Positions 1 to 64,000 of a stretch of 64,000 bases of DNA are shown piece after piece. Below the pieces are notes generated by a model. That model was given only the letters and a program-made list of their open reading frames with translations, was not told where the DNA came from and did no database searches. How positions within the stretch are numbered: position 1 is the first letter of the stretch; the number at the start of each line of letters is the position of its first letter. Source of the DNA: Clostridia bacterium (lineage in GTDB: Bacteria; Bacillota; Clostridia; Lutisporales; Lutisporaceae); contig JAQSYD010000001.1 of assembly GCA_029256325.1 (NCBI GenBank), forward strand, positions 1 to 64,000, given 5' to 3'. A program made the translations under genes and the position numbers.

Positions 1-935
1 GTCAAATAGGTAGGTGAAACTGTTCTTTGACGGGTTATTGATTTAAAGTCACTATACTTAATAACAATAGATACAGTTTTCCCTCTGTAATTGTTTTGCC
101 TTGCTTCCGTTCCGACTTCCTCTGCTAAATCTAAAAGTATTTTTTCAATATATTTCATATCATTGGTATCTTTTGATAATGTGGTGGAGCGGCTGATAGA
201 TTTGCTATCATGAGCAGTGCTGATAGCTACAGATGAATGATCCATACCATTAGCCAGCTGATATAGCTCCAGTCCGTATTTACCAAAATGCTTTGTTAGT
301 AATGCACGATCTGATCTTGCTAAATCACCAATTTTGTAAATGCCCATTTTTTGAAGCTTTTGCTCCGTTTGCTTCCCTATTCCGTACATTTCTCTTACAG
401 CTAAATGCCAAAGCTTTTCTGAGATATCCTTTATCCATATTTCTGTGATACCAAGGGGTTTCTTTCTTTCAGAAGCCATTTTAGCTAAAAATCTATTTTC
501 TGATATTCCTATTGAACACCATAAGTCCAGTTCATTCTGTATATCTGTCATTATTTTTTGTGCGATTGCAACAGGTTCACCAAATAAAGCTTCGCAGCCC
601 GTCATGTCCAGCCATGCCTCATCAATGCTGTTTATCTGAACAATTGGGGTATATCTGCTTAAGATCCCCATAACCTTTTCGGACATCTTTTGATAATATG
701 CGTGATCCGGAGGAACAAAAACGATGCCTGGACATAGCTTTTTTGCTTCATGGAGTACCATTGTGGTTTTAACCCCGAAGCTTCTTGCCTCATAGTTTGC
801 AGTAAGAATAATACCCGAACGATTCTTCGGATCACCGGCTACAGCAGCAGGTTTTCCCTTCAGCTCAGGATTTCGCGCCATTTCACAACTGATGTAAAAC
901 GCATTCATATCTACTAAAAATATCACTTTTTTCAT
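1..935 (-). CDS. dinB: Y-family DNA polymerase (DinB/Pol IV-like), C-terminus runs off window
   Basis: Minus-strand reading from ATG at 935 gives MKKVIFLVDMNAFYISCEMARNPELKGKPAAVAG...INSIDEAWLDMTG, typical Y-family palm motifs; open at window edge so absent from the ORF track. Confidence 0.85.
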   Translation of the reverse strand, partial: MKKVIFLVDMNAFYISCEMARNPELKGKPAAVAGDPKNRSGIILTANYEARSFGVKTTMVLHEAKKLCPGIVFVPPDHAYYQKMSEKVMGILSRYTPIVQINSIDEAWLDMTGCEALFGEPVAIAQKIMTDIQNELDLWCSIGISENRFLAKMASERKKPLGITEIWIKDISEKLWHLAVREMYGIGKQTEQKLQKMGIYKIGDLARSDRALLTKHFGKYGLELYQLANGMDHSSVAISTAHDSKSISRSTTLSKDTNDMKYIEKILLDLAEEVGTEARQNNYRGKTVSIVIKYSDFKSITRQRTVSPTYL

Positions 936-961
936 ACTACCTACACCACTTTAATATATAT

Positions 962-1489
962 TTATGCCTCTTCAGCACTGGTTTCCTGAAGAGGTGGCAG
1001 TTCCTGCAGATTTTTAAGCCCAAAAAGTTTTAAAAAGTTGTCTGTAGTGCAGTAAATCATAGGTCTACCAGGAGAATCCAACCTTCCAGCTTCAAAAATC
1101 AATTCTTTATCCTGCAATCGGGATATACTGCTTTCAGATTTTACCCCTCTTATATAATCAATTTGTGCTTTGGTAATGGGCTGCTTATACGCAACAATCG
1201 ATAATGTTTCCAAAGCAGCTTGAGACAGTCCTTGCCTTGTTTGTGGCTTTACTAGTCTTTCTATGTACTCATAATGCTCAGGTCTTGTACAATACTGATA
1301 GCTGCTGTTAACCTCAATAATCTGTATTCCTCTTTTATCTTCATTGTAGGTATCCATCATTTGATTGATAATCTTCTTAACCGTGCTTTCGTCAATAGCA
1401 AGGACATGAGAAAGTTCTTTTAGTGAAACAGCATCCCCGGCTACATATAATAAGCCTTCAATAACTGATTTAATTTCTTTTATATCCAT
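962..1489 (-). CDS. scpB: Segregation and condensation protein B
   Basis: ORF 175 aa; MDIKEIKSVIEGLLYVAGDAVSLKEL, adjacent to scpA. Confidence 0.95.
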   Translation of the reverse strand: MDIKEIKSVIEGLLYVAGDAVSLKELSHVLAIDESTVKKIINQMMDTYNEDKRGIQIIEVNSSYQYCTRPEHYEYIERLVKPQTRQGLSQAALETLSIVAYKQPITKAQIDYIRGVKSESSISRLQDKELIFEAGRLDSPGRPMIYCTTDNFLKLFGLKNLQELPPLQETSAEEA

Positions 1490-1499
1490 ATTAAATACC

Positions 1500-2231
1500 T
1501 CAGCTATTTGATTTTTTTCGTTTTACTAATATTCTATCAAAGCTCATATACTGCTGAACAGTAATCAACTTTCGCTTAACCAATTCAAGAATGGCTAAAA
1601 AGGTCACTATTACTTCATATTTGTCAGCGTTTTTATCAAACAATTCTTCAAAATAAAAAACGGATTTACCAACTAAAAGTCTTGATATTTCTTTGATTTT
1701 ATCATCAACTGTAAATACTTCTCTATGAATTTCTCTGACCTTTCTCTTAGAACTTGTACTATTTTTTTGTATAATTGAATTTAAGGTTTTCGCAAGCAAA
1801 TCTGCTGATACACCGGTAATTGAAGTAAAATCAGATAAATAGTCCTCAATAGGTTCAGGACTCTTGTAAAAAACCTTTTCATATATCTCAAACTTATCCT
1901 TAAGCAGCAAGGTAAATTCCTTGTACTTCTTGTACTCGATAAGTTTTTGAACAAGCTCTTCTCTCGGATCGATTTCTTGGGTTGGGTTGTCCTCTTTTTT
2001 GGGCTTTGGCAACAGCATTTTTGATTTGATTTCAACCAAAGTAGCCGCCATGACCAAGAATTCACTGGCAACCTCCAAATCCATTTTCTGCATGAACTCC
2101 AAATATTCAAGGTATTGCTGTGCAATTTCTGATATTGGAATATCGTATATGTCCACTTCTGCCTTTTCAATAAGGTGCAATAGCAGGTCTAGAGGTCCTT
2201 CAAAATTCTCAAGCTTAAATTTAATAGACAT
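1500..2231 (-). CDS. scpA: Segregation and condensation protein A
   Basis: ORF 243 aa; FKLENFEGPLDLLLHLIEKAEVDIYDIPI signature. Confidence 0.96.
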   Translation of the reverse strand: MSIKFKLENFEGPLDLLLHLIEKAEVDIYDIPISEIAQQYLEYLEFMQKMDLEVASEFLVMAATLVEIKSKMLLPKPKKEDNPTQEIDPREELVQKLIEYKKYKEFTLLLKDKFEIYEKVFYKSPEPIEDYLSDFTSITGVSADLLAKTLNSIIQKNSTSSKRKVREIHREVFTVDDKIKEISRLLVGKSVFYFEELFDKNADKYEVIVTFLAILELVKRKLITVQQYMSFDRILVKRKKSNS

Positions 2232-2237
2232 GCTCAG

Positions 2238-3230
2238 CTACTCCAATTCCAGCATATTCATTTTATCATAAACCTCTGATATTGTTTGCTTTGCCACAAC
2301 CTTAGCTGCAGCAGTCCCAGTTTTTAAAATATCTATTATTTTGCTTTTATCTTCTAAAAGCTTTATTCGTCTTTCATACATAGGTGCCATATAAGCAACA
2401 ATATTATCCGCAAGAAGCTTCTTACACTGTACACAGCCTATGGTTCCAGCCTTGCAGTTCTCTTCTACCTCTTGTACGATGCCCTCTGAGAATACCTTGT
2501 GAAATGCATAAACAGAGCATATGTACGGGTTGCCTGGATCTGTCTTTCTAATTCTTTGTGGGTCAGTTATCATTGTCTTTACCTTTTCTCTGATTAAATC
2601 AGGAGAATCCGAAAGTGCAATGGTGTTTTCGTAGCTCTTGCTCATTTTTCTACCATCTAAACCTGGCAATAGTTTTATTTGATTCATTTTCGCCATGGGC
2701 TCAGGGAAGGTCTCTCCATACATGTAGTTAAACCTTCTTGCAATTTCTCTTGCAAGCTCTAAATGAGGCAGCTGGTCTTCGCCAACAGGTACAACATCTG
2801 CTTTATGTATCAATATATCAGCAGCCTGCAAATTTGGGTAACCTAAGAACCCATAGGTTGCTATATTCTTTTCCTTAAGCTGCTGCATTTGATCCTTATA
2901 GGTAGGACATCTTTCCAACCAGGAAAGCGGTACGATCATAGACAGTAATAAATGCAAATCTGCGATCTCTTTTACTGCTGACTGTACGAAAATTGTAGAT
3001 CTCTCAGGGTCTAGTCCTGCACTTATCCAATCTACTGCGATGTTTATGATATTATCCTTCAGGTCCTTTGTATCTTCATAGCCTGTTGTCAGCGCGTGCC
3101 AATCAACAATAGAAAAGAAACAGTCATAGTCATTTTGAAGCTTTACCCAATTCTCTAAAGCTCCAAAATAGTTGCCAAGATGCAAATAACCTGTTGGTCT
3201 CATTCCACTCATAATTCTCTGTTTTGCCAT
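2238..3230 (-). CDS. trpS: Tryptophanyl-tRNA synthetase
   Basis: ORF 330 aa; SGMRPTGYLHLGNYFGAL and KMSKS motifs. Confidence 0.97.
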   Translation of the reverse strand: MAKQRIMSGMRPTGYLHLGNYFGALENWVKLQNDYDCFFSIVDWHALTTGYEDTKDLKDNIINIAVDWISAGLDPERSTIFVQSAVKEIADLHLLLSMIVPLSWLERCPTYKDQMQQLKEKNIATYGFLGYPNLQAADILIHKADVVPVGEDQLPHLELAREIARRFNYMYGETFPEPMAKMNQIKLLPGLDGRKMSKSYENTIALSDSPDLIREKVKTMITDPQRIRKTDPGNPYICSVYAFHKVFSEGIVQEVEENCKAGTIGCVQCKKLLADNIVAYMAPMYERRIKLLEDKSKIIDILKTGTAAAKVVAKQTISEVYDKMNMLELE

Positions 3231-3244
3231 ATGTAACCCTCCTA

Positions 3245-3883
3245 TTAGTAAAACAATGAAATAATATTTATAACAAGGCCTTGTAGTAAAGTTGAAGTTC
3301 CTCTAAATAGAGGATCTAAGATATAATTCAACGACTTCGTAACTAAAAGCATTAATAAGATTAGATGAGAATATCGTTCTAATCCATATAATTTCCCCTC
3401 AAGCTGTCCAGGCAATACACTAGCCAATATCTTAGAACCATCCAAAGGCGGTATTGGCAGTAAATTAAATATAAATAAGCTTACATTAACAGAATATATA
3501 CCAATGACGATATCTAACAAAATCTGGTTATCCCATTGAAAAATCTGAAAGCTAAATACGACAAATAGAGTAATAAAAGCAAGAAGAAGATTCATGAGTG
3601 GGCCTGCCAGGGATACAATGATTGTTCCAATTCTTCTTTTTTTAAAGCTCCAAGGGTTAATGGGCACAGGCTTAGCCCAACCAAATCCAGCTAAGAGCAA
3701 AGTTAAAAACCCTAAAATGTCAATATGTGCTCTAGGATTTAATGTCAGTCTTCCTGCATTTTTAGCGGTTTGATCTCCCATAAAATACGCTGCTAATCCA
3801 TGTGAAAATTCATGGAAGGAAAGACCTATAAAAACACCGGGTAAATAGTAAAGCTTATCAATAATCCAACTAAAATCGTTCAT
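3245..3883 (-). CDS. Site-2 protease family (M50) membrane metalloprotease
   Basis: HEFSHG zinc motif, LNPRAHID, NLLPIPPLDGS; start chosen at MNDFSW after GGAGGAAATC RBS. Confidence 0.9.
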   Translation of the reverse strand: MNDFSWIIDKLYYLPGVFIGLSFHEFSHGLAAYFMGDQTAKNAGRLTLNPRAHIDILGFLTLLLAGFGWAKPVPINPWSFKKRRIGTIIVSLAGPLMNLLLAFITLFVVFSFQIFQWDNQILLDIVIGIYSVNVSLFIFNLLPIPPLDGSKILASVLPGQLEGKLYGLERYSHLILLMLLVTKSLNYILDPLFRGTSTLLQGLVINIISLFY

Positions 3884-3951
3884 GATTTCCTCCAATTTCG
3901 ATTCTATATGAATTATAGCATAAAATGCCAAAGTACTGCAAAGTCATAATT

Positions 3952-3977
3952 AAGGGTAATGCAATTGCATTACCCTT
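3952..3977 (-). terminator. Perfect palindromic hairpin downstream of dacF-type gene
   Basis: AAGGGTAATGCAATTGCATTACCCTT; weak T tract follows. Confidence 0.55.
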
Positions 3978-3993
3978 ATATTTCATGATTTGT

Positions 3994-5205
3994 TTACTTA
4001 CTGGTACCGAACCAATATTCCAACGATTTCCTCAGGTTTACAATGAAGGATGATTTTTCTACATCACTGCTTGATACCAATGGAAACTTCGCCAATTCCT
4101 TATCATCTTTGTATAAGATCATTTCTCCTATTTGCTGATCCTTTTTAATAGGGGCAACCACCATTTCCGGGAGACTGATTTCATTTCTGACGCTCTTTTC
4201 TTCACCTTTTTTAATCAATACACTAATTTCGCTGTTGCTAACGACTTTAATATTGTTTTTGTCCCCTTTGGATACCGGAAGCTCTTTAATAACATCGCCA
4301 CTTTTAGCAACTGAATAATTAGAGTAATTTGCAAAACCATAATCCAAGAGCTTTTTCGATTCTTTTGTTCTGATCGGTACATCTGGTGCTCCCATAATTA
4401 CGCTTATTAAACGAAGATTATTTTTCTTTGCAGTTACTGATATGCAATACATCGCTTGTCGTGTATAGCCTGTTTTAATACCATCTATAAACCCTTGATA
4501 GAATCTTACCATTTTATTTTTATTTGTTAAAGATCTCAACACATCGTTATTTTTGCCTACATATACGTCAACCATATACTTAGATATATAATCAAAAATC
4601 TTTTGATGCTTTATAAGTTCTCTTGACATAACGGCAATATCATAAGCAGATGTAACATGACCATCTTCATGTAATCCATTGGCGTTCATAAAATTCGTAT
4701 CATTCATTCCCAATTCTTTTGCTCTTTTGTTCATAAGCTTAACAAACTCATCTTCACTGCCTGATATGTATTCACCAATTGCGATACATGCATCATTTGC
4801 CGATTCTACAGCAATACCCAATAGTAGTTCGTGAACAGTTCTTACTTCCCCTGCTTCCAATAAAAGCCTAGTCCCCTCTGTGCTTTTACTTTCTGCCTGC
4901 TTACTGATGGTTACTTTATCCTCATAATTAATCTTTCCTGAATCCAACGCTTCCATCGTTAAAAGCATAGTCATTATTTTGGTAACACTAGCTGGAGGAA
5001 GCTTTTCATGAGGATTTTTTTCAACAATTACTTCACCGGATGCTGCATCAACCAATATGGCAGACTTGCAATTGAGATCCATACCGTCAGCATTGAGTAT
5101 GGATATATTGCCAAGTATTAAAATGATGGACAAAAAGGTGCATAATATAAGTCTGGTTATATTATTATTTTTTAGCCTTCTCATAACAATCCTCCTATAT
5201 TTCAT
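3994..5205 (-). CDS. dacF: D-alanyl-D-alanine carboxypeptidase (DacF-like)
   Basis: SVTKIMTMLL (SxxK), SANDACIAI, KTGYT motifs. Confidence 0.9.
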   Translation of the reverse strand: MKYRRIVMRRLKNNNITRLILCTFLSIILILGNISILNADGMDLNCKSAILVDAASGEVIVEKNPHEKLPPASVTKIMTMLLTMEALDSGKINYEDKVTISKQAESKSTEGTRLLLEAGEVRTVHELLLGIAVESANDACIAIGEYISGSEDEFVKLMNKRAKELGMNDTNFMNANGLHEDGHVTSAYDIAVMSRELIKHQKIFDYISKYMVDVYVGKNNDVLRSLTNKNKMVRFYQGFIDGIKTGYTRQAMYCISVTAKKNNLRLISVIMGAPDVPIRTKESKKLLDYGFANYSNYSVAKSGDVIKELPVSKGDKNNIKVVSNSEISVLIKKGEEKSVRNEISLPEMVVAPIKKDQQIGEMILYKDDKELAKFPLVSSSDVEKSSFIVNLRKSLEYWFGTSK

Positions 5206-5296
5206 TTGCCATTATGTTGCCCTTTAAGGAGATTTGTTATTCTTTTTAAAGCTTCTAACAGCTAGGCTTAAAATTTGAATTATTGTTAAAAAATAG

Positions 5297-5330
5297 AAAA
5301 AAGCTGCTTTATGTAAACATAAGCAGCTTT
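5297..5330 (-). terminator. Intrinsic terminator of nucleoside-catabolism genes
   Basis: minus: AAAGCTGCTTATGTTTACATAAAGCAGCTTTTTTCTATTTT. Confidence 0.85.
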
Positions 5331-5335
5331 GAAGT

Positions 5336-6661
5336 CTAATATTTATGTATACCCTCTTTATCCACCTTGCCAAATATCAAGAGGCGCTTATCAGGAATTT
5401 CCATTGATATATCATAAGCTTCTATCAGCTTCTCCGTACATTCTTCTAGCTTTAACATATCATTTATATGTACCTTTGCAAGAATATCGCCTTTAGAAAT
5501 CTTATCTCCCACTTTTTTGATTAGTAAAATTCCCACGGAATAATCAATAGGGGATTCCTTCGTTTCTCTACCTGCACCTATTACAAGAGCAGCTCTTCCT
5601 ACTTCCTCTGCATCAATTCCATGCACATAGCCCTCTGTTTCAGCTGTTATATCTACAATATGCTTCGCCTGAGGCAGCAAATCCGGATCATCTATCTGTG
5701 AACAATTGCCATACTGCGCTTTCACCATATCCTTAAGCTTTTCTATTGCTGTACCATCTTTTATAGTCCTGCCAAGTATTTCCCTGGCTTCCTCCATATT
5801 TGATGTACGACCGCCTACAACTAGCATCGCTGCTCCCAATTCAATACAAAGGTGCAGCAGATCCTCCGGGCCATGGCCCTTTAGCGTTGCCACTGCTTCT
5901 TGAACCTCCAGAGAATTGCCTACCGCGTAGCCAAGTGGTTCATTCATTTCAGTGATCATAGCAATAACATTCTTATTTAAATTTGTACCGATATCTACCA
6001 TTTCCTTAGCAAGTACAAAGCTGTCATCTATCGTCTTCATAAATGCACCGCTGCCTGTCTTAACATCTAGGACAATGGCATCCGCTCCTGATGCAAGCTT
6101 CTTGCTCATGATGCTGCTGGCTATGAGTGATACATTATCAACCGTTGCCGTTACATCTCTCAACGCATAAAGCTTCTTGTCAGCCGGCGCCAAATCTCCT
6201 GTCTGACCGCAGACCGCTATTTTAATTTCATTTACATTCTTAATAAAATGATCAAGCTGCAAATCTACGCGAAAGCCTTCTATGGATTCCAGTTTGTCCA
6301 AGGTACCTCCTGTATGTCCGAGACCTCTACCGGACATTTTGGCAACAGGAACACCTGCAGCAGCCACCATTGGAGCTAATACAAGAGTAGTTTTATCACC
6401 AACGCCTCCAGTACTATGCTTATCTACCTTGATCCCCTTAATGGAGGATAAATCGATTGTTGTCCCGGAATGAACCATGGACAAAGTCAATTCAGCAGTC
6501 TCTCGTTTATTCATCCCTTGAAAATAAATAGCCATTAATAGTGCAGAAGCCTGATAGTCAGGAATTGTACCCTTTGTATAACCTTGAATAAAGAAATCAA
6601 TTTCCTCCTTCGTCAGCTCTTCACCATTTCTTTTTTTAAATATAATGTCATACATTCTCAT
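5336..6661 (-). CDS. pdp: Pyrimidine-nucleoside phosphorylase
   Basis: KHSTGGVGDKTTLVLAPMVAAAGVPVAKMSGRGLGHTGGTLDKLE. Confidence 0.96.
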   Translation of the reverse strand: MRMYDIIFKKRNGEELTKEEIDFFIQGYTKGTIPDYQASALLMAIYFQGMNKRETAELTLSMVHSGTTIDLSSIKGIKVDKHSTGGVGDKTTLVLAPMVAAAGVPVAKMSGRGLGHTGGTLDKLESIEGFRVDLQLDHFIKNVNEIKIAVCGQTGDLAPADKKLYALRDVTATVDNVSLIASSIMSKKLASGADAIVLDVKTGSGAFMKTIDDSFVLAKEMVDIGTNLNKNVIAMITEMNEPLGYAVGNSLEVQEAVATLKGHGPEDLLHLCIELGAAMLVVGGRTSNMEEAREILGRTIKDGTAIEKLKDMVKAQYGNCSQIDDPDLLPQAKHIVDITAETEGYVHGIDAEEVGRAALVIGAGRETKESPIDYSVGILLIKKVGDKISKGDILAKVHINDMLKLEECTEKLIEAYDISMEIPDKRLLIFGKVDKEGIHKY

Positions 6662-7485
6662 TACAGCTGCACCTCTTTAATAAATTGCTTCAGTAATGAG
6701 ACAAATTTCGGTTTTACTCCCTCCGCCACTTTTACAATTTCTTCATGGCTAGGTGAAGTCATGGTATCAGGAATAGCCATATCTGTGATACAAGATACAC
6801 CTACTACCTTTAAGCCTGAGTGCCTGGCAACCATACATTCAGGTATTGTTGACATGCCAACTGTATCTGCGCCTATTGCGATAAGCATCCTAAGCTCAGC
6901 CTTGCTGTTATAGTTCGGTCCACTAATGGCACAATAAACTCCCTTTTGCAGCGTTGTATTTTGTTTTCTTGCAATTGCTTCCAAGTGATCTATGTATTCT
7001 CTGTTGTAAACTTCAGACATATCAGGAAATCTTGGTCCAAATTCCTCCAGGTTAGCACCGATAAGAGGGTTGGAGCCCATCATGTTGATATGATCCGTAA
7101 TAGCCATGATATCACCAGCCTTAAAGGCGGGATTCAGACCACCACACGCATTGCTTGCAAGAAGCAGTTTAATACCTAATACCTTCATTGCTCTAACCGG
7201 CAAAGTGATGTCCTGCATTGAATAACCTTCGTAATAATGGAATCTTCCTTGCATTGCTATTACTTTTTTACCTTCCAAAGTTCCAACCAATAATCTGCCT
7301 GCATGACCTATTACCGTGGAAACAGGGAATTCAGGGATATCCTTGTATTCAATAACAATTGGATTTTCTATATGCTCAGCTAGGGAACCCAGCCCAGTGC
7401 CAAGTATTATACCTATTTCAGGCTCAAAATCTATTTTACTTTTAATAAAGTCAGCAGCTTTATTGATTCTTTCTAGATAATTCAT
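6661..7485 (-). CDS. punA: Purine nucleoside phosphorylase, paralog 1
   Basis: GIILGTGLGSLAE, GHAGRLLVG, SNACGGLNP, tandem with next ORF. Confidence 0.93.
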   Translation of the reverse strand: MNYLERINKAADFIKSKIDFEPEIGIILGTGLGSLAEHIENPIVIEYKDIPEFPVSTVIGHAGRLLVGTLEGKKVIAMQGRFHYYEGYSMQDITLPVRAMKVLGIKLLLASNACGGLNPAFKAGDIMAITDHINMMGSNPLIGANLEEFGPRFPDMSEVYNREYIDHLEAIARKQNTTLQKGVYCAISGPNYNSKAELRMLIAIGADTVGMSTIPECMVARHSGLKVVGVSCITDMAIPDTMTSPSHEEIVKVAEGVKPKFVSLLKQFIKEVQL

Positions 7486-7502
7486 AAAATTACTCTCCGA
7501 TT

Positions 7503-8330
7503 CTATATATTTTGAACAATTTCTTTTACAAGGGTGACAAATTTTGCCTTAACCTTTTCAGCCGTATCCATTACCTCTTGATGGTTCAGCGGTTGGTCTA
7601 GTATGCCTGCTGCCATATTGGTTATGCAGGAAATGCCTAGTACCTTCATGCCGCAATGATTTGCAGCCATTACTTCAGGTACTGTTGACATGCCTACCGC
7701 ATCACCGCCTAAGACTCTGCTCATGCGTATTTCAGCTGGAGTTTCATAATTAGGACCTGTAAACATCATATAGACACCTTCTTGAACTGCAATACCATTT
7801 CTGTCTGCACAGTTCTTCGCAATGTTCATAAGCTCTTTATTAAATGCATTGGACATATCAGGAAATCTTGGTCCAAACTCCTCAATATTTTTTCCCATCA
7901 ATGGATTGGTGCCTGCAAAATTTATATGATCCTTTATCAGCATCAAATCTCCCGGTGTAAAGCTCTTGTTCACGCCACCCGCTGCATTGGTTACGATAAG
8001 CTTACTTATTCCAAGTGCTTTCATTACCCAAACAGGAAAAACAACCTCTTGCATTTTGTAGCCTTCATAGAAGTGAAATCTGCCTTGCATTACGGCTACC
8101 TTTTTATTGTTCAAGGTGCCGAATATAAAGCGGCTTTTGTGTCCTTCAACGGTGGAAATCGGAAAGTTCGGTATATCACTGTAATTGATTATTATTTTGT
8201 TTTCTACTTCTTCCCCCATAACGCCTAAACCAGAACCAAGGATCAGACCTATCTCAGGCATAAAATCTACCTGTTTTCTTATGTAGTCCCTTGCTTCATT
8301 AATTTTTAAAATCAAATTACTATCTGCCAT
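7503..8330 (-). CDS. punA: Purine nucleoside phosphorylase, paralog 2
   Basis: GLILGSGLGVMGE, EGHKSRFIFG, TNAAGGVN. Confidence 0.94.
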   Translation of the reverse strand: MADSNLILKINEARDYIRKQVDFMPEIGLILGSGLGVMGEEVENKIIINYSDIPNFPISTVEGHKSRFIFGTLNNKKVAVMQGRFHFYEGYKMQEVVFPVWVMKALGISKLIVTNAAGGVNKSFTPGDLMLIKDHINFAGTNPLMGKNIEEFGPRFPDMSNAFNKELMNIAKNCADRNGIAVQEGVYMMFTGPNYETPAEIRMSRVLGGDAVGMSTVPEVMAANHCGMKVLGISCITNMAAGILDQPLNHQEVMDTAEKVKAKFVTLVKEIVQNI

Positions 8331-8346
8331 TATTTTGCTCCTTCTT

Positions 8347-9513
8347 CTATAATATTTCTTCCTTAAATGATTTCCCCCCGGTCATCACAGGAAGCTCTAA
8401 TAGATCTAAAACTGTTGCCGCAATGTCGCTAAAGCCTTTTCTAATGCCAAGATTTACGCCAGGCTTTATTTTTTTTCCATAAACAAGCAATGGGATATAT
8501 TCTCTGGAGTGGTCAGTACTTGCCGTTGTCGGATCACAGCCGTGGTCAGCAGTAATGATCAGAACATCTGTATCCTTCATGCTTTCCATAATTTCAGGCA
8601 ATCTGTTATCAAACTCCTTCAATGCATTGCCATAGCCTTCTACATCATTACGATGGCCATACGTCATATCAAAATCAACTAAATTTGTGAATATCAGACC
8701 TTTTTTACCAGTTTTCATATATTCCAAGGTCTTTTCCACACCATCCATATTGCTTTTTGTGTGAACTGCATCCGTAATGCCAACACCTGCAAATATATCT
8801 TCTATTTTACCGACTGCCATGACAGATAAATTGCTTTCTTTAATTACATCCAGCATTGTTTTTGATATAGGCAGCAGGGAAAAATCCCTTCTATTTGAAG
8901 TTCGTTTATAATTTCCTGAGGTTCCTAAAAAAGGTCTGGCTATTACTCTTCCGACAGCATGCTCTCCTGTAAGCATTTTTCTAGCGATACTGCACATCTC
9001 GTACAGCTTTTCCAGCGGTATTACTTCCTCATGAGCTGCTATTTGAAAAACACTATCTGCTGAAGTGTAAACGATAGGGTATCCTGTTTTTACATGCTCA
9101 TCTCCTAGTCTTGATATAATCTCAGTGCCGGAAGCTACTTCATTCGCTATTGTTGGCCTTCCAATCGCTCTTTCAAATTGTTCAATGAATGACTGTGGAA
9201 AGGCATGCGGATAAGTAGGAAATGCTTGTTTTAAAGTGATTCCCGCTATTTCCCAATGTCCCGTTGTAGTATCCTTGCCCGGTGAAAGCTCCAAGGCTTT
9301 ACCATAGGCTCCCTTCGGATTATCTACTTTAGAGATGTTCAAACCATCTATGTTTCCTAAACCTAAACTAGTCAAATGATCTAAGCTTAGGTTGGGCATT
9401 TTCTTTAGAATGTTTACTAGAGTATTGCTGCCTTTGTCTCCATAGAGGTCTGCATCGGGTAATTCCCCTATACCAACACTATCCATTACTACCAGAATAA
9501 CTCTGTCGATCAT
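8347..9513 (-). CDS. deoB: Phosphopentomutase
   Basis: [32 protein letters not shown]; start at internal Met preceded by GGAGGAATT rather than ORF-track 9552. Confidence 0.96.
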
Positions 9514-9552
9514 ATAAATTCCTCCATTTCCAATTAACTGTAGAAAACACAA

Positions 9553-9569
9553 AAGGGCTTTAAGCCCTT
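9553..9569 (-). terminator. Hairpin overlapping the xerD stop codon
   Basis: minus AAGGGCTTAAAGCCCTTTTGTGTTTT; 8-bp arms plus T-rich tail. Confidence 0.65.
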
Positions 9570-10441
9570 GGATGTGTCTTGTTATAAACTTCCATAATTC
9601 TATTCTTATTTATTTTGCTGTATACCTGCGTTGTCGATATATCTGAGTGGCCCAACATTTCTTGTATGGCCTGTAAATCAGCTCCGTTTTCTATTAAATG
9701 TACTGCAAAGGAGTGTCTAAGCGTGTGTGGTGTAATGATTTTATTAATCTTAGCTTTTGCAGTGTAATATTTAATTATTTTCCAAAACCCTTGTCTAGTC
9801 ATTTTACTTCCATGAAAATTCAAGAATAAAGAACTTTCATTTTCGCTGGGGTTTAATAATCTGCGATACTCACTTATGTAAATCTTTAAATATTTTAAGG
9901 CTATGTTGCCTATAGGTATCGTTCTTGACTTCACCTCAGTGGTGCTGCATTTTATGAAGCCACCCTTCAAGTCTATATCATTTAATTCTAGAGAAATTAG
10001 CTCAGTCACTCTTATGCCAGTAGCATATAGAAGCTCAAGCATTGCTTTGTCTCTTGCCCCTTTTGCATCAGAGGGCTTTGGTTGTTCCAAAAGCAGTTCA
10101 ACCTCTTTCTTAGTCAAAACAGAAGGCAGCTTCTTTTCCACCTTCGGTGATTCCAAATTTGAGGACGGGTCAGCATCTATATACCTTGAATTATACAAGT
10201 ATTGATAGAGACATCTAATTGAAGCCAAATTCCTGGAAATTGTTGAAGTAGCCTTACCATTTTTCTGCATATATATCAGATAAGTGATTATAAAAGTCTT
10301 TGTTACTTCTTCTATTTTCAGATTGTGCTGATGAATATAAGCTTCAAACTGTTTAATATCCCTCTTGTAGGAATCTAAAGTATTTGCTGAAAGCTCTTTC
10401 TCTTTTTCTAGATAACTGAAGAATAACTCAATATAGTTCAT
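9560..10441 (-). CDS. xerD: Site-specific tyrosine recombinase XerD
   Basis: [47 protein letters not shown]. Confidence 0.93.
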
Positions 10442-10517
10442 ACAGCTTACCCCTTTATATGATTATCCATAACTATATTCAACACGTATTTTAAAATTCC
10501 TCCATTAAATGAAAAAT

Positions 10518-10748
10518 TTACAAACTAATTATTATATTTTTCAGAATTAATAAATATTTATGCCCAAATTTCAGATTTTCATAAAGGGGTTTTGACACCA
10601 ATAAAGAGTTTCCGCTTGGCTGTTGATACAGTACAAACATATTTAGCAATCCATCAATCATCCCCGGTAGTATAAATAATATAACAAACAAAATCAAAAA
10701 TAATTGGATAAAGGTCAACATCGAATTGTTTTCATTTTTGTAAGTCAT
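10518..10748 (-). CDS. Small predicted membrane protein, unknown function
   Basis: 76 aa, hydrophobic segment FIQLFLILFVILFILPGMI; between xerD and spoIIM. Confidence 0.6.
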   Translation of the reverse strand: MTYKNENNSMLTFIQLFLILFVILFILPGMIDGLLNMFVLYQQPSGNSLLVSKPLYENLKFGHKYLLILKNIIISL

Positions 10749-10781
10749 TATAAGCCTCCTCGTAAATTGTCATTTCTAAAG

Positions 10782-11414
10782 TTACATTAAATACGGCGCT
10801 ACCAGTTTTACTAAATATGGAGTTATATATGATTCTATAATACTACCTCCTAACATAATAAAGAACAAGAATAGAGCTGTCATTCCTATAGACCAGAAGT
10901 AACCAGCCGCTTCGTTGCTTTTCCTGCTAAGCTTGCTCTGAAGTACAGCAAAAGCTAAACTAAATGAACAGACGCAGAAAATAATCAAGACAGGTATGTA
11001 CACTAAATTTTGAGGAAGAATCGATACTAAGGACAGTAAAAAGCCTCCATTACCTAAAGAATCTGTTAAGAACGCTACTGTAAAGCCTAAACAGAATCCT
11101 CTAAACGTTGATATTATAGGAACAATCAAGATCCCTAAATATGTTAGTCCCGCTAAAAATAAAGCCGTACTGGTAAGGAGATTAAATTTTATAGACTGCT
11201 TTAATATTTCAATTGAGTGAACACTGTCTGTTCTGCTGATACTGACAAAGCCATCTATGTAAGCCTTTACATCCGCTTTTGTATCAATGTCAATGTTACT
11301 TACTGTTAACGCTCCTAAGCTAATGCCTAATATAAAGAAAAATACTATAACAGCATATGAAATAATATTATCTGCTAAATGTCTTCTAATTGTTTCATTT
11401 AACCTTATCAGCAT
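10782..11414 (-). CDS. spoIIM: Stage II sporulation protein M
   Basis: Multi-TM ORF 210 aa, FFFILGISLGALTV, FRGFCLGFTVAFL; SpoIIM family organisation. Confidence 0.88.
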   Translation of the reverse strand: MLIRLNETIRRHLADNIISYAVIVFFFILGISLGALTVSNIDIDTKADVKAYIDGFVSISRTDSVHSIEILKQSIKFNLLTSTALFLAGLTYLGILIVPIISTFRGFCLGFTVAFLTDSLGNGGFLLSLVSILPQNLVYIPVLIIFCVCSFSLAFAVLQSKLSRKSNEAAGYFWSIGMTALFLFFIMLGGSIIESYITPYLVKLVAPYLM

Positions 11415-11537
11415 AATGAAAACCTCCCCTTAGCTTTTGTCCACATTCTTATAAATTAATATGCTTTAGGGAATTACATTATGAATTTATTTCTATATGA
11501 AAAATTTCAACAAACACTCTCAGTATAAAACATCTAA

Positions 11538-12071
11538 TCAGCTGTTTTCACAAGCTAATAGCATAATAGCAATAATCGTTTTGGCATCCTTTATGATTCC
11601 TGCCTTTACCATTTCAACTGCATGCATAAAAGAATACTTTTCAACATTCAAAAATTCATCTTCATCTAAGAAAAGCTCTCCTTCTCTTAAGCCTTCTGCT
11701 TTGTAAATATATATTTTTTCATCTGTATAGCCAGGAGAAGGATACATTACATTTATAAAGCTTATTTTATCGGCAATAAAGCCAGTCTCTTCCTGCAGCT
11801 CTCTAACAGCACAAACTTCTGGCTTCTCATCTTTTTCAATCTTACCTGCAGGTACTTCCAACAGTTCTTCATCAAAAGGCTTTCTAAACTGCCTTACCAT
11901 AATGATTTCATTGTCCGCTGTAATTGGAAGAACAGCTACCCCTCCTCGATGTCTAACTATTTCACGCTGTGCTTTTTTCTTATTGCAAAGTTCTACGGTT
12001 TGCAGCTCTACCTTAATTATATTTCCAGTAAAAATTTCTTTTACATCAATTGTTTTCTCATTAAAATTCAT
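11538..12071 (-). CDS. nudF: ADP-ribose pyrophosphatase (Nudix hydrolase)
   Basis: Nudix box GKIEKDEKPEVCAVRELQEETGF. Confidence 0.92.
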   Translation of the reverse strand: MNFNEKTIDVKEIFTGNIIKVELQTVELCNKKKAQREIVRHRGGVAVLPITADNEIIMVRQFRKPFDEELLEVPAGKIEKDEKPEVCAVRELQEETGFIADKISFINVMYPSPGYTDEKIYIYKAEGLREGELFLDEDEFLNVEKYSFMHAVEMVKAGIIKDAKTIIAIMLLACENS

Positions 12072-12148
12072 ATTATGTCCTCCCAGTAGAATATATTTTT
12101 TATTTAGTCATATAGATATTGTAGCACGATTCAAAAGGAGATGTAATC

Positions 12149-12298
12149 ATGATAAAATTAATCGGTAAGAACAGCATTTACTTGGCAGGGAAAATAAATG
12201 ATATTCGTCTTCATCTAGCTTCCATTGAAAATAAAAGCATGACTTTAGCAGAATATTTAAAGCAAGAAACTCTAAACTATCGGAATAGTCTAAACTAG
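12149..12298 (+). CDS. Unlisted 49-aa ORF, function unknown
   Basis: MIKLIGKNSIYLAGKINDIRLHLASIENKSMTLAEYLKQETLNYRNSLN*; RBS AAAGGAG 8 nt upstream; exactly abuts the convergent gene. Confidence 0.6.
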   Translation: MIKLIGKNSIYLAGKINDIRLHLASIENKSMTLAEYLKQETLNYRNSLN

Positions 12299-13371
12299 TT
12301 CAAATTTCGTAAACACAGCTTTGCTGCTGCAGCACAGCTAATAAAATAGTCTCTATCTTCCTCAAGTCCTTTTCCCATTTTTTTAAGATATTTAGAATGA
12401 TTGCTTAAAACCTCTTCAATATCATATGAGTCTACATAATTAATATTATGTAGACTTTCTATGTTATTTTCAAGGATCTGCTTCTCAATAAGTTTCATAT
12501 ACTCTGTATTTTTTATAATTGGAAAAGCAACATTTACTCTCGTACAACAAAGCTGCTTTAGCACTGTCAAGCTATGATGACTTATACCATAATGCCTTAT
12601 TCGCTTATCGGCAAAGGATATTCTGGGTACCACCGCTGCATATCCCTTAAGTTTATTTACTGCATCTGCAATACCGCCTTGTTCAACGCCACTAAAGCCT
12701 AACTTTGTATCTGTGCCTACGATACCTGGCCCCATGCATACAATAGCAATATCAGCCCTGACGATTTCCTTTGCAGCAATTAATGCAGTATAAATATTAA
12801 TACATTCGAAGTCTCCTCCAAAAGAATTTCCGTAGGTTATAGTTTTATCAATGAACCCCTCCTGCTTTAGCTGCCTCACGATATCACTCATATAAATAGG
12901 TAATGCACCGCCCTCTGTCATAATATAGCATATCCTAAGCTCTGGTCTGATGCTCTTTAAATATATACTGCTGGGTGCAAGTACACTATGCAGTGAACCA
13001 ATGATCACAGGCATGCCATCAAGGGATTCAAATTCATTGAATATATGGTGATATTGGCTTTCTTGAGTCTCAACAGTCATGAAATTCATCTGAATAGGTG
13101 TATATTTCATCTTCATGATATGTCCTTGCGCTAAATTATTTACCATAGGATTGCTTAAATTAGCCACTACAAAATGAAAGCCTCCTGTACCCAACTGCAG
13201 CTCAATAGCAGTTGTATTCAGAAGTACTTTATCATCAAGTCGAATACACCCGGTTAAAGAGTTATAATTGATGCAGTTATGCTCTAAATTATCTATTAGG
13301 GCAATAAACTTGGTAATATTTTCATCAATAAAGTAAATATTTTTAACGGTTCCCTCTATCATCTTGATCAT
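12295..13371 (-). CDS. DUF3866 family protein
   Basis: ORF 358 aa; GGFHFVVANLSNP, GNSFGGDFECIN, VCMGPGIVGTDTKLGFSG. Confidence 0.75.
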   Translation of the reverse strand: MIKMIEGTVKNIYFIDENITKFIALIDNLEHNCINYNSLTGCIRLDDKVLLNTTAIELQLGTGGFHFVVANLSNPMVNNLAQGHIMKMKYTPIQMNFMTVETQESQYHHIFNEFESLDGMPVIIGSLHSVLAPSSIYLKSIRPELRICYIMTEGGALPIYMSDIVRQLKQEGFIDKTITYGNSFGGDFECINIYTALIAAKEIVRADIAIVCMGPGIVGTDTKLGFSGVEQGGIADAVNKLKGYAAVVPRISFADKRIRHYGISHHSLTVLKQLCCTRVNVAFPIIKNTEYMKLIEKQILENNIESLHNINYVDSYDIEEVLSNHSKYLKKMGKGLEEDRDYFISCAAAAKLCLRNLN

Positions 13372-14217
13372 TTAGCTACTGCTCCTTCCCAAGTTGTCTA
13401 AATAATTAAGAAACCTATTGTTTGCTATCAATTTAGTAATCGATAACCTTTCTGCTGCAGCGTTCATTATAAACAAAGCAAGAAAAATGATTGCTTTGCC
13501 GCTTATATCGAAGGTTATTGCGCTAAAATATCCTAAGGTAATACCAAGTATATTAGAGCCTGTGTCCCCTAACATGCATACTTCTTTTAAGTCATATTTC
13601 AGATAAATTAGAGACGTTGTAACCATAATAATCAAAGGCAATAGGAATAACACCTCACGTAAGTTGCTTATAAATATAATAAAGCCGATGGCTAAAAAAG
13701 CCTTTATACATCTGCCTGGGCGTAAATCCATAAGATTTAATGCATTTGTAAAGAGAGCTATATTAAAAATATTTAATAAAAAATCTAATACATTCTTTGA
13801 AATCCCATAAGAAATGACAATGGAAGAGATAAAACCAATAAAAGCTTTTACAAACCCTGTTGTAAGCTCACCTTTCATGAAGGCTTCAATATGATTTTTA
13901 AGACCCTTCACTTGTTTGTTGCCTATAAGATCATCCAGCAAACCAGCAAAACCAATTGCACAGACAGCAAACAGATAGGGAATGAAAATAGAAAATTTAC
14001 TGCTATATAATAACAAAGCAAAGACTGCGGATGTAAGCAGTACAGGCACAAAAACAATACCCATTCCAAATATGACTTCACTGCCGCGATAATTTTTCAG
14101 TGTACAGCCCGCATGTTTAAGCAGGCTATATGAAAGCAGAATCACTTTTCTTGAAATAAGGATTGTAAATAGTATGAGCATTGAAATTTTAAAAAACATT
14201 AAATTATTAAATTTCAT
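13372..14217 (-). CDS. MraY/WecA-like polyprenyl-phosphate glycosyl-1-phosphate transferase family protein
   Basis: LDDLIGNKQVKG and MLGDTGSNILG motifs, multiple TM segments. Confidence 0.75.
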   Translation of the reverse strand: MKFNNLMFFKISMLILFTILISRKVILLSYSLLKHAGCTLKNYRGSEVIFGMGIVFVPVLLTSAVFALLLYSSKFSIFIPYLFAVCAIGFAGLLDDLIGNKQVKGLKNHIEAFMKGELTTGFVKAFIGFISSIVISYGISKNVLDFLLNIFNIALFTNALNLMDLRPGRCIKAFLAIGFIIFISNLREVLFLLPLIIMVTTSLIYLKYDLKEVCMLGDTGSNILGITLGYFSAITFDISGKAIIFLALFIMNAAAERLSITKLIANNRFLNYLDNLGRSSS

Positions 14218-14885
14218 TATATCAATTCCCTAATTATAACTTTTAATATGTTTGTAAATTGTTTTCCCCGATGAATAAAGCCCCTTATATTGCGCCCCGT
14301 TTCTCTATGTCTGATATTCAAGGGAATATCAACTATTGTAATATCATTGCGCAGGGCTTCCAAGGTTATTTTAAATTCCAACCCAAAGTTATCCGGCAGG
14401 TTTATCTGCTTGAGAAAGTCAGTATAAATAAGCCGCTGACCGCTTAAAACTGAACTAGAGTTTTTAGAGGTCAGCAGATAAAGACTCTTTTGAGACAACG
14501 TCTTGACAAGACCAAAACCGCCCTTGTTCAAAGGCTTCGGGTAAATAGCTACTAGCATGCTTTTTCTGTCCTTATTAGCACTTTCTACAAGTTTTTTCAT
14601 TTCTAAGGCGCTGTTTTTTAAATCAGCATCAACCAACAACACATAATCATTCGTAACAAAGGATAATGCAGATTTAACTGCATGCCCCTTTCCTTTGTTT
14701 ATTGCATGATGAATCACTTTTATATTGTCTATTTTTCTTAATAATTCATAGGTATTATCATTAGAGCCATCATTAACAACTATAATTTCAGTTATTCCAT
14801 TGATTTGCTTTAAAGCTTCTATTGTCTTTTCAATATTTTCACACTCATTGTAGGCAGGCACTATGGCAGTTACATTTTCATCCAA
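14217..14885 (-). CDS. Glycosyltransferase family 2
   Basis: TAIVPAYNECENIEKTIEAL, VVNDGSNDNT, LLVDADLK. Confidence 0.9.
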   Translation of the reverse strand: MDENVTAIVPAYNECENIEKTIEALKQINGITEIIVVNDGSNDNTYELLRKIDNIKVIHHAINKGKGHAVKSALSFVTNDYVLLVDADLKNSALEMKKLVESANKDRKSMLVAIYPKPLNKGGFGLVKTLSQKSLYLLTSKNSSSVLSGQRLIYTDFLKQINLPDNFGLEFKITLEALRNDITIVDIPLNIRHRETGRNIRGFIHRGKQFTNILKVIIRELI

Positions 14886-15919
14886 AGCAAATCACCTTCA
14901 CTTTGCACGTCATGCAATGGAGCATTATTAGCTGATAAAGTATTTAGTTTTTTAATATACTTATAATCGATTAACCGATCTTCAATCTTTAACCTTGTAA
15001 TCAACGTACTGCCCATTCCCTTACGACCTCTTTCCAAAAAATCAGTCATTGAACTATGGCCACCTATCAAGATGATGCTTGAAGCTCCTTTGTCATAAGC
15101 TAACAGTAATGCAATATCTTCACTGGTACCAGGCATAGGCAAAATCTTATATTTTATATTCAAGGACATTATTCTTTCTAAACATGGACAGGTGCCATTT
15201 AGATATGAGTGCAGTATTATTTCTTTGCTTCTAAATATTCCAACATCGGAAACGCTGTCCATATCGCCAATCAGTATATCCGGGGTAAACCCGCAGCTAA
15301 TGATTGTATCGGCGCCTCCATCAACGCCAATTAAAACAGGCTTTTTTATTCCTATAAAATCTTTTAAGGATGCCAATGCTTCTCTGCTCTCTGAGCTCCT
15401 TACAACAACAATTGCACATTTGTCCTTCATATTTGAGTTGATTTTCGGATAATCTGTAAAATTCAATATAAAATCTTTTTCTTTTTCTGCATACTCCAAG
15501 GTGTTATTAATAAAACCGCACAGTAGATTATTGTGATTATAACCACATTCTATGGTACGCTGTTGAATATACTCGTTATTTATCATTTGACAAGAATTAC
15601 TATATAAACAACTACTATTTAGAATTAAGTCCTTGCCCCTTATACGTACAAAATCATTGTCTTTAAAAGCAGTAATCTCTAAACTGGTGTCATAAAGCCG
15701 TATATTGCTGCTTACAAGCATAGAGGTTCCTCGTGAATAATAGCCACCTGTCATTGACTTGCCTGTATTTATAACTGCTTTTAGTCTTGTTTTGATTAAG
15801 GCTTCTGCAGCAAGCTCATCTATATCATCATGCTGTATTACAGCAATGTCTTCAGCGGATAAATATTTTATTAACTCCTTGGTTCTGGTGCCAATTTTGA
15901 CAAATCCTTCTATATACAT
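14870..15919 (-). CDS. steA: Putative cytokinetic ring protein SteA-like
   Basis: Thiamine pyrophosphokinase-like GVDGGADTIISCGFTPDILIGDMDSVSD, N-terminal IGTRTKELIKYL; good RBS. Confidence 0.8.
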   Translation of the reverse strand: MYIEGFVKIGTRTKELIKYLSAEDIAVIQHDDIDELAAEALIKTRLKAVINTGKSMTGGYYSRGTSMLVSSNIRLYDTSLEITAFKDNDFVRIRGKDLILNSSCLYSNSCQMINNEYIQQRTIECGYNHNNLLCGFINNTLEYAEKEKDFILNFTDYPKINSNMKDKCAIVVVRSSESREALASLKDFIGIKKPVLIGVDGGADTIISCGFTPDILIGDMDSVSDVGIFRSKEIILHSYLNGTCPCLERIMSLNIKYKILPMPGTSEDIALLLAYDKGASSIILIGGHSSMTDFLERGRKGMGSTLITRLKIEDRLIDYKYIKKLNTLSANNAPLHDVQSEGDLLWMKM

Positions 15920-16210
15920 TAAATTTGAACACCTCCGCCAATATGTTTTCCACTAGCCATTTATTTTGAATTCATATCGTGTAAAACATTATCATATAAC
16001 CATATGTTGTAAAAAATACTATTTTATAATGTGGAAGCAGATATATCCATTGAGTTGTCTTATAACGTTTTTTTGCAACATATCTATGTTTATTATTAAA
16101 ATAATTTACAAAAATAATACAAAGTAGAACTTGAATATTAATACTTAAAATACAAAAGCTAATAATTAATTAAATTTATACTTTAGATTAAGCTTCTAGG
16201 AGGAAATTTT

Positions 16211-16417
16211 ATGAAAGAAATAGTTGGTAAAGCTACCGTTGGATTGAGGGATAAGAAGACTCATGAAATTATAGCGGTTTATCCGGAGCAAGTAAACAGC
16301 TTGAACGACGAAACAAAGAAAAAAGTTAAAGACTGGTATTATATACAGGGCTGCGCCAATGAGGAAACACTCCTTCATTGTTATGTGGATATCTTACGCG
16401 AAAACGAGCTTCACTAA
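16211..16417 (+). CDS. Small conserved-looking protein of unknown function (68 aa)
   Basis: AGGAGGAAATTTT RBS then MKEIVGKATVGLRDKKTHEIIAVYPEQ...; followed directly by a terminator. Confidence 0.75.
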   Translation: MKEIVGKATVGLRDKKTHEIIAVYPEQVNSLNDETKKKVKDWYYIQGCANEETLLHCYVDILRENELH

Positions 16418-16451
16418 AAAAAGGCATTGAATAATTTCAATGCCTTTTTTA
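16415..16451 (+). terminator. Bidirectional intrinsic terminator
   Basis: AAAAAAAGGCATTGAATAATTTCAATGCCTTTTTT between convergent genes. Confidence 0.9.
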
Positions 16452-16485
16452 AATGAGAATAACTTTTCATTTATGAATATGAATA

Positions 16486-16842
16486 TCATGATTTCATTTG
16501 TAATGCTTCATCAACACTTGCTGCATATCGCAAGCTGTCAGCAACACCATAGTTGCTTAAGCTTTGCTTTATAAGTGCAGCATACTTATCAGAATTTATC
16601 AGAACTATTTTTTTAAACTTTAGTTGAGCTACCAGTTGAATAAAATTTTGAAGTATTGGAAGGACCAAAAATGATGTAGATAGATTATCCGGGCTTATAA
16701 CTAAAATGTACTCTTGAATGTTTAAACCACTTAAGGACTTCTTAAAATCTGTTAGCATATTGTTTGCCTGCTCGATTCCTACATTGCCTGATAGTGTTGC
16801 TATGATCGCCTTTTTTCTTTTGTCAATTATGATATTGTGCAT
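16486..16842 (-). CDS. Hypothetical STAS-like/unknown protein
   Basis: MHNIIIDKRKKAIIATLSGNVGIEQANNML; start after AAGGGGTGG RBS rather than ORF-track 16863; fold assignment tentative. Confidence 0.6.
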   Translation of the reverse strand: MHNIIIDKRKKAIIATLSGNVGIEQANNMLTDFKKSLSGLNIQEYILVISPDNLSTSFLVLPILQNFIQLVAQLKFKKIVLINSDKYAALIKQSLSNYGVADSLRYAASVDEALQMKS

Positions 16843-16917
16843 TGCGCCACCCCTTACCAGCATATTAAAATGATGCTCAAAAGTTGCAAAGATATCTGAT
16901 AGTTAACAAACAAAAAA

Positions 16918-16962
16918 CCTTTTTATTTATAAGACTCTAAAATCCCATAAATAAAAAGGCTT
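16918..16962 (-). terminator. Intrinsic terminator downstream of spo0A
   Basis: CCTTTTTATTTAT...ATAAATAAAAAGG with A/T tracts both sides. Confidence 0.8.
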
Positions 16963-16994
16963 CTTGATTATGTATAAGAATATAATTTCAAATA

Positions 16995-17807
16995 TTAACT
17001 GATTTTCATTTGAATTCTGAGCTTGTCAGCTATCATGGCAATAAATTCGCTGTTTGTTGGTTTTCCTTTTACGTTATGAATTGTATAGCCAAAAAGTTGA
17101 TTGATTACATCTACTCTTCCTCTGCTCCAGGCTACTTCTATAGCGTGTCTTATAGCTCTTTCAACTCTGCTTGGAGTGGTATTGAACTTGCGCGATATTG
17201 ATGGGTAAAGCTCTTTAGTCACTGCACTTAACAATTCGAGATTATTCACTACCATTGTTATTGCTTCTCTTAAATAGATATAACCTTTTATATGAGCCGG
17301 AACACCTATTTCATGGATAATATTTGTAATGGCACTTTCAAGTTCATGAGAAGTTGGCGCTGAATTCATGATTGCAGATGAACCTATACTTTGAATATAG
17401 TTTTTTCGCTCTGGCTCTTCTGTTTTTGAACCAACACATTCTCTGATTCTCTTTGAAAAAACCTCCATATCAAATGGCTTAACAACATAGTATTCTGCTC
17501 CTAAAGTCAAGGCTTTTTGAGTTATCTTATCTTGACCTACTGCAGAAAGTACAATTATTTTTGGATATTTGGAAAGATTCATGGAATTTATTCTTTCTAG
17601 TACTCCGAGGCCATCCAGGTGAGGCATAATGATATCAAGTATGATGATGTCAGGCGTAACCTTGTCAAGTAGATCCACTACTTCTAACCCGTCCTTGGCA
17701 ATACCGATAACCTCGAAATCCGGTTGTGCGCCTAGATATTCGCTTAAAATACAACAAAAATCCTTATTGTCGTCCGCTATTAGTATCTTAATTTTCTCCA
17801 AATTCAT
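16995..17807 (-). CDS. spo0A: Sporulation transcription factor Spo0A
   Basis: Receiver domain [12 protein letters not shown]...[19 protein letters not shown] and effector domain [19 protein letters not shown]. Confidence 0.98.
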
Positions 17808-17842
17808 TTAAATACCTCCTACATTTGTTTTGCTGTTAAATT

Positions 17843-17869
17843 ATTCGACAATGTGGAGTCTTTTCCTTT
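17843..17869 (-). promoter_or_regulatory. Putative SigH promoter of spo0A with overlapping Spo0A box
   Basis: minus AAAGGAAAA-N13-CGAATAAT; TGTCGAA at 17844-17850. Confidence 0.65.
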
Positions 17870-18021
17870 ATTTTCAATTAAACAATCGTGCACTATATTA
17901 ATACAAAATAGTACAGCGATAAGCTACATTACTTTACATCGTTCATGAGCAGATAGATTGTCAATCGCTTACATTACAACATGTTCCAGTATTATTTTCC
18001 ACATGTTGTAAATAACTAAAA

Positions 18022-18037
18022 GCGACAGCATTCGACA
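18022..18037 (-). promoter_or_regulatory. Tandem Spo0A-box-like heptamers
   Basis: minus TGTCGAATGCTGTCGCT, two TGTCG repeats 10 bp apart. Confidence 0.5.
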
Positions 18038-18063
18038 TATAAGTTTTGAAATTTAAGCATTAT

Positions 18064-18098
18064 AAAAAAAATCTGTGAAAAAATTTCACAGATTTTTA
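18064..18098 (-). terminator. Intrinsic terminator downstream of spoIVB
   Basis: AAAAAAATCTGTGAAAAAATTTCACAGATTTTTA. Confidence 0.85.
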
Positions 18099-18113
18099 GC
18101 CAAATTACAAAAT

Positions 18114-19424
18114 TTATTGACCCGCAGCTGCCTCAGTTGTACTTTCTAATGGAATATCTGCTTCTTCAAGCATCCATTCAATAAATATTCCGTAGCCTCT
18201 TGTTGGATCATTAACCAGCACATGAGTAACTGCTCCAACTATCCTGCCTTCCTGTATGATTGGACTGCCAGACATTCCTTGTACGATGCCGCCTGTAATT
18301 TCCAGAAGTTTTTCATCTGTTACTTTTATAAGCATGCTTTTTGAATTCGGGCTATTTTGTCTATTTACTTTTTGAATCTCTATATCAAATTCCTCTACCT
18401 TATTGCCATCAATTGTAGAAAGAATCTTTGCCGGTCCTTCTTTGACCTGATAGCTTAAGCCAATTTGTATCGGTTTTGCCATATCACGCATGCTGTCTGT
18501 GTTTAGGTCTCCATATATACCGAAGTTTGTATTCTTATTAATTCTTCCATAGGGATTATCATTTTCATAAAAAATTCCTACGATTTCCCCCGGCACGGTT
18601 TTTCTTGCTTTTTGAACTGAAGCAACCTTTGACTTTAATACGGAACCCATAGAAATGTCAACTAATACACCGGAGTCAATGTCTGTAATTCCATGCCCTA
18701 ATGCACCAAAAGTATTTGTGTCAGGGTCTATAAAGGTCATTGTTCCTACTCCCGCTATATTATCTCTTACCCAAAGGCCAATTCTGTATATATTGTCTTC
18801 CAAGCTTTGGACAGGCTTTACATCAATTTTCTGCTGCCTTCCTTCTCTTTCAATAAGGAAGTTTAAAGATACTTCCTTACTGTTATTGACGATATTAGTA
18901 ATATCTCTGTCTTTTTCAATTTTTTGACCATTGATTTCTAATATTGTATCACCTATTTCAAAACCTGCATCTGCGGCGGGACTGTGCTTTTTGCCGTCTG
19001 CAGTAGTAATGCTGGAAAGTCCAACAACTAACACACCTTTTGTTTGTATTTTTACACCTATAGCTTCTCCCGATGGGATTATTCTTTTATCTGGAATGAC
19101 ATTTACCTGAACATTTTTTATCGGAAAAAGATTAAATATTTTAAGCTTTGCATTGGCGCTGCCTTCTGCTTTTCCATTAATAAGTGTAAACGAGGTAAGC
19201 TTACTGCTTAACTTGCTTAGGTTGATATTACCTTCATCCATTTTATCTAATACCAACCTGCATAAAAGTGAGTTCTCCAGCTTTTGACTGTGCCCTTGCA
19301 TAAGGTTTATTTCATTTGGATAATTGTATATTGTTACAAAATTATATGCTACGAAGATTATCATAAGCATAATGACCAAATTTACTATCATGAATTTGGC
19401 ATTTTTTTTATGCAATAGCATCAC
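18114..19424 (-). CDS. spoIVB: SpoIVB peptidase
   Basis: PDZ segment and GIVQGMSGSPIIQEGRIVGAVTHVLVNDPTRGYGIFIEWML (S55 signature). Confidence 0.96.
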   Translation of the reverse strand: MMLLHKKNAKFMIVNLVIMLMIIFVAYNFVTIYNYPNEINLMQGHSQKLENSLLCRLVLDKMDEGNINLSKLSSKLTSFTLINGKAEGSANAKLKIFNLFPIKNVQVNVIPDKRIIPSGEAIGVKIQTKGVLVVGLSSITTADGKKHSPAADAGFEIGDTILEINGQKIEKDRDITNIVNNSKEVSLNFLIEREGRQQKIDVKPVQSLEDNIYRIGLWVRDNIAGVGTMTFIDPDTNTFGALGHGITDIDSGVLVDISMGSVLKSKVASVQKARKTVPGEIVGIFYENDNPYGRINKNTNFGIYGDLNTDSMRDMAKPIQIGLSYQVKEGPAKILSTIDGNKVEEFDIEIQKVNRQNSPNSKSMLIKVTDEKLLEITGGIVQGMSGSPIIQEGRIVGAVTHVLVNDPTRGYGIFIEWMLEEADIPLESTTEAAAGQ

Positions 19425-19588
19425 TCTCCTGTTTCCCCAGAAGAGTCTTCCTTCATTTAATTTCTCTTATTTTAAGTTAACCTTTTTAAGAACTATTATG
19501 CTTTAAAAACTTTACTATTGAACCAATATCATTTAGTAAAAATAGCTTTTTCTATGCATAAAAATTTGTTTATTAAATTTCAAAAAAA

Positions 19589-19607
19589 AACAGCCTAAGC
19601 TGCTGTT
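19589..19607 (-). terminator. Intrinsic terminator of recN
   Basis: minus AACAGCAGCTTAGGCTGTTTTTTTTTG. Confidence 0.8.
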
Positions 19608-19611
19608 ATAA

Positions 19612-21297
19612 TCAATTACTGCTTGTTATAAGCCTTCTTGCATGAGCCATGGAGGTTTCATCCTTTGGACTGCCGCCAAGCATTCTGGCAACCTCTTCTG
19701 TGCGTTCCAGCATATCAAGAGTCTTTATTTTAGTAAAGGTTTTATGATTGTTTATAATTTTACTTATATAAATATGGTTATCAGCAAAACAAGCAATTTG
19801 AGCTAAATGCGTGATACATATAATCTGTGAGTTCGTAGATATTTTTTTAATTTTTTGTCCTACAACGGTGGCAGTTAAACCACCAATGCCGGCATCAACT
19901 TCATCAAATACGATACTGGGTATTTTTTCAGCCTTTGTGATTGTATTTTTTATAGCCAGCATCACTCTTGACATCTCGCCGCCTGAGGCAATTTTAGAAA
20001 GCTGCTTTGGTGGTTCACCGGGATTAGGTGAAAGCAAGAATTCAATTCTATCTATCCCCTTAGAACTAATGATTGCTTCATCCTTTTTAATGTTTACTTG
20101 AAATTCAGAGCCCTCCATATTTAAATCTTGAAGTTCCTTTTCTACCAGCTTCTCCAATTTTCGTGAAAGCTTTTCTCTCATTGCAGAAAGCTTGTTTGCT
20201 TGCTCATTATACTTTAATCGCAGGCTGCTGATTTCTTTTTCCAACTCAGATGCGAACTTTTCACTATTTAGAAGGATCTCATAATCCTTCGATGCAGCAT
20301 CTTTAAATGCAATGATATCCTCTATGCTGCTGCCATATTTTCTTTTAAGCTTAGAGATCAGATCCAGTCGTTCTTCTATAAAGTTAATCTCATCATCATT
20401 AAATTCAATACTATCCTTGTAATCTCTAATATCTGACCTAATATCCTCTAATTGATATAAAGCCGCCTCAATGACGTCTACAAAGTCCTGAAGTCTATTA
20501 TCAATATGCTCTAGCTCCTTCAATCGATGTGCTGAATCTTCTAAAACATCTACCGCACAGCTTGCAGCAGGATCGTTATTAAATATATTATCATATACTT
20601 GTGTCATATTTTTATATAGCTTTTCTGAATTAATAAGCAAAAGCCTTTTGGCTTTCAATTGTTCGTCTTCTTCAGGCTTCAATGCAGCAGATTCAATTTC
20701 TTCTATTTGAAATTTGAATAAGTCCAGTTTGCGTTCTCTTTCACTGCTGCTTCCGCAAATCTCCTTATACCTTGCTTCTATGGACTTAAGACTTTCAGTG
20801 ACTGACTTTAAATGGGATTTAATAAGTTCAATATCCTGTTCTCCAAAGCTGTCTACAAATTCAATATGCTTGTTGGCATTGAATAAAAGCTGATGTTCAT
20901 TCTGTCCCACAATGTCTACCAAACATTGGGCTATGGCTTTTAGCATTGTAAGGGTTACAGTTTGTCCATTTACTCTATAGCCCGATCTGCCTGCTGTGCT
21001 CACCTCACGGGATATCAGCAAAGTATTGTCAGCTTCTTTTTCTAACCCGTATTCTTCCAGCAATGCCTCCAGCTCTGAATTATGCTCAAAGGCAAATAAT
21101 GCTGAAATGATTGCTTTCTCAGCGCCATGTCTAATATCATCCTTGCTGAATCTTCCTCCGGTAATAGCCTGAAGTGCATCAATAATCAAGGACTTTCCAG
21201 AACCGGTTTCACCAGTAATAATATTCAATCCTGCAGTGAAGTTTATGGTTTCCTGTTCAATAATTATGAAGTTTCTTATATTAATCTCCAATATCAT
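19612..21297 (-). CDS. recN: DNA repair protein RecN
   Basis: LNIITGETGSGKSLIIDAL, SGGEMSRVMLAIK, VFDEVDAGIGG. Confidence 0.97.
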   Translation of the reverse strand: MILEINIRNFIIIEQETINFTAGLNIITGETGSGKSLIIDALQAITGGRFSKDDIRHGAEKAIISALFAFEHNSELEALLEEYGLEKEADNTLLISREVSTAGRSGYRVNGQTVTLTMLKAIAQCLVDIVGQNEHQLLFNANKHIEFVDSFGEQDIELIKSHLKSVTESLKSIEARYKEICGSSSERERKLDLFKFQIEEIESAALKPEEDEQLKAKRLLLINSEKLYKNMTQVYDNIFNNDPAASCAVDVLEDSAHRLKELEHIDNRLQDFVDVIEAALYQLEDIRSDIRDYKDSIEFNDDEINFIEERLDLISKLKRKYGSSIEDIIAFKDAASKDYEILLNSEKFASELEKEISSLRLKYNEQANKLSAMREKLSRKLEKLVEKELQDLNMEGSEFQVNIKKDEAIISSKGIDRIEFLLSPNPGEPPKQLSKIASGGEMSRVMLAIKNTITKAEKIPSIVFDEVDAGIGGLTATVVGQKIKKISTNSQIICITHLAQIACFADNHIYISKIINNHKTFTKIKTLDMLERTEEVARMLGGSPKDETSMAHARRLITSSN

Positions 21298-21308
21298 TGG
21301 TGTATCAC

Positions 21309-21758
21309 CTATTTCATCAGCTTCTTAAATTTTTCTATTACTTGTTCAGATTGATCCGCAGATCTTACCAGTATGAAGATTGTATCATCCCCAGCTAAGG
21401 TCCCTACAATCTCCGGAAGATCAAAGACATCAATAGCTTCACAAGCACCTCCTGCAGCTCCAGAGAAAGTTTTTAAAACAATAATATTACCTGCATAATC
21501 TATACTTAATACAGATTCGGAGAAAATCTTCACCAATCTTTCACTAAGCATTGTATCATGCTCTCTTAGTGCAGCGTATTTATACTTACCGCTTTCAGTT
21601 AGAACCTTAATCAGTCTTAGTTCTTTAATGTCTCTAGAGACAGTTGCCTGTGTAACATTAAAGCCACTTTTTTTCAGCTCCTCTGCCAAATCCTCTTGAG
21701 TATCAATTTCACGTCTTTCAATAATCTCAAGTATTTTAGCATGTCTTGAAATCTTCAT
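21309..21758 (-). CDS. argR: Arginine repressor
   Basis: [25 protein letters not shown]. Confidence 0.95.
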
Positions 21759-21773
21759 ATTACTACCTCCGCC

Positions 21774-22640
21774 CTATTTATTATTATCTCGTCGTTCTGA
21801 CATTTTAGCTCTTAACACATCAAAAAAGCTTCTATTATTGAGTTTAATAAGGTGTGCATAATAAATGGATTGCTTGACAGTTACAACATCGCCGGGGTTT
21901 ATTTTTATCCCTGTTTGTCCGTCTACTGTCAAAATGATATCTGTCTTGCTGTTACAACCTAACTCAATCTTAACTAAATCTTTATTGGATACTAAAATGG
22001 ATCTTGAATGCAGGGTATGAGGACAAACCGGGGTAATTAATAAAACCTCTACATCCGGAGCAACAATGGGACCACCTGCAGATAAGGAATATGCAGTAGA
22101 GCCTGTTGGACTACTGACTATAATTCCATCACCTGAATACACATCAACAAAATTATCGTTAATAAATATGGAATATGTTATAAGTCGGGAGAAATTTCCC
22201 TTTGCAACTACAATATCATTGAGCGCAATAAAATCCTTTGTTGGCTCATCATCATTTCTTATAAAAGCTTCCAGCATCATTCTCTTTTCAATACTGTAAT
22301 CACCAGTTATTAATTTTTCAAGCGAAGCATACATATCGTCAACTTCTGTTTCAGTTAAGAAACCAAGGTGTCCCATATTAATGCCAAAAAGTGGCACTCC
22401 ATTGCATGAGGCTTGCCTTGCAACATTTAGTAATGTTCCATCTCCGCCAAGTACAATAATAATGTCACTATGCTTGAAAATATGCTCATTACAGTAATTA
22501 TCTTTGACTACTGCCAGCTCAGCAGAAATTCTCTCGTCGAAATAAACCTGTACGTTTCGCGCTTCCAACCAGTTAATAACTTGTCTTGTGATTAACTGAT
22601 CCTTATCCTTATCAAGGTTTGAAATTATCCCTATATTCAT
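21774..22640 (-). CDS. nadK: NAD kinase
   Basis: LGGDGTLLNVAR, GINMGHLGFLTE, SPTGSTAYSLSAGGPIV. Confidence 0.96.
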   Translation of the reverse strand: MNIGIISNLDKDKDQLITRQVINWLEARNVQVYFDERISAELAVVKDNYCNEHIFKHSDIIIVLGGDGTLLNVARQASCNGVPLFGINMGHLGFLTETEVDDMYASLEKLITGDYSIEKRMMLEAFIRNDDEPTKDFIALNDIVVAKGNFSRLITYSIFINDNFVDVYSGDGIIVSSPTGSTAYSLSAGGPIVAPDVEVLLITPVCPHTLHSRSILVSNKDLVKIELGCNSKTDIILTVDGQTGIKINPGDVVTVKQSIYYAHLIKLNNRSFFDVLRAKMSERRDNNK

Positions 22641-22754
22641 ATAAAGTTATACACCACCAAAGCTGATTAATATTTCTAATTATTGGCATTTTGCATCAAT
22701 TATAATTTTATAACAATTCAACCAATAAGGCTACTTATATTTCACTTATTTTTA

Positions 22755-23576
22755 TCATTTTTGCAAATTGCTATTAGCTTCTTCTACAATATGCTCTATT
22801 AGTTTTGCTATATCCAAAGGCGTATCCATGGTTTTTATTTTACTTAAATATACAAGATACTCAATATTTCCTTCAGGACCTTTTATTGGAGAATAGGTGA
22901 GACCGAGGATTTCAAAGTCCATCTGATCTATACAGAAATGAATAATTTTCTCTATAACCTCTTTATGGACGTTCTTATCCCTAACGACACCCTTTTTTCC
23001 TACCTTCTCTCTTCCCGCTTCAAATTGAGGCTTTATAAGGCAAACCAATCTGCCATTTTCCTTTAATAATGCTTTTGCAACAGGCAATACTTTTGTAATG
23101 GATATGAAAGAGACATCCATAGTGGCAAAATCTGCGGAATCTCCCAACATTTCAGGTGTCACAGACCTTATGTTTGTGCGTTCCATGCATATGACTCGAC
23201 TGTCACTTCGTAAGCTCCATGCAAGCTGACCATAGCCTACATCTATAGCAAAAACCTTCACTGCGCCCTTTTGAAGCATACAATCTGTAAAGCCGCCTGT
23301 AGAAGCTCCTATGTCTATTGTAGTTAGTCCTGTTAAGTCTATATCAAACTCTTTCAGCGCTTTCTCCAGCTTTAATCCGCCTCTGCTAACGTAAGGAATA
23401 GGATTTCCTTTTACCTCAATATTTGCATTGACGCTTACTTTTGTACCGGGCTTATCAAGCTTTTGATTCTCTACATATACTAAGCCTGCCATTATAATGC
23501 TTCTTGCCTTTTCCCTGCTGCTGGCATAGCCCATTTCAGCGAGAAGTGTGTCTAGTCTCTCTTTTTTATCAACCAT
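22755..23576 (-). CDS. tlyA: TlyA family RNA methyltransferase
   Basis: S4 domain ERLDTLLAEMGYASSREKAR, IDIGASTGGFTDCMLQ. Confidence 0.94.
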   Translation of the reverse strand: MVDKKERLDTLLAEMGYASSREKARSIIMAGLVYVENQKLDKPGTKVSVNANIEVKGNPIPYVSRGGLKLEKALKEFDIDLTGLTTIDIGASTGGFTDCMLQKGAVKVFAIDVGYGQLAWSLRSDSRVICMERTNIRSVTPEMLGDSADFATMDVSFISITKVLPVAKALLKENGRLVCLIKPQFEAGREKVGKKGVVRDKNVHKEVIEKIIHFCIDQMDFEILGLTYSPIKGPEGNIEYLVYLSKIKTMDTPLDIAKLIEHIVEEANSNLQK

Positions 23577-23594
23577 TGTCAGTTGTTCCCTCCA

Positions 23595-25469
23595 CTATCT
23601 GAGTCCTTCTAATGTCCTTTGAATTCTTACTGCAATGCCTTCTGCATCCATTTCATGTATTTTATGCAGTTCTTCTGTTTCACCATGGGTTATAAATTTA
23701 TCATCATAAGCAATTACTTTAACATTCGCATTTATATTTTTCTTATCAAAGAACTCCAGTATACCACTGCCCATACCTCCAGATAAAATACCATCCTCAA
23801 GAGTAAATATTGTTTTATATTTTTGAGCTGCTTCTATAAGCATTTCTTCATCTAAAGGCTTGATAAACCGTGCATTAATCAAGGTCAGGGTATATCCCTT
23901 TTCCTTAAGCTGTTGACAAGCCAGGTAGGCTGTTCTAACCATTTTGCCCTCTGCAATGATTGCAGCTTCGGAGCCCTGCAAAAGAACTTCACTTTTACCC
24001 AGCTTTATAGGGTTGTTGTTTTCATCGAAATTATGTTCTGTCCCTCTAGGGTATCTAATAGCGCAAGGTGAATCCAGCTGTAGTGTAAAATCCAACATTT
24101 GCTCCATTTCTTTACCATCCTTTGGGCTCATGATCGTAATATTAGGCATTGGCCTTAAATAGGCAATGTCAAATACACCATGATGTGTTTCCCCATCTGC
24201 ACCAACAATTCCCGCTCTATCTATCGCAAAGGTAACAGGCAAATTCTGCATGCAGACATCATGGGCAATTTGATCATAGGCCCTTTGCAAAAAAGTGGAG
24301 TATACAGCAAAGTAAGGCTTATAACCACCAACCGCAAGACCGGCTGAAAAAGTAACTGCATGCTGCTCTGCAATTCCTACATCAAAAAATCTATCCTTGT
24401 GCTGTCTTGAAAACTTAGTTAGACCCGTACCATCAGGCATTGCTGCTGTTACTGCAGCAACGCGTTTGTCCTTTAACGCAGCTTCTGATATCCAATCTCC
24501 AAAAACATTGGAGTAACTTCGTCCGCTGCTGCTTTTTTTACTTTCGCCGCTTTCTATATCAAAGGGATTGACTCCATGGTATTTCTCCGGCGCATTTTCA
24601 GCCTTCTCATAGCCTTTTCCCTTTGTTGTAATAACATGAATGAAAACAGGGTATCCATTATAGGACTTTGCCCTCTTCAATACATATTCCAAATTATGAA
24701 TATCATGTCCATCAATAGGTCCTAAGTACTTAAAGCCTAATTCCTCAAATATAATTCCTGGTACTAATAAATATTTAAACCAATTTTTAAGTTTCTCTGC
24801 AGAATTAAAAATCGGACTGCCTAGCAAAGGAATCTTCTTAAGCACACTGCCAACTCGAGCCTTGAATTTGAAATAAGCAGGAACTGTACGAATTTTACTT
24901 AAATAATTTGCCATACCGCCGATATTATCTGAAATGGACATGTTGTTATCGTTTAATATTACGATTAGTTTTGTAGGAAAATCACCTGCATGATTTAGTG
25001 CTTCAAAAGCCATACCGCCAGTAAGTGAGCCATCTCCAATAACAGCGATTACATTGTAATCGTCGCCTGACAAGTCTCTTGCTTTTGCAATACCTAAGGC
25101 CGCTGATATCGATGTGCTGCTATGTCCCGTTTCGAATATATCATGCTCACTTTCTGATCTCTTTGGAAAACCACTGAGGCCGCCATATTTTCGTATCGTC
25201 TTTAATTGCTCTTTTCTTCCCGTTAAAAGCTTATGAATATAGGCTTGATGTCCGACGTCCCAAATTATTTTGTCTTGTGGACTGTCAAAAACCTTGTGCA
25301 AAGCGATAGACAGCTCTACAACACCTAAATTAGATGCCAAGTGGCCACCTGTCTCAGACACAGTATTGATTATATATTCTCTAACTTCACCTGAAAGCTG
25401 CTTCAACTCTTTTTCCTTTAACAGCTTTAAATCTTCCGGTGAGTTGATTCTGTCTAGTATATTACTCAT
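23595..25469 (-). CDS. dxs: 1-deoxy-D-xylulose-5-phosphate synthase
   Basis: GHLASNLGVVELSIALHKVFDSPQDKIIWDVGHQAYIHKLLTGR. Confidence 0.98.
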   Translation of the reverse strand: MSNILDRINSPEDLKLLKEKELKQLSGEVREYIINTVSETGGHLASNLGVVELSIALHKVFDSPQDKIIWDVGHQAYIHKLLTGRKEQLKTIRKYGGLSGFPKRSESEHDIFETGHSSTSISAALGIAKARDLSGDDYNVIAVIGDGSLTGGMAFEALNHAGDFPTKLIVILNDNNMSISDNIGGMANYLSKIRTVPAYFKFKARVGSVLKKIPLLGSPIFNSAEKLKNWFKYLLVPGIIFEELGFKYLGPIDGHDIHNLEYVLKRAKSYNGYPVFIHVITTKGKGYEKAENAPEKYHGVNPFDIESGESKKSSSGRSYSNVFGDWISEAALKDKRVAAVTAAMPDGTGLTKFSRQHKDRFFDVGIAEQHAVTFSAGLAVGGYKPYFAVYSTFLQRAYDQIAHDVCMQNLPVTFAIDRAGIVGADGETHHGVFDIAYLRPMPNITIMSPKDGKEMEQMLDFTLQLDSPCAIRYPRGTEHNFDENNNPIKLGKSEVLLQGSEAAIIAEGKMVRTAYLACQQLKEKGYTLTLINARFIKPLDEEMLIEAAQKYKTIFTLEDGILSGGMGSGILEFFDKKNINANVKVIAYDDKFITHGETEELHKIHEMDAEGIAVRIQRTLEGLR

Positions 25470-25490
25470 ATTACCCTACCTCTGAATAAA

Positions 25491-25934
25491 TCATATCATT
25501 AACTGTGCAATTACTATACCTAATATCGCACCTGCCATAACCTCTTTCGGAGTATGTCCCAAAAGCTCCTTCAGACGCTCATTTGCCAATGGCTTATGAT
25601 GTGCCAGGTCATCTATGATCATATTTAGTACTTTAGCCTGATAACCTGCAGCTCTTCTAACCCCTGCCGCATCATACATAACGACAAAAGCAAAACATAT
25701 TGCCATTGCAAATAATGGTGATGCCCAGCCATATATCTTCCCTATGGATGTAGCTAAAGACATTACAAAGGAAGTATGGGAGCTTGGCATTCCCCCTGAA
25801 CCTACAAATCTTGTTATATCTATCTTTTTACTTGTGTAAAAAGTAAGTATTATTTTTAGCAATTGGGCTATAAACCATGCGGTTACACAGGTAATTAAAA
25901 CCTTATTGCTTAAAAGCTCTGTAAAAAAATCCAA
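25491..25934 (-). CDS. Divergent PAP2 family membrane protein
   Basis: GGMPSSHTSFVMSLATSIG, MYDAAGVRRAAGYQA. Confidence 0.92.
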   Translation of the reverse strand: MDFFTELLSNKVLITCVTAWFIAQLLKIILTFYTSKKIDITRFVGSGGMPSSHTSFVMSLATSIGKIYGWASPLFAMAICFAFVVMYDAAGVRRAAGYQAKVLNMIIDDLAHHKPLANERLKELLGHTPKEVMAGAILGIVIAQLMI

Positions 25935-25963
25935 ATGAGTACCTCCTAAAGACTTGTGTTGCC

Positions 25964-26845
25964 TTAAATATCTCTTTCTATAATATAGTTTGATAATTCT
26001 TTTAATAATAAACCTTTATTTCCATATAAGTCAATACTATTTTGAGCTTCCTTTATGATGCTTTTTGCCATTTCCTTTGACTTATCGAGTCCATAACAGC
26101 TAACAAAGGTCGATTTGTTATTACTTGCATCACTGCCAGTTTTTTTACCCAGCTTCTCTGAAGAGCCTTCCACATCTAATATATCATCAGATATCTGAAA
26201 AGCCAAACCTATGAGCTGACCAAATTTTTCTAAACGCTGTACATCTTCTTCCTTTGCACCTGCAATCAATGCACCTGCAACCAAAGGTGCCTTAATCATA
26301 GCACCTGTTTTCTTGTCATGCATCGCATTCAATAGTTTTGAATCAATTTGCTTGTTTTCATAATGTAGGTCTATGCATTGTCCACCGATCATACCCGCAG
26401 TACCTGAAGCTTTACTGATATAAGCGGCTGCTTTAATATATTCCAGCTTAGGAGTTTTTACTAGCGCCTGATGCATGATTTCAAAGGCTTTATTCAATAA
26501 TGCATCTCCAGCTAAAATAGCAAAACCTTCACCAAATACCTTGTGATTCGTGGGCTTGCCTCTCCTGTAATCATCATTGTCCATAGCTGGTAAATCGTCG
26601 TGTATCAATGAATAAGTATGTATCATTTCAATACCGCAAGCAAATGGCAGCACCTCTTTGATATCACCATCAAAAAGCTCACATGCCATGATTGCTAGAA
26701 TAGGTCGCAATCTCTTACCGCCTGCAAGCAAGCTATACCTCATAGCTTCGACTATTACAGGTATTTCTGCTTCTTCTTTTATATAGCTTTCAAGCTGCAC
26801 TTCCACGATGCTTTTATTAAGGCTAAAATATTCATGTAGGTCCAT
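25964..26845 (-). CDS. ispA: Polyprenyl (farnesyl) diphosphate synthase
   Basis: LIHDDLPAMDNDDYRRG and ISDDILD motifs. Confidence 0.95.
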   Translation of the reverse strand: MDLHEYFSLNKSIVEVQLESYIKEEAEIPVIVEAMRYSLLAGGKRLRPILAIMACELFDGDIKEVLPFACGIEMIHTYSLIHDDLPAMDNDDYRRGKPTNHKVFGEGFAILAGDALLNKAFEIMHQALVKTPKLEYIKAAAYISKASGTAGMIGGQCIDLHYENKQIDSKLLNAMHDKKTGAMIKAPLVAGALIAGAKEEDVQRLEKFGQLIGLAFQISDDILDVEGSSEKLGKKTGSDASNNKSTFVSCYGLDKSKEMAKSIIKEAQNSIDLYGNKGLLLKELSNYIIERDI

Positions 26846-26846
26846 T

Positions 26847-27083
26847 CTATGCCTCCTTGATTTGGCTAATTACAAACTCCTCTATGATATCCTGCTCCTT
26901 ATTTACAATGGCCATTACCTTGCCCTCGGCTTCTTCCAGCATGCCGGAGCATTGCTTAGACAAAGCAATTCCTTCTTGATATATTTCTATGGATTCATCT
27001 AAAGATACATTTCCTGACTCCAATTTTTTAACGATATCTTCTAATCTAGCCAAGGCTTGTTCAAAATTTATATTATTACTCAT
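26847..27083 (-). CDS. xseB: Exodeoxyribonuclease VII small subunit
   Basis: FEQALARLEDIVKKLESGNVSLDESIEIYQEGI. Confidence 0.96.
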   Translation of the reverse strand: MSNNINFEQALARLEDIVKKLESGNVSLDESIEIYQEGIALSKQCSGMLEEAEGKVMAIVNKEQDIIEEFVISQIKEA

Positions 27084-27097
27084 AGTACCTCACACCC

Positions 27098-28303
27098 TTA
27101 TTTATTTATGATATTTTTTATCTCTGCAGAAACACTGCCGTCTTTAAATTCTACTTCAATATTGTCCCCAATGGAAAGCTGCTTTACAGTGGTTATAATC
27201 TTACCTGCCCTGCTGGTTGATGAATATCCCCTTAAAAGCACGGATGCAGGATTCAGAATATCCAGCTTCTCTATATTCATAATCAGCTTATTTTTGCTGC
27301 TGCTCAGTATTTGCAGCATGCTATAGTTCAGACTTTTATTACATATATCTACCGTTTGCATCAAGCTATGTATTTTTTGTTCGATTTGGCGAAATGCATT
27401 GCCCTTTGATATATACTCTATCTTATAACGTTTTTCCTGTAAATATTTATTCATATAATTGTTTAGTATATATACATTCTGATTTAAGCGGGATGCTAAG
27501 GCATGCTTGTCAGGCACTACCAGTTCTGCTGCTGCTGAAGGTGTGGCAGCTCTTAAATCTGCTACAAAATCAGCTATGGTAAAATCAGTTTCATGTCCAA
27601 CTGCTGATACAATTGGTATCTCTGAACTAAAAATAGCATGAGCCGTTTCTTCTTCGTTAAAAGCCCACAGTTCTTCTATAGAACCTCCACCTCTGCCCAT
27701 AATGATAACATCTACATTTTTCTTTTGATTAAAATATTGAATACCTTGCGCAATCTCTTTGCACGCTCCTTCACCCTGAACTTGAACAGGATAAAGAATA
27801 ATATTTACTAGAGCATTACGTCTTCGAATAATAGATATTATATCTCTTACTGCCGCACCTGTACCGGAAGTAACAACTCCCACAGTTTTAGGCAAGTAAG
27901 GTAGTGTTTTTTTGTTTACTTCATCAAAATAGCCTAAAGCAGCCAGCTTCGTTTTAAGCTGCTCATAAGCTTTATAAAGAGCACCAATACCTTCGGGTAT
28001 CATATCTGCTGCGTAGAGCTGATACTGACCATCTCTTTCATAAACGGACAAGTACCCCTGAACTACAACCGCCATGCCATCCTCCGGCATAAACTTCAGC
28101 TTGCTTGCACTGCCCTTGAACATCACGCACTTCATTTTGCTGTCATTATCCTTCAATGTAAAGTACGCGTGACCGGAGGAATGCAGCTTAAAGTTGGATA
28201 TTTCTCCCTTAATATATACATTGGATAAAATAACATCATGATCAAAAATGCTTTTTATATAGTTATTGATTTCTTTGACTGTAAAAATCTTTGTGCTGCT
28301 CAT
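27098..28303 (-). CDS. xseA: Exodeoxyribonuclease VII large subunit
   Basis: FTVKEINNYIKSIFD, GRGGGSIEELWAFN; start at MSSTKIFT preferred over ORF-track 28360. Confidence 0.95.
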   Translation of the reverse strand: MSSTKIFTVKEINNYIKSIFDHDVILSNVYIKGEISNFKLHSSGHAYFTLKDNDSKMKCVMFKGSASKLKFMPEDGMAVVVQGYLSVYERDGQYQLYAADMIPEGIGALYKAYEQLKTKLAALGYFDEVNKKTLPYLPKTVGVVTSGTGAAVRDIISIIRRRNALVNIILYPVQVQGEGACKEIAQGIQYFNQKKNVDVIIMGRGGGSIEELWAFNEEETAHAIFSSEIPIVSAVGHETDFTIADFVADLRAATPSAAAELVVPDKHALASRLNQNVYILNNYMNKYLQEKRYKIEYISKGNAFRQIEQKIHSLMQTVDICNKSLNYSMLQILSSSKNKLIMNIEKLDILNPASVLLRGYSSTSRAGKIITTVKQLSIGDNIEVEFKDGSVSAEIKNIINK

Positions 28304-29273
28304 TGTGACCTCCAAAATTCTGGTATGCTCTTTTGGCATAAATTGCTGCTCCGACTGCATTATCTGAGGAATATTCAGGCTTAGATATACTTACGTTTAT
28401 CTCTTTTGCTTTAATTTTGGTGCTATGCTTAAGCTTGTGACTTATTATTGAGTTGGAGGCTACCCCTCCAACCATCAATACATCCTTTATGTCATATTTT
28501 ACACAGGCATTTATGATTGTTTTTTCTAATGCCTCTGCGATATTTAAAAATACCGATTTGGCAATTTTAGTCTTAAAGGGTTCTACTAAAGTCGTTTCTT
28601 TATTGATGAATCTTTGGACATGGCTCTCAGGCCCTGAAAAGCTTAAAACTGTCTCTTTCACTGATATAGGCAGCTCAATCGCACTTGCTTCATCATTATA
28701 GCAAAGTTTGTCCATCTCTTTACCGCATGGAAATTTAAACCCTAAAGCTACTCCGACTCTGTCGATATACTGACCTGCATTTAAGTCTTGAGTACCTCCG
28801 ACAATATCAATTGCTTCATCAATATCTGCCACCCTCAAGAGTTCAGTTGTACCACCAGAAATATGATAAGCCAAATGAATATCATCAAAAACTTTATTTA
28901 TGCTCCATGCCCCGGCAATGATATGTCCTTGCTGATGAGAGCACCCTATGATAGGAGCCTTGATACATCCTGCAATAACCTTAGCAAAATTATGACCTGC
29001 AGTGAAAACCGGCATATAGGACCCTTCAATATTTCTAGGACTTAAACTTACACCAATGCCCTTGATCGCCATGGGTTCCACTCTATTCATAGCCTCGCCG
29101 CATAGCCTAGGCAAATTGTTCACATGCTGAAAAATAGCATCGGATTGTCGCAGCCCTTTTTCTTTTGCGGGTACCTCCAATAATATTCTACCGTCATAAA
29201 CGATGTTTTCTTCATTGTCTACTATAGCCACAGAGCTCGTATAACAACTGGTATCAATACCTAAAAAGTACAT
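28263..29273 (-). CDS. TsaD/Kae1-like paralog (O-sialoglycoprotein endopeptidase family)
   Basis: FLGIDTSCYTSSVAIVD, GCSHQQGHIIAGAW, MVGGVASNSII, YSSDNAVGAA. Confidence 0.82.
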   Translation of the reverse strand: MYFLGIDTSCYTSSVAIVDNEENIVYDGRILLEVPAKEKGLRQSDAIFQHVNNLPRLCGEAMNRVEPMAIKGIGVSLSPRNIEGSYMPVFTAGHNFAKVIAGCIKAPIIGCSHQQGHIIAGAWSINKVFDDIHLAYHISGGTTELLRVADIDEAIDIVGGTQDLNAGQYIDRVGVALGFKFPCGKEMDKLCYNDEASAIELPISVKETVLSFSGPESHVQRFINKETTLVEPFKTKIAKSVFLNIAEALEKTIINACVKYDIKDVLMVGGVASNSIISHKLKHSTKIKAKEINVSISKPEYSSDNAVGAAIYAKRAYQNFGGHNEQHKDFYSQRNQ

Positions 29274-29275
29274 GC

Positions 29276-29719
29276 TTATATACCTTGTTCGCCTTTACCT
29301 CTAATAATCTTGCCAAGTACTCCGTTTACAAAGCTGCCTGATTCATCTGTACTGTACTTCTTAGCAAGTTCTATGGCTTCATTTGCAGCTACACTATCAG
29401 GCACTTCATTGTTAAATACAATTTCATAAATTGCAAGCCTTAATATGGCTAGATCTACCTTTGCAATTCTTTCTTTTTTCCAGCCAGTTGTATGAAACTC
29501 AATCAGTTTATCAATTTCCTCCATGTGCTGTAAAGAACCCTTTATTACTTCTACAGCATAGTCTTTCGAGCTTTTATTCAAAGCTGACTCTTCTTCTTCT
29601 CTGTGTGCATCCCTGTGCAGCAAAAACTCTTCTAATTGATTTTCTACATCATCGGCTTTATTAAAGTCTAAGCTGAATAAAAATTGAATGGCATATTCTC
29701 TCGCTACTCTTCTACTCAT
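29276..29719 (-). CDS. nusB: Transcription antitermination factor NusB
   Basis: SRRVAREYAIQFLFSLDF, AILRLAIYEI. Confidence 0.95.
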   Translation of the reverse strand: MSRRVAREYAIQFLFSLDFNKADDVENQLEEFLLHRDAHREEEESALNKSSKDYAVEVIKGSLQHMEEIDKLIEFHTTGWKKERIAKVDLAILRLAIYEIVFNNEVPDSVAANEAIELAKKYSTDESGSFVNGVLGKIIRGKGEQGI

Positions 29720-29881
29720 ATGTCCTCCTTATAAACGCTGCAAGGATTAGTTTATGGTATCCATCATGATGCTTTCGCTGAGCTGAAGCAATCATATACC
29801 TAATCTTAGTTTGCAGGTTTTTCCTTTGTCTTCTTTTGTATAGTATCTACCAAAAATTACAGTATATTAGAAAAATTTAAA

Positions 29882-29909
29882 CTAACCCTCTGAGTAATCA
29901 GAGGGTTAG
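29882..29909 (-). terminator. Hairpin terminator downstream of Asp23 gene
   Basis: CTAACCCTCTGAGTAATCAGAGGGTTAG, perfect 12-bp arms. Confidence 0.8.
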
Positions 29910-29921
29910 TATGAATCATAT

Positions 29922-30350
29922 CTATTTTTGCTCTTTTAGTTCCTTTGCTTCTTTAACTTCTTTTACTTCCTTAGGTTCTTTTGGTTCTTTGATTTCTTTC
30001 TCTATATGAACACCTTGTATATGTATATTAACCTCTACAACACTTAAACCTGTCATCGTTTCAACAGCCTTCTTTACATTCTCTTGAACCTGCCATGAAA
30101 CATCAGGAATTCTTACACCATATTCAACTATAACATATAAATCAACTGCTGCCTCTTTTTCACCTACTTCAACCTTAACACCCTTGGAAGGATTTTTCTT
30201 GCCAAGAATTTCAGTTATACTGTCAGCTATTCCGCCACTCATCGCAATTACGCCTTTAACTTCTTTTGCTGCCAGTTCGGCTATTAAAGCAACCACATCA
30301 TCTGCAATTTTCACTACACCATAATTATCAATTTTAATCTCTTTTTCCAT
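29922..30350 (-). CDS. Asp23/Gls24 family envelope stress response protein
   Basis: VALIAELAAKEVKGVIAMSGG, DLYVIVEYGVRIPDVSWQVQENVKKAVE; repetitive KE-rich tail. Confidence 0.93.
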   Translation of the reverse strand: MEKEIKIDNYGVVKIADDVVALIAELAAKEVKGVIAMSGGIADSITEILGKKNPSKGVKVEVGEKEAAVDLYVIVEYGVRIPDVSWQVQENVKKAVETMTGLSVVEVNIHIQGVHIEKEIKEPKEPKEVKEVKEAKELKEQK

Positions 30351-30391
30351 ATTTGCACCCCCTTGTAGGTTATAAATATTCGCCTGAACTT

Positions 30392-30420
30392 ATTATAGCA
30401 AATACTATTCATATTTACAA
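30392..30420 (-). promoter_or_regulatory. SigA-type promoter for Asp23 gene
   Basis: minus TTGTAA-N17-TATAAT. Confidence 0.7.
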
Positions 30421-30522
30421 ACATATATGGGCATATTTTGGAAGTTAACAGGCAAATACCTCATGCTATGTGTATTATAATCATTAGATATTATATGTAT
30501 TATTTGAATAAATATCAGTGGT

Positions 30523-31152
30523 TCAATCCTTCTTCATAATTTTTATATTAGCAGGGCTAAATTTTGTCTTTCTTATTAATATGTCCTGAACCTTGGCAAC
30601 ATCCGCAGAAGTAAGTTCCTTTGCTTCAACCAATACTGTTGCTGAATCCTCTGTTAAGAATACCAAAGCATCACTAAAGCCCAAGGACATGACCAATTGT
30701 TCTATGATCATTTCTTTTTCTGTTAGTGCCAGAACCTTTACGATCTCTTCTTGTGCAAGATTCTTAAAGGTTTTTTCTGTATTTTGGTTGCTTATGATCT
30801 CTTGCCACATATCTACTTCCTTGCTTCTATTCTTGTCTCTTTCCATTCTGTATTCGCTGAAGAAAGTAGCAGCTGCACTACTGGAAGCTTCAACTGCTGC
30901 AGGGTCTTGCTCTATAACAGCTGCAGCTTGTTTATCCATTGAAGCAGGCTCTCCTATTGCTGTTGTAGTTATATCTGCTGCAGGTGTATCTATATTTCCT
31001 GTTATTTCATCAAATGCACTTGGTTCATCCATCTCCAAGTTATAGTTAACACCAATGTAATTGTCGGTTGTAAACATATTGTAGGCGTAACCTACCACGA
31101 ATAAAAGCAATATCATGGAGCAGATTACTATATTCTTTCTCTTAAAAAGCAT
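30523..31152 (-). CDS. spoIIIAH: Stage III sporulation protein AH
   Basis: Single TM plus C-terminal SpoIIIAH/FliF-like domain; position at end of spoIIIA operon. Confidence 0.9.
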   Translation of the reverse strand: MLFKRKNIVICSMILLLFVVGYAYNMFTTDNYIGVNYNLEMDEPSAFDEITGNIDTPAADITTTAIGEPASMDKQAAAVIEQDPAAVEASSSAAATFFSEYRMERDKNRSKEVDMWQEIISNQNTEKTFKNLAQEEIVKVLALTEKEMIIEQLVMSLGFSDALVFLTEDSATVLVEAKELTSADVAKVQDILIRKTKFSPANIKIMKKD

Positions 31153-31178
31153 TTTGTTACCCCCTTGAACTTATATTA

Positions 31179-31802
31179 TTACTTGTTGCTTTCAAAAACA
31201 GATACCCTATAAGCCGGCACATCCAAAACTGTTTGTACTGCTTCTGTCAGTTGTAGTTTGACCTTTGGATCCTTCGCCCCCTCTGCTACAATTATTACGC
31301 CTTTTATATCAGGATTTACTTCCTTTAGCACTAATGGCTTGGAGGTCCCCCCCTGGTCATTCATGAAAACTACTTGGTCGGAAGTATTCTTCTCATTGAT
31401 AGTCCTCGTACCTCCTTCCATATCCTTTTCGTTTGTTGTCTTGTCTGAAACTGATTCATCCTTGGCAGGTATTATTTCACCGCCAGATTTTAAGGTAATC
31501 ATTACAGAAACCTTTCCTGCATTTTGTATTTCACCCAGTATTTCAACGAGTCTATTTTCCAGCTCTGTCACTTCGTCAGACTTACCGATATTATTTTGAC
31601 TGGCTGTTAAGTTTGTTGTGCCTGCATCTTCTTGCATCCCGGCTCCACCAATGTTTAAGTCTCTATAGAAATCAGAGACCAAAATAAAGGCTATACCCAC
31701 AGCTAGTATAATAATAAGATTTGTAGCAAGCTTGGCGTTTAAATTCAGCTTTTGAAGGTTAAACCTTTTTATCTGATCTTTAAGTTTTGAAAATAAGTCC
31801 AC
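31179..31802 (-). CDS. spoIIIAG: Stage III sporulation protein AG
   Basis: LENRLVEILGEIQNAGKVSVMITLKSGGE, IKGVIIVAEGAKDPKVKLQLTEAVQ. Confidence 0.94.
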   Translation of the reverse strand: MDLFSKLKDQIKRFNLQKLNLNAKLATNLIIILAVGIAFILVSDFYRDLNIGGAGMQEDAGTTNLTASQNNIGKSDEVTELENRLVEILGEIQNAGKVSVMITLKSGGEIIPAKDESVSDKTTNEKDMEGGTRTINEKNTSDQVVFMNDQGGTSKPLVLKEVNPDIKGVIIVAEGAKDPKVKLQLTEAVQTVLDVPAYRVSVFESNK

Positions 31803-31817
31803 TGTGTTCTCCCCCTT

Positions 31818-32432
31818 TTACTCTTGTATTTCTATTGATATTTCTGTATCTTTAAGACCAAGAGCATTATTTATATCCGCACTGAGGTCTTGGCTTAATT
31901 TACTGTTATTCCAATTATATTCGTCTTGGTTTTTATTAATTACAGTTTCTGTATTAATTTTTATTGGCTCAATGGTTGAAGCTTGTATTTCACTTCCGTT
32001 TCCATCCTCTACAACAACTTGAATCACCTTTATACTGCCAAATTCCTCTTTGTTAATATCATTTTCTATATCAACGCCAACTCGTACATTTCTGTTCTCA
32101 AATTCTTTCCGGGATTTGACTATTTCGGCAACCTTGTCCGAAAGTTTTTGCTTATACAGCTCCAATGCAGTATTATTTTGAAATACCTCAACACTATCGC
32201 CATTTTTTGCTGGATCTTCAATATAAGCTTCTGCTTGTGTCAATGTGCTTTGGAACTGATAGCCGATATTTTTCACCATTAAAAAGGGTTTAATGATAAC
32301 AAGTATAATTAACAATCCCATAATTACCTTCGCAAACTTTTTCATATCATTATTGGGGATTATGATATCCAGCAGCATTGTGAAAATGATCACTACTGTA
32401 ATATTGGTAATCCAGCTTTTCATAAATTCCAT
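31818..32432 (-). CDS. spoIIIAF: Stage III sporulation protein AF
   Basis: WITNITVVIIFTMLLDIIIPNNDMKKFAKVIMGLLIIL. Confidence 0.94.
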   Translation of the reverse strand: MEFMKSWITNITVVIIFTMLLDIIIPNNDMKKFAKVIMGLLIILVIIKPFLMVKNIGYQFQSTLTQAEAYIEDPAKNGDSVEVFQNNTALELYKQKLSDKVAEIVKSRKEFENRNVRVGVDIENDINKEEFGSIKVIQVVVEDGNGSEIQASTIEPIKINTETVINKNQDEYNWNNSKLSQDLSADINNALGLKDTEISIEIQE

Positions 32433-32440
32433 ATGATCAC

Positions 32441-33616
32441 CTACCTTAGCATTACTGTCATGTTTCCTACACCCATGATTACGGTGATAAACACGAAGAA
32501 AAGCACGCCTACTGAAATAACTGCAGAAAAGATTATTAATAGAGAATTACTCATGTCATTGAGGCACTTCACAATTTGATTGTCTAAAATAGGTTCTATA
32601 AGTGCGCTGGTAATCTTGTAGATAGCAATGATGGATAATATTTTTATTAATGGAAATAAGCAAATCATCAGAAGAACAACAAGTCCGGCTATACCTATGC
32701 CATTTTTAATTAACATGGAACAGCTTACCACGGTATCAAAAGCATCGTTTAAGAACTTTCCTACGATTGGGACAAACTTATCCATGGCAAACTTGGCAGT
32801 TTTTATAGTCATTCCATCTAAAGAAGAAGAAGCTACTCCTTGAACAGATATAACACCTAAAAATACCGTAAGCATTACACCTAATATGCCGATAGCTATT
32901 TGTCGCAGGAGAGAAGCCAGCCTTTCAACCTTAATCCCTTCTGTCAAGTTGTTCAGAAGCGAAAGCACTGCTGAAAAGTATACCAGGGGTATGACAAAAA
33001 ACTTTATAGCTGTTATGATCAAGCTGATTGAACCGAATATGATAGGCTGAAAAACTGTGGAAGAAGTTATTCCACCAACAGCGACCAGCAAAGCGATCAT
33101 TGTGGGAAATAAAGCTTGTGTATAGCTGACCATGGTATCGATTGCTTGGGAACCTAGATTCATAGCAGTATGGAAGCTCTTAATTGCAATGATGGCTATT
33201 AAAATGTAGCAAGCACTGTAAGCCAATTTGCCTACACTGGTACCTTCAAAAGCGCCATGCAGGTTTTGCAATATTGCACAAAAAACAGCCAATACTAAAA
33301 TCTGTCCCATAACATTAAAATTAAGCACAACTTCTTTAATCAACATCTTGCCTAACCCAAGTATGAGAGACTCTACATTGACAATAGGATTGCCCTTAAA
33401 GAGACCCAGTACCATCTCTTTTATATCCAACGCCGGCATAGTCCCTTCTGCTTCCTTACTGACTTGGTCAGCAAAGCTTTGAATTTCATCTATATCCAAG
33501 GCATCCATTTGATCCTTTATAATTTTATCTGTGTCATCTGCATAAACATTCATTAAAAGCATTGCTAATAATACAAATAGAAATAGCATTACAAATTTGG
33601 CTCTATTTTTTCTCAT
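32441..33616 (-). CDS. spoIIIAE: Stage III sporulation protein AE
   Basis: 391 aa multi-TM; operon position and GQILVLAVFCAILQNL. Confidence 0.95.
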   Translation of the reverse strand: MRKNRAKFVMLFLFVLLAMLLMNVYADDTDKIIKDQMDALDIDEIQSFADQVSKEAEGTMPALDIKEMVLGLFKGNPIVNVESLILGLGKMLIKEVVLNFNVMGQILVLAVFCAILQNLHGAFEGTSVGKLAYSACYILIAIIAIKSFHTAMNLGSQAIDTMVSYTQALFPTMIALLVAVGGITSSTVFQPIIFGSISLIITAIKFFVIPLVYFSAVLSLLNNLTEGIKVERLASLLRQIAIGILGVMLTVFLGVISVQGVASSSLDGMTIKTAKFAMDKFVPIVGKFLNDAFDTVVSCSMLIKNGIGIAGLVVLLMICLFPLIKILSIIAIYKITSALIEPILDNQIVKCLNDMSNSLLIIFSAVISVGVLFFVFITVIMGVGNMTVMLR

Positions 33617-33645
33617 GTTATCCCACCTTGTTTTACTTTTGATTG

Positions 33646-34032
33646 TTATGCTATAAGCTTTGTTATGATATCCATTAAGGCTGCCAATATAGGGATCGCC
33701 ATTATCATAATCAGCACCTTGCCCCCAAATTCAATTTTACTGGCAATGGAGCTTTCACCTGCATCCTTGCATACTTGTGCGCCAAACTCTGTAATATATG
33801 CAATAGCAATGACTTTTAGTATGGTAGTGAAATATAGTAAATCGATATTTGTTTTACTTGCAAAATACTTCAGAACAGTTACTACAGAATTTAGTTTTGT
33901 TATTACAAACACAAATATAAGTAACCCTGTAACAATGCTTACTTGTAGTGCGATTTCAGGTTTTTGCTCTCTCAAAATAACTGCTAAAATTGTAGCAATA
34001 ATACCTATTCCAACTATTTTCATAATATCCAT
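33646..34032 (-). CDS. spoIIIAD: Stage III sporulation protein AD
   Basis: MDIMKIVGIGIIATILAVILREQKPEIALQVSI. Confidence 0.94.
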   Translation of the reverse strand: MDIMKIVGIGIIATILAVILREQKPEIALQVSIVTGLLIFVFVITKLNSVVTVLKYFASKTNIDLLYFTTILKVIAIAYITEFGAQVCKDAGESSIASKIEFGGKVLIMIMAIPILAALMDIITKLIA

Positions 34033-34040
34033 AAAATCAC

Positions 34041-34235
34041 CTATAGTTGAAACATAGTTTTTACTGTATCAAATAGTTTTGAAATCATCCCAATAACCAT
34101 CAAAAGTACTACAACAGTACCGGCAAGCCCTGTGATTACAGCAATCTCGTCCTTTCCTGATTGATATAATACGCGGCTCAATACTGAAGTTATGATTCCT
34201 ATTGCAGCAATTTTAAAAATTAAGTTTACATCCAT
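34041..34235 (-). CDS. spoIIIAC: Stage III sporulation protein AC
   Basis: MDVNLIFKIAAIGIITSVLSRVLYQSGKDE. Confidence 0.95.
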   Translation of the reverse strand: MDVNLIFKIAAIGIITSVLSRVLYQSGKDEIAVITGLAGTVVVLLMVIGMISKLFDTVKTMFQL

Positions 34236-34284
34236 TTCAAGACCCCCTTCGTTAATTACTACATTTGTTTACTGTACAAGCATA

Positions 34285-34806
34285 TTACACCAGTAAAATA
34301 AATATGACTAAACCTGATAAAAAGCCAAGGGTTTTATACATCTTTTCGTTCTTTTGCCGTTCTTCCTCTGCTACCTCCTCATGCTGCTTCAGTTGAATAT
34401 AAAAAAGCGCAAAGTGCTTTTTCTGATCCTCTCTATCTGAGCTGCCCAACACCTTCCCAAACTCAGCAATCATATCTTTATCAGCACTTTTAAGAAAGGT
34501 TTCACCAAGGAGCTTATTTATACCCCTGCTCCAGGCTGTGTCCAGGCTATAGCTATGGCCCCCATTTAATTCTTCCGAAATCATACTGTAGAAGCTTTTC
34601 AAGGGTCCTTCCACTTTGGCAGAAATATTGTTAAAGGCTTGCGGCAAAGGCGTACAACCATATATGATTTCAGTTTCCAGCATTTGGACCGATGATCTAA
34701 ACCTTCTAATATCCTTGGGTCTAAGGCTGTATCTGTTCGCGGCCGCAAATCCTAAAATGCTGCATGCTGCTAATACCATGATTCCGCCTATCACTTTTAA
34801 TATCAT
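34285..34806 (-). CDS. spoIIIAB: Stage III sporulation protein AB
   Basis: LRPKDIRRFRSSVQMLETEIIYGCTPLPQAF. Confidence 0.94.
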   Translation of the reverse strand: MILKVIGGIMVLAACSILGFAAANRYSLRPKDIRRFRSSVQMLETEIIYGCTPLPQAFNNISAKVEGPLKSFYSMISEELNGGHSYSLDTAWSRGINKLLGETFLKSADKDMIAEFGKVLGSSDREDQKKHFALFYIQLKQHEEVAEEERQKNEKMYKTLGFLSGLVIFILLV

Positions 34807-35789
34807 ATTGTTCTCTCCTTTGTTAAGCTGTTCCTCAATACTTTGTAATTCATGTCCAGCACTGCTTCTATGGTGCCGACTCCCTGTCTGCGACTCATGA
34901 TGATATATCTCTCAAATAAATTTTTGTGCAGTTTATCTAAGGCAGGCTTCCGTAAAAAATCTTCAATGTCGCTGCCGTGAATTGTGGTTATGATCTTCAC
35001 ACCGGCATTGATTGCATCCAATACAGCTCCTGCATCTTCATTTCTTCCTATTTCGTCTGTAGCAATGACTTCAGGCGACATAGAACGAATCATGATAAGA
35101 ATCCCTTCGGCCTTTGGACATCCGTCCAATACATCTGTTCTTATTCCTACATCGTTTTTAGGTAAGCCCATACTACAAGCGGCTATTTCATTTCTCTCAT
35201 CAATCAAACCAACTTTTTTACCTTTAAAGCCCATGGATGGAATCCCGCTGCTGATTTGTCTCACCATATCCCTGAGTATCGTTGTCTTACCGCATTGTGG
35301 AGGTGAGATAATAAGTGTATTATAAATGGAGTTATCCATCTTAATGATATGGTTTAGCACCTTGTCTGCTGCCCCCAACACTTGTCTTGCCACTCTGTAA
35401 TTGATAAAGGAGATATCTCTGAAGGTTCTGACTCGACCATTCTCCAGCACAGCCTTACCGCATATACCTACGCGATGTCCGCCTTCTATTGTCACAAAGC
35501 CGTTTCTTATATCATCCTCAAAAGAATATAAGGAGAAATTTGTGATCAGACTGACTGCGTTTTTAATATCCTCCAGTGTGCAAACATAAGCATTTCTCTG
35601 GTCAAATACCAATTGCCCATTTTTATCAATAATATATTCCCTTCCTCCCCCATACAGAATGATAGGTTTGTTCTGTCTAAGCCTGACTTCCTCCATGCTC
35701 TCTAAAAGCAGCGGCTGCATTTTCTCTATTATGCCTTTGATATCCTTTGGCATATATTTTAGGACCTCATGTATTTTATATTGATTCAT
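34803..35789 (-). CDS. spoIIIAA: Stage III sporulation protein AA (ATPase)
   Basis: EEVRLRQNKPIIL, ISPPQCGKTTILRDMVRQIS, GLIDERNEIA. Confidence 0.96.
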   Translation of the reverse strand: MNQYKIHEVLKYMPKDIKGIIEKMQPLLLESMEEVRLRQNKPIILYGGGREYIIDKNGQLVFDQRNAYVCTLEDIKNAVSLITNFSLYSFEDDIRNGFVTIEGGHRVGICGKAVLENGRVRTFRDISFINYRVARQVLGAADKVLNHIIKMDNSIYNTLIISPPQCGKTTILRDMVRQISSGIPSMGFKGKKVGLIDERNEIAACSMGLPKNDVGIRTDVLDGCPKAEGILIMIRSMSPEVIATDEIGRNEDAGAVLDAINAGVKIITTIHGSDIEDFLRKPALDKLHKNLFERYIIMSRRQGVGTIEAVLDMNYKVLRNSLTKERTI

Positions 35790-35823
35790 TAGCTTTACCT
35801 GCCTTGTACGACTTTGTTATATA

Positions 35824-35852
35824 ATCTTATGGGAAGGCTTGTAACAATATGC
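35824..35852 (-). promoter_or_regulatory. Putative SigE promoter of the spoIIIA operon
   Basis: minus GCATATT-N14-CATAAGAT, 35 nt upstream of spoIIIAA ATG. Confidence 0.7.
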
Positions 35853-35874
35853 CATGAATTTTTGCATAAAAAAA

Positions 35875-35893
35875 ACTCCGGCAAAGCCGGAGT
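35875..35893 (-). terminator. Intrinsic terminator
   Basis: ACTCCGGCAAAGCCGGAGT followed on minus by T-run. Confidence 0.9.
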
Positions 35894-35914
35894 CTTTAAA
35901 AACTCACTTATCTC

Positions 35915-36355
35915 TTATTCGTGATGGTGGACATGACCACAACCGCAGCCTTCGCCGCAATCATAATCCAATTCGTATTCTATTGGCTCATGGCAGTTTG
36001 GACATACAACATTTTCACCGTTTTCCAATAGTTCTTCATCAAGATATACATACTCATGACAATGTGGGCATTCTACTTCTATATAGTCGTAGTCTTCCTC
36101 ATCTTCAAAATCGTCAAGGTCCTCATCTTCGCCGAAAAGCTCATCTTCAACGCTTGATAGATCTTCATCAAGTGCCTCTACGTATTCGTCCATTTCTTCC
36201 TGTGCATCATTAAGTTCGTTGATAGCATCAGCGAAATCTGACAATACCTCAAGTACATTCACCATTAACTTGCCGTTATCTGAATTCTCGTCAATTTTCA
36301 TACCTTCTGCAAGACCTCTTAAGTATGCTATTCTTTCATATAAATATTCCATCAT
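35915..36355 (-). CDS. CD1247 N-terminal domain-like protein with zinc ribbon
   Basis: YERIAYLRGLAEGMKID, acidic linker, CPHCHEYV...CPNCHEPIEYE, tail CGEGCGCGHVHHHE. Confidence 0.82.
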   Translation of the reverse strand: MMEYLYERIAYLRGLAEGMKIDENSDNGKLMVNVLEVLSDFADAINELNDAQEEMDEYVEALDEDLSSVEDELFGEDEDLDDFEDEEDYDYIEVECPHCHEYVYLDEELLENGENVVCPNCHEPIEYELDYDCGEGCGCGHVHHHE

Positions 36356-36456
36356 TACTCCTCCTTATCTTTTGTTGTTTAGTTTTGTCTCAATATTTTA
36401 AAATGTATAGGAACATCATAATCCACCTTAAACAAATGTTCCGTAATGCATTTCAT

Positions 36457-36503
36457 AAAAGGCTTCCTTAATTTAAAAGTTTTTCCATTGAAGCCTTTTT
36501 TAT
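36457..36503 (-). terminator. Terminator-like hairpin downstream of efp
   Basis: AAAGGCTTC...GAAGCCTTTTTT. Confidence 0.65.
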
Positions 36504-36532
36504 ATTTTATCCAATTTAGCGATGTATATTCA

Positions 36533-37090
36533 CTAAACTCTTTCCATATATGTGCCAGTTCTTGTATCTACTCTGATTCTATCGCCTTGGTTAACGAACA
36601 ATGGTACGTTAACTGTTGCTCCAGTTTCAAGCGTAGCAGGCTTTGTAGCACCTTGTGCAGTATCACCCTTTACACCAGGCTCTGTAAATGTGATTTCCAG
36701 TTCAACAAAGTTGTCAGGCTCTACTGAGAAAGCTTCACCTTTATGGAACTGAATAAATGCATTATCATTTGCCTTCAAATACATGATTGCATCTTCAACC
36801 TGTGAGTGATTTAAAGGAATTTGCTCATAACTTTCGTTGTCCATAAAGTAGTATAAGCCATTATCTTCATATAGATACTGCATATTCTTACGCTCAATGT
36901 GAGCTTTTGGAAACTTATCTGTTGGGTTAAATGATCTTTCAACCACTGCACCGGATTTTATATTCTTTATTTTTGTTCTAACGAATGCTGCACCCTTACC
37001 TGGCTTAACGTGTTGGAAATCTATGATTGTAAATATATTTCCGTCCATTTCAAAGGTTACACCTTTTCTAAATTCACCTGCTGATACCAT
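36533..37090 (-). CDS. efp: Elongation factor P
   Basis: [32 protein letters not shown]. Confidence 0.98.
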
Positions 37091-37169
37091 TAAACAGATC
37101 CCTCCATTTTTTTCTCTTTGTTTATTAGTATTTGTTGACTGTAAAAAAACTATTTATATTAGCTAAAGA

Positions 37170-38237
37170 TTAAAGCTCAATTAAATGCTTTGGTGATTTG
37201 CTTAGCACTTTATTTCCTTGATCTGTAACCAGAACCAAATCTTCTATTCTGACACCGCCATATTCAGCAATGTAAATACCTGGTTCATCGGTAACTACCA
37301 TATTTGCTTCAAGTGCTCTTTCGCCAAGAGGTGACAACCTTGGTTCTTCATGAACTGCAAGTCCAACTCCATGTCCCAATCCATGTCCAAAATTTTCTCC
37401 AAAGCCTGCAGCAGTGATGATGTCTCTGGCAATCTTATCAACTTCCTTGCCAAGCATTCCCGGCTTAATCTGTTCTAAAGCCTTTTGCTGCGCCTCTAAA
37501 ACTGTATTATATATATTCTTTTGCTTTTCATCAGCCTTTCCAACAAATACCGTTCTTGTCATATCAGAACAATATCCATTATATACACAACCAAAGTCCA
37601 TAGTCAAGAACTCACCGTTATTTATTACCTTTTCAGAGAAAACACCATGGGGTAAAGATGATCTAACACCTGAAGCAACAATTGAATCAAAGGACATTTC
37701 TGTAGCACCCTTCTGCTTGCAGAAATACTCAAGCTCAACAGCTACTTCAATTTCTGTCTTGCCTGGTTTGATAAAGCTAAGAATATGTGTAAATGCCTCA
37801 TCTGCAATAGAAGCAGCCTTCGCTATGCTTTCTATTTCATCGGCATCCTTAAACAATCTCAATTCATCCATAATCCCTTTTAATGGGAGAAGCTCAACAT
37901 TTTCCAGACTGTTCTTCAAATTGTCATAAAAAGCAACAGTCATATAACCTTCTTCAATGGCAATATTTTTAATGTTTGTACTTAATATGGTTTCTTTTAA
38001 TTGATCCATTAAAGAACTGCCGTGTATGACCACTTCAAAATCCTTACACTGGTTCTGTGCTTGATCTCTGTATCTGAAATCAGTCACGAAGAATGCCTTG
38101 TCAGCGGTTACAATAACGTATCCGGTACTTCCGGTAAAGCCACTGATATATCTTCTATTTTCTTTTGAATATAAAAAGGCAGCATCTAAGCTGTTGGCTG
38201 CAAGCTTTTCTCTCAGCTTGATTAATCTTTTTTCCAA
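37170..38237 (-). CDS. pepP: Xaa-Pro aminopeptidase (M24)
   Basis: GHGLGHGVGLAVHEEPRLSP, MDFGCVYNGYCSDMTRT. Confidence 0.94.
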   Translation of the reverse strand: MEKRLIKLREKLAANSLDAAFLYSKENRRYISGFTGSTGYVIVTADKAFFVTDFRYRDQAQNQCKDFEVVIHGSSLMDQLKETILSTNIKNIAIEEGYMTVAFYDNLKNSLENVELLPLKGIMDELRLFKDADEIESIAKAASIADEAFTHILSFIKPGKTEIEVAVELEYFCKQKGATEMSFDSIVASGVRSSLPHGVFSEKVINNGEFLTMDFGCVYNGYCSDMTRTVFVGKADEKQKNIYNTVLEAQQKALEQIKPGMLGKEVDKIARDIITAAGFGENFGHGLGHGVGLAVHEEPRLSPLGERALEANMVVTDEPGIYIAEYGGVRIEDLVLVTDQGNKVLSKSPKHLIEL

Positions 38238-38238
38238 A

Positions 38239-38682
38239 TTAGTGAACCTCCTTCAAATATCGATTTAGAGCCTCCAAAGCATAAATATATCCTGCATAAC
38301 CTAATCCGTTGATTTGTCCTAAACATACATCACTAATCACGGATTTTCTTCTAAATTCTTCTCTCTTATATATATTTGAAATATGTACTTCTATAACTGG
38401 TAAGTTTACTGCTTCAATTGCATCTCTTATTGCGTAGCTGTAATGGGTATAAGCACCCGGATTTATAATAATTCCCTGGTATGCTCCATAAGCTCCTTGT
38501 ATGGTATTAATAATCTCACCCTCTATATTTGACTGAAAAAAGTCAACCTCTAGATGATTTTTTTCCGCAGCGCAGGAAATCTCCTGATTGATGTCCTGCA
38601 GTGTTTTGATTCCATACATAGAAGTATCTCTAATGCCCAGCATATTTAAATTTGGGCCGTTTATCACAAGTAGTTTTGACAT
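38239..38682 (-). CDS. aroQ: Type II 3-dehydroquinate dehydratase
   Basis: LVINGPNLNMLGIRD, IINPGAYTHYSYAIRDA. Confidence 0.97.
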   Translation of the reverse strand: MSKLLVINGPNLNMLGIRDTSMYGIKTLQDINQEISCAAEKNHLEVDFFQSNIEGEIINTIQGAYGAYQGIIINPGAYTHYSYAIRDAIEAVNLPVIEVHISNIYKREEFRRKSVISDVCLGQINGLGYAGYIYALEALNRYLKEVH

Positions 38683-38726
38683 ATTTGTACCTCATTGGTT
38701 GTTTGTTTACATCTTTATATATAATA

Positions 38727-39605
38727 TCATATATTTTCCAATGTGAATAGACGGTGCTCTTTTATTTTGTTATAAATAGACATCAATTTGACGGCATCTT
38801 CTGCCATTGTCCCCGCTGTTTCGGCAATAACAGTTCCTTGAATTTTATACTCTACCAGACACTCAGCCAAAAACTCAAAATCGGGGCCAAACTGTCTGTC
38901 ATCGAAGGTCCAATGCTTTTTCTCTCCGCCCTTTTCAGTATATTCTATTCTACTGTAGTGCATATGCAAGAGCTTGCCGCGCTTGTCGCCAAGTTTATTC
39001 AGTATGCATTCAAAAATTCTTTTAAAGTCATCTTTCTTTTGCAATGAACCGTTGTTTACTGCATGCAAATGCCCAAAATCTATGGTAGGTATCAAACTAT
39101 CATCTATTAAACACAACTGAAGCACCTCGTCTAAAGATCCGATCTGATTCTTCTTCCCCATGGTTTCAGGGCATATACGAACCTTACTCCCAATGACCTT
39201 TAGTTTTTCTACCATCTCGTAGAGGTTTTTATAAGCTCTATTATAAGCCTCTTCTCTATCGGCTTTGCTTGGTGAGCCCACGTGAACAATTACTCTGTCG
39301 GCTTGCAAATGTTCTGCGGCAGCCACTGTATCTAAAATATAAGTCTCAGACTTTTTGATCATTTCCGGGTCAATGGAAGCAAAATTAATAAAATAGGGTG
39401 CATGGACACTTAGCTTAATATTATTTTCAACAGCAATGCTGCCAAGCTTTTTCGCAGTTTCCGGACCTAATCTAACACCTCTTGTACAAGAATATTCATA
39501 AGCTCCCAGATTCATTGCTCTAAGCCAAGGGGGCATTTCCAATGAGCTTTTATGCCCTTGCTGATAAAAAATTTCCGAGTTTCCTGAAGGGCCAAACAAT
39601 AACAT
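38727..39605 (-). CDS. TIM-barrel (AP endonuclease family 2 / endonuclease IV-like) protein
   Basis: LSVHAPYFINFAS, VIVHVGSPSK, TIDFGHLHAVNNG. Confidence 0.85.
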   Translation of the reverse strand: MLLFGPSGNSEIFYQQGHKSSLEMPPWLRAMNLGAYEYSCTRGVRLGPETAKKLGSIAVENNIKLSVHAPYFINFASIDPEMIKKSETYILDTVAAAEHLQADRVIVHVGSPSKADREEAYNRAYKNLYEMVEKLKVIGSKVRICPETMGKKNQIGSLDEVLQLCLIDDSLIPTIDFGHLHAVNNGSLQKKDDFKRIFECILNKLGDKRGKLLHMHYSRIEYTEKGGEKKHWTFDDRQFGPDFEFLAECLVEYKIQGTVIAETAGTMAEDAVKLMSIYNKIKEHRLFTLENI

Positions 39606-39615
39606 AAATGACTCC

Positions 39616-40113
39616 TTATAGTCCTAGTTTAGCAGTTATTTCATCTACAATTTGCTGTATATCAAGATTATCCGTATGAATAACCAGATCAGCTTTTCTA
39701 TAGGTGGGATATCTGTATTCCAATAGCTCTCTCATTTTGTCTTCATCTATAGTATGGCCAACTAAAGGTCGAAATTTACCCTTTAAGTTCATGATAATCT
39801 TTTGTAATGGTGCATCTAGAAAAACTGTTGTACCTATTCTTTTTAAAGCATCAAGATTGTCATAATACATCACAGCTCCGCCACCTATTGCAATAACACA
39901 GTTATCTAAACCCACCAGCTGATCTATGACCTGTTTTTCCAACAGCCTGAAATGTGCTTCCCCATAGCTGCTGAATATGTCCTTGATCAACAGATTATTT
40001 TGTTTTTCTATCACATCATCCGTATCAATAAATTTTAATTTTTTTCTCTGAGCAAAAGCCTTGCCGATTGTTGTTTTGCCGCTGCCCATGAAGCCTAATA
40101 AAACGATATTCAT
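39616..40113 (-). CDS. aroK: Shikimate kinase
   Basis: LLGFMGSGKTTIGKAFAQ, FIDTDDVIE, AIGGGAV. Confidence 0.95.
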   Translation of the reverse strand: MNIVLLGFMGSGKTTIGKAFAQRKKLKFIDTDDVIEKQNNLLIKDIFSSYGEAHFRLLEKQVIDQLVGLDNCVIAIGGGAVMYYDNLDALKRIGTTVFLDAPLQKIIMNLKGKFRPLVGHTIDEDKMRELLEYRYPTYRKADLVIHTDNLDIQQIVDEITAKLGL

Positions 40114-40122
40114 TATTTCCCC

Positions 40123-40386
40123 TTAGTGCTTTGGATTCTTACTTACAAATAAAGCAGCCTTAACAATGGCCGTCTCAACATCCACTTCAAACTGCTGCTC
40201 TAATTCTCTAACCTTTGTATATAACTCGCCTGTTTCAGTAACAACATATTTTGCAGGCAGGTCGTTCAAGGCAATTGCCATGATATCCTTTCTGCACTTC
40301 TCACATCTGCATATATTCATTATATTTAACAATGAATCTATTTTCTTATTCACGACTTCTTCCATAAAGTTTTTTAATTTATACAT
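40123..40386 (-). CDS. ComFB-like late competence protein
   Basis: MYKLKNFMEEVVNKKIDSLLNIMNICRCEKCRKDIMAIALNDLPAKYV; start after GGAGGGATTTTT. Confidence 0.85.
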   Translation of the reverse strand: MYKLKNFMEEVVNKKIDSLLNIMNICRCEKCRKDIMAIALNDLPAKYVVTETGELYTKVRELEQQFEVDVETAIVKAALFVSKNPKH

Positions 40387-40474
40387 AAAAATCCCTCCAT
40401 AATTATTTATCAAATAAACACATGTCTCCATTCGTTATTCTGGATGTATCTATAATGAATTCGAACTGAGCAAA

Positions 40475-41209
40475 TTAAAACGGGGAATCCTTTCCGTACT
40501 CACCTGTAAGCTCCCAATTGAAATAATCATGATCCTGATCAAAGGGCTTTGGAACTGAATAAAAATCCAGTTTTACATCACAGTTTAAAATATTACTATT
40601 ATTAGAAGTAATGTTAATTTCACTGCAAATAATACTTCTATTTTCCTGCTCAATTTCTTTTAATAAATTGTATATCTGATTGTAGCTTCCTTCCAAGGTG
40701 AGTGACACAGTCATTTTTTCGACCTTATAGGTCTCATCCTTCGTTTCTTTATTGCTTTGTTCCTTTTTATCAGCATTCCTTGCATTATATAACTGTTTTA
40801 CTAAATCCTCCAGCTCATTTTCTTGAGTGGACTTCTCTTTCTCCATCATATTGATGTCTGTTAATGCAGGCTCAGTAAATGTTACGGACACCAGCCCTAT
40901 GGCGGTCTCTTTAATTTTTTCATCAATCATAAGGATGATCTTCTCTTGGATTATACTTGGATAATAATTTCGCAGCAGCCCCTGTGTCTTATTGTTTAAA
41001 GCTTTATATTCATTATAAACATGATTATCAAGGCTTGCTTTTGCTTTGATGCTATCTATCATCTGTCTATAGCCTATTGCTTTCTTTTCCAATTCGCTTA
41101 ACGTATCCAGCTGTGGTTTAATGCCTGCATAATAAAGTAACGCCGCCACCAAACAAATAACTGTGATCATAAGCAATGATTTTTCTCTATTTGTCAGTTT
41201 GAGCTTCAC
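40475..41209 (-). CDS. pilO: Type IV pilus assembly PilO-like protein
   Basis: N-terminal TM + coiled coil; directly follows pilM/pilN. Confidence 0.75.
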   Translation of the reverse strand: MKLKLTNREKSLLMITVICLVAALLYYAGIKPQLDTLSELEKKAIGYRQMIDSIKAKASLDNHVYNEYKALNNKTQGLLRNYYPSIIQEKIILMIDEKIKETAIGLVSVTFTEPALTDINMMEKEKSTQENELEDLVKQLYNARNADKKEQSNKETKDETYKVEKMTVSLTLEGSYNQIYNLLKEIEQENRSIICSEINITSNNSNILNCDVKLDFYSVPKPFDQDHDYFNWELTGEYGKDSPF

Positions 41210-41756
41210 TTTTATTCACATCCTTCAGCTTGCAGCTTATAATAGCAGTATAGTTTGTCTGCATATCAACAATATTGATATGCACTTGTTCAAATATGTT
41301 TAGTTCCTTCAAATTATGCTCTAGCTCTGCTGCTTGAAGCAAACTTTTTATTGAATAGTTTATCTCAACATCTTTATTAGAAATAGCTAAGTTTGTCATA
41401 GAAGCATCCTGGGGCATAATGGACGAAAGCTTATCAAGCAATTCCGTACTGACAGTATCATAAGAATCCAACTTATCATCAATTTCTTTCACTGTGTCAA
41501 AATAGGTATTCAGTAAAACTAGCCTTTCAGATACTTCTTCATATTTCTCAAGCTGTTCCATAGTCTCTTTTGAATTTAAGTAACTTTCTACTTTGCTTAT
41601 TTCGCTTTTATATCTATTCATATAATAAATATTGAAAGTCGTAAAAGTAATCAGACCTATTGTAAGCACAGAGCTAACTGCGATGATAAACCATATTTTT
41701 GAATTCTTATTTTGCTTTTCCAACAGGTAAGGCGAAAAAAAATTGAAATCCTTCAT
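41187..41756 (-). CDS. pilN: Type IV pilus assembly PilN-like protein
   Basis: FNFFSPYLLEKQN N-terminus, one TM; between pilM and pilO. Confidence 0.78.
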   Translation of the reverse strand: MKDFNFFSPYLLEKQNKNSKIWFIIAVSSVLTIGLITFTTFNIYYMNRYKSEISKVESYLNSKETMEQLEKYEEVSERLVLLNTYFDTVKEIDDKLDSYDTVSTELLDKLSSIMPQDASMTNLAISNKDVEINYSIKSLLQAAELEHNLKELNIFEQVHINIVDMQTNYTAIISCKLKDVNKSEAQTDK

Positions 41757-41767
41757 CTATGAAAAAC

Positions 41768-42835
41768 CTACTTTCTTATAATTGCACCTATTGAATTCAG
41801 ATAATACTTAAGCTCTATATCAGTTATCTGTTTATCAAGGATAACGCTGCTTAGTGTCTCTACTTGCTTGGTAGGCATACTTGTTGCAGTTTCAATAAAA
41901 TCTGTAATGCCGCACAGACTTGATGTGCCACCGTAAAGATATATTTCATTTATATCGTTGTTTGCATTTCGTGTTTTGTAATATTGAAAAATTCGCAGGA
42001 TATCTTCCGTCCACCTAGAGATAATGTTTCTTGCAACTTGATTAATTGCCGTGGATTCAGAGCTTGTCCCTAATATCCTTAGATCCACTTCTGATATCTT
42101 TTTACTTTCTGCTTCCTGAAAGGAGATCCCAAAGGTATCTGCAATTGCTTCGGTTATTTCTTTTCCTCCCCAAGAAACAAGTCTGCTGAATTGAAACATA
42201 CCCTTTGATAATATTAAAATATTGCTATTGCTGCAGCCCAGATCAATGAGGGCAATGGTATGATCAAGATTAACAGGAATATCATTAATCTGCTGCTTCC
42301 TGCTGAAAAGCTTAGAAATTGCATTTGAATTTATATCAAGTGCTTTTGGCTCAAGCTTGATTGCTTTGATCAAAGCAATATAATCATCCGCTATTGTCTT
42401 AGGCATTGCAGCTATTAACATTCTTGACTTTTGATCCGCCTTCTCTTCCTGCACCTTATATTCAATAATATACTCATTAAGATCAATGGGTAAATATTGT
42501 TCTATTTCATATCCAATCATACTTTTCATTTCAGAGGGTTTTACGTTGGGTACATCCAATTCTCTTCTTATAATTGAAGTACTCTGTATCGTAAAAATTG
42601 CATCCTTGTATTTTATCTTATTCTTCGATAGAGCTTGTGCCAAGCTTTGTCTGAATCCCTCTGCCTTCGCTTCTTCTAAAACCAGGTTTCCGTCTACCAA
42701 ACTTCCCTGCGGTGTTTCCAATATCAACGCCTTATCTATATAAATACAGCCTTTATGATATTTCCCCACCGTCATTTTTGTATTAAATGTACCAATATCT
42801 ATTGATATTATGTTTTTACCAGCCAAATCTATCAC
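41768..42835 (-). CDS. pilM: Type IV pilus assembly protein PilM
   Basis: IISIDIGTFNTKMTVG, actin-like; PNVKPSEMKSMIGYEIEQYLP. Confidence 0.9.
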   Translation of the reverse strand: MIDLAGKNIISIDIGTFNTKMTVGKYHKGCIYIDKALILETPQGSLVDGNLVLEEAKAEGFRQSLAQALSKNKIKYKDAIFTIQSTSIIRRELDVPNVKPSEMKSMIGYEIEQYLPIDLNEYIIEYKVQEEKADQKSRMLIAAMPKTIADDYIALIKAIKLEPKALDINSNAISKLFSRKQQINDIPVNLDHTIALIDLGCSNSNILILSKGMFQFSRLVSWGGKEITEAIADTFGISFQEAESKKISEVDLRILGTSSESTAINQVARNIISRWTEDILRIFQYYKTRNANNDINEIYLYGGTSSLCGITDFIETATSMPTKQVETLSSVILDKQITDIELKYYLNSIGAIIRK

Positions 42836-42845
42836 CCCGGTTTCT

Positions 42846-43601
42846 TTAGATTAGTAAATTCTGTACATATAACTGTACCATTTGTGTACCAAAGAACATA
42901 ACAATTAATGCAGAGAAGGCAATAAATGGACCAAAGGGTATATAATCTTTCGGTCTTTTTACTTTGGCTACAATTAAAATAAGCGAAACGACAGCTCCTA
43001 TTATAAAGGATAAGAGTGATAGGATTAATACATACTTCCAGCCGAGAAATAATCCCAATACAGCCATAAGCTTGATATCGCCACCACCCATAGCTCCATT
43101 CGTAAGCATTGCAATCATTAAGAATATTCCTCCACCGAGTACAAATCCGATAATACCGGGAAGCATATTCGCTTTTATGTCAAATAAATTAAAAATTAAA
43201 CCCGCAACCAGTCCAAATAGTATGATTTCGTCCGGTATCTCTTGTCTTTCCAGATCAACAAAAGTCACGATAATCAGCATGCATGTCAGCACAGCATATT
43301 TTATAAATTCGATACTGAGAAAAAACTTGTTAAATAATAATAAAAATACTACGGCTGTTATCAGTTCCACTACAGGATATTGAATTGATATTTTTGCACC
43401 GCAGTATTTGCATTTGCCTCTGTTCATTACATAACCTAAAACCGGTATCAGGTCTACTGCACTTAAATTATGCTTGCAATGTGGACAGTGAGACGCAGGA
43501 TATGCAATTGATTTTTTCTCAGGTATCCTATAGATGCATACATTTAAAAAGGAACCTATAGAGAGTCCAAGTATGAAAATGATTATTTGTATTGGCAGCA
43601 T
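42846..43601 (-). CDS. pilD: Prepilin peptidase
   Basis: GLSIGSFLNVCIYRIP, CPHCKHNL...CKYCGAKIS, GGGDIKLMAVLGLFLG. Confidence 0.96.
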   Translation of the reverse strand: MLPIQIIIFILGLSIGSFLNVCIYRIPEKKSIAYPASHCPHCKHNLSAVDLIPVLGYVMNRGKCKYCGAKISIQYPVVELITAVVFLLLFNKFFLSIEFIKYAVLTCMLIIVTFVDLERQEIPDEIILFGLVAGLIFNLFDIKANMLPGIIGFVLGGGIFLMIAMLTNGAMGGGDIKLMAVLGLFLGWKYVLILSLLSFIIGAVVSLILIVAKVKRPKDYIPFGPFIAFSALIVMFFGTQMVQLYVQNLLI

Positions 43602-43749
43602 GCACTCACCCCTTATAATGATTCTCCCGTTCAGAAAGCCTAAACAGGAGAATGTCGTAATGTGTTACATCTTAATATATATATAAATCCATCTTACTAG
43701 AAAAGAACATATTTTTCAATTAATTTGTCATATTATACCGACTTACTTA

Positions 43750-43758
43750 TGATATAAT
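43750..43758 (+). promoter_or_regulatory. Extended -10 promoter for minor pilin operon
   Basis: TGATATAAT ~34 nt upstream of ATG; no good -35. Confidence 0.5.
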
Positions 43759-43791
43759 TATAGACAAATCGATTCGTAAGGGGTTTTAGAG

Positions 43792-44208
43792 ATGATCTTT
43801 AAGAAGAATAAGGGTTTTACTTTAATAGAGGTCATTATATCAATTGCTATTATTGCTGTCATTGGGGTTATTCTTACAAATTTTGTTTCAACCACAATCA
43901 AAGCAAGAAATATCAGTATTGAACGACTGCAGCTATTAGCTTCATGTACCAGCTATATGAATGAAATAAAATCAATGCAAGAAAGCTTTTCAAGCGTTTC
44001 TGATATAGAAGACCTGCTTGAAGCTATGGATTTTGAAAAAGGAACAACGGTCTTTAAAAAAGTAGAAAATACAAACATCAATATTAAGATAACCATCAAT
44101 CGAAATATGGACGTGCCAGGACTATATGAAATTATGGTAGTTGGTACATCACCTAATGTAAATGATATTTCTATTTCTTCTGTTATAAAAGGAGGCGGTT
44201 TGGATTGA
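43792..44208 (+). CDS. Prepilin-type protein (PilV/GspI-like minor pilin)
   Basis: KKNKGFTLIEVIISIAIIAVIGVIL class III signal peptide. Confidence 0.88.
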   Translation: MIFKKNKGFTLIEVIISIAIIAVIGVILTNFVSTTIKARNISIERLQLLASCTSYMNEIKSMQESFSSVSDIEDLLEAMDFEKGTTVFKKVENTNINIKITINRNMDVPGLYEIMVVGTSPNVNDISISSVIKGGGLD

Positions 44209-45335
44209 TGAAAAGAAAACCTTTCAATACAAAAGGCCTGACATTAATAGAATTAATATTAACGTTAGCTTTATTTGGATTGATTACTATGATTGTATAT
44301 CCCATGCTGGGCTTCACTTATAGAACAACAAATATACAATTAAAGGAATCGAATCAGAGAAATGAGGTAAGAGTAGTTTCAAACCACCTAAAGAATGATA
44401 TTGAATATTCAAATGCTATTGACGTTGTTGATCCCAATACACTTGAAATTATCAACAGCAAGGGTGAACAGATCTCTTACTATATGAAAGACAATGGCGG
44501 TCCCGACAGCTATTTAGTAAGAGAAAGTGATACAACTACAGCGTTTAAAGACATCACCGGCATTGAATTTGAACTATTGAATAATCATCTTGTTGATGCC
44601 AAACTTTTTACCGATGTAGCCAACGGTAAGTTTACAGCATTTAAAATATACCGGTGGAATATGAAAATAGAAAATCCAAATAGCCCCATAGATCTAAAAG
44701 AATATATTATATCCAACAGTGTTTTTGTATTTGTAAATCAAATTGAAGTTTTCGGCACCCCCTATATCTATGGTGATAATGCCACTGCAATTTTTAGAAA
44801 TGGCTTAGAAATTACCGGAGGCGAAATTAGCAATAGTTACATATATGTTGACGGTGATGTTTCGCTGAAAGGAAATGCCACTTTGGGTAATTCAGACGAA
44901 ACAAGTATGATCTATGTTTCCGGTGAGATTAAAGGCAGCGGTAATACAAATATATATGGTGAGGTTCTAACCGGTGAAGAATTTGAGTTTCCGAAAATTA
45001 AAATACCACCTTTGAAGGCTACCAGTTGGTATATAGAAAATGGATATTCCCCAAATACAGAGCCGACAGATAGCATGAAATTTTTCGGAGATAATATTAT
45101 TATTGATGAGGATGCCTCTGATGTGATCATCGTCAGCAATTCAACCAATAAGGACGAGGTTAGTATCAGAATTAGAAATAAAATAGATGTAAGCGGAATT
45201 TTATTTGCACCGGGAAGCATCGTAGAAATCGATGATGCCACTTTCAGAGGCTTAATCATCGCCAAAAGTGTGCACCTGAAAAATAAGGCAGACGTAACCT
45301 TTGAAATGGTAGAAATGGACGATCTTCCATTTTAG
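44205..45335 (+). CDS. Prepilin-type protein with C-terminal beta-helix-like domain
   Basis: NTKGLTLIELILTLALFGLITM; C-terminal YVDGDVSLKGNATLG...SGILFAPGSIVEIDDATFRGLIIAKSVHLKNKADVTFE. Confidence 0.85.
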   Translation: MMKRKPFNTKGLTLIELILTLALFGLITMIVYPMLGFTYRTTNIQLKESNQRNEVRVVSNHLKNDIEYSNAIDVVDPNTLEIINSKGEQISYYMKDNGGPDSYLVRESDTTTAFKDITGIEFELLNNHLVDAKLFTDVANGKFTAFKIYRWNMKIENPNSPIDLKEYIISNSVFVFVNQIEVFGTPYIYGDNATAIFRNGLEITGGEISNSYIYVDGDVSLKGNATLGNSDETSMIYVSGEIKGSGNTNIYGEVLTGEEFEFPKIKIPPLKATSWYIENGYSPNTEPTDSMKFFGDNIIIDEDASDVIIVSNSTNKDEVSIRIRNKIDVSGILFAPGSIVEIDDATFRGLIIAKSVHLKNKADVTFEMVEMDDLPF

Positions 45336-45346
45336 CATGAAACTTT

Positions 45347-45760
45347 GTGAGGTGTTCTATGAAGTATCTTAGGAATAATAAAGGCGGAACTTTGATGATA
45401 ACAATCATCCTATTAATGATTGTTACAGTTTTAGGCGCAGCAATGTTATTTTCTGTTGTCAGGGAGCTGCAAATCAATCGAGCGTTAGAAGACAGGACCA
45501 TTGCCAGATATTTAGCGCAGTCAGGCATAGACCATGCATTGTATGTGGTTGAGACTGAATATGAATCACTGGAATTTCCTTATGTGAAAGAGGTTGTATT
45601 GATCAATGACAGCAGAATATATAAATTTGTTATAGATGAAGATGAATCGGATATTACCATACGCTCTACCGGTACAGTCGAAATCGATGGGAAGATGAAA
45701 AGAAAAGTAACAATGGATGCAACTATACAAGAAGATGGACAAGTCATTATTGAGGAATAG
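45347..45760 (+). CDS. PilX/GspK-like minor pilin
   Basis: RNNKGGTLMITIILLMIVTVLGAAMLFSVVRELQINRALEDRTIARYLAQSGID. Confidence 0.8.
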   Translation: MRCSMKYLRNNKGGTLMITIILLMIVTVLGAAMLFSVVRELQINRALEDRTIARYLAQSGIDHALYVVETEYESLEFPYVKEVVLINDSRIYKFVIDEDESDITIRSTGTVEIDGKMKRKVTMDATIQEDGQVIIEE

Positions 45761-45763
45761 TTT

Positions 45764-45791
45764 GATGCTTTCGAATGAGAGCATTTTTTAT
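45764..45791 (+). terminator. Terminator of minor pilin operon
   Basis: GATGCTTTCGAATGAGAGCATTTTTTA. Confidence 0.7.
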
Positions 45792-45807
45792 TATTGGAAA
45801 GAAAAAA

Positions 45808-45834
45808 TAGTCAATCACTAAGATTGACTATTAA
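45808..45834 (-). terminator. Terminator of pilB-T-C-pilin operon
   Basis: AATAGTCAATCACTAAGATTGACTATT, minus followed by TTTTTTCTTTCC. Confidence 0.8.
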
Positions 45835-45850
45835 GTATATCGAATTCAAG

Positions 45851-46234
45851 TTAAGGTACATATGTTACATCTGTAATTCTATTTGAATTAATAACAAATC
45901 TAAAATTACCCAAATCATTAGCTGTAATTGTAGTACTTGTTGGAAGCAAGTCTTTTCCAATTAAATATGTTACCACAGCGTTTATTTGTGCTTGAGTAGG
46001 TGTAAGATTACCATTTGCTGCTGTTAAAGTAGGATAATCTCCTGTACTTGCAAAATCAACTTGAATAGCATTCTGTAGAAGTTTTGCGTTTGCCTCATCA
46101 GCTCTTGCCTCAGCATTATCAGAAAACCCGCTAAATTTTGGTAATGCAATTGCAGAAATGATTCCAATGATTGCTATAACCAAAATTAACTCAATGAGTG
46201 TAAAGCCCTTCTTATTTTTCAACATTTTTCTCAT
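45851..46234 (-). CDS. Type IV pilin (major pilin candidate)
   Basis: MRKMLKNKKGFTLIELILVIAIIGIISAIALPKFSGFSDNAE. Confidence 0.93.
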   Translation of the reverse strand: MRKMLKNKKGFTLIELILVIAIIGIISAIALPKFSGFSDNAEARADEANAKLLQNAIQVDFASTGDYPTLTAANGNLTPTQAQINAVVTYLIGKDLLPTSTTITANDLGNFRFVINSNRITDVTYVP

Positions 46235-46270
46235 ATTTTCACCCCCCTTAAATTGATATTATATCATAAG

Positions 46271-47482
46271 TTATATTGAAATAGTACTCATCATGTCGAA
46301 TAATGGCAAAATTATAGATGCGACAATGGAGCCTATTACAAAAACCATGATAACAAGCATGAGTGGTTCAACCAGCTTCGTCATTGCCTCCAGGGCAGTT
46401 TCAGCCTCATCATCGTAGTAATTGGCGGTCTTATCCAGTATTTCATCTATAGAACCTGATTCCTCCCCTATGGTCAGCATGGAAATAAACATTGGAGGAA
46501 ACAGATTCATCTTTTTAATGGGTACTGATAAAAGCACCCCTCTTTTCACATCTTCTTTGGCTTTGTTCAAACCCTCTTCTACCACCTTGTTGTTGACAAT
46601 CTTTCCTACGATATCCAGTGCTTGAAGTAAAGGCAGACCACTGGACAGCAATGTGGAAAGCGTTCTGGAAAATCTAGAGGTTATAATCTTTTGATTTAAT
46701 CCTTTTATAATAGGAATTTTAAACTTTAAACCATCTAAAATGTATTTAACCTTAGGAAATCTCACAAGTGCAGTAACTAGTGCAATAAATCCAACAGCCA
46801 TGCCTGCAGCCAAATACCAATAATTTGTTAGAAATGCGCTTACAGCCAATAGTATCCTTGTTGGCAAAGGAAGTGCTATGCCGCTGCTTTCAAACATGCC
46901 GGTAAAACTAGGTAAAACAAATATAAGCAGGAATATGACCACGACCACTGCGACAATTGCCAGTATGATTGGGTAAACCATAGCATTTTTGACTTTATTG
47001 ATGATTTTGGATTCTTTCTCGTAGTGAACTGCCATTCTGTTGAGTATCACATCCAGATTACCGCTGGCTTCACCAGCCACCACCATATTGATCAGCAGTT
47101 CGGGAAAAACATCGCTATATTTTTGCATTGCTTCTGATAGCGTCAAACCCTGCTGCACCTTTTCGTATACTTGGCTGATGGCAGCCTTAAAGCTTTTGCT
47201 TTCTGTTTGCTGTCTTAAAATATCCAGACAGGATATTAGGCTTACCCCAGCCTGCAGCATGGTATGAAACTGTCGGCAGAATACTGCAATATTTTTGACA
47301 GATACTTTAGTAAAAAGCTTATTCAGTTCGATTTCCTTGCTTGTGCTCTGCTCTTTTATTTGAATCGGAAAATGATGATTCTGTCTTAACATGACCAGTA
47401 CATCATCCTTAGAATTTGCTTCATATACGCCTTTTACGGTATTGCCTTCCGGCGCTATCGCTTTATATTTGTATCTGGCCAT
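46271..47482 (-). CDS. pilC: Type II secretion F / PilC platform protein
   Basis: KNIAVFCRQFHTMLQAGVSL, FSRTLSTLLSSGLPLLQALDIV, MLTIGEESGSIDEIL. Confidence 0.96.
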   Translation of the reverse strand: MARYKYKAIAPEGNTVKGVYEANSKDDVLVMLRQNHHFPIQIKEQSTSKEIELNKLFTKVSVKNIAVFCRQFHTMLQAGVSLISCLDILRQQTESKSFKAAISQVYEKVQQGLTLSEAMQKYSDVFPELLINMVVAGEASGNLDVILNRMAVHYEKESKIINKVKNAMVYPIILAIVAVVVVIFLLIFVLPSFTGMFESSGIALPLPTRILLAVSAFLTNYWYLAAGMAVGFIALVTALVRFPKVKYILDGLKFKIPIIKGLNQKIITSRFSRTLSTLLSSGLPLLQALDIVGKIVNNKVVEEGLNKAKEDVKRGVLLSVPIKKMNLFPPMFISMLTIGEESGSIDEILDKTANYYDDEAETALEAMTKLVEPLMLVIMVFVIGSIVASIILPLFDMMSTISI

Positions 47483-47519
47483 AAATTCACATCCTGTATG
47501 AAATATTAATATTAATTAT

Positions 47520-48578
47520 TTAGCTTCCCCCCATAAACCTTTCCAGCATTTCTCTGTCAACGCTGTTCTCCAGGGCGGTTTGTCTGCTGATTTGAAGCTG
47601 CTTGCACAGCTGGCTCAAGGAATAATCCATACTCTGCATCCCAAGCTTGCTGCCAGTTTGAATCATGTTTTGTATTTGAAAGGATTTACCCTCTCTAATC
47701 AAGTTCTTAACGGCGGTATTGGCAATCATGATTTCATGAGCCGCAACTCTTCTGTTTCCCTCAACAGTGGGCGTGAGCTGCTGTGATATGATAGCTTCCA
47801 ATACGGATGCCAGTTGTACTCTGATCTGCTCCTGTTGATGCGGTGGAAATACATCTATTACCCTATCGATGGTCTTGGCTGCACCAATGGTGTGAAGCGT
47901 TGATAAAACCAAATGTCCAGTTTCAGCTGCTGTTAGGGCAATGCTTATTGTTTCAAGGTCTCGCATTTCACCCACTAAGACGACATCCGGATCTTGTCTT
48001 AATGCTGCCCGCAAAGCATTCCCAAAGCTTTGTGTGTCATTACCGATTTCTCTTTGATTTATTATGCTTTGATTGTGCTTATGCAGGTACTCGATTGGAT
48101 CCTCCAGTGTCAATATATGACACTGCCTATTCTTATTAATGAAATCAAGCATAGAGGCAAGTGTCGTTGTCTTCCCGCTGCCAGTAGGACCTGTAACAAG
48201 AATCAAACCCCTTTGCTTCATGGCAAGATCCTTCAGTATAGGAGGCAGTCCCAGCTCTTCCATAGAAGGAATTCTTGAGGAAATCATCCTTATGGCCATT
48301 GCATAGCTCTCTCTTTGCTTATAGGCATTTACTCTGAAACGACCGGAAATTGAGCTTGTATATGCAAAGTCCAATTCTCCCAAGCAGTTAAGATGAGCCA
48401 GCTGATTGGCTGTAAGAAACTGCTCTGTAAGAGCCTTGGTATCATCACAGCTTAATATCTCCTCACCTATTCTATGAAGCTTGCCGTTTATACGCATTGT
48501 AGGCCAGGTACCTGCAGTTAAATGCAAATCTGAAGCCTTTTGTAAAACGGCTTTATCTAGCAGTTCAAATATATTCAT
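47520..48578 (-). CDS. pilT: Twitching motility retraction ATPase PilT
   Basis: KASDLHLTAGTWPTMRING, LVTGPTGSGKTTTLASM, GEMRDLETISIALTAAETGHLVLSTLHT. Confidence 0.96.
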   Translation of the reverse strand: MNIFELLDKAVLQKASDLHLTAGTWPTMRINGKLHRIGEEILSCDDTKALTEQFLTANQLAHLNCLGELDFAYTSSISGRFRVNAYKQRESYAMAIRMISSRIPSMEELGLPPILKDLAMKQRGLILVTGPTGSGKTTTLASMLDFINKNRQCHILTLEDPIEYLHKHNQSIINQREIGNDTQSFGNALRAALRQDPDVVLVGEMRDLETISIALTAAETGHLVLSTLHTIGAAKTIDRVIDVFPPHQQEQIRVQLASVLEAIISQQLTPTVEGNRRVAAHEIMIANTAVKNLIREGKSFQIQNMIQTGSKLGMQSMDYSLSQLCKQLQISRQTALENSVDREMLERFMGGS

Positions 48579-48589
48579 CCATACACCAC

Positions 48590-50266
48590 CTAATCCAAGC
48601 TGTAAGTCACTCTAATCATTTCTTCTACTGTTGTAACCCCTGACAAAACAAGCTTCTTACAGCTTTCTCTCAATGTTACAGTACCGTTTGCTGCTGCTGC
48701 TGATCTTATATCGTCAATACTCGCTTTTTTATCTATCAAAACTCTAATATCCTTATTCACAGGCATGACTTCATGTATGGCTGTTCTTCCTTTGTAACCG
48801 GAGCCATTGCATACACTGCAGCCTCTACCCTTGTAAATCACTGCATGGTCCTCATTTAATATCTGTTTTTCAAAGCTGTCTGCTTCATAGGTGGACTTGC
48901 AGTGGTTGCATATTTTGCGAACCAGTCTTTGCGCCACTACACCTACGACCGATGAAGAAACCAAATAAGGCTCAATGCCCATATCTACCAGTCTGGTAAC
49001 CGTTGAGGAGGCATCATTTGTATGCATGGTACTCAACACCAGATGCCCCGTAATAGATGCTCTCACAGCGATTTGAGCTGTTTCTGCATCCCTTATTTCA
49101 CCCACCATGATGATATCAGGATCCTGTCTTAATATGGAACGAAGTCCATTGGCAAAGGTCATTCCTGCCTTGGGGTTTACCTGAACTTGGTTGATGCCCT
49201 CCAAGCGATATTCAACAGGATCTTCTATGGTAATGATGTTGGTTCTTACATGATTCAGTTCCTTCAATAATGCGTACAATGTCGTGCTCTTACCACTGCC
49301 GGTAGGACCTGTAACCAGAATGATTCCATTGGGGTTCTTAATAAGCTTGTCCAAAAGCTCAAGATTGCTTTGGCTAAATCCAAGTTGAGTTTTTGTTGCA
49401 AGAAAATTCTCTCTATCTAATAAGCGTATTACTACCTTCTCGCCAAAAACAGTAGGAATGGAGGAAATACGCATGTCAATTTCCCTGCCGTCTACCTGCA
49501 GTTCAATTCGTCCGTCTTGCGGCAGTCTTTTTTCAGCTATATCCATCTTAGCCATGATCTTAATTCTGGTTACGATAGCTGAATGTGCTGATTTTTCTGG
49601 AGTCATAACCTCTTGCAAATCACCATCGATTCTGAATCTGATTCGTATATTGTTTTCTGCCGGTTCTATATGAATATCGCTGGCTTTTTGCTTAACCGCT
49701 TGACTTATAATTGAATTAATCAGCCTTACAACTGGAGCATTTTCTGTTTCACTCATGCTATCTTCTAAAAGCTCTGTTATAACACCGGTATCATACTGTC
49801 GTTTAAATTCCTCTATGGCCTTTTCAGCTCTCTGCTTTCCGTAATATCTCTCAATCGCATTTATGATAGCCATGCGACTGGAAGTCACTGGCTCTACGTC
49901 AAGTCCGGTTGCTATGCTGACGTCATCTCTTGCAAAAATATTCAGAGGATCTGTCATAGCCACAATAAGTCTATTATTTTCCTTCTTTACGGGTATTAAC
50001 GTATGCCTTCTTGCAAGACTTTCGTTAATTAACTTAGGGATTTCGGGATCTATATAAATTTTGCTGATATCAGTATAAGCAATGCCTAATTGCAGCTCTA
50101 AAGCCTTTATCATGTCGGCTTCTGAAATGATGGCATCATCAATAAGCATTTCCCCCAGCTTCTTACCTGTGGCCTTTTGCTTATTCAAAGCCTCCTTCAA
50201 CTGCTCCATTGTTAGAAGACCGGCATCAACCAGTATGTCTCCCAATCTTTTATTTCTATTTAACAT
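48590..50266 (-). CDS. pilB: Type IV pilus extension ATPase PilB/GspE
   Basis: GPTGSGKSTTLYALL, QDPDIIMVGEIRDAETAQIA, CNHC...CSVCNGSGYKGR. Confidence 0.96.
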   Translation of the reverse strand: MLNRNKRLGDILVDAGLLTMEQLKEALNKQKATGKKLGEMLIDDAIISEADMIKALELQLGIAYTDISKIYIDPEIPKLINESLARRHTLIPVKKENNRLIVAMTDPLNIFARDDVSIATGLDVEPVTSSRMAIINAIERYYGKQRAEKAIEEFKRQYDTGVITELLEDSMSETENAPVVRLINSIISQAVKQKASDIHIEPAENNIRIRFRIDGDLQEVMTPEKSAHSAIVTRIKIMAKMDIAEKRLPQDGRIELQVDGREIDMRISSIPTVFGEKVVIRLLDRENFLATKTQLGFSQSNLELLDKLIKNPNGIILVTGPTGSGKSTTLYALLKELNHVRTNIITIEDPVEYRLEGINQVQVNPKAGMTFANGLRSILRQDPDIIMVGEIRDAETAQIAVRASITGHLVLSTMHTNDASSTVTRLVDMGIEPYLVSSSVVGVVAQRLVRKICNHCKSTYEADSFEKQILNEDHAVIYKGRGCSVCNGSGYKGRTAIHEVMPVNKDIRVLIDKKASIDDIRSAAAANGTVTLRESCKKLVLSGVTTVEEMIRVTYSLD

Positions 50267-50430
50267 ATCTACACCCTTACCATATCATTAAATTTATGAT
50301 CTATTGGAATACCTTTATTGACTAATTATTTTATTTCATAAAATCGTTAATTTTATATAATTCTCTTTATATTGCTTTATTCCTGCTAAATCGACAGACT
50401 TTTAGAAAAATATAAAAACCCTGTAGAAAA

Positions 50431-50475
50431 AAGAATAAAGCTGACAAAATCAGATGTCTTGTCAGCTTTATTCTT
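50431..50475 (-). terminator. Terminator overlapping yqeG-like stop
   Basis: AAGAATAAAGCTGACAAAATCAGATGTCTTGTCAGCTTTATTCTT. Confidence 0.8.
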
Positions 50476-51001
50476 TATTATTTTTCAATGAGTCCTTATA
50501 TTTTTTTAATACCATTTTTTCAATCTGCCTTACAAACCTTGTCCATAAAAACTCTTTACTGCTTAAGGGTACAACAAGTATCGTAAAAAGCTCCAATCTA
50601 TTGCCCCCTAGGATATCTGTAAAGATTTGATCACCGATAACCGCAGTGTTCTGGGGGTCGGTACCTAAAAGCTTTATGGCCTTACGGAAGGCGGCCCTGC
50701 TGGGTTTTGCTGCATTATGTACTGCCGGAAGCTTTAACTCCCTATTAAACATAGCCACTCTATTCTTAGTTCCATTAGAAAGTATACATAGCTTAAAGCC
50801 AGCTTTAACGAGCTTATTTACCAATTCAATAACCTTCTCATCTGCAAATTTCTCAGACCAAGGAACAAGTGTATTGTCAATATCAATAATGATACCTTCA
50901 ATGGAATTCTTCTTCAGTACTTCAATTTCCAGTTCATAAGGAGAGTTCACGTGTAATTTTGGAATAAGATTGTTTCTCATCATATACCTCAATTTTCTCA
51001 T
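50468..51001 (-). CDS. YqeG family HAD IIIA-type phosphatase
   Basis: GIIIDIDNTLVPW, LCILSNGTKNRV, IGDQIFTDILGGNRL. Confidence 0.92.
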   Translation of the reverse strand: MRKLRYMMRNNLIPKLHVNSPYELEIEVLKKNSIEGIIIDIDNTLVPWSEKFADEKVIELVNKLVKAGFKLCILSNGTKNRVAMFNRELKLPAVHNAAKPSRAAFRKAIKLLGTDPQNTAVIGDQIFTDILGGNRLELFTILVVPLSSKEFLWTRFVRQIEKMVLKKYKDSLKNNKE

Positions 51002-51080
51002 ATATTGAATATTATACCTTTTAAAGTATAAAAAGGCTACTATGAATGAGCAGTAAATCTAACATAGACAGAAGAAACCA

Positions 51081-51788
51081 TTAATAATTCTCATTATACA
51101 AAGCTCTATACAGCTTTTTGATTGCTCTTTTTTCAATGCGGGAAACATAGGATCGCGAGATGCCCAGCATTTCTGCAATCTCTCTTTGAGTTTTTACCAT
51201 TCCGCTGGACAGTCCATAGCGCAGTTCAATGACAACCTTTTCGCGCTTTTTCAAAATCTTTTCCATCTTCTGATATAGCTTTTTAATCTGCATCTTTAGT
51301 TCAACCTCATCTAGAATAACGTCACTGTCACTTCCTAAAATATCAATCAGACTGATTTCATTGCCTTCTTTGTCTATGCCGATTGGATCGTGAAGCGATA
51401 CCTCTGTTTTGGTTTTTTTGGAGGCTCTGATTGTCATAAGTATTTCATTTTCAATACATCTTGCTGCATAGGTTGCAAGACGGGTACCCTTCGAATCATC
51501 AAAGGTGATGATTGCTTTTATTAAACCTATGGTACCAATGGATATCAAATCATCAATTTCTCTACCCGCATTGGAATATTTCTTGACAATGTGAGCAACC
51601 AATCTCAAATTGCGTTCCACTAGTATATTTTTAGCATCCTCATTGCCCTTTCTGTACTCTTCAAGGTAGTACTGCTCTTCTTCAGCATTTAGCGGCTGCG
51701 GAAACGAATTTACATTTTGGATATAGCCAAAAATCAGCAGTAAATCCTTAATTGTAGCTGCAACTATTGATGTAAGGAAAAGCAACAT
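51081..51788 (-). CDS. sigK: RNA polymerase sporulation sigma factor SigK
   Basis: MLLFLTSIVAATIKDLLLIFGYIQNVNSFPQPLNAEEEQYYL; sigma-70 regions 2 and 4 contiguous. Confidence 0.92.
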   Translation of the reverse strand: MLLFLTSIVAATIKDLLLIFGYIQNVNSFPQPLNAEEEQYYLEEYRKGNEDAKNILVERNLRLVAHIVKKYSNAGREIDDLISIGTIGLIKAIITFDDSKGTRLATYAARCIENEILMTIRASKKTKTEVSLHDPIGIDKEGNEISLIDILGSDSDVILDEVELKMQIKKLYQKMEKILKKREKVVIELRYGLSSGMVKTQREIAEMLGISRSYVSRIEKRAIKKLYRALYNENY

Positions 51789-51874
51789 GTACGCACACCT
51801 CCTATTTTATGTCACCTTAGATAATATGAAAAAAAAGAGGAGAATGTGCATGTATCATTCTAATTAATATAAAA

Positions 51875-51897
51875 AAGAAGGTTTTATGAACCTTCTT
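51875..51897 (-). terminator. Terminator downstream of mgsA
   Basis: AAGAAGGTTTTATGAACCTTCTT with flanking T-run on minus. Confidence 0.8.
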
Positions 51898-51899
51898 TA

Positions 51900-52370
51900 C
51901 TAAAAATTATCTTTTCTTATTCTATTATAATAGTTTACAATATTACGCTGATATTCCTCCTGCATAATGCTGGAGCTTAATATAAAATCTGCTGTAGATT
52001 GGTTCATCGCAACAGGTATGTCATACAGAACCGCTATGCGCAGCAATGCTTTTACATCAGGATCATGGGGTTGAGAGGTCAATGGGTCCCAAAAAAATAT
52101 CATGAAATCTACTTCTCCATTTACAATGGATGCTCCAATTTGTTGGTCTCCTCCCATTGGTCCACTTAAAAAAGCTTTTATTTCCAGACCTGTTTCTTCA
52201 TGAATAAGTCTTGCTGTGGTGCCAGTACCACATAAATAGTGTTTTTCCAGCAACTCTTTATTTTTCTTGATCCATTCTATTAAATCATGCTTTCTGTAAT
52301 CATGTGCAACAAGAGCAATTTGCTTTCGTTTGCTTATTTTATATTCATCCAAATTAAAAGCCCCTTTCAA
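51900..52370 (-). CDS. mgsA: Methylglyoxal synthase
   Basis: IALVAHDYRKHDLIEWIKKN, GTGTTARLIHE, LSGPMGGDQQIGA. Confidence 0.97.
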   Translation of the reverse strand: MKGAFNLDEYKISKRKQIALVAHDYRKHDLIEWIKKNKELLEKHYLCGTGTTARLIHEETGLEIKAFLSGPMGGDQQIGASIVNGEVDFMIFFWDPLTSQPHDPDVKALLRIAVLYDIPVAMNQSTADFILSSSIMQEEYQRNIVNYYNRIRKDNF

Positions 52371-52480
52371 AGTGCTGATTTATATACTAATATATACAGC
52401 AAAGATCACAAATCTCCTTTATTTTTCTTGTAAAAATTATGTTAATCTATTTGCATGGAAAATCCCTATTGTCCGAGGGA

Positions 52481-54190
52481 TTAATTCACCGGTTTATATT
52501 CTGTAAATATCCTATAAGCAATTTTTTTGAATATGGGTGCTGCTGCCTTTCCTCCTGACTTGCCGTCATATACAAAAACTGTGATGGCATATTGCGGTTT
52601 ATCAGAAGGTACAAAGCCCGCGAACCAACCATGCAGTACATCTCCACTTTTGATTCCAGTTTCTGCTGAACTCGTTTTACCGCTGCTGCCGCCAAAGTCG
52701 TCCATATTTGCTTGCTTCCCTGTTCCTTCAGTGGTTACTGCTTGAAGCATCTCTTTCAGCGGACTTACTGTTGAAGTATTTAATACCATTGCAGGCTTTG
52801 ATCTAGACATGGTCTGTATTGTTGTACCGCTGTCACTGTCTACTACAGAATCAACAATGGATGGCATATTCTTTATACCATTGTTTGCGATAGTAGCCAT
52901 CATGGTTGTTACCTGAAGTGGTGTTACCTGTATTTTACCTTGACCTATGGAAATATTGCCTATACCCTCTTCTCTGACTGTAGGCAAGTATCCCGGCTTC
53001 TCTTCTAAAAGTTCACTGCATTGCTTTTCACTAAAACCCATACGTTTTGCCATCTCTAATATTTTATCTGCACCTACCCGAGTTCCCACCTTTACAAAGG
53101 TTGTGTTACAGGATAGTGCAAAAGCCTCTTCGAAGGTGATGGGTCTATTATCATGAGAGCTGTGTGTAGCGCATTTGATGACCTTATTGTTTGATTCTAT
53201 TTGTCCTTCACAAATAAAGGTTTCTCCCTCTTCAATGATGTTATTTTCAATTGCGGCAGCAGCTACAATAGTTTTGAATATTGAACCTAAGTCATAAGCA
53301 GCTATAGCTTTATTTATCAGCTCGTCATTCTTACTATTCAGATAGTTGCCTACATTATTCGGCTCAAAATCAGGTGTACTTGCCATTGCCAGTATATCTC
53401 CCGATTTTATATCCATGATGACTGCACTGCCGTTGATTTCATTTTCTTTAAGAACATCCTCTACAATTTTCTGGATGTGAAAATCCAAGGTTAGCTTTAT
53501 TCCAAGTTTTACATTTTCACCGTTGGTCTCGACTTTTCTAAATCCTAAGCTTGGTATTACATTTTTATGACTGTCTACGATTGCAACGATACGTTCTCCT
53601 CCATCTTGAACCAGAATATTATTCATACTCTTTTCTATACCCATAACACCGTTTAAGTCGCTTTTGCCTATATAGCCTATCACATGCCTCGCCAAGCTCT
53701 CTTCAGAATACCTGATTTTCTTTTCAAGAATACTTACGCCCTTCACCATTCCCTTTTCTATGGATTCAATATCTTTATTCGAAAAATCCTTTGCTTTAAG
53801 CTCTATAGGTTGCGATGTATCCTTCATCAATGCCAGCACTTCTTCCTTGCTGACTCCGGCAGCCCTGCCGACGACTTCTGCTGTCGCACTTTTGTCTGTC
53901 ACATACTCCGTAACAGCTATAAATTTCTTTAACTCTCTATCCGTAAAGGGAATCATATTTCTATCAAATATTTGACCTCTGGCAACACTACTTTGAAATA
54001 CATATTGCCTTTGATCGGCGGCTCTGGTTAAGTAGCTTTCACCTCTTACGACCTGTATCCAGAACAGTTTTACAACGATTGCCGCAAAAAATAAAAGAAA
54101 CAATATGCCCAGAGCTTTCAGACGCTTTTGAACTATTGTCAACTTATAAGCCTCTTGATTTTCAGTAAGAGTTTTATTTACATCATCCAA
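52481..54190 (-). CDS. Class B penicillin-binding protein (FtsI/SpoVD-like)
   Basis: AYDLGSIFKTIVAAA (SxxK), SCN, GKTSSAETG, dimerisation domain. Confidence 0.9.
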   Translation of the reverse strand: MDDVNKTLTENQEAYKLTIVQKRLKALGILFLLFFAAIVVKLFWIQVVRGESYLTRAADQRQYVFQSSVARGQIFDRNMIPFTDRELKKFIAVTEYVTDKSATAEVVGRAAGVSKEEVLALMKDTSQPIELKAKDFSNKDIESIEKGMVKGVSILEKKIRYSEESLARHVIGYIGKSDLNGVMGIEKSMNNILVQDGGERIVAIVDSHKNVIPSLGFRKVETNGENVKLGIKLTLDFHIQKIVEDVLKENEINGSAVIMDIKSGDILAMASTPDFEPNNVGNYLNSKNDELINKAIAAYDLGSIFKTIVAAAAIENNIIEEGETFICEGQIESNNKVIKCATHSSHDNRPITFEEAFALSCNTTFVKVGTRVGADKILEMAKRMGFSEKQCSELLEEKPGYLPTVREEGIGNISIGQGKIQVTPLQVTTMMATIANNGIKNMPSIVDSVVDSDSGTTIQTMSRSKPAMVLNTSTVSPLKEMLQAVTTEGTGKQANMDDFGGSSGKTSSAETGIKSGDVLHGWFAGFVPSDKPQYAITVFVYDGKSGGKAAAPIFKKIAYRIFTEYKPVN

Positions 54191-54260
54191 GGCAATATCC
54201 CTCCTTTTTAAATATTATTGTCAAAAATGGAGGGGTTCATTCAATGTCATCTGTAAAATT

Positions 54261-54295
54261 AAAGGACCTGCATATCAAATCCATGCAGATCCTTT
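54261..54295 (-). terminator. Terminator-like hairpin downstream of udk
   Basis: AAAGGACCTGCATATCAAATCCATGCAGATCCTTT. Confidence 0.6.
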
Positions 54296-54307
54296 ATAAA
54301 TGAATGA

Positions 54308-54952
54308 TTATTTTTCGCTGTCTATGATTGACTTTATTTTTGCAACCATAATATCTATTGCTACCTTATTATGACCGCCTTCAGGTATAATAATATCTGC
54401 ATATCGCTTTGTAGGCTCTACAAATTCAAAATGCATAGGTTTAACTACATTAAGATATTGTTCTATAACAGATTCTAATGTTCTGCCACGCTCTTGCATA
54501 TCTCTCGTTATTCTTCTAATAATCCTTACGTCAGCATCTGTATCTACGAAAATTTTTATATCCATTAGTTCTCGCACTCTTGGAGAGTCAAGTACTAAAA
54601 TACCTTCTACCAGTATGATATCTCTGGGCTCTACTGTTATAGTCTCTACTTTTCTGTTATGAATTGTAAAATCATATTGCGGTTTTTCAATAGCTTGTCC
54701 TTTAAGTAATTCCTCTAAATGAGCAATCATCAAATCTGTATCAAAAGCCAGGGGATGGTCATAATTTACTTTTACTCTTTCTTCAGGAGGCAGATGGCTC
54801 TGATTTTTATAATAACAATCTTGTTCTATAATGGAGGCTCTCTTCTCAGGTACACTTTTAAATATTGCTCTTGCAATTGTGCTTTTACCTGAACCCGTAC
54901 CGCCTGTGATTCCAATAATTACAGGCCTCTTTTTCTTCTTATTACTCTCCAT
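54308..54952 (-). CDS. udk: Uridine kinase
   Basis: [30 protein letters not shown]. Confidence 0.96.
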
Positions 54953-56177
54953 CCTTTCTCTCCCTTCTTAATATATCAAACCTTGCTACAGGTTTGGTCA
55001 TTTTTATCTTTACAATCATTTGAGGATGCGGTGCTGATTCTATTTCTTCACCCTCATCATTCCACATCTTTTCTAGCTTTTGAGCAAACATATCTCTTTT
55101 AGGTCCAATTATTTCGATTTCATCGCCAATAACCATTTTGTTGCGCTGCTCAACGGTAGCTATTCCAGTCTCTTCATTATAGTCCAATACCAAGCCTATA
55201 AATGCATAATCTCTAACATAAGCGCTGCTGTCATAAACCTGTCCTGTACTATCCGGCTTGTTATTAAAGAAACCTGTACTAAATTCCCTATGGCTGGCTT
55301 TGCTGAATTCCTCCAACCATTCCTGCTTAAATACATAGTTTTTTGGATCTGCTAAGTAGCTGTCGATTGCCATACGATAAGCTCTGACCACGCTGGCTAC
55401 ATAGTAAGCGCTTTTCATTCTTCCCTCTATTTTAAAGCTTGTAATACCCGCCTTGACCAGCTCTGGTATATATTCTATCATACATAGATCCTTGGAGTTA
55501 AATATATAGGCGCCACGTTCATCCTCTTCAATAGGCATATATTGGCCCGGTCTTCTTTCTTCCACTAAATAATATTTATATCGGCAAGGGTGTGCACATT
55601 CTCCCTTATTGGCATCGCGGCCTACCATATAATTGCTTAGTAAACATCTGCCTGAATAGCTCATACACATAGCGCCATGTACAAAGGCTTCAAATTCCAA
55701 GTCCTTTGGTGATTTTTCAACAATTTCTGTAATTTCCTCAAAGCTTAATTCTCTTGCTAGTACAATTCTCTTCACACCTTGCTTATGCCAAAATTCAGCA
55801 CTTCTGTAATTGGTATTATTGGCTTGAGTACTCAAGTGCAGCTCCATATCCGGTACACTTTCCTTCGCTGCCAAGTACACACCGGGATCAGAGAATATTA
55901 TGGCATCCACACCGGCATCCTCAAGCTCTTTTAAATACTCCGGAAGGCCTATAAAATCCTCATTGTGAGGAATGATATTCACCGTAACAAAAAGTCTTTT
56001 ATTATTCTCATGAACAAATTTCACAGCTTCTTTGATCTCTTCCATGTCAAAGTTTCCGGCAGAAGCTCTTAGGCCAAATTTCTCACCGCCTATATATACA
56101 GCGTCAGCCCCGTAAATAATAGCCATTCTAAGTTTTTCCATATTGCCTGCAGGTGCAAGCAGTTCAATCCTTGTCAT
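54942..56177 (-). CDS. Peptidase U32 family protein
   Basis: [52 protein letters not shown]. Confidence 0.96.
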
Positions 56178-56835
56178 TAAAAAAAACCTCCTTAAGCTTA
56201 CAGCTTATAGAAACGCCATCTCCCATAGGTATAATTGTTGTTTGGAGACTCTCATGGTTTGATATGTAATGTAAAAACTTCTTTAGTCTTTTCACGATTG
56301 TGATTTTTCTTCTAATAAGCAAGCTTCTTTCTGCAACCATACCTCTAAAAAGTACATTATCACAAATAAATAATCCGCCTATTTTCAGCTTGCTGATACT
56401 TTTTTCAAAAAAGTCCATGTATTGTCCTTTGGCTGCATCTACAAAAATGATGTCGTAAGTCTCTTCTATTTGATCAAGTACTTCGCTTGCGTCTCCTGTC
56501 AGCACCTTAATATTCTGCTCCAACCCTGCATGCTTTATGTTTTGTATTGCAAGGCTTGCATTTTCTTCATTTCTTTCAATTGTAGTTATATGAAAGCCTT
56601 CCCCTGCACTTAAGCCCATCAGAATGGCAGAGTAGCCTATAGCCGTACCTACTTCTAATATATTCTTTGCGTTTATTGATTTAATCATCACCTTTAGAAG
56701 TCCCGCTACATCCGGTGTAACAATAGGCGTATGATGCTCCTTTGCATAAGCCTCAAGCTCCATCAGTATTCCCTCATGAGGTGGAATTTGATCAGTAAGA
56801 TAGCTATTAATATAATCATGATTTATTTGAGACAC
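56164..56835 (-). CDS. SAM-dependent O-methyltransferase
   Basis: ILEVGTAIGYSAILMG, DIIFVDAAKGQY, GGLFICDNVLFRGMV; GTG start at 56835 preferred (GGGGTGATAAAGTG). Confidence 0.9.
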   Translation of the reverse strand: MSQINHDYINSYLTDQIPPHEGILMELEAYAKEHHTPIVTPDVAGLLKVMIKSINAKNILEVGTAIGYSAILMGLSAGEGFHITTIERNEENASLAIQNIKHAGLEQNIKVLTGDASEVLDQIEETYDIIFVDAAKGQYMDFFEKSISKLKIGGLFICDNVLFRGMVAERSLLIRRKITIVKRLKKFLHYISNHESLQTTIIPMGDGVSISCKLKEVFFNDKD

Positions 56836-56856
56836 TTTATCACCCCAAATTCTTAA

Positions 56857-56886
56857 AAAAATACATGGGTTCACCATGTATTTTTT
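56857..56886 (-). terminator. Terminator between mltG and methyltransferase gene
   Basis: AAATACATGGGTTCACCATGTATTTTTT; lies inside the ORF-track N-terminal extension. Confidence 0.75.
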
Positions 56887-56896
56887 ATTATTCATT

Positions 56897-57928
56897 TTAT
56901 TGCCTTATTTTATTCTGAGCATTCAAGTGCTCCTGATATGTTTTGGTAAACACATGGGAACCATCTTTGTTTGCAACAAAATATAAGTAGTCTACATTCT
57001 CGGGATACAAAGCTGCCTCAATGGATTTTGCTCCCGGAGAAGCTATGGGTCCAGAAGGCAAGCCTGCATATTTATATGTGTTGTAAGGAGATTCGATCTC
57101 CAAATCCTTGTAGGTTAAAACCTCTTTTCGTTCTTTTAAAACAAACTGTACCGTTGCACAGGATTGGAGCTTAATATTCTTTTTAAGCCTATTGTGAAAA
57201 ACAGCTGAAATAGTTTTTCTTTCCTTATCCAGCTTTGCTTCTCGTTCAATAATAGAGGCCAATGTAATAACCTGATCAAAGGACATATTTAGTTCTTTTG
57301 CTCTTTGTCTGTATTCTTCTGTAAACACTTGATCAAACCTGTCAAGCATCTTACCGATAATTTCCTGCTCTGTAGCATTCTTAAACACCTCATAGGTGTC
57401 AGGGAACAAATAACCTTCCAGTTTATCTTCTCTTTCAGGTATATCCTTAATAAATGAATGATCAAAATCGGACTTTTCTATGACTTTATAGAATTCTTCC
57501 TTATTGATAAGCCCCTGCGACTCTAGGCGGTTAGCTATCTCCCTCAGCTCAAAGCCTTCAGGTATTGTAAACCGTACAGAATTGATTTCAGCATTTCCTG
57601 ATGCCAGCTTTTCAACGATTTGTTCTACCGACATAGCACTGCTTAAAATATATTTACCGGCTTTTATTTTGGCTGCCTTGTCATTTAACTTACAGTATAT
57701 CGTGAATACATTGGCATTTTTTATTATGCCCTTGCTTTCAAGCTGCGCTGAAATTGCTTTGACACTGCTTCCTTTTTCAATTGTTATTTCTTGTTCAGCA
57801 CCAGTTGGTGCTGCTGCTTCCAAGTTAGAATTATAGAATCCATAACCCAATAATGCAGCAGCAACAGCTAGTACTAATATAAATACCACGAATCTTAATC
57901 CGCTTTTTATAACCTTGCGTCTTTTCAT
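56897..57928 (-). CDS. mltG: Endolytic transglycosylase MltG
   Basis: ITLASIIEREAKLDKERKTISAVFHNRL, YNTYKYAGLPSGPIASPG; start at MKRRK. Confidence 0.95.
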   Translation of the reverse strand: MKRRKVIKSGLRFVVFILVLAVAAALLGYGFYNSNLEAAAPTGAEQEITIEKGSSVKAISAQLESKGIIKNANVFTIYCKLNDKAAKIKAGKYILSSAMSVEQIVEKLASGNAEINSVRFTIPEGFELREIANRLESQGLINKEEFYKVIEKSDFDHSFIKDIPEREDKLEGYLFPDTYEVFKNATEQEIIGKMLDRFDQVFTEEYRQRAKELNMSFDQVITLASIIEREAKLDKERKTISAVFHNRLKKNIKLQSCATVQFVLKERKEVLTYKDLEIESPYNTYKYAGLPSGPIASPGAKSIEAALYPENVDYLYFVANKDGSHVFTKTYQEHLNAQNKIRQ

Positions 57929-57975
57929 AACTAACCTCACATAGTATATTTCGAGTTAAGAATTTTATATGAATC

Positions 57976-58050
57976 AAATAGCTCGAAATGTTATCCTCTG
58001 TTTTAAATCGTACAAAATACTGTTCTATATGTTAAGTTTAGTACAATTTA
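57976..58050 (-). repeat. Intergenic structured repeat, copy A
   Basis: minus TAAATTGTAC...GTACGATTTAAAACAGAGGATAACATTTCGAGCTATTT; matches copy B. Confidence 0.7.
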
Positions 58051-58107
58051 TATACAAAAATGCTCTCATTAATTATATACCTACCCATAGGCTTTGACAA
58101 GCAAACT

Positions 58108-59925
58108 CTACATATTCTTTTTTGATTTTGCTCTTAAATTGCTGTCTAAAATTCTTTTACGCAGTCTTATTGATTGCGGTGTTACTTCTACCAACTCATC
58201 CGCTGCAATAAATTCAAGACAGTTTTCCAGACTCATGTCTATTGGAGGAGTTAATCGCATCGCTTCGTCTGTTCCTGAAGCTCTCATATTTGTAACGTGC
58301 TTTTTCCTGCAAACGTTTACTTCTATATCTCCTTGCTTTGCATTTTCTCCTACAATCATGCCCTCATAAATAGAAACACCAGGACCTATGAATAGTTCTC
58401 CACGCTCTTGGGCATTGAACAATCCATAAGTACTTGTTTCGCCGCCTTCAAAAGCTACCAATGATCCTCTTTGACGCTCGGGTATCTCCCCTCTGAAGGG
58501 CTCATATCCGTGGAATACATGGTGCATAACACCATTTCCCTTTGTATCAGTCATAAACTGTGATCTATAGCCTATTAGACCTCTTGCAGGTATTTTAAAC
58601 TCTATTCGCAAATAACCATCTGTAGTTGTAGTCATATTAACCATTTCTGCTTTTCTTGTTCCCAGCTTATCCATAACTGCGCCCATGTATTCCTCAGGAA
58701 TATCAATGGTTAAATGTTCAATAGGCTCATGTCTTTCGCCATTGATGTCTTTGTATATAACGGAAGGCTTTGATATTTGGAATTCATAGCCCTGTCTTCT
58801 CATAGTTTCGATTAATATAGAAAGATGAAGCTCTCCTCTTCCTGCAACTTCAAAGCTGTCCGGAGAATCAGTTTCAAATACTCTCATGGCTACGTTGGTC
58901 TCAAGCTCCTTGAACAGACGTGCACGAAGGTGTCTTGATGTAACAAAATCTCCCTCTTTTCCTGCAAAAGGACTGTTGTTAACAATAAAATTCATTGAAA
59001 TGGTTGGTTCTTCTATTTCAACGAATGGCAGTGCCTCCGGATTTTGCGGATCTGCTATGGTTTCACCTATATTGATATCCTCCATACCTGATACAGCAAC
59101 AATGTCACCCATGGAAGCTTCTTCTACCTCTACTCTATTTAAGCCCGTAAAGCTGAACACCTTACCAACCTTCACATTTTGCATTTTGCCATCTCTTTTG
59201 CAAAGTACTGCATTTTGATTGTATCTAATTTTTCCTCTTGCTATTTTACCTATAGCAATTCTTCCTACAAAGTTATCATACTCTATCGTTGTAATTAATA
59301 GCTGAAGTGGTTGATCCACATAACCTTTAGGAGGAGCAACTCTTGCGATGATTGTTTCAAATAGTGGTGTCAAGTCCTCTGAAACATCTGCAATATTATG
59401 CATTGCTATGCCTGTTTTTGCTGAAGCATATACAATTGGGAATTCCAATTGATCATCATCAGCGCCAAGCTCTATAAACAAGTCAAGAATTTCATCAATT
59501 ACCTCATCAATTCTTGAGTCGGGTCTATCTATTTTGTTAACGACTACAATAGGCTTCAAGTCTAAATCAAGAGCTTTTTTAAGCACAAATCTTGTTTGTG
59601 GCATAGGACCTTCAGCAGCATCAACGATTAGTAAAACGCTGTCCACCATTTTTAGAACTCTTTCTACTTCTCCGCCAAAATCAGCGTGCCCTGGCGTATC
59701 TATAATGTTAATTTTTACATTCTTATAGATGATTGCTGTATTTTTCGCCAGAATTGTAATGCCTCTTTCTCTTTCTAGGTCATTTGAGTCCATTACTCTT
59801 TCAGCTACAGTTTCGTTCACTCTAAAAGTACCGCTTTGTCTAAGCAGACCATCCACCAATGTGGTTTTTCCATGGTCAACGTGGGCGATTATCGCTACGT
59901 TTCTAATATCTTCTCTACTTTGCAT
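58108..59925 (-). CDS. typA: Ribosome-associated GTPase TypA/BipA
   Basis: IAHVDHGKTTLVDGLL, DTPGHADFGGEVERVL, VNKIDRP. Confidence 0.97.
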   Translation of the reverse strand: MQSREDIRNVAIIAHVDHGKTTLVDGLLRQSGTFRVNETVAERVMDSNDLERERGITILAKNTAIIYKNVKINIIDTPGHADFGGEVERVLKMVDSVLLIVDAAEGPMPQTRFVLKKALDLDLKPIVVVNKIDRPDSRIDEVIDEILDLFIELGADDDQLEFPIVYASAKTGIAMHNIADVSEDLTPLFETIIARVAPPKGYVDQPLQLLITTIEYDNFVGRIAIGKIARGKIRYNQNAVLCKRDGKMQNVKVGKVFSFTGLNRVEVEEASMGDIVAVSGMEDINIGETIADPQNPEALPFVEIEEPTISMNFIVNNSPFAGKEGDFVTSRHLRARLFKELETNVAMRVFETDSPDSFEVAGRGELHLSILIETMRRQGYEFQISKPSVIYKDINGERHEPIEHLTIDIPEEYMGAVMDKLGTRKAEMVNMTTTTDGYLRIEFKIPARGLIGYRSQFMTDTKGNGVMHHVFHGYEPFRGEIPERQRGSLVAFEGGETSTYGLFNAQERGELFIGPGVSIYEGMIVGENAKQGDIEVNVCRKKHVTNMRASGTDEAMRLTPPIDMSLENCLEFIAADELVEVTPQSIRLRKRILDSNLRAKSKKNM

Positions 59926-59963
59926 TAATTATTGCATCCTCTTTCTTATTATAAATTATTGTA

Positions 59964-60887
59964 TTATATTAAAACCTTTAATGCCTGTGGAATTATTTCA
60001 AATTCAGCAGGAGTTATACCGGATTGCTCACCGTCAAACTCCAGCAAAGCAACAGGTTCACTTGTAATTTTTATTTTTTTTGCTTTGTAGTGACTTACCT
60101 TAGGATGAGTCAGATGCTTTCCTTTATAAATTAAGTGAAAATCTCTTATCAATTCTAGGGTGGTAAAGTCACCTATTATTATTATGTCCAGAATTCCATC
60201 ATTCGCTTCTGAATTAGGAGATATAAACATGCCTCCGCCAAAATATTTGGCATTGGCAACAATTATACTATTTATTTTCTCGTTTTTAATTACTTTACCA
60301 TCAATTTCAAGCATCATTGTTTTATTCTTATACTTTAAAATAGTTAGCATAGCACCTATTAAAAATGCAAGAAATCCTTTTAAATGCTTTTTTGTCTTAT
60401 TAACTCTTCTAGTAGTTTCTCCACCTAAGCCAACATCTGAAATATTAAGAAAATGCTTGGTTATCCCTTGACCTGAATTATTTATAAAGCTTACTTTTCC
60501 CACATCAAGCTTTTGCGCTTCATTTTTCTCAAGTAATTTATAAAAATCCTCAAAGCCCTTTTTTATTCCAAAGGATCTTATAAAATCACAGCCTGTACCT
60601 CTCGAGAAAATAGCTAAGCGAACCTCGGAATTAATGATATTCCCATTTTCAAAAAATCCGTTTACAACCTCATTCATAGTCCCGTCACCACCGACACTTA
60701 CTACCAGGTTGTAACCACTTTTAATTACTTCACGAGTTATAAATGTGGCATGCTCAGGATATTCAGTAAAAGTCCAATCAAATTTATAGCCTTTTTCCTT
60801 AAGCTGTTTTTCAAAAATTGGCCATTCTTTAATTGTCTTTTTACCTGCTGATACTGGATTCACTATAAAGAATACTTTTGCATTCAA
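59964..60887 (-). CDS. Diacylglycerol kinase family lipid kinase
   Basis: VFFIVNPVSAGKK, VVSVGGDGTMNEVVNG; TTG start at 60887 after GGGGGGAG preferred. Confidence 0.9.
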   Translation of the reverse strand: MNAKVFFIVNPVSAGKKTIKEWPIFEKQLKEKGYKFDWTFTEYPEHATFITREVIKSGYNLVVSVGGDGTMNEVVNGFFENGNIINSEVRLAIFSRGTGCDFIRSFGIKKGFEDFYKLLEKNEAQKLDVGKVSFINNSGQGITKHFLNISDVGLGGETTRRVNKTKKHLKGFLAFLIGAMLTILKYKNKTMMLEIDGKVIKNEKINSIIVANAKYFGGGMFISPNSEANDGILDIIIIGDFTTLELIRDFHLIYKGKHLTHPKVSHYKAKKIKITSEPVALLEFDGEQSGITPAEFEIIPQALKVLI

Positions 60888-60914
60888 TTGGCTCCCCCCC
60901 ATAGGCATCAGAAA

Positions 60915-60937
60915 ATGCCTTGATTGTGTCAAGGCAT
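60915..60937 (-). terminator. Terminator-like hairpin downstream of rnj
   Basis: ATGCCTTGATTGTGTCAAGGCAT, perfect 9-bp arms. Confidence 0.65.
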
Positions 60938-60995
60938 ATCTATAATATTATATCACTGTTTGTCGAAAATACATAGTTAATTATTTCAGACGCTG

Positions 60996-62663
60996 TTATA
61001 TTTCCATGATAATAGGAAGTATCATTGGATTTCTCTTTGTTTTGGAATAAATAAATTCCTTTAAGCTGTCTTTAACCTGTGATTTTATAGTGCCCCATTC
61101 AGTAATTTGTTTTTCTTCACATTTTGATAGAGCTTCCTTGATTTTAAGTTTCGCATCCTCCATTAGATCCTCAGACTCTCTAACATATACGAAACCTCTT
61201 GAGATAATATCAGGTCCCGCTATTACCTGACCCGATTCCTTACTTATGGTAACAACGATGACGATTAAACCATCCTGTGACAGATGCTTTCTATCCCGAA
61301 GTACGATGTTTCCTACGTCTCCAACACCCAAACCATCTACAAGCACTTTGCCTGCCGTGACAGTTCCGTTGGTTTTTGCGGAATCTCTTGTTAGCTCTAA
61401 TACTGAGCCGTTATCCAGTAAAAATATGTTTTCTTTCTCCACACCCATATTTTCCGCCAGCTTTGCATGCTGCTTCAGATGTCTGTACTCACCGTGAACA
61501 GGTATAAAGAATTTTGGTTTCACAAGTGCTTGCATCAGCTTAAGCTCTTCTTGGCACGCATGACCTGATACGTGTATATCTGCCAGAGATTCATATATTA
61601 CATCGGCGCCTTTTTTAAACAATTGGTTAATAACTCTTGTAACTAATTTTTCATTTCCCGGAATAGGAGTTGCTGAGATGATCACCCTGTCATTTGGCTT
61701 TATATCCACTTTTCTATGGTCAGAAGCTGCCATTCTCGAAAGTGCAGCCATTGGTTCACCTTGGCTGCCAGTGGTTATAATGGTAACCTTTTCTGCCGGA
61801 TACTTATCAATGCTGTCCACATCAATAATTGCTCCATCCGGAATCTCCATATAACCCAACTCTGTAGCTACGCCCAGTACATTCACCATGCTTCTGCCTA
61901 CCACAGCAACTTTACGTCCAAACATGACTGATGCATTTATCGCCTGCTGTACTCTGTGTATATTCGATGCAAAGGTCGCAATAATAATTCTTCCTTTAAC
62001 ATCTCTAAACAACTCAACAAAGCTGCCTCCCACAGTACTTTCAGACATCGTATAGCCTGGTCTCTCGACGTTTGTGCTGTCAGATAGCAAAGCTAATACT
62101 CCATGCTTGCCCAATTCTGCAAATCTATGCAAATCCATTTTCTCGCCGTCAATTGGTTGATAATCCACTTTAAAGTCGCCTGTATGAACGATAGTTCCAA
62201 CTGGAGTATGAATTGCAAGTGCAACCGAGTCCGCTATACTGTGACTGGTTTTTATAAACTCTACTTCAAAATCTCCTATTTGAACCTTATCCTTAGGTTT
62301 TACTGTCAAAAGCTCAACCGAACTGAGCAGTCCATGCTCTTTGAGCTTGTTTCCAACCAACCCTAATGTTAACTTTGTACCATATACCGGTACATTAATT
62401 TGTGGTAGTACGTAAGGTAATGCTCCTATATGGTCCTCATGACCATGAGTAAGAACGATTGCACTTACTTTTTCCTTATTTTTTATTAAATAGGATACAT
62501 CCGGTATAACCAAATCTATACCCAGCATTTCTTCATCTGGAAATGCCAATCCACAATCTATAACTACGATTGTTTCTTTGTACTCTATAGCCGTCATATT
62601 CTTGCCGATTTCCTGCAGTCCGCCCAGGGGAATCAGCTTTAACTTTGCTTTTCCTTTTGCCAC
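60996..62663 (-). CDS. rnj: Ribonuclease J
   Basis: IPLGGLQEIGKNMTAIEY, LTHGHEDHIGALPYVL, TGSQGEPMAALSRMA. Confidence 0.97.
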   Translation of the reverse strand: MAKGKAKLKLIPLGGLQEIGKNMTAIEYKETIVVIDCGLAFPDEEMLGIDLVIPDVSYLIKNKEKVSAIVLTHGHEDHIGALPYVLPQINVPVYGTKLTLGLVGNKLKEHGLLSSVELLTVKPKDKVQIGDFEVEFIKTSHSIADSVALAIHTPVGTIVHTGDFKVDYQPIDGEKMDLHRFAELGKHGVLALLSDSTNVERPGYTMSESTVGGSFVELFRDVKGRIIIATFASNIHRVQQAINASVMFGRKVAVVGRSMVNVLGVATELGYMEIPDGAIIDVDSIDKYPAEKVTIITTGSQGEPMAALSRMAASDHRKVDIKPNDRVIISATPIPGNEKLVTRVINQLFKKGADVIYESLADIHVSGHACQEELKLMQALVKPKFFIPVHGEYRHLKQHAKLAENMGVEKENIFLLDNGSVLELTRDSAKTNGTVTAGKVLVDGLGVGDVGNIVLRDRKHLSQDGLIVIVVTISKESGQVIAGPDIISRGFVYVRESEDLMEDAKLKIKEALSKCEEKQITEWGTIKSQVKDSLKEFIYSKTKRNPMILPIIMEI

Positions 62664-62707
62664 TTATATCAGTCCTTTCATAAAATCCGTTCCTATTCGG
62701 CATTTAT

Positions 62708-62736
62708 ATTATACAGTAATTTTTTGTTTTATGTAA
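62708..62736 (-). promoter_or_regulatory. SigA-type promoter for rnj
   Basis: minus TTACAT-N17-TATAAT. Confidence 0.65.
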
Positions 62737-62828
62737 CTATAATTTGCACATAGTGACAAAACTTGCTACTACTGTACTTTGCATGATTGTTATCTATATT
62801 TTTCGTGCTAAACAAAGTGCATTCACTA

Positions 62829-62909
62829 AAATAGCAGGTCATGTTATCCGCTGTTTGTAAATCGCACCAAGTATTATATTTTTCAATGTTAAAACTTTAG
62901 TGCGATTTA
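62829..62909 (-). repeat. Intergenic structured repeat, copy B
   Basis: minus TAAATCGCAC...GTGCGATTTACAAACAGCGGATAACATGACCTGCTATTT; matches copy A. Confidence 0.7.
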
Positions 62910-62966
62910 TCTAGTTATATTTTTGGTTATGTTCCCAAAACCTATACGCATTTTAAATTAATAAAA

Positions 62967-62992
62967 AAAGGATACACAAAAGCGTATCCTTT
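62967..62992 (-). terminator. Terminator downstream of fur
   Basis: AAAGGATACACAAAAGCGTATCCTTT. Confidence 0.8.
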
Positions 62993-63018
62993 ACATCACA
63001 TAAAAAAAATATTTTTCT

Positions 63019-63450
63019 TTACTTGCAAGCGCTGCAGTAGCCAAAAAATTTAACATTGTGGTCGGTAATGGAAAAACTATATTTGTTTTCAACTTGTGTT
63101 TCAAGCTGTTCCAAAAGATCCTCTTCCACCTCTATAACCTTGCCGCATTTCTTACAGACAAGATGATGATGCTGGTGATCTTCATTTTGTGTTATTTCAT
63201 ATCTAATCCTACCGTCATCAAAATTATGCTTATATACAAGACCCAGTTCATCCAGTACCTGCATCGTTCTGTAAACAGTAGCTAAGCCGATTTCCGGGCA
63301 GAATTTCTTTACTAAGTCATAAATTTCTTCTGCGCTTAAATGCTTGCCTTGATTCTCTAAAATTGTATTTAATACGGATCTTCTTTGCGGAGTCAGCTTA
63401 AAGCCTTTCTCCTTCAGTCGTTCCTTTATGTTATCATAGCCATGTTCCAT
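63019..63450 (-). CDS. fur: Fur family transcriptional regulator
   Basis: KGFKLTPQRRSVLNTIL, HHHLVCKKCGKVIE, FGYCSACK. Confidence 0.92.
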   Translation of the reverse strand: MEHGYDNIKERLKEKGFKLTPQRRSVLNTILENQGKHLSAEEIYDLVKKFCPEIGLATVYRTMQVLDELGLVYKHNFDDGRIRYEITQNEDHQHHHLVCKKCGKVIEVEEDLLEQLETQVENKYSFSITDHNVKFFGYCSACK

Positions 63451-63526
63451 ATGTTCATCTTCCTTTAATATCATTATATATAATACTATATGGAAAGCTG
63501 ATTCTTGTCAATATTTAGCAACCTTT

Positions 63527-63667
63527 TTATGCCTTTTTGGAGCTGCATTTTAGACAATTACCACTGCAGCCTTGACAATTATTTATGATTGCTCCACATC
63601 TCGGACACTTGTTTTCAGCACCTTGAACAAATTCATAACCGCATTTAGGACATTTCGTTTTAGTCAT
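63527..63667 (-). CDS. Unlisted 46-aa zinc-ribbon/cysteine-rich protein
   Basis: MTKTKCPKCGYEFVQGAENKCPRCGAIINNCQGCSGNCLKCSSKKA; four CxxC pairs; between fur and feoB. Confidence 0.75.
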   Translation of the reverse strand: MTKTKCPKCGYEFVQGAENKCPRCGAIINNCQGCSGNCLKCSSKKA

Positions 63668-63689
63668 ATTATCACCTTACTTCGCATTT

Positions 63690-64000
63690 TTAGAATATAA
63701 ACGCTACGATTCCACCCGTTAAGAAAGCCACCACAAAGCTGCCTAACCAGATTATAAGAGCATCCTTATATCCTCTTTCCTTGAAAATGACCATGATTGC
63801 TGCAATACATGGCACGAATAATGTCATAACAATCAGCGATACCATAGTTTGCACCTGTGTCATGGTGATTGAAGATAAGCCTGCAGCACCAAAGTCTCTT
63901 CTTATGATACCCATGATAAAGGCTGTTGCTGTTTCCTTTGGAAGATCTAATAATCCTACAGTAATAGGTGCTACCGCATTTTGTATGATCACAAGTATAT
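63690..64000 (-). CDS. feoB: Ferrous iron transporter FeoB, C-terminal part (N-terminus beyond window)
   Basis: FIMGIIRRDFGAAGL, LFVPCIAAIMVIFKERG. Confidence 0.9.
   Translation of the reverse strand, partial: ILVIIQNAVAPITVGLLDLPKETATAFIMGIIRRDFGAAGLSSITMTQVQTMVSLIVMTLFVPCIAAIMVIFKERGYKDALIIWLGSFVVAFLTGGIVAFIF

Follow-up and report, generated by a model that had tools for sequence, protein, structure and literature searches.

Structured elements upstream of mltG and RNase J

The window, a stretch of 64,000 nucleotides from genome G000, contains a structured element in the 5' leader of mltG, located between a sigma-70-type promoter (TTGTCA-17-TATAAT) and the Shine-Dalgarno sequence of the gene (copy A). 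A second copy (copy B) is found downstream of the fur terminator and upstream of the RNase J promoter, a promoter-like site. The original prediction had described a minus-strand stem in copy A, TAAATTGTAC...GTACGATTTA, with a single U-G pair, which recurs in copy B as TAAATCGCAC...GTGCGATTTA, and both the sequences and the pairing were as stated. The same holds for the tail AAACAGMGGATAACAT-N5-GCTATTT that follows the stem in both copies, a pattern which with up to three mismatches occurs twice in the window, compared to 0.06 occurrences expected from shuffled sequences. No stem followed by a T-run was found in the copy A region, in agreement with the earlier view that the hairpin is not a terminator.

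The extent initially proposed (57976-58050 and 62829-62909) was wrong. Alignment of nine genomic copies found by pattern gave a unit of approximately 113-120 bp, which in both copies lies on the minus strand and reaches further on the mltG and RNase J side (Table 1). The predicted "conserved 3' flank" is indeed conserved, but it is not a free flank, as it consists of a linker and the 5' arm ATTTCGAGCTA of a second hairpin (stem 2); the corresponding 3' arm, TAACTCGAAAT, falls beyond the originally proposed coordinates. In copy B this 5' arm is altered to ATGACCTGCTA and pairs poorly, leaving stem 2 largely broken. A third, divergent copy carrying a ATATGTTG/CAACATAT stem is situated approximately 20 bp upstream of an ORF at 14870-15919. 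The folding of copy A is weak (z -0.64 for the short stretch and -1.8 for the full element as DNA); the consensus-like copy L040 folds strongly (z -6.3).

Table 1. Positions of the element copies and their parts in the window (R1 and R2, covariance models of the element and of its right half).
Feature	Position	Strand	Remark
Copy A, whole element (113 bp)	57942..58054	-	R1 match, 97 bits; mltG 5' leader
Copy A, stem 1 5' arm ATAAATTGTAC, terminal TATA just outside	58041..58051	-	
Copy A, stem 1 3' arm GTACGATTTA	58004..58013	-	
Copy A, linker AAACAGAGGATAAC and stem 2 5' arm ATTTCGAGCTA	57979..58003	-	
Copy A, stem 2 3' arm TAACTCGAAAT, then terminal ATACTA	57947..57957	-	Outside the originally predicted extent
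Copy B, whole element (120 bp)	62794..62913	-	R1 match, 115 bits
Copy B, stem 1 5' arm ATAAATCGCAC	62900..62910	-	
Copy B, stem 1 3' arm GTGCGATTTA	62858..62867	-	
Copy B, linker and right half	62794..62852	-	R2 match, 54 bits
Third, divergent copy, 148-bp variant TAGATATGTTGC...TTTACAACATATGG...ATGTTTTACACGAT...GGAAAACATATTG	15939..16086	-	R2 match, 38 bits, E 1.6e-6, filters off

Anatomy and covariation of the element

Overall, the element measures approximately 115-150 bases, folds as two hairpins and is scattered in dozens of copies in a little-known branch of the clostridia. Within the genus, the consensus approximates (C)TATATAAATCGCACTAAAGTTTTaACATTnAAAAnAnnnAGTACTTTGTGCGATTTATAAACAGCGGATAACATTTCGTGCTATTTGAtnAATGTAAAATGTTTAGCACGAAATATATAG, with an imperfect terminal inverted repeat, (C)TATATAnnTCGYRCTAAA, at both ends. 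Each end pairs with its own inner inverted copy, the left end ATAAATCGCAC with GTGCGATTTAT and the right end TAGCACGAAAT with ATTTCGTGCTA, so that one strand folds into two hairpins with loops of approximately 16-35 nt. Of 57 copies, nearly all have (C)TATAT/ATATAG as the foot. Since each end is also an imperfect inverted repeat of the other (CTATATA..TCGCACTAAAG.TTT.ACATT versus CTATATATTTCGTGCTAAACATTTTACATT), the reverse complement of many copies also matched R1, the covariance model built from the nine copies.

The description of the element as structured was borne out by compensatory changes in the stems. For stem 2, a 50-sequence alignment made without reference to structure, in which related copies are not independent, showed pairing in 90.9% of the cells, and both sides had changed in 66 cells, compared to 18.8 cells after shuffling and 0-8 in slid versions. 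One-sided changes of the G-U (wobble) type were present in only 2 cells, which would suit base pairing in DNA better than in RNA. Stem 1 retained at least 10 of 11 pairs in 60 of 73 copies, with 18 distinct arm sequences, and has gained mismatches in the orthologues of copy A. The broken stem 2 is common to three G000 copies (copy B, L011 and L013), two of which occupy sites where sister species lack the element; the second stem therefore does not strictly have to be intact. These three copies and L292 form a subfamily in which GACCTG replaces TTCGTG in the stem 2 5' arm, so that the break is shared, and another genus shows the same swap. Members of this subfamily can instead form a small hairpin, AGCGG-N9-CC(T)GCT.

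Copy number and distribution

Searches of this genome and of other Clostridia with the covariance model yielded further copies, and the element proved to be dispersed, as originally predicted, with dozens of copies per genome in the genus. R1 gave 20 matches in G000; with stricter filters, 16 were retained in G000, along with 41, 76, 1 and 69 in the genomes G001-G004 of the same genus, among them the Clostridia MAG L_E1_T20_C_bin.41 (G001) and Clostridiales bacterium GWB2_37_7 (G002). Variants, many of approximately 150 bp, were present in two further genera of the family. No R1 copies were detected in four other genera of the family or in 19 sampled genomes of other families. Lutispora falls within the wider kinship of the element-bearing genomes.

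The model of the right half, R2, was built from 50 diverse copies and additionally detected copies in two other families of the class, represented by three genomes (G103 and G127, and G125). When applied at E 1e-5 to 298 other genomes across the phylum, a set in which the known positives happened to be missing, it found copies in none besides G000. A weak match in G115 (L348, G115:C9:409-474) consists of a pair of TGTTTCACGTGAAACA-like palindromes, and related loci contain ORFs resembling Soj/ParB homologues; the match most likely represents parS sites and thus a false positive of R2. No match to the element was obtained in the phages and plasmids searched or in one exact pattern scan of the genome contig collection. 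Rfam gave no matches in the window at the gathering score, and a permissive search of eight loci reached a best E of 0.15, which is at chance level. In the literature collection searched, no description of this element family was found.

Insertions and element-free orthologous sites

The site of copy A is filled in G000, G001 and G002 and empty in G003, where the mltG leader reads CATTTTTAAAGTGTGAGG without the element. (The mltG gene of GWB2_37_7, L143/L145 on G002:C84, matches in two separate pieces and may be frameshifted in the assembly.) Copy B is present in G000 only, and its flanks are found without the element in G001, G002 and G003. For five further G000 copies, searches with the joined flanks revealed a contiguous orthologous site in sister genomes that was empty or nearly so. 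Thus, for all seven insertions tested, one or more sister species have an element-free orthologous site, and no target was duplicated. At the five further sites, the junctions match the model boundaries within a few nucleotides, with the reservation that the exact base loss is uncertain where the alignment across the junction is loose (L012 and parts of L015). A systematic test of 57 copies revealed no target-site duplication either, and no conserved target tetranucleotide was found in the flanks. One empty site reads TATAT, but a TATAT target duplication was rejected, as the other empty sites lack this motif.

Some of the element-free sites could in principle be losses. Gain is favoured because copy B occurs in a single species and because near-identical copies (L078 and L079) reside at unrelated sites in G002. 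Two or three striking G000 cases of insertion into terminator loops were also noted, but in 73 copies such insertions were no more frequent than in the shuffled or shifted controls. The copies often abut start codons; the ratio of 25 sense to 15 antisense, obtained with a loose criterion, is not a convincing orientation bias.

Variable interiors between constant ends

At least eight elements in G002 (L301-L308) are 217-bp mosaics of four hairpins, in which the same ends enclose two extra inner hairpins, AAGGCTTCT..GAAGCCTTTT and ATGCATGG..ATGTTCC..TATGCAT. In G004, another repeat, GTCATTCTGAnCGnTAGnGAAGAATCTTA..GGGGTCGTTCCCTACAGGATGACAATAGT, lies inside the same ends (L119, L314 and L316-L320), and among these elements L119 measures 199 bp and L319, which amounts to two fused ends, 38 bp, both without inner stems. 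Some copies are reduced to a solo or truncated right half, and others carry internal deletions. That the same ends surround such differing interiors indicates that it is the ends that are recognised and that the sequence between them can vary freely. At G000:C112:15149-15268, one right half follows another in tandem, with 2 bp between them.

Candidate mobilising enzymes

None of the copies examined lies next to a transposase gene, and the neighbouring genes are unrelated, with none that recurs beside the copies. Twenty regions around lone ends, most of 5-7 kb and from draft genomes, contained no autonomous element with these ends. Y1 (PF01797) proteins were found in all six copy-bearing genomes first searched, mostly RAYT-like and of approximately 300 aa; RAYT-like proteins of this size occur in G000, G001, G002, G004, G014 and G018. 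Judged by length and resemblance, without a tree, they were assigned to RAYT group 1 (subclass 2.1), which has no known REP partner (PMC6006769). Similar proteins (L082-L101 and L258-L284) are common across the family with no associated repeat, and some of its genomes hold several divergent RAYT-like copies each.

No element copy was located within approximately 1.5 kb of any examined RAYT gene, and an R1 search of 24 Y1 loci returned one match, at chance level; the copies accordingly do not flank a RAYT (tnpA-REP) gene. G008 and G011 carry copies with no detected Y1 gene, the Y1 matches of G103 and G127 are of the IS200 type only, and no RAYT-type protein was detected in the copy-bearing G008, G103 and G127. 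RAYT-like genes are also present in element-free genera. A correlation between Y1 or RAYT proteins and the elements was therefore rejected, as neither Y1 type tracks element presence.

Nature of the element

The original prediction had favoured a structured RNA or regulator-binding element as the likelier reading, and here it was wrong. A cis-acting leader, of riboswitch type or similar, or a regulator-binding site would agree with the strong covariation, with the many copies near start codons and with copy A following a promoter in the mltG leader of three species. On the other hand, the insertions are species-specific, fall beside unrelated genes and abut gene starts in both orientations; copy B lies outside the transcribed leader, one-sided G-U changes are few, stem 1 of the copy A orthologues carries mismatches, and no Rfam family matches. 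Taken together, these observations make a regulatory role for the element very improbable. The element has the look of a novel type of genomic hitchhiker, and less that of a switch controlling the adjacent genes. Copy A must alter the mltG leader and may change mltG expression as a side effect; selection for such an effect gains no support from the orthologous copies with their stem mismatches. The original prediction had named an insertion-element end as an outcome that would overturn it, and this came closest to the truth, except that the whole unit, and not an end alone, forms a miniature mobile element.

We consider it likely that the element is a non-autonomous, REPIN-like miniature mobile DNA element that is moved in trans. 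Both ends carry a common terminal inverted repeat of 20-30 bp, (C)TATATA-(stem arm)-TAAA-n-TTTACATT, and one strand folds into two separate hairpins with single-stranded TATAT feet and the conserved linker A-CAG-GGATAA between them. A transposase encoded elsewhere would recognise these ends and move the unit into intergenic DNA without target duplication. Movement probably occurs as single-stranded DNA: the two hairpins, the lack of duplication and the near absence of G-U intermediates in the covarying stem together suggest that the folded strand is recognised, possibly by an enzyme of the HUH type, as for IS200/IS605 and REP elements. As a counterpoint, a double-strand (DDE-type) transposase would also be compatible with the long terminal repeats taken by themselves. 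A classical MITE would have arisen by deletion from a DDE-type insertion sequence with a CTATAT... terminal inverted repeat and be moved in trans by its transposase, with the inner copies serving as extra transposase-binding sites and not as hairpins. The 20-30-bp repeats on all forms and the stemless 199-bp and 38-bp forms, among other interiors within the same ends, are in line with such an origin, but it appears unlikely, as target duplication is absent from the 57 copies and from the orthologous empty sites and no full-length element with these ends was found near lone ends. Double-sided covariation further implies that arm pairing matters, though paired protein sites could also produce it. 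That the element is a genuine REP/REPIN system moved by the group 1 RAYT proteins of these genomes seems improbable to us. The paired inverted hairpin units, the solo units and the availability of group 1 RAYTs without a known REP (PMC6006769) in six genomes would all fit; however, the examined RAYT genes lack nearby copies, copies are present in genomes with no detected RAYT-type protein and RAYTs in element-free genera, and the hairpins have long loops and no GTAG or GTGG foot.

Relation to known mobile elements

Bacterial MITEs (Correia/NEMIS, RUP and similar) are short, non-autonomous, intergenic elements with terminal inverted repeats and modular interiors. The present element is alike in all of these respects, but differs in the absence of target-site duplication and in the inner complement of each terminal repeat, and no parent insertion sequence was found in the regions around lone ends. 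Resemblance to REPINs/BIMEs (Bertels & Rainey 2011, PMC3116915) extends to inverted hairpin-forming ends, extragenic location, many copies, an alternative two-hairpin fold, single-unit remnants, compensatory changes and the lack of an internal transposase. In contrast, the element is AT-rich, its unit spans 113-217 bp, no examined RAYT gene is flanked by copies, and its loops of approximately 16-35 nt exceed the 2-5 nt (or bulged stem) of REP hairpins. Its TATAT foot also departs from the REP/REPIN definition, which calls for a 5' tetranucleotide, GTAG or GTGG, within 0-2 nt of the foot of the hairpin (PMC6006769). With the ends of IS200/IS605 (TnpA Y1; PMC6006769) the element shares subterminal hairpins and the lack of target duplication, but its ends are mutually inverted, tnpA is absent in and beside the examined copies, and no conserved target tetranucleotide was found in its flanks. 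The element is thus outside the tested definitions of both REP/REPIN and classical MITE. It is possible, albeit doubtful, that it represents a new family of folded single-stranded DNA miniature elements in several families of Clostridia, defined by structure and TATAT feet and not by stem sequence, inserting without target duplication and served by a transposase without a linked substrate (possibly a group 1 RAYT or a new enzyme).

Small dispersed hairpin elements have been best described in proteobacteria, and a clostridial family with a differing foot, loop and insertion outcome would widen the concept of REPIN-like replicators. It would also offer a concrete substrate for testing the uncharacterised Y1/RAYT proteins of Clostridia. 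For genome annotation, the element serves as a caution that a structure which covaries and lies next to a gene may be a mobile element and not a regulatory RNA.
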